From Candidatus Zixiibacteriota bacterium (GTDB taxonomy: Bacteria > Zixibacteria > MSB-5A5 > WJJR01 > JAJRUJ01): a stretch of 43,188 nt of DNA. Of the stretch, positions 1 to 43,188 are shown in pieces. The stretch is taken from assembly GCA_020051695.1 (NCBI GenBank), contig JAGVQM010000022.1:1-43188 (forward strand). The letters are read 5' to 3'. The translations under genes and the position numbers were made by a program. Numbering within the stretch: position 1 is the stretch's first letter; each line of letters begins with the position of its first letter. The notes beneath the pieces are model-generated. The model had not been told where the DNA came from, did no database searches, and saw nothing but the letters and a program-made list of their open reading frames with translations.

Positions 1-1
1 C

Positions 2-127
2 TGCCCGGCAATCAATCGCGGCGATTGGGATTGTTCCGGGAGTATCAATTTGGTCGACATCGTGCATATGGTCAGTTATATCTTTCGCTACCCGGCGCCC
101 GGGCCGTGCGATCCGTGTGCTTTGTAA
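2..127 (+). CDS. C-terminal end of a secreted dockerin-like protein (partial)
   Basis: An open frame enters from the left edge and stops at TAA 125-127. The visible 41 residues contain one EF-hand-like calcium loop of the dockerin type I pattern (Asp-Trp-Asp-Cys-Ser-Gly-Ser-Ile-Asn-Leu-Val-Asp), followed by a hydrophobic helix and a Pro/Cys-rich tail ending CDPCAL. Single dockerin-like repeats at the extreme C-terminus are common on large secreted proteins of Zixibacteria-like and other FCB bacteria, where they are thought to serve in attachment or anchoring rather than in true cellulosomes. The body of the protein lies outside the window, so its function cannot be told. The gene converges with the prolyl oligopeptidase gene. 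Confidence 0.7.
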   Translation, partial: CPAINRGDWDCSGSINLVDIVHMVSYIFRYPAPGPCDPCAL

Positions 128-191
128 ATAGTCGCGAGGGGCAGGAGCCGAGCGCAGCGACGTACTCCTGCTAATAGGTGAAGCAGAAAAA

Positions 192-249
192 GGCAGGACC
201 GCCAAAGGATCCTGCCCTACAACTGGATTCCCGCCTGCGCGGGAACGAC
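192..249. repeat. Two palindromes between convergent genes
   Basis: The first is an inverted repeat, GGCAGGA at 192-198 with TCCTGCC at 210-216. The second, at 223-249, begins CTGGATTCCCGC and ends GCGGGAACGAC. It belongs to the same family as the palindromes around the GIY-YIG gene near 26.6-27.2 kb. It sits directly after the stop codon of the prolyl oligopeptidase gene, where it may act as a terminator or RNA-stabilising hairpin, although no T-run follows. Confidence 0.6.
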
Positions 250-252
250 ATG

Positions 253-2421
253 TTATCTAGCCTGATGCTGTACGCGCAACCGATCAAATAAAAACGCATA
301 CCAGTCGGCGTCGAGGGCGATCTTGTCGTCCAGCGAACCACCGATACCGTGGCCGATACTCGCGCTCATACGTAACAGCACCGGGCCGGGATTCGTGGTC
401 GCCGCCTGTACCGCGGCGGTCATCTTGCGCGAATTGGACGGGTTCACCCGGCCGTCGTTTTCATCGGCCGTGAACAGGCAATCCGGGTAACGCACGCCGT
501 TTTTCACATTATTGTATGGCGAATAGGCGTACAGGGCCTTGAACTGTTCGGGGTCTTTCACTGTGCCGTATTCGGTCACATTAAAGGCGCCGTTGGGGTC
601 CAGCTCGACCCGCAGCATATCATAGACGCCCTTCAGGCCGACGACCGCTTTGAACAACTCCGGCCGCTGGACCAGCGTCGCGCCGACCAGCAGGCCGCCG
701 TTGCTGCCGCCCAGGATCGCCAATTTATCGGGATTGGTGTACTTTGCCTCGATCAGGTATTCCGCACAGGCAATGAAATCATCGAACACGTTCTGTTTAT
801 TGGTCAGGTATCCCGCTTTGTGCCACTCCTCACCGAATTCGCTGCCGCCGCGGGTGTTGGCTGTGGCATACACGCCGCCATGAGCAAGCCAGATACTGAG
901 CTTGCGGTCAAAGTATGGCGTCTGACTGATCCCGTATCCGCCATACCCGTACAGGATCGTGGGATTCGATCCATCGAGTCGTGTCCCTTTGCGGCGGAGA
1001 ATATTCAGGGGGATCTGCGTGCCGTCTTTGGAAGTCGCGAATTCGCGGACGACTTCGATCTCGCTGAAATCCGCCGGTGTGGTCACGGCAAACTCGGTTT
1101 GTTGCGGCTGGCCGGCCGGGTCATCAGCGTCGGGGTTATACGTGTACCATGCGGTGGGCCGGGTATAGCTGGAATTGCTGTAGAGTATGCGGTCGCCATC
1201 CAGGGCGGTCAACCCCCAGACCGAGGATACCGGGAGGATGGGGATTGTCCCTTTCTCCTCGCCGTCAAAATCGACAATCCGAATTTGTGATGGTCCGCCC
1301 ACCAGGTCCCGAACGTAGATCCGGGAACGGGCGACCGTAAAACTCTTGATCACCACGTCGCTTTGTTTGACAATGGTCGTCGCACGCGACACATCGGTTT
1401 CGCCGGCGGCAAGTCTGATAATCTTCCCTTTCGGCGCATTCATCACTGAGTACATAAACACCGAATTGTCCGGTCCGAAATGGCAAGTCGAGATCAAATC
1501 TTCATTGTGGGTGATTTGGACCCACTTTTCATCCGGCCCACGCAGGTGATGGGTAAACTCACCACCGTCACCATCGGCCACAGTCGCAAGATAATACCGG
1601 CCGTCCTCGGAGGCCTCCAGCTCGACCTCGGCGATCCGCGGAAATTCCCTGCCGACGACATACGTGTCCTCCGCAATCGGCGTTCCCAGTTTGTGATAAT
1701 AGACCTGTTGATAAAAACTCATATCTTCGGGCGCGCGTTCGCCCTCGTAGGGATACCGTGTGTAATAAAATCCGCTGCCGTCGGCCGTCCAGGCCATCCC
1801 GCCACCGGCCGTGGGGCCGTTCACCCGGGGGATCATCTCGCCGGTCTCCGTGCCGTCGGCCGCGTTGAACACATGCACCGTGCCCCACTCCGTGCCGCCG
1901 ACCGACAGCGATACCGCGATGAGCTTGCCGTCAAACGACGGCCGGTACCAGTCAACCGAAGTCAACCCTGTAGTATCATAGGCATTCAAATCGAGGATGA
2001 TCCGTTCGCTGTCACGTTTGTGCGCCGAATTCATCACCACCAATCGCGGTTGGTCGTCTTCCGGCAATGATTTCAAGGCAAACAACATTCCCGGGCGATA
2101 GGTGAAATACCAATATTCTTCCGAACCCTCGCGATAGAGTTCGTTCAGCCGTTCGACAATCGCCGCCCGCGCAGGGATTGCGTCGAGATATGATCGTGCG
2201 TAATCATTTTGCGCCTGGGCCCAGGCCTGCACCGCCGGGTCGCTGCCGTCCTCCAGCCAGCGATAGTTGTCGATGACCTCAACACCATGATAAGTATCGG
2301 TTATCGGGTTCGTCGGTGTTTGCGGAGGTTGCAGGGTTGGCGTGGCGCAGCCGGTCGTCAGGAACAGCACAATCGTGCTGAATAGGGCGATATTCACAGA
2401 TCTTCTTTCTATGGGACTCAT
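253..2421 (-). CDS. Prolyl oligopeptidase (family S9A), predicted lipoprotein
   Basis: This is a 722-residue serine peptidase that would cut short peptides after proline. The N-terminus is a lipoprotein signal: a hydrophobic stretch at about residues 9-22, then a lipobox ending Thr-Gly-Cys25, so the enzyme is probably membrane-anchored outside the cytoplasm. Residues from about 40 match the N-terminal prolyl oligopeptidase segment (TDTYHGVEVIDNYRWLED), followed by a beta-propeller-like region and a C-terminal alpha/beta-hydrolase domain. The catalytic triad is visible: Ser573 in GGSNGG, Asp656 in ENDGRVN and His691 in SIGHG. The ATG at 2421 is preceded by a strong AAGGAGG ribosome site with 6-base spacing. 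Proline dehydrogenase lies 122 bases upstream on the same strand, which suggests linked use of proline-containing peptides. Confidence 0.95.
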   Translation of the reverse strand: MSPIERRSVNIALFSTIVLFLTTGCATPTLQPPQTPTNPITDTYHGVEVIDNYRWLEDGSDPAVQAWAQAQNDYARSYLDAIPARAAIVERLNELYREGSEEYWYFTYRPGMLFALKSLPEDDQPRLVVMNSAHKRDSERIILDLNAYDTTGLTSVDWYRPSFDGKLIAVSLSVGGTEWGTVHVFNAADGTETGEMIPRVNGPTAGGGMAWTADGSGFYYTRYPYEGERAPEDMSFYQQVYYHKLGTPIAEDTYVVGREFPRIAEVELEASEDGRYYLATVADGDGGEFTHHLRGPDEKWVQITHNEDLISTCHFGPDNSVFMYSVMNAPKGKIIRLAAGETDVSRATTIVKQSDVVIKSFTVARSRIYVRDLVGGPSQIRIVDFDGEEKGTIPILPVSSVWGLTALDGDRILYSNSSYTRPTAWYTYNPDADDPAGQPQQTEFAVTTPADFSEIEVVREFATSKDGTQIPLNILRRKGTRLDGSNPTILYGYGGYGISQTPYFDRKLSIWLAHGGVYATANTRGGSEFGEEWHKAGYLTNKQNVFDDFIACAEYLIEAKYTNPDKLAILGGSNGGLLVGATLVQRPELFKAVVGLKGVYDMLRVELDPNGAFNVTEYGTVKDPEQFKALYAYSPYNNVKNGVRYPDCLFTADENDGRVNPSNSRKMTAAVQAATTNPGPVLLRMSASIGHGIGGSLDDKIALDADWYAFLFDRLRVQHQAR

Positions 2422-2543
2422 CCTGATCCTCCTTCACGCAGGTATGGTTGAGAACTCCCCGTGCCGTTGCCTCCAAGATAATCGGCCCGCGCGGCGAGTT
2501 CAAGCCATTTCGGGAAAGGTGAATGCGTAATACGGAGTCTTAT

Positions 2544-3593
2544 TTACTGTCCCACGCGAAACATGTTGCGCAGGGCCAATGCGGCGATATTGGGGTTGGC
2601 GTTCAGCCGGCGGCGGCAGTAGGCCGCCCAGTGCTTGCCGTAGGGGACATATAGCCGGACTTTAATTCCCCGCGCCACCAGATCATCCTGGAAGTTGTTC
2701 AACGGGACCCCTAACAGCATCTGGACTTCGTAATCAGCGGTGGTTTTACCCATCTTCTTCGCCATTTCCAACGCCGAGCGGACAACCTCCCGGTCGTGGG
2801 TGGCGATCGCGACATAGGACCCGTTGGCCCACATCTGCTCGAATAACTTAAGCAGATGTTTTTTCATCGTCGGTTTGTCGGTATAGGCGACTTCCGGCGG
2901 TTCGCGGTAGATGCCGATCACTCCGCGCACGTTTGGCCGCAGCTGGGCCACCGCCGCATAATCTTTCGGCGTGCGGAACAGCATCGATTGCAGGACGATC
3001 CCTGTTTTGGGGAATTTACCGATGAACCGTTGGTATGTTCGCAATGTCTCGTCAATGGTCGTATGGTCTTCCATATCATAGCGGACAAACAAATCGTATT
3101 TCGCCGCGTGGTTGAGCAGCGTTTCGACATTGCGGTCGCATAACTCCCGGTCGATCCCCTGGCCCAGTGCGGAAAGCTTGGTCGATATTGAAATATGTTC
3201 CGACCGTCCGACATCATCGATCAACCGCAGGTATTCCTCGAGCGCTTCGGCGGTCGCTTCCGGGTTTTCCACCGCCTCGCCGAGGACGTCAATTGTCGAA
3301 TGTATCCCGCGCTTATCATATAGTCTGCGGGCTACGGCCAAAGCGTCGGCACGATCGGCGCCGGCGATATACGGATGAGTAAAAAAGTGCAGGGCAAAAG
3401 TGGGGATGGCGCTGATCGCCCCCCAGCGGATGCGTTCGAATGTGGAAACCTCGCGCGAGACAGCCATGCGGTCCCACGGAGTGGAGCCGGAGCCGTCACC
3501 CGAAGGATCTGCTGTCGGCGGAGCCGACGCACAACAGGCGCGAGGTGTCTCTTTGTCGGCCTGACCGGCAGGCATGTCCCGCTCGTTTGTCAT
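2544..3593 (-). CDS. Proline dehydrogenase (monofunctional)
   Basis: FAD-dependent oxidation of L-proline to pyrroline-5-carboxylate, the first step of proline breakdown. The protein has the PRODH beta/alpha barrel: an early HFFTHPYIAG stretch, a central RYDMEDH segment and the C-terminal VRLYVPYGKHWAAY with an Arg-Arg-Arg run that supplies the carboxylate-binding arginines. The Glu that often follows (RRLxE) is Ala here. The frame is open to a GTG at 3650, but the first 19 residues look unlike the family. The ATG at 3593 has GAGG and GGGG upstream and is preferred; the true start could be further in. No pyrroline-5-carboxylate dehydrogenase is fused or adjacent. The next gene downstream is the prolyl oligopeptidase. 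Confidence 0.9.
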   Translation of the reverse strand: MTNERDMPAGQADKETPRACCASAPPTADPSGDGSGSTPWDRMAVSREVSTFERIRWGAISAIPTFALHFFTHPYIAGADRADALAVARRLYDKRGIHSTIDVLGEAVENPEATAEALEEYLRLIDDVGRSEHISISTKLSALGQGIDRELCDRNVETLLNHAAKYDLFVRYDMEDHTTIDETLRTYQRFIGKFPKTGIVLQSMLFRTPKDYAAVAQLRPNVRGVIGIYREPPEVAYTDKPTMKKHLLKLFEQMWANGSYVAIATHDREVVRSALEMAKKMGKTTADYEVQMLLGVPLNNFQDDLVARGIKVRLYVPYGKHWAAYCRRRLNANPNIAALALRNMFRVGQ

Positions 3594-3718
3594 CCCCGGC
3601 TGATTCCTCATCCCGGAAAATATCGAGCCAAATATACAATACTGTTTCACGGCATGGGTAGCGGTTTGATGAAGGTGTTGTCAGAATAAGTGCCGGCCGG
3701 GGAATTTCCCGGTTCAAG

Positions 3719-3746
3719 CAAAAAAAAGGCCGGGTAAGCCCCGGCC
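3719..3746 (-). terminator. Intrinsic terminator after the winged-helix gene
   Basis: Read on the minus strand this is GGCCGGG, a short loop, CCCGGCC, then a run of Ts. It lies just after the stop codon at 3769 and ends the leftward uroporphyrinogen-decarboxylase/GAF/winged-helix transcript before proline dehydrogenase. Confidence 0.85.
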
Positions 3747-3768
3747 TGAGTTCACATGTCGATGGCAA

Positions 3769-3972
3769 TCAATTGCCGTTAAGGGCGACTGTCAGCGTGT
3801 TCCGATCCCTGGACAATTTGATTTTGCCTTCCCGGGCCAGCCAGCCGACTGCCATCGCGACCAGTACATCATTCTGGTTGACTTCTTTTTTCAGCCGGCT
3901 CATGCTTAACTGGCCTTTCGCAGTCAACTTTTGATATACATCGCCCGCTGTCAATCCCACTTCATTATTCAT
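3769..3972 (-). CDS. Small winged helix-turn-helix protein
   Basis: A 67-residue protein beginning MNNEVGLTAGDVYQKL. It matches in layout the small winged-helix family of DUF2582 type found across Bacteroidetes-like and other anaerobes (pattern: xGxxAGxVxxxLxxxG, basic helix, LVAMAVGWLAREGKI). It probably binds DNA, but its target and role are unknown. The frame is open to 4026, but a near-perfect GGAGGG ribosome site sits 5 bases before the ATG at 3972, which fixes the start. It is the last gene before a strong terminator and lies 75 bases downstream of the GAF gene. Confidence 0.8.
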   Translation of the reverse strand: MNNEVGLTAGDVYQKLTAKGQLSMSRLKKEVNQNDVLVAMAVGWLAREGKIKLSRDRNTLTVALNGN

Positions 3973-4047
3973 AAAACCCTCCATGACCGAATTATTATAC
4001 GTACGAAGCAGCGGTCCGTGCTTCATATATTTTCCTGTTTCGGCCGG

Positions 4048-4521
4048 TTATTTCGGTGAATTAAGTCGTTGCCCCAATTCGGCAGCAATATCTTCAAGTA
4101 AACCGCTGTCGGCAGCGGTAAAGGCGTCCGGCATAAATGAATCCACGTCGATTTCGCCGAGACATGCCACTCCATCCATAATAGGGACAACAAGTTCCGA
4201 TTTCGTTTTGATACTGCAGGCCAGATAGCGTGGGTCGGCATTGACATCAGGGACAACAATTGTCGTTTTGGTTGCTGCTGCTGCGCCACAGATGCCCTGG
4301 CCGAGCGGAATTCGAGTATGCGGACTGGGGTCACCCCGAAACGGCCCCAAGACCAAAGTGTCGCCTTTCACCAGGTAGATCCCCACCCAATTAAAATGCG
4401 GCAGCCGTCGAGCGAGTTCGACGACGACCGACTCCATGGCCCTTGCTGTTGTATCCGCGGCTTTGACAGCGCGCAGGATATCATCTTTAATCACTTGATA
4501 TTCAATTAATTGTCCGGTCAT
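4048..4521 (-). CDS. GAF-domain protein, free methionine-R-sulfoxide reductase-like
   Basis: The whole 157-residue protein is one GAF domain. The segments NWVGIYL (44-50), LGPFRGDP (58-65), GQGICGAAA (74-82), ACS (101-103) and LGEIDVDS (121-128) match fRMsr (MsrC) proteins, which reduce free methionine-R-sulfoxide. The catalytic-type cysteine is present as Cys102 and a second as Cys78. The first of the three cysteines known in the E. coli enzyme is replaced (His-Thr at about 68-69), so recycling of the active-site cysteine must differ if the enzyme works. It may instead be a small-molecule sensor of the same fold. It starts 11 bases after the stop of the URO-D family gene and is very likely co-transcribed with it. 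Confidence 0.8.
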   Translation of the reverse strand: MTGQLIEYQVIKDDILRAVKAADTTARAMESVVVELARRLPHFNWVGIYLVKGDTLVLGPFRGDPSPHTRIPLGQGICGAAAATKTTIVVPDVNADPRYLACSIKTKSELVVPIMDGVACLGEIDVDSFMPDAFTAADSGLLEDIAAELGQRLNSPK

Positions 4522-4532
4522 GGTGGTCTCGA

Positions 4533-5546
4533 TTATCGTCGTTTGGCGGCGTCATTTACAGCGTTTTTCACAATTTCGAGTCGTTCCAACGGGACGCTTA
4601 CCGGCACCGCGCATCCCGGGCCGACCGCAAACGGCAAATCGGCGTGCGCCTCAACCAGCTTCCTGGTTTTATTCGCCAGCGCCGCGGGTTCCAACTCCAT
4701 GAGATCCTGATAGCGGTCCAATCCCCCCATAATCGGTTTCCGGAGCATCGCGTGTCCCTCACGCAACGCGGGATTGGTCGGATCGGCCGCATCCCAGTTG
4801 ACAACCTCGGCCGGATAATCGCCGAATTTTCCCAGAAAATTGTTCGAACCGCACACATGGAGCACGCTCAGCGAGGCATTTCCCTTCATTTCGGCCAGGA
4901 CCCGCAAATCATACGGCCGCCCGAACTGCTCATAGTGCTCCCAGCGGACTACATCGCTGGAGGCCCATTCGGTGGTGGCCAAGAACAAACCATCGGCGCC
5001 CGCATTGAGAAACTCTGTGGCCAGTGCCGAAAAAGTAACGGTAATATTTTCCAATGCCGCGTGGATATCACGCGGCGACTCGGCCATCAGACGTACCAAC
5101 AGTCCCTCATCCGGCACCAAGTCACCCAGGACCGACAAGGGCGAAAACACGGTCATCAGCACCGGCAACGGCCGGGGCAGCGCTTTGCGAATCGCCGCCA
5201 CCACCTGCAATTGCGCCGCGAATTCGCGATCTGAACTCGGCAAGACCTTTACCGCGGCCAAATCCTCCGCCTGATGAACCGGCCAGGAGACTATTTTCGG
5301 CTTGTCCAACGGCGTTTTGCCGCGCTCTACTGTAACACCCCACGGTTCAACGTGATAACTTGCTTTTGCATTGATTTTCACCATATCCCAATTAAAGCGG
5401 CGTTGGAAGCCGACCATGGCCTCAGCGAACGTGTCCGGCGAATTCTCGGCCTCATAGAAATGACGCCAGAACGACATCGGCGGCCGGTCGGGCCGGTCAC
5501 CGGCCAGCACCGCTTGCCAGCGTTCATGTGCATTCAATCGTTCCAT
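4533..5546 (-). CDS. Uroporphyrinogen decarboxylase family protein
   Basis: A 337-residue TIM-barrel protein of the URO-D superfamily, starting MERLNAHERWQAVLAGDRPDRPP, the usual family opening. A later segment reads AGADGLFLATTEWAS, then a HVCGSN segment and a GLDRY segment in the C-terminal half. It lacks context for haem synthesis. Many such paralogues are corrinoid-linked methyltransferases or unassigned enzymes rather than true HemE, and the substrate cannot be read from the sequence. The frame is open to an ATG at 5600, but that codon has no ribosome site and would overlap the -10 region of a plausible promoter. The ATG at 5546 follows a GCGGA and is preferred. Confidence 0.75.
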   Translation of the reverse strand: MERLNAHERWQAVLAGDRPDRPPMSFWRHFYEAENSPDTFAEAMVGFQRRFNWDMVKINAKASYHVEPWGVTVERGKTPLDKPKIVSWPVHQAEDLAAVKVLPSSDREFAAQLQVVAAIRKALPRPLPVLMTVFSPLSVLGDLVPDEGLLVRLMAESPRDIHAALENITVTFSALATEFLNAGADGLFLATTEWASSDVVRWEHYEQFGRPYDLRVLAEMKGNASLSVLHVCGSNNFLGKFGDYPAEVVNWDAADPTNPALREGHAMLRKPIMGGLDRYQDLMELEPAALANKTRKLVEAHADLPFAVGPGCAVPVSVPLERLEIVKNAVNDAAKRR

Positions 5547-5599
5547 TTTCCGCCGCTTTCGACCGGGCACGACCCATCCGGTTTTTCCCACTCTATCCA

Positions 5600-5627
5600 T
5601 GTTTACTGATTATCCGGGTTTTGTCAA
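5600..5627 (-). promoter_or_regulatory. Possible promoter for the URO-D family/GAF/winged-helix operon
   Basis: On the minus strand, a perfect TTGACA (5627-5622) is followed after 16 bases by TAAACA (5605-5600). The -35 is strong and the -10 is weak. Position and direction fit the leftward operon that starts at 5546. Confidence 0.4.
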
Positions 5628-6246
5628 CCCCGACTTTTTTGTCATCTCATTCAGGATATATCATTTCGTTAAGAGAGTATGAAAAACACACAATAAATAA
5701 ATCAGGCGCCGGAACGTGTTTTGTCAGCCGCTTGGTGAAATTACCTAAAATATTGTTTTTCAATTTCTTGCGACCAGCCATTTGTTTTTGCCGCAAAGAT
5801 ATGCGTCCTCTGGTCAGGTCGGACCGTCGAAACTCTTGACAAAAAAATCACGACCAATGACATCTCGTGCTGAATCTCAATCCATAAAATACGACCTCCT
5901 CGAGCCGTCGTATCGTCGGCCGACCGGGTAATTTGTTGTCATTTAACCGGGTAGAGCATCAAGTCTGTTAACTACTAATATTGTATCCAAATGATATATT
6001 TCAACTAACTGCATTTAATTAAAGTTGATTGTTAAGTTTGCCTTATCTTTGGCTGTTTTGTCAAAATGCTGGACAATAATATCCTGATTAAAGCCGGAGT
6101 GTCCTCGGACAGTCGAGAGATTGTATAGTGCAAGTCATTGTTAATCAATTTAATATCTCGATTTTTTGGAAAATATCCTGATATGTTTTGTCCCGGTATG
6201 CCCTTTGCTGATGTGATCTTCAGAAAGGAAATTATTGGGGGTACCT
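5628..6246. other. AT-rich intergenic region without a convincing gene
   Basis: About 620 bases, clearly AT-richer than the flanks, between two divergent genes. The only frames are short and start in the flanking gene. It holds A/T tracts and several TTGTCA/TAATAT-like boxes near 6055-6080 that may drive the PEP-CTERM gene, but no single promoter can be named. No tRNA or clear hairpin is seen. It may be a remnant of older inserted DNA. Confidence 0.5.
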
Positions 6247-7050
6247 ATGAGAAAGACGCCTATCATCGTGATGCTGATCCTGGGACTGACACTGACCAGC
6301 ACTTCAGCGTTCGGTTTTGTCTTCAACTACTATCCCGATTTCGGGACTTCAGTCTTTGACGAAAACAATAATGCCAGCCCGGTTACCTATCCGCTGATCG
6401 GCAACCTGCCGTCCCCGGGTCCCTTTGGCATGGGGGGCGAGGCATTTGACGAAGAAGGTTTATTTATCGCCGAGAAAAACGGCATGTTGTACGGTGCGTT
6501 GGCCAATTCGTTCGGCGCCAGTGTGTATTCCACCGATTGGAATCAGACGTACGAGACCGGTCACCTGTTTTTCGGGTTCAACGGAGCATACGATCAATAT
6601 TGCATCGACCTGGGTACGGGTAATCTGTACGCGGTCGGCGGCTGGTCGCCTATCCTGAACCTGCCGGGGACCTACTACAACAATTTGACCATCCGCAACA
6701 AAGTGGGTGCATATCGGATGACCCAGGGGTCGCTGATCGGGTCATTGTCTGATTTCATGATGACCCATCTGACCAATTACGAAGGTATTATCGACGGCGG
6801 CCAACCGTTAAGCCCGTTTGGCAACCGTGATACATATGTCTATGAATGGGCCATCGATATGTCCCTGTTTAACAGCGCAAAACTCAGTGAACCGCTGGCT
6901 TCGGTGAAATTCCATCATACTCTGGCCTGTGGGAACGACCTGATCGAGCGTGAGTACGATTTCGGCGCTATTCCGGAGCCGGCCACTTTGGTCCTTTTGG
7001 GTACCGGACTGATCGGCGCGGGCATGTTGCGCCGACGCATAAAAAAGTGA
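6247..7050 (+). CDS. PEP-CTERM sorting-domain surface protein
   Basis: A 267-residue exported protein. It has an N-terminal signal peptide (RKTP, hydrophobic core, SAFG) and the C-terminal tripartite PEP-CTERM sorting signal: IPEPATLVLLG, a hydrophobic helix, then RRRIKK. This tag is cut and processed by an exosortase, which must be encoded elsewhere. The middle (residues about 25-240) is rich in aromatic residues, Gly and Asn, and resembles no enzyme I know. The ATG at 6247 follows a GGGGG ribosome site by 5 bases; an upstream TTG in frame at 6235 is less likely. A strong terminator follows, so the gene is a single-gene unit. It is probably a matrix or cell-surface protein. Confidence 0.85.
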   Translation: MRKTPIIVMLILGLTLTSTSAFGFVFNYYPDFGTSVFDENNNASPVTYPLIGNLPSPGPFGMGGEAFDEEGLFIAEKNGMLYGALANSFGASVYSTDWNQTYETGHLFFGFNGAYDQYCIDLGTGNLYAVGGWSPILNLPGTYYNNLTIRNKVGAYRMTQGSLIGSLSDFMMTHLTNYEGIIDGGQPLSPFGNRDTYVYEWAIDMSLFNSAKLSEPLASVKFHHTLACGNDLIEREYDFGAIPEPATLVLLGTGLIGAGMLRRRIKK

Positions 7051-7075
7051 AAGCACTGACCAGAGAGCTATACTG

Positions 7076-7104
7076 AAACGCCCCGGGTTTTTGCCGGGGC
7101 GTTT
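7076..7104 (+). terminator. Intrinsic terminator after the PEP-CTERM gene
   Basis: A perfect 11-base inverted repeat, AAACGCCCCGG at 7076-7086 and CCGGGGCGTTT at 7094-7104, with a T-rich loop and CTTCG after it. It lies 26 bases after the stop codon. Confidence 0.85.
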
Positions 7105-7329
7105 CTTCGTTTGTCAGAATCCCCATCTAAATTGCCGAACCAATCGGTACATATCCTGTGTGGAAAAGTGCAAAAAACCACTCAAGCTTACCAGGTTTAT
7201 CCCGCTTGTCACAATAACCAGCGAATTATCATACAGTTATCGCAATCATCGCATTTCAGGCACGGTCATTGCCTTATGCTTCACCGGTGGACAAAAGGAG
7301 AATGTAAACCATCAACAGGAAGGATTAAC

Positions 7330-7710
7330 ATGACACGGAAAATGTTGATCACCGCAGTCGTCGTGTTCGCCATCACGACGCTGCTGAGTTCCCTGGCGCT
7401 GGCCGGGAACGGCGTGCAAAAAGGCAAACAAACCACCACTGCCACCGGTGATCGTGTGTGTCCAAACGGCAATGTCCCGCAAGGCGGTCAGGGGAAGGGG
7501 AACGGTTATGGCCCGGCCGACGGCACCGGCAACGGTGGCAACGGTCCCAAAGACGGTACCGGCTATGGCCCGGGATCCAAAAGTGACAGCACCGGTACGG
7601 GGATTTGTGACGGCACCGGCCCGAAAGGCAAAGTCAACAAAGGTTTGTCCACTACCCCCACAATAAAGAAGAATGGGCAGGGAAAGGGCCGCAGAGGCAC
7701 CGTCAGGTGA
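7330..7710 (+). CDS. Secreted glycine-rich DGTG-repeat protein
   Basis: A 126-residue protein with a signal peptide (basic start, hydrophobic core, cleavage after SLALA at about residue 26). The mature part is low in complexity and built on repeated units of the form GNGxGPxDGTG: GPADGTGNGG, GPKDGTGYGP and CDGTGPKG, with two cysteines and a basic tail (GKGRRGTVR). Similar short Gly/Asp/Thr-rich secreted proteins occur in other anaerobes, without a known role. Asp in a Gly-rich turn could bind calcium or another metal. The ATG at 7330 has an AGGAAGGA ribosome site. The frame continues upstream to 7111 but without coding character. Confidence 0.7.
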   Translation: MTRKMLITAVVVFAITTLLSSLALAGNGVQKGKQTTTATGDRVCPNGNVPQGGQGKGNGYGPADGTGNGGNGPKDGTGYGPGSKSDSTGTGICDGTGPKGKVNKGLSTTPTIKKNGQGKGRRGTVR

Positions 7711-7778
7711 TCCGGAGCATTGACGACCCCGCTTTCCGGTCGAAAACCGCGGCCGAATGCGGCAGTCCATATGCGATG

Positions 7779-7813
7779 CAAGACCCCGCAGGAGCTCAGC
7801 CTGCGGGGTCTTG
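7779..7813 (+). terminator. Intrinsic terminator after the DGTG-repeat gene
   Basis: A perfect 13-base stem, CAAGACCCCGCAG at 7779-7791 and CTGCGGGGTCTTG at 7801-7813, with a 9-base loop. The T-run after it is short (the right arm ends in TTG, then T), so it may act in part as an RNA-stabilising hairpin. Confidence 0.75.
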
Positions 7814-8129
7814 TCACTTATGTTACGGTTAAACTTATTCCCGCCCCCCGCAGAGCAGCCGAAGTCGAATGCGGCAAGTTTTTTATAACGGCATCGTCTT
7901 TATGGCTCGCCTTATTGAAAGAGGTATCCGACGAATGGCAAACACGACCACAATCTGAACCTCACAATACTATCTAACTAAAACACAATACGTTACGTCG
8001 ACTCCACGGCATTTTAATTTTTCTCGTGAAAATAATTTCATATGGAATATCATCGGCAGCCGTTTGTATACTGAAGTAAGCAGGTTCGGGGACTGTAATG
8101 GATGCAGTTCAAACCCGGGAGACAAGGTC
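7814..8129. other. Intergenic stretch without a recognisable gene
   Basis: About 315 bases between a terminator and the next lipoprotein gene. The lipoprotein frame extends back to 8064, but only the ATG at 8130 gives a proper signal peptide. An AT-rich patch near 7970-8070 is the likely promoter area; I cannot assign exact boxes. Confidence 0.4.
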
Positions 8130-9467
8130 ATGACCAGGCGCATGCTTCTACCACTGATGCTGGTTCTTTTTATCGCATGGGGATGTAGTAACGACAATCC
8201 GACACAACCGCAGGACCAATACCGGCAAGCTCTTGCCGGTGGGGGGCGATTGCAAAATGGCGATCCCTTTTGTGGCGGACCTGAAGACTCCGGCCCGACA
8301 AATCCGGGTTTTGACGGCTATCAACCGGATTCCGGATTGATTCCCCTGTTTTACTCTGACGTCGACTGCGGTCAACAACCAACTCAGCATGTTATCCGTG
8401 ATTCCGCTGAATGGGTTGCCTGGTGGGAGACCGCGGTTTCCTGCCTGTGGCGGGGCGATACTATCCCGCCCGGAGATCCTGTCCCCGACAGCGGCCGAGG
8501 CCCTGATGGCTTGCCCGGCGAGCATGGGGACAGCGTCTGGATCGACAGTTCCTGGACCGACTCGAATTTGATTGACAGCGGCTGGGTCGACACCGCCGTT
8601 GTGGACACCATCTATCCCTGCTACGACTGTCTCCCCGAGGCGCCGTGGGTGGATTTCACCAGGAACGTTGTGGTTGTGATCAGCCTTGAGGAGGATTCCG
8701 GTTTCGGCCGGAGTGTATGGGTAAACGAAGTCTCCAGCAACGCGGCCGGCACGACCGTGGGCTATCAGGTATCGGAGTTGGGCGAGGATTGCGTCGAGAT
8801 TCTCATGATGCCGATGATTGTCGCGCCGAATTCACCGACAGTTGCGGTACAGGTTCCGCGACCCGTCAATGAGCCGGTCATCTGGGTGCGCAGCGATACG
8901 GTTTTTACCTGTATGTGGGAGCCGGACCCCGACCTTCCGTTGAGTCTATACTACACTGATGCCGTCTGCGACCTGGGATCGGGGGAGACGATAATTCGTG
9001 ATTCGTCGGCATTTGAATCATGGATGAACGCCGCGTGGGCTTGCGACATGGCGCGGTGGTTCCGTACCGAAGATCCGACCATGCCCTCCGGCGACTCTAA
9101 CTGGATTCCGCCCGGCGATACGATCATTATGCCGCCGGCCTGGGGTGGGTTTGATGTGGATTTCACCACACACGCGGTGATCGTTTTGCGCGCGGGGGAG
9201 CAAACCCGCTGGGGCGGTGGCATCTGGTTGTACGATTTCACGGCGGGAGAATCCGGAACGACGATCGACTATACCGTACTCGAACCGGGCCAGGACTGTC
9301 CGCTCATCGATTGTGGGGGTCTTACAGTTGTGAATCCGACGGTGGCTATTCGCGTTCCGCTGCCTCTCTCGGAACCGGTGACCTGGAACCGCCATGGCGA
9401 GACTATCGATTGCGATTGGGGTTCCGACAGCACGTGGGTAGAGACCGATTCGCTTAACGGCCGGTGA
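8130..9467 (+). CDS. Lipoprotein with duplicated PrcB-like domain
   Basis: A 445-residue lipoprotein: a hydrophobic signal, then a lipobox ending Ala-Trp-Gly-Cys19. The mature protein is an internal duplication. Each half has a short segment with DC or CDL plus an IRDS motif and a tryptophan-rich helix, then a beta-rich block beginning VDFT and running through WVNEV or IWLYDF, GTT, a Gly-x-Asp-Cys, and ending VPRPVNEPVIW or VPLPLSEPVTW. That block resembles the C-terminal domain of PrcB-type protease-complex proteins. The inserted linkers are rich in Asp, Gly, Pro and Trp. The role is unknown; a cell-surface or protein-binding function is likely. Start chosen for the signal peptide and the GGGAG upstream. 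Confidence 0.7.
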   Translation: MTRRMLLPLMLVLFIAWGCSNDNPTQPQDQYRQALAGGGRLQNGDPFCGGPEDSGPTNPGFDGYQPDSGLIPLFYSDVDCGQQPTQHVIRDSAEWVAWWETAVSCLWRGDTIPPGDPVPDSGRGPDGLPGEHGDSVWIDSSWTDSNLIDSGWVDTAVVDTIYPCYDCLPEAPWVDFTRNVVVVISLEEDSGFGRSVWVNEVSSNAAGTTVGYQVSELGEDCVEILMMPMIVAPNSPTVAVQVPRPVNEPVIWVRSDTVFTCMWEPDPDLPLSLYYTDAVCDLGSGETIIRDSSAFESWMNAAWACDMARWFRTEDPTMPSGDSNWIPPGDTIIMPPAWGGFDVDFTTHAVIVLRAGEQTRWGGGIWLYDFTAGESGTTIDYTVLEPGQDCPLIDCGGLTVVNPTVAIRVPLPLSEPVTWNRHGETIDCDWGSDSTWVETDSLNGR

Positions 9468-9531
9468 ATTCCCGCCGGATCACTGTCTTATCCGTCATGG
9501 GCGCCGATTGGCGTCATTATCGGGTTTGGTG

Positions 9532-9873
9532 ATGCAGATACTGGAACAACCGATCACGATCGACGTACTGAAGACAATCGCGAAGGATTCCTTTGGAGAT
9601 ATGGTCAAAGCCGTCGTTGACGTCGATCGGGGACTAATCGCCCTCGACGCGGAATTGCACGCGGATCTTGAGTCTCTGCTTTTGGAAGACGGGTCGCGGC
9701 AAAAGGACTTGTGGGGGGTCAACTTGTACCCTGATTTGCCCGCTGCAGATTTTCTGGAATTCGATTCGATGATCAATATGCGCCCATCGCAGGGTAATAC
9801 AAGCCGGGGTGTTGATGATGAGGAAATCCGGCTGGAGATTATTTCGGTCGTACAGACATGGATTCAAGCATGA
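9532..9873 (+). CDS. DUF5674 family protein
   Basis: A 113-residue protein whose blocks match DUF5674: DMVKAVVDVDRGLIALDAEL, HADLESLLLEDGS, DLWGVNLYPD and LEFDSMINMRP. Function is not known. The family is typically a short stand-alone gene beside another small gene, and that pattern is repeated here: the next frame begins inside this one's stop codon. The arrangement looks like a toxin-antitoxin or other small two-gene module, but that is inference only. The ATG at 9532 has no strong ribosome site; a TTG at 9508 is in frame upstream. Confidence 0.75.
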   Translation: MQILEQPITIDVLKTIAKDSFGDMVKAVVDVDRGLIALDAELHADLESLLLEDGSRQKDLWGVNLYPDLPAADFLEFDSMINMRPSQGNTSRGVDDEEIRLEIISVVQTWIQA

Positions 9874-10202
9874 CGATCCAGCACAAAAACCTCGCCAAGG
9901 GACGATGGAGTTTGCTGCCTGTCTGCGAACAAATGGCCCATATCGGCAGTGAAGTATGCCGGGCCTTAAACTGGCGCCAAAAAGGAAACGAGGAGCAGTC
10001 CCAAAGAGCATCTGCGCGAGCGCTGGAATTGCTTGATTTCAGTCTGGATTCGAACACATCATTTCCCCGTATTAAAGAATTCGCCCGCTTGCGCGAGGCC
10101 GTCGTTGATTATTTTTACGGGTCGAACCGCTTCTGTTCGTCCGAGTCGTTGTGGCGGAAATATTTCGATCATTTCAATTACTTGGCGCGGAAAGACAGAT
10201 GA
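9870..10202 (+). CDS. Small protein paired with DUF5674, function unknown
   Basis: A 110-residue, mostly helical, charged protein starting MTIQHKNLAKGRWSLL, with the segments EQMAHIGSEVCRALNWRQKGN, RALELLDFSL and the ending SLWRKYFDHFNYLARK. I recall proteins of this pattern beside DUF5674 genes in other genomes, but no function. The ATG at 9870 overlaps the stop codon of the upstream gene as ATGA, which suggests translational coupling; an ATG at 9858 in the same frame is the alternative. It is likely one functional unit with the DUF5674 gene. Confidence 0.65.
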   Translation: MTIQHKNLAKGRWSLLPVCEQMAHIGSEVCRALNWRQKGNEEQSQRASARALELLDFSLDSNTSFPRIKEFARLREAVVDYFYGSNRFCSSESLWRKYFDHFNYLARKDR

Positions 10203-10279
10203 GTTGAGGCCTTTTCGGATGATCCGCTCTTTTATCGATCGTCAACCCGGCGGCGCGCCGGTTTGAGTGGATTGAAACT

Positions 10280-11029
10280 GTGTCGGCGATATTGACGCGC
10301 TCAGCTGGTTCTGAAGAGAAGAGGCGCTTCACCCATGGAGCGTTCTATCATGCCGTGTACGACCGCCCGCTGGCGGAAGCGCGGAGAATGGTCCTGGATT
10401 TAATACCTGAGAAATCCACGGTGTTGGACATTGCGTCGGGCACGGGCCAACTCTGCCTTGAATTGCGCGAAAAGAAAAAGTGTCGTGTGGTGGGCATTGA
10501 TCTGTCACACAGGATGATTGACTTCGCGCGGAGCCGCAATCCATATAACGACGTGGAGTTTATCCATGGTGATGCGACCGACCTTTCGGGGATTGATCGG
10601 GGCAGCTTCGATTATGCCACTGTCCTTTTCCTTTTGCATGAAATCCCCCGGGAAACGCAAATCGACGTACTCACTGAGGCCTTACGCATCGCGCACAAAG
10701 TCATTATTGTCGATTCGCATGTTCCGCTGCCCAAAAACGCCCACGGTCTTGCCTTGCGCCTGGTAGAGGCGATCGGCGGGCGGGAGCACTACCGCCAGTT
10801 TGCCGACTATCTTGCCGCTGGTGGCATCGGTGGCATTCTTGCTGACCGGCAGGTGATCGCGACAGTCGAGCATCGCTCGATATTCTGGCATGGCTGCCGC
10901 CAAGCAGTAGTGCTCTCCCGAAGCAAAACCGATGCTTTTGTGGTCGAGGGCCAGGCCGCAGCAACTCGGGGAGAAAGCCGGCGCAAAGGCCGGAGACGCT
11001 CCGGCGCGGATTTAATTCCTTCGGAATGA
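10280..11029 (+). CDS. SAM-dependent methyltransferase (class I)
   Basis: A 249-residue Rossmann-fold methyltransferase. Motif I is VLDIASGTGQ (residues 48-57), motif II ends VVGIDLS, and the later segments HGDAT and DYATVLFLLHEIP fit a UbiE/ubiquinone-menaquinone-type enzyme acting on a small molecule; the substrate is unknown. The family fold ends near residue 220 (FWHGCRQAVVLSR). The last 28 or so residues are basic and low in complexity, overlap small inverted repeats in the DNA and look like read-through rather than a domain. The start is a GTG at 10280. It is 77 bases from the DUF5674 pair and may be an independent gene. Confidence 0.8.
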   Translation: MSAILTRSAGSEEKRRFTHGAFYHAVYDRPLAEARRMVLDLIPEKSTVLDIASGTGQLCLELREKKKCRVVGIDLSHRMIDFARSRNPYNDVEFIHGDATDLSGIDRGSFDYATVLFLLHEIPRETQIDVLTEALRIAHKVIIVDSHVPLPKNAHGLALRLVEAIGGREHYRQFADYLAAGGIGGILADRQVIATVEHRSIFWHGCRQAVVLSRSKTDAFVVEGQAAATRGESRRKGRRRSGADLIPSE

Positions 11030-11193
11030 TTGCCATGCAATGAGTTATCTTCGATAGCCGGGTTTTTTATATTAGAATCAGGATTCTGAGGGTCATGGTG
11101 ACGCTGTCAAAGGAAATGTCCCGTCTCTCATTTGCTTTTTGTCAAATCCTTTGCGCAGTTATAGTTAATCAGTGCGCAGATCGGCTCGCCCGG

Positions 11194-11222
11194 TTGACAA
11201 GTCCATTGCCGGTCGCTAAATT
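11194..11222 (+). promoter_or_regulatory. Probable promoter of the acyl-CoA operon
   Basis: TTGACA at 11194-11199, a 17-base spacer, then TAAATT at 11217-11222. The -35 is perfect and the spacing ideal; the -10 matches the consensus at four of six bases. It lies 62 bases upstream of the HMG-CoA synthase start, the first gene of the operon. Confidence 0.55.
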
Positions 11223-11284
11223 ATAAAGTTTTGTCCGGATGGCATGATCGAAAGTATTGAACGATATAGGAAAGTGAGGAGTGG

Positions 11285-12331
11285 ATGGTAGGAATCGTTG
11301 GGTATGGCGCGCATATCCCCCGGCACCGCATCAAAGTGGAGGAAATCGCCAAGGTCTGGGGCGCCGATGCGCCAAGTTATAAACGCGGGCTGGAACTGCG
11401 CGAAAAATCCGTCCCGCCGCCGGATGTCGACACGATTACCTTATCGGTGGAAGCCGCCAAGCGCGCCCTCAAGCGCGCCGGGATCAAAGGTCAGCAGATC
11501 GGCGCGGTGTATATCGGTTCGGAATCGCACCCCTATGCGGTTAAGCCCTCCGGGACCACGGTGGCCGAGGCCATCGGCGCGGTCCCCGATTGTCATTGCG
11601 CCGACTATGAGTTCGCCTGTAAAGCCGGTTCGGAGGCGATGTTTGTCGCGCTGGGGTTGGTCAAGGCCGGGTATATCGACTACGGTCTGGCCATCGGCGG
11701 CGACACCTCCCAGGGTGCTCCGTCCGACGCGCTGGAATATTCCGCCTCAGCGGGCGCGGCGGCGTTCATCATGGGCCGGGAAAATATCATCGCCGAGATC
11801 GAATATACGCATTCCTATATGACCGACACGCCGGATTTCTGGCGGCGCGAACATGAGTTCTATCCGCAGCATGCGGGCCGCTATACCGGTGAACCGGCAT
11901 ATTTCAAGCATGTTACCGGCGCGGCCAATGCCTTGATGAAAAAGGCGGGCGCCAAACCGGGTGATTTCCAATACTGCGTGTTCCACCAGCCCAACGGCAA
12001 ATTCCCCATGCGGGTAGCCAAAATGCTCGGTTTTACCAAAGAGCAAAACCTGACCGGCTGGCTGGCCCCGACGTTGGGCAACACCTATTCCGGCGCCTCG
12101 CCCATGGGTTTGACCGCGATCCTCGATGTCGCCAAGCCGGGCGACCGCATTTTCATGGTTTCGTACGGTTCGGGTGCGGGTTCGGATGGTTTCATCTGGA
12201 AATGTACCGACCGGCTGGCCAAAGTCCAAAACGTCACGACCAAAACGCGGACTCTGCTGGATGAGCGGCTGACGTATATCGATTACGGCACGTACGCCAA
12301 GTACCGCCGTAAAATTTTGAAAAATTATTAA
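11285..12331 (+). CDS. Hydroxymethylglutaryl-CoA synthase, archaeal type
   Basis: A 348-residue thiolase-fold enzyme joining acetyl-CoA and acetoacetyl-CoA to HMG-CoA. Length and sequence are of the archaeal class (MVGIVGYGAHIPRHRI opening), not the 390 to 450-residue bacterial MvaS class. Catalytic residues are visible: Glu80 in IGSES, Cys112 in FACKAG and His234 in FHQPNGKFP. The next two genes are a thiolase and a Zn-ribbon/OB protein in the order and spacing seen in archaea, where the three proteins form one complex that passes acetoacetyl-CoA between active sites. Here the trio heads a leucine-type carboxylase operon, so it may make or consume HMG-CoA for branched-chain acyl-CoA traffic rather than for isoprenoids. 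A GAGGAG lies just before the ATG. Confidence 0.93.
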   Translation: MVGIVGYGAHIPRHRIKVEEIAKVWGADAPSYKRGLELREKSVPPPDVDTITLSVEAAKRALKRAGIKGQQIGAVYIGSESHPYAVKPSGTTVAEAIGAVPDCHCADYEFACKAGSEAMFVALGLVKAGYIDYGLAIGGDTSQGAPSDALEYSASAGAAAFIMGRENIIAEIEYTHSYMTDTPDFWRREHEFYPQHAGRYTGEPAYFKHVTGAANALMKKAGAKPGDFQYCVFHQPNGKFPMRVAKMLGFTKEQNLTGWLAPTLGNTYSGASPMGLTAILDVAKPGDRIFMVSYGSGAGSDGFIWKCTDRLAKVQNVTTKTRTLLDERLTYIDYGTYAKYRRKILKNY

Positions 12332-12343
12332 GGAGATCCATAG

Positions 12344-13501
12344 ATGAGAGATGTGGCCGTAATTGGCATCGGTATCCAGCCCTGGGGCGAACTGTGGGGC
12401 AAGTCGATGCGCGATATTTTCGTCGAAGCCGCGCTGAACGCCCTGGCCGATACCAAAGTAAATAAGCTCGACAACATGTACATCGGCTGTATGACCGGCG
12501 GCCTGTTTGTCGGGCAGGAGCATATCGGCTCGATGATGGCCGATTATCTGGGGCAGCGGTACCTGTCGGCCGGGCGGGTGGAGTCGGCTTGTGCCTCCGG
12601 CGGTCTTGCTTTCCGGTGCGCATTTATCGAAGTGGCTTCCGGGATTTCTGATTTTGTCCTGGCGGGCGGGGTGGAGAAAATGACCGACACCTCCGGCGAC
12701 GGCGCGACATACGCGCTGGCGACTGCCGCCGACCAGGAATACGAAGTATACAACGGCGCGACGTTCCCCGGCTTGTATGCTTTAATGGCCCGTGCGCATA
12801 TGGAAAAATACGGTACGACGCGTGACCAAATCGCGCATGTCGCCGTGAAAAACCACGGCAACGGCCAGCACAATCCCAATGCCCAATACCCGTTCCCGGT
12901 CACTTTGGAGCAGGTCAAATCGTCGGTGATGATCGCCGATCCTCTGCGGATTCTGGATTGTTCGCCGATCACCGACGGCGCGGCGGCGGTGATTTTGTGC
13001 CCGTATGAAGACGCCAAAAAATACACCAGCAAGCCGGTCGTGAAAATCACGGGTTCAGGGCATGCCACCGATACCATCGCCCTGCATTCCCGGGCGGACA
13101 TCACGACCCTCCGGGCCACGACTGAAGCGGCGAAGAAGGCCTTTGCCATGGCCGGGAAGAAACCCGGCGACATTGACCTGGCCGAAGTGCACGATTGTTT
13201 CACCATCGCGGAGATTATCGTTTCCGAATCGCTCGGCTTTTTTGAGCCAGGCAAGGGCGGCCCGGCGGTTGAAGCCGGGGAGACGTCGATCGGCGGGCGG
13301 ATTCCCATCAATTGTTCCGGTGGATTGAAATCGAAGGGCCATCCGGTCGGTGCGACCGGCGTTGCCCAGATCCACGAACTCGTTACTCAACTTCGGGGTG
13401 AGGCCGGCAAACGGCAGGTGGCCAACGCCCGCGTGGGGCTGGCGCAGAATATGGGCGGCTCCGGCGGCAGTACCCTGGTGCACATCCTGGAGGTGACCTA
13501 A
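12344..13501 (+). CDS. Acetyl-CoA acetyltransferase (thiolase) of the HMG-CoA synthase complex
   Basis: A 385-residue thiolase of the archaeal/SCP2-like group. The nucleophile is Cys83 (SACASGG); the C-terminal catalytic segments are VHDCF and [14 protein letters not shown]. It would condense two acetyl-CoA to acetoacetyl-CoA, or the reverse. An AAGGAG site sits 8 bases before the ATG. Its stop overlaps the start of the DUF35 gene by one base (TAATG), as expected for a stoichiometric complex. It differs clearly from the second thiolase at 18611, which is of the classical bacterial type, so the two probably serve different steps. Confidence 0.93.
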
Positions 13502-13893
13502 TGTTTCCAGCACGATACGCACGTGAGATGCCGCACCGCTACCGGATGGAAGCGTTCAAGTGCAAAAAATGCGGCAAGACATTCGTCCCCGGCCGGTTGA
13601 TCTGTGATAAATGCGGGCACCGGGAATTTGAAACGATCACACTCTCGGAAAAATGCACGCTGATCAGTTACACGATCATCCATACCCCGGCCAGCCAGTT
13701 CAAAGACCAGTCGCCGTATGCGCTGGGCATCTGTGAGTTTCCCGAGGGTGTCCGGCTGACTGCGCAAGTGGTCGATATCGATTTCGACAAGATCAAAACG
13801 GGCATGGAGCTGCAAGTGGAGTTCCGGCGCATTCAAACCGACGGCCATGCCGGTATCCTGTCGTATGGCTATAAATTCGTGCCGGTGATTTAG
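13501..13893 (+). CDS. Zn-ribbon/OB-fold (DUF35) protein of the thiolase/HMG-CoA synthase complex
   Basis: A 130-residue protein. The N-terminal zinc ribbon has two Cys pairs (CKKC at 20-23 and CDKC at 35-38), followed by an OB-fold of about 80 residues. In archaea this protein bridges the thiolase and the HMG-CoA synthase and forms the shared CoA-binding site. Relatives also partner thiolases in anaerobic aromatic degradation (BbsA). Its start overlaps the thiolase stop by one base, and the carboxyltransferase gene starts 3 bases after its stop, which ties the complex to the carboxylase genes in one message. Confidence 0.92.
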   Translation: MFPARYAREMPHRYRMEAFKCKKCGKTFVPGRLICDKCGHREFETITLSEKCTLISYTIIHTPASQFKDQSPYALGICEFPEGVRLTAQVVDIDFDKIKTGMELQVEFRRIQTDGHAGILSYGYKFVPVI

Positions 13894-13896
13894 CCC

Positions 13897-15504
13897 ATGT
13901 ATCGCATCGAATCGAAAATAGACGTCAACTCGGCGGAATTCAAAGCCAACGTTGAGCACCACAAAAAGCTGGTCGGCACGTTGCGGGAAAAACTCGACAC
14001 CGTCTATCCCGGTGGACCGCAGCATATGATCGACCGCCATCTCCAGCGTGGCAAACTGCCGGTCCGCGAGCGGCTCAAACTGCTGTTGGACCGCGATACG
14101 CCGTTTCTGGAGCTTTCCGCGCTGGCGGCCAACGGCATGTATGACGACGAAGCGCCCTCGGCCGGGGTGGTCACCGGCGTGGGGGTAATCCATGGCCGCG
14201 AGGTGATGATTGTCGCCAATCTGGCGACAGTCAAGGGCGGGACATATTTCCCGATGACCATTAAAAAACACGTCCGCGCCCAGGTCATCGCCGAACGAAA
14301 CCACTTGCCGTGCATTTACCTCGTCGATTCCGGCGGAATTTTCCTGACCGAACAGGCCGGCACCTTTGCCGATAAAGACTATTTCGGCAATATTTTCCAC
14401 AATCAGGCCGTCATGTCGGCGAAAAATATCCCACAGATTGCCGTGGTACTGGGGAGCTGCACCGCCGGGGGGGCGTATGTGCCGGCGATGGCTGATGAGG
14501 CAATTATCGTCCGCAAACAGGGCACGATTTTTATCGGCGGGCCGCCGCTGGTCAAAGCCGCGACAAGTGAGGTTGTGACCGACGAGGAACTCGGCGGCGC
14601 GGATGTCCACTGCCGCATCTCCGGTACTGCCGACCACTATGCGCTCAACGACCAGCATGCGTTGGCCATGTGCCGCAATATCGTCGAGGCCCTCGGCCAC
14701 CGCCCCAAGGCCGAGATCGGCCGCACCGAGAGTGAACCGCCGCATTATGACCCCGAAGAATTATACGGGGTAGTGCCGTCGGACCTGAAGCGGCCATACG
14801 ACATCCGCGAGGTCATCGCCCGTATCGTCGACGGCAGCCGGTTCCAGGAATTTAAGGCGCTGTACGGGACGACGATTGTCTGCGGTTTTGCCCGCATCCA
14901 CGGCTACCCGATCGGCATTCTGGCCAACAACGGCGTACTGTTTTCCGAAAGTTCGATGAAAGCCGCACATTTTATTGAATTATGCTGTCTGCGGAAGATT
15001 CCCCTGTTGTTCATGCAGAACATCACCGGGTTCATTATCGGGCGGCAATACGAGCATGGCGGCATCGCCCGCGACGGCGCCAAGATGGTGCACGCGGTGG
15101 CCAATGCGCAGGTGCCGAAATTCACGGTCATTGTCGGCAGCTCCAACGGGGCGGGAAATTACGCGATGTGCGGCCGGGGGTATCATCCCAATTTCCTGTA
15201 TACCTGGCCCAATTCCTCGACCGTGGTCATGGGTGGCGAACAAGCCGCCGGTGTGCTGTGGACAGTCAAGAAACGGCAGTTGGAAAAACAGGGAGTGACT
15301 GTCACCTCTGCAATGGAAGCGGAGTTTAAGCAGCCGATCCTTGATAAATACGAACGCGAGGGTTCGGCCTATTATTCGACGGCGCGGGTTTGGGATGACG
15401 GGATCATCGATCCGGTCAAGACCCGTGATGTGTTGGGCTTGTCGTTATCGGCATCATTGAACGCGCCGATCCCCGACATGCAGTTCGGCATCTTCCGCAT
15501 GTAA
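13897..15504 (+). CDS. Methylcrotonyl-CoA carboxylase beta (carboxyltransferase) subunit
   Basis: A 535-residue biotin-dependent carboxyltransferase. Length and signature segments match the methylcrotonyl-CoA carboxylase beta subunit rather than the propionyl-CoA type: GGIFLTEQ near 145, [13 protein letters not shown] near 187, [14 protein letters not shown] then [11 protein letters not shown] near 388, and [10 protein letters not shown] and [11 protein letters not shown] after it. It carboxylates 3-methylcrotonyl-CoA to 3-methylglutaconyl-CoA in leucine breakdown; the reaction can in principle run backwards. The hydratase for the product is the next gene and the biotin carboxylase and carrier follow. 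The substrate call rests on similarity and context. Confidence 0.9.
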
Positions 15505-15636
15505 GGCCGCCGAAGGCGGGCTATGCGGCGTTCAGTGGGTGTGGCTGGTAGTCACAGAGGAGGCGCGGGTTGGGGAAAAGCCGGTATATTTTTATTGCCG
15601 ACCTGACGCACGCGGGCACGGATGATGCAGCGTAGA

Positions 15637-15680
15637 TCGGGTTCCGGAGTCCCCGCCGCGGCGGGGAAGGAGAAACCCGA
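15637..15680. repeat. Dispersed palindromic element, copy 1
   Basis: A 16-base perfect palindrome (CCCCGCCGCGGCGGGG, 15651-15666) lies within outer arms TCGGGTT and AACCCGA. It sits just before the hydratase start. A second copy with different inner stem bases but the same outer arms lies at 16483-16526. Both are in intergenic gaps of the same operon and may shape mRNA processing or stability. Confidence 0.75.
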
Positions 15681-15687
15681 CACCGGA

Positions 15688-16482
15688 ATGAAAAACATGA
15701 GCGAGTATGCCACAATCACCACCCGGCGCGACGGCAACGTCGAATATGTCACCTTCTGCCGCCCGCAAGTGCACAACGCCTTCAATTCGGCGATGATCTA
15801 TGAACTGCTCGATGTTTTCGGCAGATTGCGAGACGATGATCAACTCCGGGTGGTCGTGTTGTCCGGCGAGGGGAAATCATATTGTGCGGGCGCCGATTTG
15901 AACTGGATGCGTGAGGTCAAGGATTTCACCTACGAGCAAAACCTGAAAGAATCCCTGGCCTTAGCCGACATGCTGCATGCGATTTATTCATTCCCCAAAC
16001 CGACGATCGGCCGGATCAACGGCGCGGCCATCGGCGGGGGCACCGGACTGGTCGCCGTGACCGATATTGCCATTGCCGCCGAACGGGCGGTTTTTTCGTT
16101 TTCCGAAGTGAAAATCGGCGTTGTTCCGGCGTGCATTTCACCCTACGTGATCAAACGGGTCGGGGAAGGGAAGGCGCGGGAGTTGTTTCTCTCCGGCGAA
16201 CGGATGACCTCGGCCCGCGCCCTGGAGACCGGTCTGGTCAATCATGTTGTGCCCGACGACCAGCTCGATGACGCTGTGCACAAGATGATCAAACAGTTAT
16301 TGTCCTCGGGTCCCAAAGCATTGCGGGTGTGCAAAGAGCTGATTCATGCCGTGCCGGGGCAGACCGTAGCGGAATACAAAAAATACACGGCCGAGGTCAT
16401 CGCTCAATTGCGCATGTCCGGCGAGGCGCAGGAAGGCATGGGCGCGTTTTTGAACAAACGTAAACCGAAATGGGTGGAGTAG
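15688..16482 (+). CDS. Methylglutaconyl-CoA hydratase (enoyl-CoA hydratase family)
   Basis: A crotonase-fold enzyme of 264 residues from the ATG at 15688; an ATG at 15697 is also possible. Segments AGADLNWM, RINGAAIGGGTGLVAV and FSFSEVKIGVVPACISPYV are those of the LiuC/AUH group, which interconverts 3-methylglutaconyl-CoA and HMG-CoA. The acidic residue of the second catalytic loop (SEVKIG) is present. The ATG at 15688 was chosen because the frame upstream to 15622 is the palindromic element, and an AAGGAG lies 15 bases ahead. With the carboxylase subunits on both sides and the HMG-CoA synthase upstream, the pathway step is well supported. It could also act on crotonyl-CoA, since no other crotonase is in the window. 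Confidence 0.88.
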   Translation: MKNMSEYATITTRRDGNVEYVTFCRPQVHNAFNSAMIYELLDVFGRLRDDDQLRVVVLSGEGKSYCAGADLNWMREVKDFTYEQNLKESLALADMLHAIYSFPKPTIGRINGAAIGGGTGLVAVTDIAIAAERAVFSFSEVKIGVVPACISPYVIKRVGEGKARELFLSGERMTSARALETGLVNHVVPDDQLDDAVHKMIKQLLSSGPKALRVCKELIHAVPGQTVAEYKKYTAEVIAQLRMSGEAQEGMGAFLNKRKPKWVE

Positions 16483-16526
16483 GTCGGGTCCCGACATCCC
16501 GCTTGAAAGCGGGATGGAGACCCGAC
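16483..16526. repeat. Dispersed palindromic element, copy 2
   Basis: Outer arms GTCGGGTC (16483-16490) and GACCCGAC (16519-16526); inner arms ATCCCGC and GCGGGAT around a 6-base loop. It begins directly after the hydratase stop codon and ends 14 bases before the biotin carboxylase start. The inner stem differs from copy 1 but stays paired. Confidence 0.8.
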
Positions 16527-16540
16527 AATCAGAAGTCATC

Positions 16541-18058
16541 ATGAGCAGGATTTATCCATTGGCCAGTCAAATAAAAAAAATCCTCGTCGCCAACCGTGGT
16601 GAAATTGCCCTGCGCGTGATGCGTGCGGCGCGGGAAATGGATATTCCGTCGGTGGCTGTCTATTCAGAAGCCGACGCGCAGGCCAAACATGTCCTGGAAG
16701 CCGAAGAAGCGGTATTGATCGGTCCGCCGGCGCCGCTGGAAAGTTATCTGGCAATTGACAAACTTGTTGCCGCGGCCAGGCAGACCGGATGTAACGCTGT
16801 CCATCCCGGATACGGTTTTCTGGCCGAGAATGCGGGATTTTCGCAGGCGTGCGCGGATGCGGGATTGATTTTCATCGGCCCGCGTCCGGAAGCCATCGCG
16901 CTGTTGGGCAATAAACTCGAATCGCGTAAGACCATGGAAACCGCGAAAGTGCCGGTAATCCCGGGGGAACGCGTGGAGTCGGGTAAGCTGGAGGATTTTC
17001 GCCGGGCCGCCGAAAAGACCGGCTATCCGGTGTTGATCAAAGCCGCTTCCGGCGGCGGCGGCAAGGGTATGCGTGTGGTTGATGACCCGGCCGATCTCGC
17101 CGATGCGGTCGAGGGCGCCGCACGTGAGGCCAAGTCGGCCTTCGGCGATGCCACGGTCTATCTCGAAAAATATTTGAAACGTCCCCGACATATTGAATTC
17201 CAGGTGCTGGCCGACGCTCAGGGCAATACCGTCCATGTTTTCGAACGCGAATGTTCGATTCAAAGGCGGCATCAGAAGATTATCGAAGAGACACCCTCTC
17301 CGGCGGTCACTTCGGAGATTCGAAAAAAAATGGGCGATGCCGCGGTCAAAGCCGCCAAAGCCGCCAATTATTTGTCCGCCGGGACGGTCGAATTTCTGCT
17401 GGATGAAGACGGCAGTTTCTATTTCCTCGAGGTCAACACCCGGATCCAGGTCGAACATCCGATCACCGAGATGATCACCGGGATCGATCTGGTCAAAGAA
17501 CAAATTAACATTGCTGCGGGTCATTCACTGCTCTTCACGCAGGAAGAGATTCACTCGCGCGGCCATGCGCTGGAATGCCGCGTTTACGCCGAAGACCCCG
17601 CTCAGGGATTTTTGCCCTCCGCCGGGAAAATCGTCCATTTGTCCGAACCGTCTGCGGCCCACCTGCGCATCGATTCGGGCGTGTATTCCGGGTGTGAAGT
17701 CCCGGTTTTCTATGACCCGATCCTGTCCAAAGTCATTACCTGGGGGCGGGACCGGGCCGAATCGACCCGCCGCATGATTTTGGCCCTTGCTGATTATCGC
17801 GTGCTGGGTATCAAGAACAATATTCGTTTTCTGATCGATATTCTCGGACATCCGGAATTTGCCGCAGGGCATACCCATACCGGATTCATCGGTGAGCATT
17901 TCCCGGAATGGACGCCGAAGCCCCCGGCCGGGGAGTTTGATCTGGCCCGCGCGGCGGCGATTTTGGCGTTATCGCGCACAACGGTGAGCGTGGGAACCGG
18001 CGCGGGAATGCACGCCGCGCCGTCGATCTGGTCACAACTGGCCAATTGGGAGATGTAA
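16541..18058 (+). CDS. Biotin carboxylase subunit of acyl-CoA carboxylase
   Basis: A 505-residue ATP-grasp enzyme that carboxylates biotin on the carrier protein using ATP and bicarbonate. Visible features: KKILVANRGEIALR at the N-terminus, HPGYGFLAEN, the glycine-rich ATP loop KAASGGGGKGMR, FERECSIQRRHQKIIEE, and FLEVNTRIQVEHPITE. The usual methylcrotonyl-CoA carboxylase alpha chain is a fusion with biotin carrier; here the biotin carboxylase ends on its own and the carrier is a separate gene starting at the very next base. The ATG at 16541 avoids the palindromic element and has a weak AGAAG before it. Confidence 0.95.
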   Translation: MSRIYPLASQIKKILVANRGEIALRVMRAAREMDIPSVAVYSEADAQAKHVLEAEEAVLIGPPAPLESYLAIDKLVAAARQTGCNAVHPGYGFLAENAGFSQACADAGLIFIGPRPEAIALLGNKLESRKTMETAKVPVIPGERVESGKLEDFRRAAEKTGYPVLIKAASGGGGKGMRVVDDPADLADAVEGAAREAKSAFGDATVYLEKYLKRPRHIEFQVLADAQGNTVHVFERECSIQRRHQKIIEETPSPAVTSEIRKKMGDAAVKAAKAANYLSAGTVEFLLDEDGSFYFLEVNTRIQVEHPITEMITGIDLVKEQINIAAGHSLLFTQEEIHSRGHALECRVYAEDPAQGFLPSAGKIVHLSEPSAAHLRIDSGVYSGCEVPVFYDPILSKVITWGRDRAESTRRMILALADYRVLGIKNNIRFLIDILGHPEFAAGHTHTGFIGEHFPEWTPKPPAGEFDLARAAAILALSRTTVSVGTGAGMHAAPSIWSQLANWEM

Positions 18059-18565
18059 ATGGATTTTGACCTTATCTGTAATGATGAACACATAACCATC
18101 AGCGCCGAAGTCGGCAAAGACCGGCTGGCCATCAAAGATGGCGATACCACGCGCGAGTATACATTTTATTCTCTGGATGCGGCAACGCATGTCTTACAGG
18201 CCAACGGTCTGAATCAACGGGTCATCGCCGTCAAAGACCGGGAGACGGTATTTGTTTCCACACCCGGCGGTGAATTTACGTTTAAGCTGCCGGCTGCGGC
18301 CGATGGCGATACCTTCGGTGATGACAGTGGACCGGCCGGTGATAAATCGAAATTAGTCCCGCCGATGCCCGGCAAGGTGGTCAAGGTCCTGGTCGCCGTG
18401 GGCCAAAAAGTGCGCCCCAAGGAAAAACTGGTGATCGTAGAAGCGATGAAAATGGAAAATCCGCTGGTGGCGCCGTATGATGCCGAGGTGGTCAAAGTCA
18501 ATTGTGCAGAAGGGCAGCTGGTCGATACTGAGCACGTGCTGATCGAATTAAAACAGATCGAATAG
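18059..18565 (+). CDS. Biotin carboxyl carrier protein
   Basis: A 168-residue protein. The C-terminal 75 or so residues are a biotinyl domain with the attachment motif EAMKME (biotinyl Lys131), preceded by a Pro/Gly hinge with MPGKV. The N-terminal 80 residues are the beta-rich BT-type region that in fused alpha chains contacts the carboxyltransferase. The start codon directly abuts the biotin carboxylase stop, so the pair looks like an alpha chain split between its biotin carboxylase and carrier parts. Confidence 0.93.
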   Translation: MDFDLICNDEHITISAEVGKDRLAIKDGDTTREYTFYSLDAATHVLQANGLNQRVIAVKDRETVFVSTPGGEFTFKLPAAADGDTFGDDSGPAGDKSKLVPPMPGKVVKVLVAVGQKVRPKEKLVIVEAMKMENPLVAPYDAEVVKVNCAEGQLVDTEHVLIELKQIE

Positions 18566-18610
18566 CATCATTGTTGGCGGGAGATTTCCGCCTATTGAAG
18601 GAGCACTGAC

Positions 18611-19804
18611 ATGGCGAATAATCCGAACGATCCGGTCATCCTCTCGGCTTGTCGCACGCCGATCGGGATGTTTTTGGGCACTCTGTCGTCGTTAAAGGCG
18701 CATGAACTTGGCGCGATTGTGATTGCCGAGGCGATCAAACGCGCGGGGATTGACAAAAACGACATCGACGAAGTGATTATGGGTCAGGTCGTGCAGGCGG
18801 GGGAGGGGCAGGCGCCCGCGCGGATGGCAATGATCAAAGCCGGAGTGCCCGCCAAAGCGGGCGCGCTGACGGTCAACAAAGTCTGCGGCTCGGGTCTGAA
18901 AGCCGTGATGCTGGCTGCGCAGTCGATCAAACTCAATGAGCAGCATGTGGTGGTGGCCGGCGGGCAGGAATCGATGTCCAACACCCCCTACGTCATTCAT
19001 GGCGCAAAAAGTGGACTGAAATTCGGCCACAAGCAGCTGCAAGACGCGATGATCCTCGACGGGCTGTGGGATTCGTTTAACGATTTCCACATGGGGCTGG
19101 CCGCCGAATATACCGCGGAAAAATCCAAGTTGACGCGCCAAATGCAGGATGAATACGCGGCCAATTCGCAGCGCAAAGCGTCTGCGGCAATCGCCGCCGG
19201 AAAATTCAAGGCGGAAATCGTGCCGGTGCCCATCCCGCAACGCAAGGGTGATCCGAAGATTGTTGATACCGATGAGGGTCCGCGCCCGGATACGACGTTC
19301 GAAACGCTGGCCAAACTGCGCCCGGCGTTTAAAAAAGACGGCACGGTGACCGCGGGCAACTCGCCGGGATTGAACGACGGCGCCTCGGCGCTGGTCGTCA
19401 GTTGCCGCACGTACGCCGACAAACACAATCTTAAACCATTGGCCAGGATCGTCGGGTATGCCGTTTCCGGGACCGAGCCGATCGATTTATTCTACGCACC
19501 GGTTTATGCGGTCCGCAAGTTGTGCGATCAACTGGGCGTGGGACTTGACTATTTCGATCTGATCGAAGCCAATGAGGCCTTCTCCGCGCAGTGCCTCGCC
19601 GACGGCAACGAGCTGGGCTGGGACTGGAACAAGGTGAATGTCAATGGCGGCGCGGTCGCGCTGGGCCATCCGATCGGCGCTTCGGGCGCCCGGGTATTGA
19701 CTACATTGATCTATGCGCTGAAAGACCGTGGAAAAAAGCGCGGCCTGGCCACGTTGTGTCTCGGCGGTGGAAACGCAGTGGCAATGGCTATTGAGCTGGA
19801 ATGA
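18611..19804 (+). CDS. Acetyl-CoA C-acetyltransferase (classical bacterial thiolase)
   Basis: A 397-residue biosynthetic/degradative thiolase with all three signatures: [11 protein letters not shown] with nucleophile Cys92, [17 protein letters not shown], and CLGGGNA with the second Cys. It makes or cleaves acetoacetyl-CoA. A GGAG lies 10 bases before the ATG. It follows the carboxylase genes by 45 bases and precedes hydroxybutyryl-CoA dehydrogenase and a butyryl-type dehydrogenase, so it probably serves the C4 branch, while the thiolase at 12344 serves the HMG-CoA synthase complex. Confidence 0.95.
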
Positions 19805-19946
19805 GTAGCGTCGACCATGTGTTCATTGATTGACGGTCGACGCACGTGAAATGCGACGGGGTCTGATGATCTCGGTGGTTCGGTGAGTATGATTGGAGCC
19901 GCGCATAATCGGTATGTCCGGAATAGTTGGCAGAAAGGTCTGACAG

Positions 19947-20804
19947 ATGCAGATTAAACACGTTGGCGTCATCGGGGCGGGGACGATGGGGAACGGGATC
20001 GCGCATGCTTTCGCCGTCAGGGGTTTTGCCGTCTCGCTGATTGACACGACCAAGGAAATCCTCGATCGGGCGATGTTCACTATTGCCAAAAACATGGACC
20101 GCCAGGTAAGAAAAGAGATCATTTCCGTCGAGGACAAAAGCGCCGCGCTAGCCCGGATCGCGACGGCCACCGATCTGCAGACCGCGCGCGGCGCCGATCT
20201 GGTCATCGAAGCGGCGTTCGAATCGCTGGAGGTCAAACTGAATCTTTTCCTGCAAATGGACACGCTGACCCGGCCCGAAACGATTCTGGCCTCGAATACA
20301 TCGTCGCTGCCTATTACGCAACTGGCCGGGGTTACCGGCCGGCCCGAAAAAGTTATCGGCATGCATTTCATGAACCCGGTGCCGATGATGAAATTGATCG
20401 AAATTATTCGGGGCCATGTGACCAGTGATGAGACATTCCAGACTATCTTTGACTTGTGCGGCGCGCTGGGCAAAACCGGCGTGGAGGTCAACGATTACCC
20501 CGGATTTGTCAGCAACCGGCTATTGATGCCGATGATCAACGAGGCAATTTTCGCGGTCCACGAGGGGGTGGCGACGCCCGAAGCTGTCGATACAGTAATG
20601 AAGCTGGGCATGGCTCATCCGATGGGGCCGCTGGCCCTGGCGGACTTTATCGGTCTGGATGTTTGCCTGGCGATCATGGGAGTATTGTATGAAGGCTTTG
20701 CCGATTCGAAATATCGCCCCTGCCCGTTGTTGCGCAAGATGGTGCACGCCGGCCATCTGGGGTGCAAAAGCGGACGCGGGTTTTATGTGTACGATAAAAA
20801 GTGA
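19947..20804 (+). CDS. 3-hydroxybutyryl-CoA dehydrogenase
   Basis: A 285-residue NAD(P)-dependent dehydrogenase interconverting acetoacetyl-CoA and 3-hydroxybutyryl-CoA. The Rossmann loop is GVIGAGTMGNGIA (residues 7-19); later segments are ASNTSSLPIT, GMHFMNPVPMMKLIE (with the catalytic His), NDYPGFVSNRLLMP and KSGRGFYVY, all standard for the family. A GAAAGG ribosome site precedes the ATG at 19947. The 142-base gap before it holds no clear terminator, so it is probably still in the operon. Confidence 0.95.
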   Translation: MQIKHVGVIGAGTMGNGIAHAFAVRGFAVSLIDTTKEILDRAMFTIAKNMDRQVRKEIISVEDKSAALARIATATDLQTARGADLVIEAAFESLEVKLNLFLQMDTLTRPETILASNTSSLPITQLAGVTGRPEKVIGMHFMNPVPMMKLIEIIRGHVTSDETFQTIFDLCGALGKTGVEVNDYPGFVSNRLLMPMINEAIFAVHEGVATPEAVDTVMKLGMAHPMGPLALADFIGLDVCLAIMGVLYEGFADSKYRPCPLLRKMVHAGHLGCKSGRGFYVYDKK

Positions 20805-20852
20805 CCCGGGACTTGTCCCGGCTGACGCCTGCAGTAAACCGTGGAGGTCGCG

Positions 20853-21998
20853 GTGCCTAGTGAACTGAATGAAGATCAACAAATGATGAAAGATGCGGCG
20901 CGGGAATTCGCCGAGAAGCGATTGTACCCCAACGCGGCGAAATACGACGAGGATGAGCGCCTGCCTGCCGAGTTGTTTGCGGAATTGGCGGAGCTGGGTT
21001 ATATGGGGATGCTGGTCCCCGAAAAATACGGCGGCATGGGACTGGATCCGATTTCCTATGCCTGTATCATTGAGGAATTTTCCCGGGCCTGTGCGGGACT
21101 GGGCACCACGCTGTCGGTGCATAGTTCGCTGATTTGCGGGGCGATTGCCGAGTACGGTACCGAGGAGCAGAAAGCGAAATATCTGCCGCGACTGGTCGGC
21201 GGCGAGGTCGGATCATATTGCATCACCGAAGCGGCCGCCGGCTCGGACGCCGGTTCACTCCGGACCTCGGCGGTTCGTGACGGTGATTCATATCTGCTCA
21301 ATGGGGAGAAGGTCTTTGTCACTTCGGCCGATTACTCGAAAATTTATCTCGTGTTTTGTTCCACCGAGCCGGCCCAGGAATCGCACGGGATTTCGTTGTT
21401 TTTAGTCGAACGCGATACCCCGGGTTTCGAAATCGGCGCCAAAGAGAAAAAACTGGGCATTCGTTGTTCGGATACGCGCAGCATTTCATTCACGGATGCC
21501 CGCGTCCCGGCGGCCCAGTTGATCGGCGAGAAAAACGGCGGCTTTAAAATTGCGCTGGCCCGGCTGGACCACGGCCGTCTGGGTGTCGCCGCACAAGCAG
21601 TGGGGATCGCCGAAGCGGCTTTCGCTGAAGCCGTCAAATATTCCAAAGAACGGCGGCAGTTTAATCAGCCGATCTGCGAGTTCCAGGCCATCGCCTTCAA
21701 GCTGGCCGATATGCGCACACGCATCGACGCCGCGCGGTGCCTGACTTATCGCGCTTTCGCCTTGGCTGAGGCGGGGAGACGGTTTTCCCGCGAAGCAGCC
21801 GAAGCTAAATTATTTGCTTCGGAAGCCGCCAATTGGGTGGCCAACGAGGCGGTGCAGATCCACGGCGGCTATGGTTATATGAGAGAATACCCCGTCGAAC
21901 GGTATTTCCGTGATGCCCGCATTACCGCAATTTACGAGGGGACCTCGGAAGTCCAGCGGATTGTTATTTCCCGTGCCGTGTTAAGGGGGGACAAATAG
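20853..21998 (+). CDS. Acyl-CoA dehydrogenase, short-chain (butyryl-CoA) type
   Basis: A 381-residue flavoprotein. FAD/substrate segments CITEAAAGSDAGS and GIRCSDTRSISF are present, and the catalytic base is Glu362 in IYEGTSEVQR, the position used by butyryl- and medium-chain enzymes. The site used by isovaleryl-CoA dehydrogenase for its base reads Asp-His-Gly here. The start is a GTG at 20853 with GGAGG 5 bases ahead; an in-frame GTG at 20841 lies before that site. The next acyl-CoA dehydrogenase begins immediately after the stop. Electrons would go to an electron-transfer flavoprotein, which is not in the window. Confidence 0.92.
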   Translation: MPSELNEDQQMMKDAAREFAEKRLYPNAAKYDEDERLPAELFAELAELGYMGMLVPEKYGGMGLDPISYACIIEEFSRACAGLGTTLSVHSSLICGAIAEYGTEEQKAKYLPRLVGGEVGSYCITEAAAGSDAGSLRTSAVRDGDSYLLNGEKVFVTSADYSKIYLVFCSTEPAQESHGISLFLVERDTPGFEIGAKEKKLGIRCSDTRSISFTDARVPAAQLIGEKNGGFKIALARLDHGRLGVAAQAVGIAEAAFAEAVKYSKERRQFNQPICEFQAIAFKLADMRTRIDAARCLTYRAFALAEAGRRFSREAAEAKLFASEAANWVANEAVQIHGGYGYMREYPVERYFRDARITAIYEGTSEVQRIVISRAVLRGDK

Positions 21999-23159
21999 AT
22001 GTGGTGGGATAAAAAGTACGAGACGTTCCGTGCCGAAATCCGCGAATTCGCCGAACATACCGTGGCCCCCATCGCCGTGCGCATGGTCGAGGACGGCAAA
22101 TTTGATCTGTCCCTGATCCCGTTGTTGCATCAGCGCGGGCTGTTGACCATGGTGCTGCCGAAAAAGTACGGCGGGGCGGAATTCGATACGATGCAATACA
22201 CCATCGGCGTCGAGGAAATTTCCCGGGTGTGCGGCTCGACCGGAATTACCCTGGCCGCCTGCAATTCGCTGGGCATTTTCCCGATCCTCGCTTTCGGCAC
22301 GGAAGCGCAAAAAGAAAAATATCTGCGTCCGGCCGGGGAGCGGGGCGCGCTGATTGCGTTTGGTCTGACCGAACCGGGCGCCGGCTCGGATGCGGGCGGG
22401 ACCAAGACAACGGCGGTGCTCAAAGGTGATAAGTGGATTTTAAACGGCTCCAAATGTTTTATCACCAACCCTACGATCGGCGATTTTGTCGTGGCCACTG
22501 CGCGCACCGACAACAAAGGCGATGCCCACGATATTTCTTCATTTATCGTCGAAAAGTCTTTTCCCGGCTTTTCGGTGGGGAAAAAAGAGAACAAGCTGGG
22601 GCTGCGCGGCTCGGATACCGCGATGCTGCATTTCGAGGACGCCGAAATCCCAAAAGAAAATCTGCTCGGCAAAATCGGCGAGGGATTCAAGCAGTTTATG
22701 ATCACCCTCGACGGCGGCCGGATTTCCATCGGCGCCATGGCGCTGGGCCTGGGACAGGGAGCGTTCGACCTCGCCGCCGAGTACGCCGACACCCATTCGG
22801 CCGGCGGCAAACCGCTGGCCTACTCGGAGGGGATCGCTTTCAAACTGGCGTCGATGGCCACCCGGCTGGAAGCGTCGCGCCATTTAGTCTATACCTCGGC
22901 GGTGATGAAAGACCGCAAAGAACCATTTGCCAAACAATCGGCGATGGCTAAACTCGATGCCTCAGAGACCGGGCGTTTTTGTGCCGAGGAAGCTTTGGGG
23001 ATTATGGGTTTGGACGGTTTTGATGCCCGCTATAAAGTCGAATGTATCTGGCGCGACGTCAAATTGTGCGAAATCGGCGAGGGGACTTCAGAAATTCAGC
23101 GGTTGGTCATTTCCCGCGCGCTGGCCCGGGACCGGCTGGTCCAACGGAACAAACAGTAA
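21999..23159 (+). CDS. Acyl-CoA dehydrogenase, second paralogue
   Basis: A 386-residue acyl-CoA dehydrogenase starting on the base after the upstream stop. Segments GLTEPGAGSDAGG, KCFITNP, GLRGSDTAMLHF and IGEGTSEIQRLVISR are clear. The catalytic base is Glu361 in GEGTSE. It is only a distant paralogue of the enzyme before it, so the two probably take different chain shapes (for example straight against branched C4-C5), but the substrate cannot be read from the sequence. A terminator follows 40 bases after the stop and closes the operon. Confidence 0.92.
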   Translation: MWWDKKYETFRAEIREFAEHTVAPIAVRMVEDGKFDLSLIPLLHQRGLLTMVLPKKYGGAEFDTMQYTIGVEEISRVCGSTGITLAACNSLGIFPILAFGTEAQKEKYLRPAGERGALIAFGLTEPGAGSDAGGTKTTAVLKGDKWILNGSKCFITNPTIGDFVVATARTDNKGDAHDISSFIVEKSFPGFSVGKKENKLGLRGSDTAMLHFEDAEIPKENLLGKIGEGFKQFMITLDGGRISIGAMALGLGQGAFDLAAEYADTHSAGGKPLAYSEGIAFKLASMATRLEASRHLVYTSAVMKDRKEPFAKQSAMAKLDASETGRFCAEEALGIMGLDGFDARYKVECIWRDVKLCEIGEGTSEIQRLVISRALARDRLVQRNKQ

Positions 23160-23198
23160 ACTGATTGTCATAATTGTCGTCCAATCAAGACATTACAA

Positions 23199-23220
23199 GC
23201 CGCCATCCGGCGGTTTTTTT
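23199..23220 (+). terminator. Intrinsic terminator of the acyl-CoA operon
   Basis: CCGCC at 23200-23204, a 4-base loop, GGCGG at 23209-23213, then seven Ts. It lies 40 bases after the last acyl-CoA dehydrogenase gene. Confidence 0.85.
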
Positions 23221-23370
23221 GCCGGTGATAAACATATACCCGGCTCCGGGTTTTGTCAAACCGGCGTTGGATTTTGTTGCACGATACTGTATGTTTTCGT
23301 CCAAGAGGTAGTGACGGACACAGAGTCTGCGCGGGAGAAAACGCGCGGGGCCCGGGTAAAGGAGCACACG

Positions 23371-24315
23371 ATGGCCTTTCAAGAATGCGAAAAAATCTGG
23401 ATGAACGGCAAGCTGGTCGACTGGAAAGACGCCAAAGTCCACGTCCTGTGCCACGCCATGCATTACGGCTCATCGGTTTTCGAGGGGCAGCGTTGTTATA
23501 AAACCAAAAGCGGCCCGGTCTGTTTCCGGCTCCAGGAACATACCGACCGGTTGTTCAACTCGGCCAAAATCTATCGGATGGACATCCCCTTCACCAAAGA
23601 CGAGATCAACCAGGCCATCCTGAATTTAATTGCCTATAATAAACTTGAATCGTGTTATATCCGCCCCCTGGTATACCGCGGATACAAGCAGCTGGGTGTC
23701 GATCCGACCGGGTGCCCGATCGATGTTGCCATTGCCGTGTGGTACTGGGGCGCCTATCTCGGGCCGGAGGCGCTGGAAAGCGGCGTCGATATCTGCGTGT
23801 CCTCCTGGAACCGTCCTGCCCCGAACACGTTCCCGGCCATGGCCAAATCGGGAGCGAATTACGCCAACTCGCAATTGATCCGGCTGGAGGCGCGGGCCAA
23901 CGGCTATACGGAGGGCATCGCGCTGGATACCTTCGGTCATGTCTCCGAGGGGTCGGGAGAAAATGTGTTCATCGTGCGCAACGGCGTGCTGGTCACTCCG
24001 CCGCTCGGCTCGTCGGTCCTTTTCGGCATTACGCGCCACAGTGTGATGACCCTGGCCCGGGAGCTGGGGATCGAGGTTATTGAGGATGTCATCCCGCGCG
24101 AGCAATTGTACATTGCCGACGAGGTTTTCTTCACCGGCTCGGCCGCCGAGGTGACCCCGATCCGTTCGATCGACAAAATCAGCATCGGTTCCGGCAAACG
24201 CGGCCCCATTACGAAAAAACTGCAGGAGCATTTCTTTAAATACTTGGCCGGCGAAATCAAAGACACGTATGGCTGGTTGACCCCGGTGCCGCAGGAAGCA
24301 ATCGTTTCCAGGTAG
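23371..24315 (+). CDS. ilvE: Branched-chain amino acid aminotransferase
   Basis: A 314-residue fold-type IV PLP enzyme that interconverts Leu, Ile and Val with their 2-oxo acids. The PLP lysine is Lys159 in FPAMAKSGANYANS; later segments GYTEGIALD, VSEGSGENVFIV and FFTGSAAEVTPI are typical of IlvE. The frame is open far upstream, but an AAAGGAG site 6 bases before the ATG at 23371 and the family's usual opening (IWMNGKLVDW) fix the start. It is placed after the terminator of the acyl-CoA operon and 9 bases before rpiB, so it has its own promoter, which I cannot pinpoint. It connects the neighbouring acyl-CoA genes to branched-chain amino acids. Confidence 0.95.
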   Translation: MAFQECEKIWMNGKLVDWKDAKVHVLCHAMHYGSSVFEGQRCYKTKSGPVCFRLQEHTDRLFNSAKIYRMDIPFTKDEINQAILNLIAYNKLESCYIRPLVYRGYKQLGVDPTGCPIDVAIAVWYWGAYLGPEALESGVDICVSSWNRPAPNTFPAMAKSGANYANSQLIRLEARANGYTEGIALDTFGHVSEGSGENVFIVRNGVLVTPPLGSSVLFGITRHSVMTLARELGIEVIEDVIPREQLYIADEVFFTGSAAEVTPIRSIDKISIGSGKRGPITKKLQEHFFKYLAGEIKDTYGWLTPVPQEAIVSR

Positions 24316-24324
24316 GGGAGATCG

Positions 24325-24765
24325 ATGAAAATTTTTATCGGCGCCGATCATAAGGGATATTCCCTCAAGCAACGCTTGAGCGCAATGCTCAAAGATCAAG
24401 GGCATGAAGTCACTGACGTGGGTACACATTCGGAAGATTCGTCCGATTATCCCGACTATGGCTTGCAGGTGGCCCGGGCGGTGGCTGAGGGCCGGGCGGA
24501 CCGGGGGATCACCATCTGCTGGACCGGCAACGGGATGAGTATCGCCGCGAACAAAATCGCGGGAGTACGCGCGGGGTTGTGTTTGAATGAAGACATGGCG
24601 ATGCTTACGCGCGCGCATAACGACGCGAATGTCTGTTCGCTGGCCTCGCGGTATGTCACCCCGGAAGACGCCGAAAAGATCGTGCATGTGTTTTTATCCA
24701 CCGTTTTCGAAGGCGGCCGACATAGACAACGTCTGGAAAAGATTGCCGCCGCCGAAAAAAAATAG
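24325..24765 (+). CDS. rpiB: Ribose 5-phosphate isomerase B
   Basis: A 146-residue RpiB/LacAB-family sugar-phosphate isomerase for the pentose phosphate pathway. Recognisable segments are IGADHKGYSLK, NGMSIAANKIAGVRAGL and RAHNDANVCSLASR. The active-site cysteine is Cys65. The usual C-G-T-G that follows it reads C-W-T-G here, and the next variable residue is Asn, an unusual change beside the catalytic residue. A GGGGAG lies before the ATG, and the gene is 9 bases from ilvE. The promoter of the downstream RNA lies inside its last codons. Confidence 0.92.
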   Translation: MKIFIGADHKGYSLKQRLSAMLKDQGHEVTDVGTHSEDSSDYPDYGLQVARAVAEGRADRGITICWTGNGMSIAANKIAGVRAGLCLNEDMAMLTRAHNDANVCSLASRYVTPEDAEKIVHVFLSTVFEGGRHRQRLEKIAAAEKK

Positions 24766-24771
24766 TATATT
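24743..24771 (+). promoter_or_regulatory. Probable promoter of the RNA downstream of rpiB
   Basis: TTGCCG at 24743-24748, exactly 17 bases of spacer, then TATATT at 24766-24771. It overlaps the 3' end of rpiB and would start RNA near 24778-24781. Confidence 0.5.
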
Positions 24772-24778
24772 ATTTACA

Positions 24779-24984
24779 CGTTGAGGGATTGCCGTCCACG
24801 GGGCGGTTGAGTCCTGGGCCGCAGTGATCTGCGGTTGAGGTGGAGGGTCGATTGATTTTACAGATCCGGGAATATCCGCGCGTTAATCGCGTATAAGAAA
24901 TAGAGGGGGGTGGCCGCAAGGCCTATCCCTTGTTACTGCCAGGGACGGTGATCAGCGGGTCCTAATCGGCTCGCTGATTTTTTT
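24779..24984 (+). ncRNA. Free-standing structured RNA, family not recognised
   Basis: About 205 nucleotides with no open frame of note, its own promoter-like boxes and a strong terminator. Paired elements visible by eye: a 10-base closing stem, ATTGCCGTCC (24788-24797) with GGACGGTGAT (24943-24952, allowing G-U pairs); a hairpin CCGCA/TGCGG at 24819-24834; a hairpin around CGCGttaatCGCG; and a hairpin at 24907-24929 with one bulge capped by a GCAA tetraloop. The closing stem and the terminator stem share two bases, so they compete slightly. The next gene is on the other strand, so this is not a riboswitch for it. Size fits 6S RNA, but I do not see a clear 6S central bubble. SRP RNA and tmRNA hallmarks are absent. 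Confidence 0.65.
24951..24984 (+). terminator. Intrinsic terminator of the RNA gene
   Basis: ATCAGCG at 24951-24957 pairs with CGCTGAT at 24972-24978, with further G-U and G-C pairs inside, followed by a run of Ts. Its direction is rightward only. Confidence 0.85.
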
Positions 24985-25003
24985 GCATGCTTGTTTCCTG
25001 CGG

Positions 25004-25045
25004 CCCGACCGTTCCGGTCGGGTCGCATCATGGGCGAGACGCCCA
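25004..25045. repeat. Two small palindromes between convergent transcripts
   Basis: CCCGACC/GGTCGGG (25004-25022), then TGGGCG-AGA-CGCCCA (25031-25045). These are short dispersed-type hairpins, unlike the GIY-YIG-linked family. They sit just after the stop codon of the mutase small-subunit gene. Confidence 0.65.
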
Positions 25046-25055
25046 TGCCACGCAG

Positions 25056-25472
25056 TTACACGAGCGGTTCGTCGGTCATCGTCGCGGCGGTCTCGCGGAT
25101 GTATTTTACGATATCCTCGGTCGACGCCCCCGGTGTGAACACTTTGCCCACGCCCGCAGCAGTCAGCTTGCCGACATCCTGATCGGGAATGATCCCGCCG
25201 CCGAACAAATGGACGTTTTTATCCGCGCCTTTTTCCTTGAGCAGCTTGGCTACCGCCGGGAACAAGGTCATGTGCGCGCCGGAGAGGATCGACATCCCGA
25301 CAAACCGCACGTCTTCCTGGATCGCCGCGTTGACGACCTGTTCGGGGGTTTGGCGCAGGCCGGTATAGATCACTTCCATCCCGGCATCGCGCAGCGCCGC
25401 GGCGATGACTTTGATTCCCCGATCATGCCCGTCCAGACCGGGCTTGGCTAAGAGAACTCTGATTTTTTCCAT
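25056..25472 (-). CDS. B12-binding small subunit of acyl-CoA mutase
   Basis: A 138-residue cobalamin-binding domain. The motif DGHDRG near residue 15 holds the His that becomes the lower cobalt ligand; later segments are [10 protein letters not shown] and a FGGGIIP loop, standard for mutase small subunits. It needs the large subunit encoded at 27278-28990 for activity. In related genomes the two genes are usually neighbours; here about 1.8 kb with an Mrr gene, a GIY-YIG gene and palindromes lies between them. No clear ribosome site precedes the ATG at 25472, which may reflect the disruption. The family label in databases would be methylmalonyl-CoA mutase, but see the large subunit. Confidence 0.92.
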
Positions 25473-25504
25473 ATTATTTTACCAGCGAAATTTTCGTTTA
25501 TTGC

Positions 25505-26524
25505 TCAGTTTTCTTCTCCAATATCCGGTGCAAATACTCTTTGCAGAGGGATACGACTTTTGTGTTCGGCATCCAATTGATCGTAATACGTGTAGATTAA
25601 CTTCACGAATTCGGGGCCATCAATAAGTCGGACATTTCCCCGTCCAGCCGCCGCCATCTTGGCCTCCTGATTGAACCCCCCTAGTGATATGAATAATGCA
25701 AATTCGCCACTGTTCATGCCGCCGATCAATTTCTGGACAGCAGGGCCGCCAGCTTGACCAACATGGCTTTTTACTTCAATTCGGATTACGGGGGAGTGAA
25801 AGCCAAATTCATCCGGGTGCGCAATAACGTCCTTACCTCCATCAGGACCGGGTCGATCGCGATGCCTGGTTTTATACCCCATTGCTTCCATCAAGTTTGC
25901 AGTGAGACCCTCAAGAGGAATACCTTTGTAATATTTCTCTAGTCTTTTTAGGACGAAATCAGTTGTAAGTTCTGTCACTCTGTCTGTACCGATTCCCTCT
26001 TCTTCATCACCAATGGCAGGCACATCCTGTTCAGGTTTCGGTCCGCTAATGGTTTTCGAAATTAAAGCGTTAATTTCATCGGCATGAGTAGTGACTTGAT
26101 ACACGGTCAGTTGACAACCGATTTCGTAAAGTGCACCTTGGCTGATGACTGCTCTTCTCAAATCGACAATCCATTTTACATCTCGGATATGAGGACACAG
26201 ACCGTCAAGGTTTTTGGAATTGTAACGGTAATTGCCGACGACTCTTCCAACATGGATAATTGGTTCATTCCTATCAGGACTTAAGATCGAATCCCCGTCT
26301 TTGATTTCCTTTGAGAACCGCCATAACTGTCCTGCGTGGTTGGCTATTTTCCATTTGTTTGCTCCTGGATCATTCGCTGCCAGAATTTTCTTAATAGCAT
26401 CTCGACTCTTTAATTTATCCATATCGGAGAAGAAACTAAAGCCGATTGCCACAAAACCACGCTCGCGATCTGCCCAAAATTTCTCGCCCAATCCGATGGG
26501 ATTTCTGCAAACATAGATGGCCAT
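25505..26524 (-). CDS. Mrr-type restriction endonuclease with N-terminal PUA/EVE-like domain
   Basis: A 339-residue nuclease. The C-terminal half is an Mrr catalytic domain of the PD-(D/E)xK fold: GPDGGKD with Asp232, then IRIEVKSH with Glu250 and Lys252, and a downstream Gln264. The N-terminal 120 residues (opening IYVCRNPIGLGEKFW, later KEIKDGDSILSP and HVGRVVGNY) look like a PUA/EVE-type module, of the sort that reads modified bases. Together this suggests a modification-dependent (type IV) defence nuclease; no methylase is adjacent. A good AAAGGA site precedes the ATG at 26524. The gene is AT-richer than its neighbours and separates the two mutase genes, which points to acquisition by transfer. 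Confidence 0.8.
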   Translation of the reverse strand: MAIYVCRNPIGLGEKFWADRERGFVAIGFSFFSDMDKLKSRDAIKKILAANDPGANKWKIANHAGQLWRFSKEIKDGDSILSPDRNEPIIHVGRVVGNYRYNSKNLDGLCPHIRDVKWIVDLRRAVISQGALYEIGCQLTVYQVTTHADEINALISKTISGPKPEQDVPAIGDEEEGIGTDRVTELTTDFVLKRLEKYYKGIPLEGLTANLMEAMGYKTRHRDRPGPDGGKDVIAHPDEFGFHSPVIRIEVKSHVGQAGGPAVQKLIGGMNSGEFALFISLGGFNQEAKMAAAGRGNVRLIDGPEFVKLIYTYYDQLDAEHKSRIPLQRVFAPDIGEEN

Positions 26525-26596
26525 GGTTCTGTCCTTTCAGGTCACGGCTGACATTTCATACCGGGAGGCTGGAATCCAGAAAACAAATGCGCTAAA

Positions 26597-26699
26597 CTGG
26601 ACCCCAGCTTGCGCTGGGGTGATAGGAAATAGTACGCTCGCTGGGATGACAAAAAAGAACAACTTGGCCCCTGTCATTCCGGCGTAGGCCGGAATCCAG
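26597..26699. repeat. REPIN-like doublet 1 (two facing palindromes)
   Basis: A rightward unit at 26597-26624 (CTGGACCCCAGC...GCTGGGGTGATA) faces a leftward unit at 26673-26699 (GTCATTCCGGC...GCCGGAATCCAG). The outer ends of the doublet are both CTGGA/TCCAG and the inner ends both TGAY/GTCA. The spacer holds a broken extra half-unit (CTGGGATGAC at 26641) and the word AAAGAACAACTT. Confidence 0.8.
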
Positions 26700-26716
26700 G
26701 AGGACCTGCCGTTACG

Positions 26717-26792
26717 CTGGACCCCAGCCTGCGCTGGGGTGACAGAAAAGAACAACCTCAACCTTGTCATTCCGGCGGAGGCCGGAATCCAG
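26717..26792. repeat. REPIN-like doublet 2 (two facing palindromes)
   Basis: The same build as doublet 1: a rightward unit at 26717-26744 and a leftward unit at 26766-26792, joined by a 21-base spacer with GAAAAGAACAACCT, close to the spacer of doublet 1. The right end stops 3 bases from the stop codon of the GIY-YIG gene. Confidence 0.82.
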
Positions 26793-26795
26793 TCT

Positions 26796-27077
26796 TTACG
26801 CGAGTGTGTCATATAAATCATGCCATCCCGGATTGCTCTCTTCAATCAGTCTCATTTTCCAATCGCGTTTCCACGACTTGAGTTGCTTTTCCCTTCGTAG
26901 CGCGGCTTGTACATCCGCTGTTTGTTCAAAGTAAACGAGTGTGTGAACACTGTATTTTTTCGTAAATCCCTTTACCAAATCGTTTTTGTGTTGATAAATT
27001 CGTTTCATCAAGTCTGAGGTCATCCCAATATATAATGTTCCATTTTTGCGGCTGGCGAGGATATAGACATAGTACAT
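26796..27077 (-). CDS. GIY-YIG nuclease, small UPF0213-like type
   Basis: A 93-residue single-domain nuclease. The motif is YYVYIL then TLYIGMTSDLMKRIYQH, with the conserved YFE and the ending EKQLKSWKRDWKMRLIEE, all typical of the stand-alone GIY-YIG (YhbQ/UPF0213-like) group. The frame is open to 27155, but residues upstream of the ATG at 27077 are just the translation of a palindrome, so that ATG is used. Palindromes hug both ends: one finishes 3 bases past the stop, and one starts 31 bases ahead of the start codon. Such nucleases cut DNA once per active site; a role in moving or maintaining the palindromes is inference. Confidence 0.88.
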   Translation of the reverse strand: MYYVYILASRKNGTLYIGMTSDLMKRIYQHKNDLVKGFTKKYSVHTLVYFEQTADVQAALRREKQLKSWKRDWKMRLIEESNPGWHDLYDTLA

Positions 27078-27093
27078 TGTCGCTGTTTCCCGT

Positions 27094-27220
27094 GCCACAC
27101 TCCGCCCCTGGATTCCGGCATCCGCCGGAATGACGTAGCGGGGAAAGACAGGCATTTATGTATTTGCCTTTTCTCGGTTGCCACCCTCCGCCCCTGTATT
27201 CCGGCTTGCGCCGGAATGAC
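27094..27220. repeat. Two direct copies of the GIY-YIG-linked palindrome
   Basis: Palindromes at 27108-27134 (CTGGATTCCGGC...GCCGGAATGAC) and 27194-27220 (CTGTATTCCGGC...GCCGGAATGAC), both rightward. Each is preceded by the near-identical flank TGCCACACTCCGCCC or TGCCACCCTCCGCCC, so this is a roughly 86-base tandem duplication. With the unit at 26766-26792 the first copy forms an inverted pair around the nuclease gene. Confidence 0.8.
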
Positions 27221-27277
27221 ATGGCAGGGCGGTCTGCGGTGAACTCCGGTACACTTCTTGCATTTTGCAACCATCCC

Positions 27278-28990
27278 CTAAAACATCGGTGGTTCCAGAT
27301 ATTCACCGAAAACCTCGCGCATGACGTCGACCATTTCGCCCAACGTGGCGTACGCTTTTGAACATTCGATCAAATACGGCATCAGGTTTTGCGATTCATC
27401 CTCACACGCGGCTTTCAATGCGGCGAGTGTGGTTTGCACACGCTGGTTGTCGCGCGCCTGCCGCAGTTGGCGAAGCGATTCGATTTGTTCGATTTCCACG
27501 CTCTCATCGATTTCCAGAAGCGGGATTTCGATTTTATCGTCCATCACAAATTCGTTCACCCCGACCACGATGCGTTCTTTTTTCTCCACCTGCTTTTGGT
27601 ATTCATAAGCCGACTTGGCAATCTCGCGCTGGAAATAACCCTTTTCGATCCCGGCCAGCACCCCGCCGAGTTTTTCGATTTCCGCGAAAATCTTCTCGGC
27701 TTCGGCCTCCATTTGATCGGTCAGCGCCTCGACAAAATACGACCCGGCCAGCGGATCGATCGTATTGGTCACCCCTGATTCCAGCGCAATTAACTGCTGG
27801 GTGCGCAGGGCGATGAGTGCGGCTTTTTCCGACGGCAACGCCAGCGTTTCATCCATCGAGTTGGTATGCAGCGATTGCGTGCCGCCCAGCGCCCCGGCCA
27901 TCGCCTGCCAGCCCACACGCACGATGTTGTTCTCCGGTTGTTGCGCGGTCAGCGAAACCCCGGCGGTTTGGGTGTGGAACCGCATCAGCCACGACCGTTC
28001 GTTTTTGGCGTTGTATTTTTCACGCAGGCGCCGGGCCCAGATGCGCCGGGCGGCGCGGTACTTGGCGATTTCCTCGAAGAAATCCAGATGCGAATTGAAA
28101 AACAACGACAGCCGCGGCGCGAACTGATCGACATCCAGCCCGCGTCTCATGGCTGCCTCGATATAGGCAAAGCCATCGGCCAGCGTATAGGCCAGCTCCT
28201 GCACGGCCGTAGCGCCCGCTTCGCGGATATGATAGCCGGAAATCGAGATCGTATTCCATTTGGGCATGTGGTAGGTGCCGAACTCGATGGTATCGACAAT
28301 CAGCCGCATGTGGGGCAGAGGGGGAAACACCCACTCTTTTTGTGCGATGAATTCTTTCAGAATATCATTCTGCAGCGTCCCGGTAAGCTGTTCCGAGGGT
28401 ACGCCTTTTTTCTCACCGACCGCAACGTACATGGCCAGGATAATGGCCGCCGGGGCATTAATCGTCATCGATGTCGAAATCTTACCGAGGTCGATCCCGT
28501 CGAAAATAATCTCCATGTCCTTGAGCGAATCGACCGCCACCCCGCATTTGCCGACTTCGCCCCGGGAGAAATGATGGTCGGAGTCATACCCCATCAGCGT
28601 GGGCAGGTCAAAAGCCACCGACAGTCCCATCTGCCCCTGGCTTAACAGGAAATGATAACGCTCGTTGGTTTGTCGGGCGTTGCCCATCCCGGAAAACAGC
28701 CGTTGCGTCCACAGCCGCTTGCGGTACATCTCGGCATGCACGCCGCGGGTGTAGGGATACTGGCCCGGAAAGCCGACCTCAGCCATAAAGTCTTTCCCGG
28801 CGACATCATCGGGCGTGTACATTGGCTTAATCGGTACGCCGGAGACGGTAATGAATTTCCGGCCGTCCAGGTTCTCCGCGCCGGAAAGTTCCTTTTCCCA
28901 CTTGGCCTTGGCCTCTTCGTATTTTTTGCGGTCAGATTTGGGCAGCACTTTTTCCACACCTTTTTTTGCCGAATCGATTATCTCAGCCAT
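27278..28990 (-). CDS. B12-dependent acyl-CoA mutase large subunit, isobutyryl-CoA mutase-like
   Basis: A 570-residue catalytic subunit of the methylmalonyl-CoA mutase family (without B12 domain). Segments [49 protein letters not shown] (His254) and [12 protein letters not shown] are clear. The two residues that set substrate choice are not those of methylmalonyl-CoA mutase: the Tyr of RQYAG is Phe99, and the Arg after QNDILKEF is Gln217. Phe plus Gln is the known isobutyryl-CoA mutase pair, so it probably interconverts butyryl- and isobutyryl-CoA. The ATG at 28990 has GGAAGG 6 bases ahead; the frame is open to 29053. MeaB is encoded just upstream. Confidence 0.93.
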
Positions 28991-29094
28991 GTCGTACCTT
29001 CCGTCGCGACGCTGGTTGTCCCTCGGGCCCTGCCGCCCGTCCGGATTCTGCACCTATAATACGAAAAAAACCGCTGCCGGGTCAATCCCCGCCG

Positions 29095-30045
29095 TCAATC
29101 GGCCAGCGAGCCGGCAATCTCCCCCAGTAATTCGACTGCTGCGGCGTAGGGGTTTGTCGTTCCCGCGGCAATTTCCGCAATTTTGTTCCTGTACGATTCT
29201 GAATCACGCAGGGCTGCCTGCACGCGGCGGTCGATTTTGTTTTTGATGATTGTCTGCAGGTCATCGGCAATCCGCTGTTCCCGCCGATGGTCAAAGGTCG
29301 CCTGATTTTGGCAGAATTCCCGATGGGCGGCGACCGAAGCCCATAACTCCGGGATGCCCTTGTTATTCAAGGCCTGCGTGGAGATAACCGGGTGTTCCCA
29401 GGGCGTCGTTTTTTTGCGCAGTCCCAGTACCGATTGCAATTCCACCACCAGCCGTTCAGCCCCTTCACGGTCGGCCTTGTTTAAGCAGTAAATGTCCGCA
29501 ATCTCCATCAACCCGGCTTTCATCGCCTGTATCGCATCACCCGATTCAGGCACAAAGACGACGACTACCGTATCGCAGGCCCGGGCAATATCCAGCTCCA
29601 CTTGTCCTACACCGACCGTTTCGATTAAAATAACGTCCATGCCGAACGCATCGAGGACCATTGTCGCATCGCGTGTGGCCTCGGCCAAACCGCCGGTGGA
29701 GCCCCGAGTGGCCATGCTGCGAATGAAAATATTCGGATTATTAGACAGGTCCTGCATGCGGATGCGGTCGCCCAACAGCGCGCCGCCGGTGAAGGGGCTG
29801 GTCGGATCGACAGCAATAATCCCCAGTTTTTTGGCCTGTGCGGCAAGCAGCTCGGCCAGCCGAAAGACCAGGGTTGATTTTCCGGCGCCCGGCGGACCGG
29901 TGATCCCCACACGCCAGGCCCGGCCGGAACGCGCATACAACCGGGCCAGCAGGTCTTGGTAACCGTTGCGGCGGTCCTCCACTGCGGTAATGATCCTGGC
30001 CAGCGCGACATGATCGCCGGCCGCGAATTTATCGAGTACGCTCAT
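29095..30045 (-). CDS. meaB: MeaB/ArgK-type mutase-associated GTPase
   Basis: A 316-residue G3E-family GTPase that loads and protects the cobalamin of acyl-CoA mutases. Walker A is GITGPPGAGKST (residues 47-58); the VDPTSPFTGGALLGDRIRM and ETVGVGQVE (switch/Walker B) segments and NKAD base-recognition motif are all present. The frame is open to 30147, overlapping recJ; the ATG at 30045 gives the usual family length. It lies 104 bases ahead of the mutase large-subunit gene on the same strand, which supports its role as that enzyme's chaperone. Confidence 0.93.
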   Translation of the reverse strand: MSVLDKFAAGDHVALARIITAVEDRRNGYQDLLARLYARSGRAWRVGITGPPGAGKSTLVFRLAELLAAQAKKLGIIAVDPTSPFTGGALLGDRIRMQDLSNNPNIFIRSMATRGSTGGLAEATRDATMVLDAFGMDVILIETVGVGQVELDIARACDTVVVVFVPESGDAIQAMKAGLMEIADIYCLNKADREGAERLVVELQSVLGLRKKTTPWEHPVISTQALNNKGIPELWASVAAHREFCQNQATFDHRREQRIADDLQTIIKNKIDRRVQAALRDSESYRNKIAEIAAGTTNPYAAAVELLGEIAGSLAD

Positions 30046-30092
30046 GAGTATCGGTCGGGACTTCAGGGTATCCGGCGGGGATGCGGCATCCG

Positions 30093-31799
30093 TCAATTGA
30101 GCTGGATATCCTTGATCCGTAATTGGAGCTGGTGGGCGTTGTTCCACCAGACGCGCTCGGCGACATAGGCCATGTCGATCGTCCCGGCGTGAGCGCTCAG
30201 CCGCCGCGCAATGTCACCCATATTAAAGCCGATGCAATCGAACACGCGGCTGTTCCCTTTGCCGGCGCGGAATTTCAGGTGATTGCGGCCGACAATGTAC
30301 GGCGTGCCGACCAGCTCCACGCTGCCGGTCATAAACACCGGTCGCGTATTTTGCGGGCCGAACGGGGCAAATTCCTCCAGCCGTCTGATAAAATCCTCGT
30401 CGAGACGATCAAGGTCCATATAACAATCGATGGTCAATGTCGGGGTCAGGTCTTCATCGCTGAGCATCCCGCGGGCGACTTTTTTCAAGCGCTCCCGGAA
30501 CTCTGGAATTTTATCGGTGGCAATGGACAGTCCCGCGGCGTATTTATGTCCCCCATACCGCAGCAACAAGTCTTCGCATTCCCGCATGGCGTTGTACAGA
30601 TGGAACGAGGGGATCGACCGTGCCGAACCCTTGCCCTCTTTGCCGTCGATGGCTATCAACACCGTCGGGACATGATAACGTTCCACGATGCGCGAGGCAA
30701 CAATCCCGATGACGCCCTGATGCCAGCCCTCCGCCGCCAGCACAATTACCGGATCGTTCTCCGGGTCACATTCGCTCTTGACCAGTTCCAGCGCCTGACG
30801 GAGCGTGGTCTCATCAAGTTTTTTGCGCAGTTTGTTTTCTTCGTCCAGTTTGCGGGCGATTTTGGTGGCGGCGATATCATCCCGGGTGGTCAGCAGCCGG
30901 ATCGCCAGTTCGGGATCGCCCAGCCGGCCCACCGCATTAATCCGTGGGGCGAGAATAAAGACGACCTGTCCCGAGGTGATCTCTTTGCCCATCAATCCTG
31001 AAACAAAACACAACGATTTCAACCCCGGTTTATTGGTCCGCGCGATCTGCCGGATGCCGTGCTTGGTAAGGATGCGGTTTTCGCCGATCAGCGGAGCGAT
31101 ATCCGCTGCGGTCCCCATGGCCACCAGGTCGAGGTGTTCCTCCAGTTCGGCGTCGTTTTGTCCCAGTGAACGATACAACGCCTGGGCCAGCTTGAACGCC
31201 ACGCCCACCCCCGCCAGTTCCTGGCCGGGCATCGCCGCATTCAATTTGGGATTGACGATGGAGACCGCGTTGGGCAGGTTCTGGCCGGGTTCGTGGTGGT
31301 CGGTGATGATCACGTCGATACCCTTGCCCCGGGCATACTCGACTTCATTGATCGCGGTCACTCCGCAGTCGACCGTGATAATCAAACTAATCTTGCGGTT
31401 GATTGCCTCCTGAATGCCGTCCTCGGAAAGCCCGTACCCCTCCACCAGCCGGTTGGGCAAATAATACGACACATCGGCGCCCAGTCGGTTCAACACCAGA
31501 AAGGTCAAAGCGGCCGAGGTGATGCCGTCGACGTCATAGTCCCCGTAGACCATGATCCGTTCCTGGTCCCGCAACGCCCGGATGATCCGGGTCACGGCCT
31601 GTTCGATCCCTTCCAGTTCAAACGGATCAAACAAATCGGACATGTCCGGGTTAACAAAACGATTGATTAGTTCGGTGCTGACCAGCCGGCGGTTGATCAG
31701 GATACGAACAATTTCCGGGGGTAATTCGGTTTGGTCCGTCAACAGGCGGACCGCTTCCGGGTCTGGCGTTTCAGCAAAGACCCATTTTAAACTGAGCAC
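30093..31799 (-). CDS. recJ: Single-stranded-DNA-specific exonuclease RecJ
   Basis: A 568-residue DHH-family 5'-3' exonuclease used in recombination and mismatch repair. Motifs: VYGDYDVDG (residues 84-92), TVDCGV, ITDHHEPG (DHH at 166-168), DLVAMGTAAD, GWHQGVIGIVASRI and GGHKYAAG (DHHA1), then the OB domain. The frame is open to 31889, but that part runs through the 3' end of rnpB. A GTG at 31799 with GGGAG upstream opens with the family-like LSLKWVF and is preferred. It is followed within 50 bases by meaB. Confidence 0.93.
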   Translation of the reverse strand: MLSLKWVFAETPDPEAVRLLTDQTELPPEIVRILINRRLVSTELINRFVNPDMSDLFDPFELEGIEQAVTRIIRALRDQERIMVYGDYDVDGITSAALTFLVLNRLGADVSYYLPNRLVEGYGLSEDGIQEAINRKISLIITVDCGVTAINEVEYARGKGIDVIITDHHEPGQNLPNAVSIVNPKLNAAMPGQELAGVGVAFKLAQALYRSLGQNDAELEEHLDLVAMGTAADIAPLIGENRILTKHGIRQIARTNKPGLKSLCFVSGLMGKEITSGQVVFILAPRINAVGRLGDPELAIRLLTTRDDIAATKIARKLDEENKLRKKLDETTLRQALELVKSECDPENDPVIVLAAEGWHQGVIGIVASRIVERYHVPTVLIAIDGKEGKGSARSIPSFHLYNAMRECEDLLLRYGGHKYAAGLSIATDKIPEFRERLKKVARGMLSDEDLTPTLTIDCYMDLDRLDEDFIRRLEEFAPFGPQNTRPVFMTGSVELVGTPYIVGRNHLKFRAGKGNSRVFDCIGFNMGDIARRLSAHAGTIDMAYVAERVWWNNAHQLQLRIKDIQLN

Positions 31800-31831
31800 C
31801 TTTTTTAGCTCCCGGAGAGCAGGCAAAAGCG

Positions 31832-32204
31832 CCCAACCGGTGATCGATAAGCCGGGTTCTGTAATCCGCTTGCGCGGACCGATGACCATTTATCTGACGT
31901 TGCCGTCGCCGACAACGTTATGCAGCCTACCCGGGAGTAGAACGGGGCAAGCGACCCCTGTCTCCCTGCTTGGCCTTGCTCCGGGTGGGGTTTACACGGC
32001 CCGGCCGGTTTCCCGTCCGGCGGTGGTCTCTTACACCACCTTTTCACCCTTACCTCACGTTTTCACGCGAGGCGGTTATTTTCTGCTGCACTTTCCGTCG
32101 GATTACTCCGCCCTCGAGTTACGAGGCACCCCGCTTTGTGGAGCCCGGACTTTCCTCACCCTGGAATTGAGTTTCAGGGCGCGGCCATCTGACCGCCGGT
32201 TGGG
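31832..32204 (-). ncRNA. rnpB: RNase P RNA (class A)
   Basis: The catalytic RNA of RNase P, which matures tRNA 5' ends, about 373 nucleotides on the minus strand. The conserved P4 region reads GAGGAAAGTCCGGGCTCC near the 5' end, and the 3' part has the ACAGAACCCGGCTTA motif. The end stem P1 pairs CCCAACCGG at the 5' end (32204 down) with CCGGTTGGG at the 3' end (31840 down to 31832) without mismatch, which sets both ends. It lies between priA and recJ on the same strand; recJ begins 33 bases after it. No clear T-run terminator separates them, so some read-through into recJ is likely. Confidence 0.95.
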
Positions 32205-32508
32205 TTTTTCCTCCTGCCTCCGTCTTTGGGATTAAGAAACATATATATAAACACAACAATATCCTCAGTCATCTGGAGGGCCTGATGGCCGACCTATCCA
32301 ATACATTATAATGCACTTATTCTCGTTGGCAAACACCATTTCCAAATACTTTTCATGCCGGATAAAAAACTTACGACCTATTTTATAACTTGTTTGCGGA
32401 TAATTGGATATGGACTCTCGCGCTCAATCCGGTTTTGCCGAACGCAAAATCCAGTCGCAATATGGTCAATAGTTCTCATAATCATATACCTGTCAGCAGG
32501 TTATATGC
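32205..32508. other. Gap between priA and rnpB
   Basis: About 300 bases, AT-rich. A hairpin at 32483-32507 (CATATACCTG and CAGGTTATATG on the plus strand) starts right after the priA stop codon and may end or trim the priA message, though no T-run follows it. The TATATATA patch near 32240 is a likely part of the rnpB promoter read leftward. No gene is seen. Confidence 0.5.
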
Positions 32509-34938
32509 CTACAGAAAGTCGATCGGGTCTACGTCAACCGTCAAGCGCAGGTCTTTTTTCTTACGGCAGACGGCGTCAAGCTCGTCGAGCAGCGGGCGGA
32601 GATCCCGCAACAAGGTCAGGATGGATTTGGTTTTGACCAGGTTTCGCCACCGGAACCGTCGCCGAATCCTGATTATCGGCGCGGGCGCCGGGCCGAGAAT
32701 CCTGAACGGGCCTGCGGTGTGCCGCAGGGCAAGATGGAGCCGCTTCATCGCCTCCCGAGCGGCCTGGTGCGCTTCATGTTCATCGGTCGAGGAAAATTCC
32801 AGCCGCAACAGCCGCGTGTATGGCGGATAACTTAACTCTTTCCGCCGGGATATTTCCCGTTCAAAAAAACCGACGTAGTCCTGCGCCGCGGCCAGTTCGA
32901 TCAGCCGATGCTCCGGGTGAAAAGTCTGGACAACAACCGTACCACCCCGGCCGCCTCTGCCCGAACGCCCTGCCACCTGGGTTACCAGTTGGAACGTCTT
33001 TTCCTCGGCGCGAAAATCGGGGAATGACAAATGACGGTCGGCCCAGACCACGCCCACCAGCCCGACCCGCGCGAAATCGAGGCCCTTGGCCACCATTTGC
33101 GTGCCGACCAGAATGTCGGTCTTTCCCGCCGAGAAGCGCGAGAGAATCATTCCGGCGTCATGCCCGGCGCCGACGGTGTCGGTGTCCAGCCGGTCGATAG
33201 TCCACTTGGGGTTGAGTTCGTGAAGTTGCTCTTCGATTTTTTGGGTGCCGACACCACGGAAGCCGAATTTGTGATTGCCGCAACTGGGACAGATTGATCC
33301 GGCCGGCTTGCTGAACTCGCACAGGTGACAGCGATAGGAATGGTCGGTTATATGGTACGTCAGGGTAATTCCGCAGTGGGGACAATCCAACCGCCAGCCG
33401 CATACCGTACACGTGACCATGGTCGAATGACCGCGACGGTTTAAAAACAAAATGACCTGCTGACCGCCGGCGATGGTTTCCGCGAGGCGGTCGGCCAACA
33501 GTGACGTGATAATCGTGCCGCTTTTTTCCTCCACTGCCGCCCGCCTCCCGGCAAGATCGACCAGGTGCACCACCGGCAAAGCCCGGCCCGGCACCCGCCG
33601 TTTGAGTTCAAGCAACTCGTATTTGCCCTGCTGTGCGTTGTGATACGATTCAACTGCAGGCGTGGCCGATCCCAGCACGCATAAACAACGTTGTTGCCCG
33701 GCGCGCACCACCGCGGCGTCCCGCGCATGGTAGCGGGGATCGGGTTCCGATTGTTTGTAGGTGTCGGCGTGTTCTTCATCGACGACAATCAACCCCACGT
33801 CCGCCAATGGGGCAAAAATGGCCGATCGCGCGCCCACGACAATATCGTATTCACCCTCCAGGATTTTTTTGTATGTCCAGTACCGTTCGGAGGCCTTTAG
33901 ACCCGAATGCCACAACGCGACTCGGCCGGGGAAAACATGCGACCATAACCCGGCGGCACTCCGGGCCAGCACGATTTCCGGCACCAGCACCAGCACCCGT
34001 TTGCCGGTCTCCAGCATGCGCCGGGCCAGTTCGATATACACGCGTGTCTTGCCCGAACCGGTAACGCCGAAGAGCAGGGCAGGTTTCGGCTTTTTGGCGT
34101 GGGACATTTCGACCAGCGCATCCACAGCCGTTTGTTGCTCGTCGGTCAATGGAGCAGCCAAACCGGGTGCATTATTATCAAGTTCGGACTGTGGGGACGC
34201 CGGCCGCCAGCGGATGGCGCCGTCTCGCATCCAGCCGGACAGCAGTCGTTCAGGAATGCCGCATACTTGGGCGAATTCTTTGCGGGATACGCCGCATGGG
34301 CCGATTTGTTGCAATGCCCGGAGAACGTCCTCCGGCAAGTCTGACTTTTGTGTCAACGCCGGACTTAGGATCACGGCATTTTGCGGGATGGGCATGGCGC
34401 GCATAGTGTTTCGCGGGATGATCCAGCCGTCGTTTTGCAGCCGGGCCAGGGCTTGTTGCGCGCGCGCCTGCCCCAATGACTCAGCTATTTGCGCCCGGGG
34501 AATACCTTTGTTGCCGGAAATCAGGGCCAGCACATCACGCGCGCCCTGGGGCAGCAGGCGCAGTTCAGCGGCCGATTTATGCCATCGTTCGGGCACCGGG
34601 TAGTAGATAGTCCGGGGATACACCGGCCATATCGGGCCGGTTGCCGCCCGGAGGGTTTCGCCCAGCGAGCAGAAATAATACGAGGCGATCCACTCACACA
34701 GTCCGATGATTTCCGGTGTAGTAATCGGGCCATCGTCAAGCAGATCGATAATCGGCTTCACCCCGGTCTCGGGGATTTCCCCGGCCGGGCCGATAATCAG
34801 CCCCGTTTTAATGCCCGTGCCCCACGGCACCCGGGCGCGTACTCCGGGCTGGGCGCGGCCCGACAACTCCGGCGGTACGCCATAGGTGAACGACTGCCGG
34901 ACCGGCAAATCGACGACAATATCGCAGTAACTGTCCAT
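32509..34938 (-). CDS. priA: Primosomal replication-restart helicase PriA
   Basis: An 809-residue 3'-5' helicase that reloads the replisome at stalled forks. N-terminal DNA-binding region, then the helicase core: Walker A GVTGSGKT near residue 291, VDEEH box, LGSATPAVES, and an insert of eight cysteines (CTVCGWRLDCPHC, then CHLC and CPSC) that bind two zinc ions, then the C-terminal motifs VGTQMVAKGLDF and QVAGRSGRGG. The ATG at 34938 gives a family-like opening (DIVVDLPVRQSFTY) and has a weak GGCGGA ahead; 34953 is an alternative ATG. It stands first in the leftward priA, rnpB, recJ, meaB set. Confidence 0.95.
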   Translation of the reverse strand: MDSYCDIVVDLPVRQSFTYGVPPELSGRAQPGVRARVPWGTGIKTGLIIGPAGEIPETGVKPIIDLLDDGPITTPEIIGLCEWIASYYFCSLGETLRAATGPIWPVYPRTIYYPVPERWHKSAAELRLLPQGARDVLALISGNKGIPRAQIAESLGQARAQQALARLQNDGWIIPRNTMRAMPIPQNAVILSPALTQKSDLPEDVLRALQQIGPCGVSRKEFAQVCGIPERLLSGWMRDGAIRWRPASPQSELDNNAPGLAAPLTDEQQTAVDALVEMSHAKKPKPALLFGVTGSGKTRVYIELARRMLETGKRVLVLVPEIVLARSAAGLWSHVFPGRVALWHSGLKASERYWTYKKILEGEYDIVVGARSAIFAPLADVGLIVVDEEHADTYKQSEPDPRYHARDAAVVRAGQQRCLCVLGSATPAVESYHNAQQGKYELLELKRRVPGRALPVVHLVDLAGRRAAVEEKSGTIITSLLADRLAETIAGGQQVILFLNRRGHSTMVTCTVCGWRLDCPHCGITLTYHITDHSYRCHLCEFSKPAGSICPSCGNHKFGFRGVGTQKIEEQLHELNPKWTIDRLDTDTVGAGHDAGMILSRFSAGKTDILVGTQMVAKGLDFARVGLVGVVWADRHLSFPDFRAEEKTFQLVTQVAGRSGRGGRGGTVVVQTFHPEHRLIELAAAQDYVGFFEREISRRKELSYPPYTRLLRLEFSSTDEHEAHQAAREAMKRLHLALRHTAGPFRILGPAPAPIIRIRRRFRWRNLVKTKSILTLLRDLRPLLDELDAVCRKKKDLRLTVDVDPIDFL

Positions 34939-35130
34939 AGTCCGCCCGTGCATATTCAGGGTCCGTCAGCGGCAATGTACGCGCCGGCCGGATATTGAGC
35001 AACCACCCTTCCGTGATTGCTGGGCGGGGATATGTCAGATAATCATCGATTGTGCAGACATGGCACCCGGTCGCTTGACAGGACGGATTAAATCATCTTC
35101 CTTGTTGCAGATTTTGAGGGAGAGGGACAT

Positions 35131-35502
35131 ATGGCCGGAATAGCGTTGACCGATGATGAAATCGCCCGACTGTCCGAAGAGCAACTGGCTTCGCTGGAAG
35201 AGCTGGGCATCGTCGCCGCGAAAAAACTGAAATTGACCGGTTTGCTCGACGAAATGAGCCAGGTGACCACGGTATCGCAAAAACAAATGGGCTTTTCCAA
35301 AAAAGCAGTCCCCACCGCGTTGCACGAGGATCCGGAAATCCAGCAATTGTTGACGATCAAAGTGCGCTATAAAATGGGCAATCTCAACGAGCAGATCAAA
35401 CGCATCCTGCGCCGTTGCGTGGAGTTAGGCCTGGACAAGTACGCCATTATTCAGCGTCAATGCGCCAATTATAACGTTCCGTGTTCGACCACGGAGTCCT
35501 GA
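35131..35502 (+). CDS. Small helical protein of unknown function
   Basis: A 123-residue protein, acidic at the start (LTDDEIARLSEEQLASLEELG) and basic in the second half (NLNEQIKRILRRCVELGLDKYA). It is mostly helical, with no signal peptide or membrane segment. I do not recognise its family. The codon use and the clear GGGAGAGGGA ribosome site before the ATG support a real gene. It is 20 bases ahead of the YchF-like gene and probably co-transcribed with it. The name and role are left open. Confidence 0.7.
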   Translation: MAGIALTDDEIARLSEEQLASLEELGIVAAKKLKLTGLLDEMSQVTTVSQKQMGFSKKAVPTALHEDPEIQQLLTIKVRYKMGNLNEQIKRILRRCVELGLDKYAIIQRQCANYNVPCSTTES

Positions 35503-35522
35503 TCCTGTAGGATTGAAAAAAC

Positions 35523-36581
35523 ATGCGTGTCGGAATAATCGGACTCCCGCATTCGGGGAAAACCACGGTCTTTAATGCTGTCGCTGGGGCGCAGGCGGCG
35601 GTCGGCGGTTTTGGCCAGCCCGATGAAATCCACCGGGCGACGGTCAAAGTCCCCGATCCCCGTCTGGATGCCCTGCATGAAATGTTACAGGCGAAAAAAA
35701 AAGTCGCCGCCGAGATTGAATTTTTTGATTTTCCCCCGCCAGTCCGGGGCGCCAAAGACTCGGAAAACGTCTTTCCGCAACTTCTGCGAGAATGCGACGG
35801 CATCGTGGCGGTCATCAACTGTTATGATCCCTCCCTCGAGCAAACCCCGTTGGAACGGCTGCGCAGTTTGCAGGGCGATATGATGCTTGCGGATTTTATC
35901 GTAGCCGACAAGCGCAAAGCCAAACTGATCAAGGAAGCGGCCCGTGGCGCCAAAGCTGACCCGACCGAGCTGGCCGCGGTCAACAAGGCCGCCGAACTTC
36001 TGGAAGAGGGGATCCCCTTGCGGAATGTCGATTTTTCCGAGCGGGAACTCGGCTCCCTGCGGGGGTTCGCCTTCCTGTCGCTCAAACCCTTCGTCGTGGT
36101 CCTGAATACTGCGGAGGGTGGGCCAGCCGACGCCCGGACCATTACGGCCATCGAAGCTGATCCCCAGATGACAGCGCATACCGCGGTGACCTCGTTGTGC
36201 GGGAAGGTGGAAATGGAAGTAATCGGCTTGGACCAGAATGACCGGGCGGCGTTTTTGGCCGATTTCGGGATCGAGGAACCGGCGACGGCCAAACTGATCC
36301 GATTGACGTATGATTTGCTGGAATTGATCACTTTTTTCACGGGGGCGGAAAAAGAATCGCACGCCTGGCCGGTCAAGCGCGGCTCGACCGCGCCGGAAGC
36401 CGCCGGACACATCCATCAGGATTTCCAGCGGGGATTCATCCGCGCCGAGGTAGCGCCGGTGGAGGATTTTATCCGACTTGGGGGGATGGCCCCCTGCCGT
36501 AAGGCCGCAATTGCCCGGTTGGAAGGCAAAGAGTACGTGGTCAATGACGGCGATTACATCCTGTTTCGCTTCAATATCTGA
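35523..36581 (+). CDS. Divergent YchF/Obg-like P-loop ATPase with TGS domain
   Basis: A 352-residue protein. N-terminal P-loop GLPHSGKTT (residues 7-15); the nucleotide-choice motif is NTAE (195-198), the NxxE form that makes YchF prefer ATP; the C-terminus (from about 268) is the TGS/DUF933 domain with FFTGAEKESHAWPV, QDFQRGFIRAEV and GDYILFRFN. Unlike true YchF, the G3 motif DxxG is lost (DFPPP at 69-73) and the P-loop lacks the usual Asn-Val. It is probably a paralogue with altered nucleotide chemistry, perhaps ribosome-linked. A true YchF may be elsewhere in the genome. Confidence 0.85.
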   Translation: MRVGIIGLPHSGKTTVFNAVAGAQAAVGGFGQPDEIHRATVKVPDPRLDALHEMLQAKKKVAAEIEFFDFPPPVRGAKDSENVFPQLLRECDGIVAVINCYDPSLEQTPLERLRSLQGDMMLADFIVADKRKAKLIKEAARGAKADPTELAAVNKAAELLEEGIPLRNVDFSERELGSLRGFAFLSLKPFVVVLNTAEGGPADARTITAIEADPQMTAHTAVTSLCGKVEMEVIGLDQNDRAAFLADFGIEEPATAKLIRLTYDLLELITFFTGAEKESHAWPVKRGSTAPEAAGHIHQDFQRGFIRAEVAPVEDFIRLGGMAPCRKAAIARLEGKEYVVNDGDYILFRFNI

Positions 36582-36649
36582 TGGGCTTTCACAATTCTCT
36601 CATCGAAAAAACCTGGTAGTTTGTCGGTTTTCCGGCATATCTTTTCCTT

Positions 36650-38686
36650 GTGAGTAAAGATATCCCAGGCACGCCCCGCATCCTGACGATTGTCCGTCTT
36701 GCATTCTTGTTGTGGCTGAGCGCTGTTTTTGTTGGAACGTTATTCCCGGCGTGGCGCGTCTGGGGTTTGCATCTGCCTGTTTTTTTGCCGTACGGACTAC
36801 GGATTGTGTTTTTCGGCTGCGGTTTGATCTTGCTGATCTTGCCGGGCCGCCTTTTCGGTCACCTCGCAGGACCACCGACACAACGGCCGGCTCGCATGCT
36901 GCAATCGTCGATCATGGCCCTGATCCTGTTTATATGTTTTATCCTGTTTCATGCCTCCCCCGCATTGTTGGGTGACGGCCGCTTGCGCGGGCGTGAGGCA
37001 CAATCCGATATCATTCGGCCTGTTGAATATGTGTCGGGTTGGCTGGCCGCAAAAGTTTATGAACTGGGGCATCCGGTTTTCGGTATTGACGGCTGGCTGG
37101 CGGTGGCGATTGTCTCGATTTTTGCCGGCTGCTTGTTTCTGGTTTTTATCTGGTATTATCCGCGACGGATCTGGTCTGATTCCCGCGACGGGCTGATCGT
37201 TCGGGCTTTGTTGGTCGCCGGCGGTCTGAGCACGTTGTTTTATGGCTATGTGGAGTCATATGCGTTGCCCTGCGCGTTGATGACCGGCGCGCTGTTGGCC
37301 GCCGAAGCCGCCCGGCGAGGGCGAGGGCCGTTTTTCCCGGTAATTGTGCTGTTGTTTGCCGCCACAACGACGCATTTCATCAGCATTATTCTGTTTCCCG
37401 CGGTATTTGCATTGGCCCTGACCCGGCATGAAAGACGGTTTGGGCGATTAGTCATGGTTGGATCGCTGGCGGTTGCCGCGTTGATTTGGGCATATTTTAC
37501 GTTTTATGTCAGCGCATATGCTGATGAGGCGGCCATGGGCGGGGTCATGATACCGCTGTTGTCCCACCCGCCGACGCATTATGGCCTGTTCAGTCCGGTA
37601 CACCTGTTGGATGTGGCCAACCTCCTGTTTTTGGTGTGTCCGGGTGTACTGCTTACTGCGCCAATCTTATATGCCAATCGACACTCGACGACTAATCCCG
37701 CCGAGCGTGCATTTTTCTGGCCCTTGGCTATCGCCGGGGGGGTGGCAATGGTTCTCCTGTTGGATCCCAAGCTAGGTCTGGCGCGCGATTGGGATTTATT
37801 CGGCTTGGGTTTGTTGCCGCTGGTTGTTTGGTCGGCGACACGACTGGCTGACCTGCGGACAAAAATGTCTCCCGGTGTTGTAGTGCATCCCCTGGTCGCC
37901 CAGGCGATGGTATTGATTGTCTTTGTGAGCATTAATGCTCGGCAGTCCGCGGCTCTTGATCGGTTTGACAACCTGCTGGAGCTCGACCCCAACCGCGGTG
38001 GGTACGGCCACGAAATTCTGGCCGGCTGGTACCATGACCACGGCGATATCGCTAAGGAAATCCAGCATTGGCGCAAAGCGGTGGCTGTGGAAGACAACAA
38101 GCGTTACTGGGGCGCCCTGGCGCTGGCGTATTTGAGGGAGGGGATGTATCAACCGGGTTTGCAGGCGGCACGCACTGCCTATGCGAAAGACACATCCTGG
38201 GCTAAAGGCGCATTTTATCTCGCCTCGGCCTATCGTGAACTCCAGCACTACGATTCGGCACTGGTGTATTATGACCGCTCATTGCGGCTGGATGCCGGGG
38301 CGCACAATGTCCGGCATGATCTGGCCACGCTATGCCTGAGTTTTGGCCAATACGAGGCGGGGTTGCGGCAAATCGACGTGGCCCTCCAGCAGGCCCCCGA
38401 TAGCGCGGTCTATCACAGTGTCCGTGGCTGGATTTTATTCGAGGCGGGCCGCTTGGACGAAAGTGGGAACTCGCTGCGGCACGCATTGGCATTGGACCCC
38501 GATTTAATCCCGGCCCGCGTCAATTTGAGCCGCTGGCTTTATCGTACCGGCCGGGCCGATTCCGCTCTGGCGGAAATCGACCATATCCTGCGCATGCCGG
38601 ATGTGCCCGCCGAATTGCGGGAACATCTGCTAACGCTCGGCCGGAGTTTCCGGAACCCGCAGGCGCCGCCCGATAGTGTCGGTTGA
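36650..38686 (+). CDS. Polytopic membrane protein with C-terminal TPR repeats
   Basis: A 678-residue protein. The first 430 or so residues hold about ten hydrophobic segments, with GYVESYALPC and LARDWDLFGLGLLPLV among the notable loops; the remainder is a soluble helical region with four to six TPR-like repeats (for example AKGAFYLASAYRELQHYDSALVYY). The layout recalls membrane glycosyltransferase-like or O-antigen/protein-glycosylation proteins with TPR tails, but no catalytic motif is identified. It starts with a GTG at 36650 without a good ribosome site. It ends 59 bases before mutS and is not an obvious partner of it. Confidence 0.75.
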   Translation: MSKDIPGTPRILTIVRLAFLLWLSAVFVGTLFPAWRVWGLHLPVFLPYGLRIVFFGCGLILLILPGRLFGHLAGPPTQRPARMLQSSIMALILFICFILFHASPALLGDGRLRGREAQSDIIRPVEYVSGWLAAKVYELGHPVFGIDGWLAVAIVSIFAGCLFLVFIWYYPRRIWSDSRDGLIVRALLVAGGLSTLFYGYVESYALPCALMTGALLAAEAARRGRGPFFPVIVLLFAATTTHFISIILFPAVFALALTRHERRFGRLVMVGSLAVAALIWAYFTFYVSAYADEAAMGGVMIPLLSHPPTHYGLFSPVHLLDVANLLFLVCPGVLLTAPILYANRHSTTNPAERAFFWPLAIAGGVAMVLLLDPKLGLARDWDLFGLGLLPLVVWSATRLADLRTKMSPGVVVHPLVAQAMVLIVFVSINARQSAALDRFDNLLELDPNRGGYGHEILAGWYHDHGDIAKEIQHWRKAVAVEDNKRYWGALALAYLREGMYQPGLQAARTAYAKDTSWAKGAFYLASAYRELQHYDSALVYYDRSLRLDAGAHNVRHDLATLCLSFGQYEAGLRQIDVALQQAPDSAVYHSVRGWILFEAGRLDESGNSLRHALALDPDLIPARVNLSRWLYRTGRADSALAEIDHILRMPDVPAELREHLLTLGRSFRNPQAPPDSVG

Positions 38687-38745
38687 GAATTTCCGAATTA
38701 CATGTTACATTCCACCAACGGTATGATGAAACGGCCGGGACTACG

Positions 38746-41382
38746 ATGAGCGAGATTGAAGGCACAACCCCCCTGTTTAAACAATACCTGAAGTTCAAAC
38801 GCCGCTTTCCCGACCATATTGTTTTCTACCGCATGGGTGATTTTTATGAGATGTTCGGTGATGATGCGGTCGAAGGGGCCAAAATTCTCGGCATCGCGCT
38901 GACCTCTCGCGCCCACGGCAAGGCAGAGAAAATTCCTTTGGCCGGAGTGCCGTACCATGCCGCCGAGCGTTATCTCGCAAAACTGGCGGCCGCCGGGAAA
39001 AAAGTGGTTATCTGCGAACAGGTGGAAGACCCCCGGCTGGCCAAAGGCATTGTCAAGCGTGATGTTGTGGAGATCCTCACTCCCGGCACATTGATGCTCG
39101 AGGGGGCGCTTTCCGACGGTGACCGGCAGTTTCTGGTTGGCATTGTCGGGCCGCCGGAAGCTAAAGGCGCCCTGACCTCCGCCCACCGCACCTGGGGTCT
39201 GGCCGCCGCGGATGTAACTACCGGCGCATTTGTCTATGACGAATGTGCCGAGGCCGAAATCGCGGCCTCGGTTGCCGCCTGGGGTCCGCGCGAGATTGTG
39301 GTCCCCGAATCGCTGGTCGATCATCCGGCTATCACCGGGCTGGATGTTGCCGTTTCCGCCCTGCCCGATTGGCGTTTTGCCGAGAATGAAGCCATCGGCC
39401 TTCTGCAAAAACAATTCGGTACCTCGACGCTGGCCGGGTTCGGGGTGAGCACGCCTACGCCCGGGATTAGGGCCGGCGGCGGCGTATTGTTTTACCTGCG
39501 CGATACCAAGCGCGCGGGGCTGGCGCATATCACCGGCATCGCCCGCGTGCAGCGTGCGGAAACGATGGCCCTCGATGCCGCGACAATCACCAATCTCGAA
39601 CTTCTGGCCAACCGCCAGACCGGCAACCGCGCCGAATCGTTGCTCGGGTTACTCGATCGCTGTGTGACCCCGATGGGCCGCCGTCTGCTCAAGGATTGGG
39701 TAATCTCTCCGTTGTTGTCGGTGGACAAAATCGAAGCCCGTCTTGAGGCGGTCGAACTTCTGGTGAACGAGCGCGGCAAACTGGCCTCATTCACGAGTTT
39801 GGTTGCGGGAATCTTTGATCTTGAACGTTTTCTGGGCCGACTCGGCACCGATCGGATCAATGCCCGTGATTTAATCTCGCTGGCCAATGCCCTGGGGCTC
39901 TTGCCCGAACTGGCCGGGTTGTTTGCCGATGCTCCCGGACTGTTGCGGGATGCTGCCGCCCGCGTCCCCGATTTTGCCGAATTGACAACCGCACTGCGCC
40001 GGGCGTTGACCGACGACCCGCCGTTATCGGTGACCGAAGGCGGTTTGATCCGCCCCGGTTACTCGGCAGAATTAGACCAGCTCACCGGTTCGATTCGGGA
40101 CAGCCGGGGCTACTTGGCCTCGCTGCAAACCACCCTGCGCGATCAAACGGGGATCCCCTCGCTGAAAGTCGGGTACAACCGGGTGTTTGGTTATTATATC
40201 GAAGTCACGCACGCCCACAAAGACAAAATCCCCGCCGAATGGGTGCGCAAACAGACCCTGGTCAATGCCGAACGGTATATCACCGAAAAGATGAAAGCCG
40301 CGGAAGACCTTATCTCCCGGGCCGAGGAAAAAATATTCGACCTGGAATACAGGTTGTTCCTCGAATTGCGTGAAACAGTCAAAGGCCGTATGGCCGATTT
40401 GAAAATCGCCGCCGAGGTCGTTTCCCTCTGGGATGCGGCGGCTTCGCTGTCCCGCGCCGCGCTGGATGGGCAATTCACCCGGCCGAAAATTTTCGATTCG
40501 ACGATGTTGCGTATCCGGGGCGGCCGCCACCCGATTATCGCCACGCTCGGCTCGGCGGGTGAGTTTGTCCCCAATGACACCACGATTAATCATCCCGGCG
40601 AATTTCTGCATTTGCTTACCGGGCCGAACATGGCGGGGAAATCGACGTACCTGCGGCAGGTGGGTTTGATTGTTCTGATGGCGCAGATCGGTTCGTTTGT
40701 TCCTGCAGAGCAGGTCGAGCTGGGGATTACCGACCGCATCTTTACCCGCGTGGGTTCGGCCGATGATTTGACCAAAAACCAATCGACGTTCATGGTCGAG
40801 ATGACTGAAACCGCCACGATCCTGCATAACGCCACACCGCGTTCCCTGATTCTATTTGATGAAGTCGGCCGAGGGACCTCGACATATGACGGGCTGTCGA
40901 TCGCCTGGGCGGTGACCGAGCATCTCTGCCGGGCGATCGGGCTCCGCTGCCGGACGATTTTCGCGACACATTACCATGAATTGACTGCGCTGGCCCACCA
41001 GACCGACGGCGCAGCCAACTATCAGATGGCCGTCGCGGAAAGTGAGGGGGAAGTCACCTTCTTGCACCGGGTGGTGCCCGGCGGCTGCGATGATTCGTAC
41101 GGGATCTATGTGGCGCGGCTGGCCGGCGTGCCCCGGGCCGTGGTCGAGCGGGCCAAGGAGATCCTGGCCGATATCGAAGCGGGGAATTTTGCGCCGATGC
41201 TTTCCCAGGTCCTCCGGAGAAAAATCCGCCGCTCGAGTATCGTGCCGCCGGGCCAGACTGCGTTATTCGGCGAAGTGGAACACCCCGTCATTCAGGAATT
41301 GAAAAAAATCAGGATCGACGAGCTGGCGCCATTGGAAGCGCTGAATGTTCTGGCCCGCCTGCTTGAGCTGGCCAAACAATAG
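38746..41382 (+). CDS. mutS: DNA mismatch repair protein MutS
   Basis: An 878-residue mismatch-binding ATPase. The mismatch-probing motif FYEMF is at residues 33-37, Walker A GPNMAGKST near 626, then DDLTKNQSTFMVEMTE, Walker B with DEVGRGTSTYDG and ATHYHEL. All domains are in order and of usual length, so it is MutS1, not a MutS2. The frame is open to a TTG at 38683, but the ATG at 38746 opens with the family's TTPLFKQYLKFK. It is followed 11 bases later by a small Smr-domain gene and, past a PhzF gene, by mutL. Confidence 0.97.
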   Translation: MSEIEGTTPLFKQYLKFKRRFPDHIVFYRMGDFYEMFGDDAVEGAKILGIALTSRAHGKAEKIPLAGVPYHAAERYLAKLAAAGKKVVICEQVEDPRLAKGIVKRDVVEILTPGTLMLEGALSDGDRQFLVGIVGPPEAKGALTSAHRTWGLAAADVTTGAFVYDECAEAEIAASVAAWGPREIVVPESLVDHPAITGLDVAVSALPDWRFAENEAIGLLQKQFGTSTLAGFGVSTPTPGIRAGGGVLFYLRDTKRAGLAHITGIARVQRAETMALDAATITNLELLANRQTGNRAESLLGLLDRCVTPMGRRLLKDWVISPLLSVDKIEARLEAVELLVNERGKLASFTSLVAGIFDLERFLGRLGTDRINARDLISLANALGLLPELAGLFADAPGLLRDAAARVPDFAELTTALRRALTDDPPLSVTEGGLIRPGYSAELDQLTGSIRDSRGYLASLQTTLRDQTGIPSLKVGYNRVFGYYIEVTHAHKDKIPAEWVRKQTLVNAERYITEKMKAAEDLISRAEEKIFDLEYRLFLELRETVKGRMADLKIAAEVVSLWDAAASLSRAALDGQFTRPKIFDSTMLRIRGGRHPIIATLGSAGEFVPNDTTINHPGEFLHLLTGPNMAGKSTYLRQVGLIVLMAQIGSFVPAEQVELGITDRIFTRVGSADDLTKNQSTFMVEMTETATILHNATPRSLILFDEVGRGTSTYDGLSIAWAVTEHLCRAIGLRCRTIFATHYHELTALAHQTDGAANYQMAVAESEGEVTFLHRVVPGGCDDSYGIYVARLAGVPRAVVERAKEILADIEAGNFAPMLSQVLRRKIRRSSIVPPGQTALFGEVEHPVIQELKKIRIDELAPLEALNVLARLLELAKQ

Positions 41383-41393
41383 GAACCTGTTCG

Positions 41394-41690
41394 ATGGCTG
41401 CCGACGGTCTTGATGCCGACATTCCGGAATTACCCATCGACGGCACCCTGGACCTGCACACCTTCGCGCCCCGGGAGATCAAAGACCTCGTGCCGACATA
41501 TATCGAGGAATGTCTCCGCCGCGACATCAGGCAATTGCGCATCATCCACGGCAAAGGCACCGGTACGCTGCGGCGGGTGGTCCATGCACTCCTGGACAAA
41601 CATCCCGCTGTCCGGGCCTATCGTCATGAGGGCGACAGCGGCGGCTCATGGGGCGCGACTGTGGTCGATTTGGTTGAATTGCCGAAATAG
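41394..41690 (+). CDS. Small stand-alone Smr-domain protein
   Basis: A 98-residue protein that is almost all Smr domain: LDLHTF (residues 19-24), IRQLRIIHGKGTGTLR and the VHALLDKHP helix. Smr domains have nicking endonuclease or RNA-cleaving activity and are usually fused to the C-terminus of MutS2. Here a single small domain sits 11 bases after mutS, as if serving MutS1, a natural two-gene counterpart of MutS2. Function is inferred from the family and position. Confidence 0.9.
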   Translation: MAADGLDADIPELPIDGTLDLHTFAPREIKDLVPTYIEECLRRDIRQLRIIHGKGTGTLRRVVHALLDKHPAVRAYRHEGDSGGSWGATVVDLVELPK

Positions 41691-41832
41691 GCCGAGATTC
41701 CCGTCAATTTGTCGGTGGTCTTTTCCATTGGCCCGTCGAGCTGTCCGTACCGTATATTAGAGGGAATCGAACCGGTGCAGGGAGGTGCCCGGACTGCCAA
41801 CGTATGCACGGAACCAGACGAGGACCCTATCG

Positions 41833-42732
41833 ATGACTGAAAAACGTGATATTTACACCGTCAAAGCCTTTACCAGCGATCCGGCGGGCGGCAACGCCGC
41901 AGCGGTTGTGCCGGATGCCGGGGGATTGTCCGAGCAGCAAATGCAGGCCGTGGCGCGGGTGATGAATTTTTCTGAAACTGCCTTTGTGTTGCCTGCCACA
42001 GTCCCCGATGCCGCTTTCCGGTTGCGCTGGTTCACCCCCACGGTCGAAGTTCCCTTGTGCGGCCACGCGACAATAGCCACGCTGAAGGTCCTGGCCGATT
42101 TGTCACGTATCCCTGTTGACGGCGTCCATCAGCACATCGAAACACTCTCGGGGATCCTGCGCATTTCAGTCGAACGGGATAAACAGCGCCAATTGCACCG
42201 CCTGCAGGTGCCGGTGCCGGAGTTCCGGCCGTTCAAATTGGAACACGAAAAGGCAAAGTCCATCTTCAGTTTTTATGAAAGCGACCGCATGACGATCTGG
42301 CCGATGATGGCCACCCAACATGATCCGTATTTTCCGGCGATTGGTCTGAGTACCTTGCGCAAACTTCGTCCGGACTGGGCACGCATGAAAACGGAGCCGG
42401 GTTTCGGCACGGCCTGTTTTTTCACCGGCGAGACTGTGGATTTAGGCAATACCTGGCATTGCCGATTTTTCGCCCCCGGGCTGGGCATCAACGAAGACCC
42501 GGTGACCGGCGCGATCAATGGGCCGTTGGGCGCCTATTTTTATCAATTTGTCGATAACCAGAAGCCGCCCCGTGCCGAATATATCGGGGAACAGGGCGAT
42601 ATCATCAATTGCCGGGGCCGCGTGCATGTGACGGTCGTCGGGGACGGGGCTGCGGCCACCGACGTGGAAATCGGCGGGGAAGCGGTGGTCGTTGATCGCG
42701 GGCTGCTGGACGACATTTTGCGGCGCGGCTAA
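41833..42732 (+). CDS. PhzF-family isomerase/epimerase-like protein
   Basis: A 299-residue two-lobed enzyme. Family signatures: [17 protein letters not shown] at the start, the active-site Glu48 in [26 protein letters not shown], and the second-lobe [16 protein letters not shown]. PhzF relatives catalyse isomerisation of small acids; the substrate here is unknown. The ATG at 41833 has GAGGA 8 bases ahead; an in-frame ATG at 41785 lacks one. It lies between smr and mutL, which is an unexpected place for a metabolic enzyme and probably reflects co-transcription only. Confidence 0.9.
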
Positions 42733-42808
42733 TTCCCGTTTAATATTCCGGTTTTTTTCGTTTTGTCCTCACTGGCCTAAAGGGCCGGTTATTTGTATTG
42801 TACCCCTT

Positions 42809-43188
42809 ATGGCAGGCACGGTGGAATACAATCGAATTGTGGTCCTGCCCGATCGGCTGATCGACCAGATCGCCGCCGGGGAAGTCATTGAACGCCCGGC
42901 CTCGGTGATCAAGGAACTCGTGGAAAATGCGCTGGATGCCGCTGCGCGGAATATCACGGTGGAGGTCACCGGGGCAGGGGGCGAGGAGATTGTTGTCACC
43001 GATGACGGGTTGGGCATGACGCCGCAGGAAATAGAGCTGGCCATCCAACGCCATGCGACATCCAAAGTGCGCACGGCCGATGACCTGGCCGCGATCACCA
43101 CGTTTGGGTTTCGCGGGGAAGCGCTGCCCTCAATTGCTTCGGTGTCGCGGATGGAAATTGTCTCCCGACCGCGCGAGGCCGAGGCAGA
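42809..43188 (+). CDS. mutL: DNA mismatch repair protein MutL (5' part, runs off the window)
   Basis: The first 126 residues of MutL, a GHKL ATPase that couples MutS to downstream repair steps. Visible: [21 protein letters not shown], then [14 protein letters not shown] with the ATP-binding Glu and Asn, DDGLGM, RHATSK and [13 protein letters not shown]. The ATG at 42809 opens a normal N-terminus; no strong ribosome site is seen, only a weak hairpin (GGCC pair) upstream. With mutS and smr this forms a mismatch-repair cluster. Confidence 0.97.

What the first reader, a model, noticed from the sequence alone, without database searches (positions are those of the whole stretch)
24743..24984. Unassigned structured RNA with its own promoter and terminator after rpiB
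A promoter with ideal 17-base spacing lies in the end of rpiB, then about 205 nucleotides with a 10-base closing stem, three internal hairpins (one with a GCAA tetraloop) and a strong terminator. The downstream gene is on the other strand, so it acts in trans. It lacks SRP and tmRNA hallmarks; 6S is possible from size but not from visible pattern.
Basis: partly seen in the sequence, partly recalled or inferred. Interest (0 to 1): 0.7.

Follow-up and report, generated by a model that had tools for sequence, protein, structure and literature searches.

The report
Lineage-specific folded RNA after rpiB
Right after a sugar-isomerase gene in an uncultured Zixiibacteriota bacterium lies a DNA stretch whose RNA would fold unusually well and ends in a clear stop signal; only its last third is found in the nearest relative, so it is probably a local elaboration of the gene's tail rather than a new widespread RNA.

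Summary
The described sequence is real: a 205-nt segment (24781-24985, +) between rpiB and a convergent B12-binding mutase subunit gene, with a plausible promoter (TTGCCG-17-TATATT), a multibranched fold (z -4.4; -3.5 without the terminator) and a strong terminator. It has no Rfam match, even at permissive thresholds, and is single-copy in its genome. In the only held relative of the same GTDB family, where gene order is conserved, only the last ~80 nt (hairpin, linker CCAGGGAYGGT, terminator) persists. The 5' ~120 nt, the 5' strand of the closing stem and the promoter are missing. A covariance model finds no credible homologue in 132 genomes of the class, and other rpiB tails differ. A neighbouring terminator in the same two genomes is conserved just as well, so the conserved part is explained as the rpiB terminator. 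The 5' part is lineage-specific; its closing stem pairs with the conserved linker better than chance (p about 0.01, post hoc). Most likely it is a structured rpiB 3'-end RNA, possibly a MicX-like sRNA from its own promoter. It is not 6S. Independent transcription and action in trans are unproven.

The parts
24325..24765 (+). rpiB (ribose-5-phosphate isomerase B), upstream gene
   Evidence: Pfam LacAB_rpiB E 1.3e-55
24743..24771 (+). sigma-70-like promoter candidate TTGCCG-17-TATATT, overlapping the rpiB stop codon
   Evidence: scan, 9/12; the RNase P RNA gene of the same window has TTGCCA-16-TATAAT; not present at the syntenic place of G001
24781..24985 (+). candidate structured RNA or rpiB 3' UTR
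   Evidence: fold z -4.4; no Rfam match
24791..24806 (+). 5' strand of the closing stem, lineage-specific
   Evidence: pairing probability near 1 and better than 99% of shuffles against the linker; missing in G001
24903..24930 (+). hairpin with GCAA loop; counterpart present in G001
   Evidence: low pairing probability of its 5' half in the ensemble
24936..24949 (+). linker, CCAGGGAYGGT conserved in G001; 3' strand of the closing stem here
24950..24985 (+). intrinsic terminator; two compensatory pair changes between G000 and G001
25056..25472 (-). B12-binding (methylmalonyl-CoA mutase small subunit-like) gene, convergent
   Evidence: Pfam B12-binding

Best explanation
This is the structured 3' end of the rpiB transcription unit. 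An inherited terminator module (hairpin, linker, terminator hairpin, shared with the nearest relative) has gained, in this lineage, about 120 nt of extra folded sequence, which closes a multibranched domain by pairing with the linker. RNA from rpiB, and perhaps from a weak promoter at the rpiB stop codon, would end at this terminator and accumulate as a stable 3'-end RNA of about 205 nt, as MicX does in Vibrio cholerae. Shown: the sequence, the fold statistics, the terminator, and conservation of the 3' third only. Inferred: that the 5' part was gained here rather than lost in G001, transcription, stability and any regulatory role.
For: Terminator directly downstream of rpiB and no downstream gene on the same strand. 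The 3' module is syntenic and conserved in G001 with two compensatory changes in the terminator. Fold z -4.4, and -3.5 without the terminator, with 1 of 204 control segments at z <= -3.5. The linker pairs with the 5' part better than 99% of shuffles. The promoter resembles the one before RNase P RNA in the same window. sRNAs from mRNA 3' ends, some with ORF-internal promoters (MicX), are an established class (PMC9438474).
Against: There is no expression evidence. The 5' part has no homologue, so no covariation test of the multibranched domain is possible. The promoter is only 9/12, and its -10 lies in the AT-rich stretch found after rpiB in several relatives without this RNA.
Confidence: 0.5

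Rival explanations
1. Plain rpiB terminator plus neutral GC-rich intergenic sequence that folds well by chance; no functional RNA beyond transcription termination.
For: Only the terminator module is conserved in G001. Another terminator of the same contig pair is conserved equally (window 23180-23221, z 6.3 against 5.3). Promoter-like sites occur at about 0.5 per 1.2 kb by chance.
Against: Fold z -3.5 without the terminator. The closing stem with the conserved linker is better than 99% of shuffles.
Confidence: 0.35
2. An ancestral independent sRNA gene of the family, truncated by deletion in G001, acting in trans by base pairing.
For: Promoter, size and terminator fit the classical sRNA gene layout (PMC9438474). 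G001 lacks exactly the 5' part.
Against: Not found in any other genome of the class or in other rpiB loci. No Hfq detected in 20 genomes including this one.
Confidence: 0.08
3. A CsrA-binding (sponge or titrating) RNA: the linker CAGGGAYG fits the CsrA consensus CANGGANG and is conserved in G001.
For: Perfect CANGGANG at 24940, kept in G001. csrA is present in 20 of 20 genomes.
Against: Only 4 GGA in 205 nt, no more than shuffles give. The GGA of the motif is paired in the closing stem here. The motif was picked after the fact.
Confidence: 0.04
4. A divergent 6S RNA.
For: Size; 6S (RF00013) is not detectable in this genome or anywhere in the class, so a diverged form could be missed.
Against: The fold is a multibranched loop, not a rod with one central bubble. 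No Rfam score even at a permissive threshold. Not conserved in the class, unlike a housekeeping RNA.
Confidence: 0.03

Closest known systems
MicX-type sRNAs (3'-end sRNA made from an ORF-internal promoter; Vibrio cholerae MicX, PMC9438474)
   Same: Promoter at the end of a coding gene, ~190-205 nt, 3' UTR location, ends at the gene's 3' end
   Different: Expression and targets unknown here; no Hfq detected; no sequence relation tested or claimed
6S RNA (RF00013)
   Same: Approximate length, base-paired ends
   Different: Multibranched instead of a rod with a central bubble; no model score; not conserved in the class
CsrB/CsrC/RsmY-type CsrA-titrating RNAs
   Same: One conserved CANGGANG site; CsrA present in the genome
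   Different: No enrichment of GGA, and the site is paired rather than in a loop

Membership tests
6S RNA (RF00013) | Covariance-model score above the family cut-off | tested here: not met
   No match at gathering or at E<=10 in 24600-25100; none in the genome
6S RNA (RF00013) | Rod-like hairpin with one large central bubble | tested here: not met
   Minimum-energy and centroid folds are multibranched
6S RNA (RF00013) | Binds sigma70-RNA polymerase and templates pRNA | not testable with these tools
   needs biochemistry
CsrB/RsmY-type CsrA-titrating sRNA | Many GGA motifs, enriched over chance | tested here: not met
   4 GGA; shuffles give 4.5 on average
CsrB/RsmY-type CsrA-titrating sRNA | GGA exposed in hairpin loops | tested here: not met
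   The GGA of the one full consensus site is paired in the closing stem
mRNA 3'-end sRNA (MicX-like) | Located at the 3' end of an mRNA and ending at its intrinsic terminator | tested here: met
   Position after rpiB and terminator by sequence; the mRNA itself was not observed
mRNA 3'-end sRNA (MicX-like) | Own promoter in or at the end of the ORF | tested here: inconclusive
   9/12 consensus match, not conserved in G001
mRNA 3'-end sRNA (MicX-like) | Accumulates as a discrete small RNA | not testable with these tools
   no transcriptome data

The most novel reading that the evidence does not exclude
A real, independently transcribed structured RNA of a new class, confined to one genus or family of Zixiibacteriota, whose multibranched domain uses the old rpiB terminator linker as its closing strand and acts in trans without Hfq.
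Probability: 0.12. Interest if true: 0.5.

Novelty: new member of a known kind. Interest (0 to 1): 0.25.

Why it matters
If it is expressed, it would be a small RNA candidate in an uncultured phylum for which the one literature search made here returned no relevant paper, and in which neither 6S nor Hfq could be recognised. It would also illustrate how a terminator can grow into a structured RNA. If not, it is an ordinary gene terminator with a well-folding spacer.

Tried and rejected
Rfam at gathering and permissive thresholds (only chance hits: DnaX element, sX6). A single-sequence covariance model R1 over 132 class genomes: the three best weak hits (E 0.004-0.04 per genome) lie inside long open reading frames (a RecG-like helicase frame on the other strand, a histidine kinase-like and a glycosyltransferase-like frame; identities read from the translations) and were rejected. 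Model R2 of the 3' module: apart from G000 and G001, hits are weak and terminator-like or within-gene matches. Search for the 5' part in the G001 rpiB-mcmB interval: none. Sequence copies elsewhere in the genome and two exact patterns in IMG/VR: none. Small ORFs on the + strand inside 24785-24982: none of 20 aa or more. 6S-Flavo model in the two genomes: none, and its control was uninformative. Three TTGAG motifs (24781, 24807, 24835; 0.3% of shuffles) noted but post hoc and unexplained.

Full report
What is there. The window belongs to a Candidatus Zixiibacteriota genome (named relatives; own assembly G000, 3.53 Mb, 98.9% complete). rpiB (24325-24765, +, Pfam LacAB_rpiB) is followed by 290 nt and then by a convergent gene for a B12-binding methylmalonyl-CoA mutase subunit (25056-25472, -). 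In the gap, on the + strand, lie a promoter-like TTGCCG-17-TATATT at 24743-24771 (9/12) and a 12-bp terminator at 24950-24979 followed by a T run. The RNase P RNA gene in the same window has a better match of the same type, TTGCCA-16-TATAAT, so sigma-70-like promoters are plausible in this organism.

Is it more than chance. The segment 24781-24985 folds to -91.8 kcal/mol, z -4.4, with none of 200 shuffles as good. Without the terminator it is z -3.5. An independent estimate with 40 shuffles gave z -6.1 with the terminator and -3.3 for 24781-24948; of 204 control segments from the window only one reached -3.5. The opposite strand folds less well (z -3.2 and -2.2). The closing stem and the first hairpin are near certain in the ensemble, whereas the 5' half of the GCAA hairpin is not.

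Known family? No Rfam family matches at gathering thresholds or at E up to 10 with relaxed filters, apart from two chance-level scores. 6S is not detected in this genome or in any of 132 genomes of the class, although the same model finds E. coli, B. subtilis, Caulobacter and Synechococcus. The fold is multibranched, unlike 6S.

Conservation. The nearest held genome, G001 (same family, other genus; RpiB 74% identical), shares gene order across this part of the window. Directly after its rpiB it carries only the last ~80 nt: a hairpin, the linker CCAGGGAYGGT and the terminator. The terminator has two compensatory changes and 100% paired cells. With only two sequences this is weak evidence: 120 of 500 shuffles do as well. 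The 5' ~120 nt find no partner in the G001 interval, and the G001 linker pairs with nothing upstream better than chance. A second terminator in the same pair of genomes (window 23180-23221) is conserved as strongly (z 6.3 against 5.3), so conservation of the 3' module needs no explanation beyond termination. Other Zixiibacteriota rpiB loci have unrelated tails. The covariance model of the full domain finds nothing credible in 132 genomes or in 25 rpiB loci. That model rests on a single sequence, so distant homologues could be missed.

The lineage-specific part. The 5' part is not simply random with respect to the old module: it pairs with the conserved linker at -21.5 kcal/mol, matched by 0.85% of shuffles, and forms the stem that closes the multibranched loop. 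This is the main argument that the domain is selected. It is post hoc, and without homologues no covariation test is possible. Whether the 5' part was gained here or lost in G001 cannot be told from two genomes.

How it would work. The most economical reading is an elaborated 3' end of rpiB mRNA. Transcripts from rpiB, and perhaps from the weak promoter at the stop codon, end at the terminator and are protected by the structure. MicX of Vibrio cholerae, made from an ORF-internal promoter as a ~190-nt 3' UTR species, is the closest precedent (PMC9438474). Action in trans is not shown. No Hfq is detectable in this genome or 19 relatives, whereas CsrA is present in all 20 searched. The linker fits CANGGANG, but GGA is not enriched and the site is paired, so a CsrA sponge is a minor option. 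The CANGGANG consensus and the description of Csr-type RNAs rest on my own knowledge.

Verdict. The claim of an independent trans-acting RNA with conserved structure is not supported by relatives. It remains a lineage-specific candidate that needs transcript data.

Noticed in passing
window 25473-27280: About 1.8 kb between the two methylmalonyl-CoA mutase genes is absent from the syntenic G001 contig (83 bp there); it holds an Mrr-type restriction endonuclease gene (25508-26524, -), a GIY-YIG gene (26799-27155, -) and short repeats whose translation reads PAQAGVQ.
   Followed up: partly
class-wide: No 6S RNA (RF00013) in any of 132 class genomes and no Hfq in the 20 searched, whereas CsrA is in all 20. 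A phylum-specific 6S or RNA chaperone may await discovery.
   Followed up: partly
window 24803-24811 and 24831-24839: GCGGTTGAG occurs twice (spacing 28) and TTGAG three times in the junctions of the candidate RNA.
   Followed up: no
L032 2063-2150 and 2225-2313: Two near-identical ~90-nt palindromic repeats (GGGCACTGTATACATTG...GGTCAGGGCCACGCCTGCCT) lie after rpiB in G001.
   Followed up: no
window 31832-32200: RNase P RNA class A on the - strand with an 11/12 sigma-70-type promoter about 105 nt upstream.
   Followed up: no
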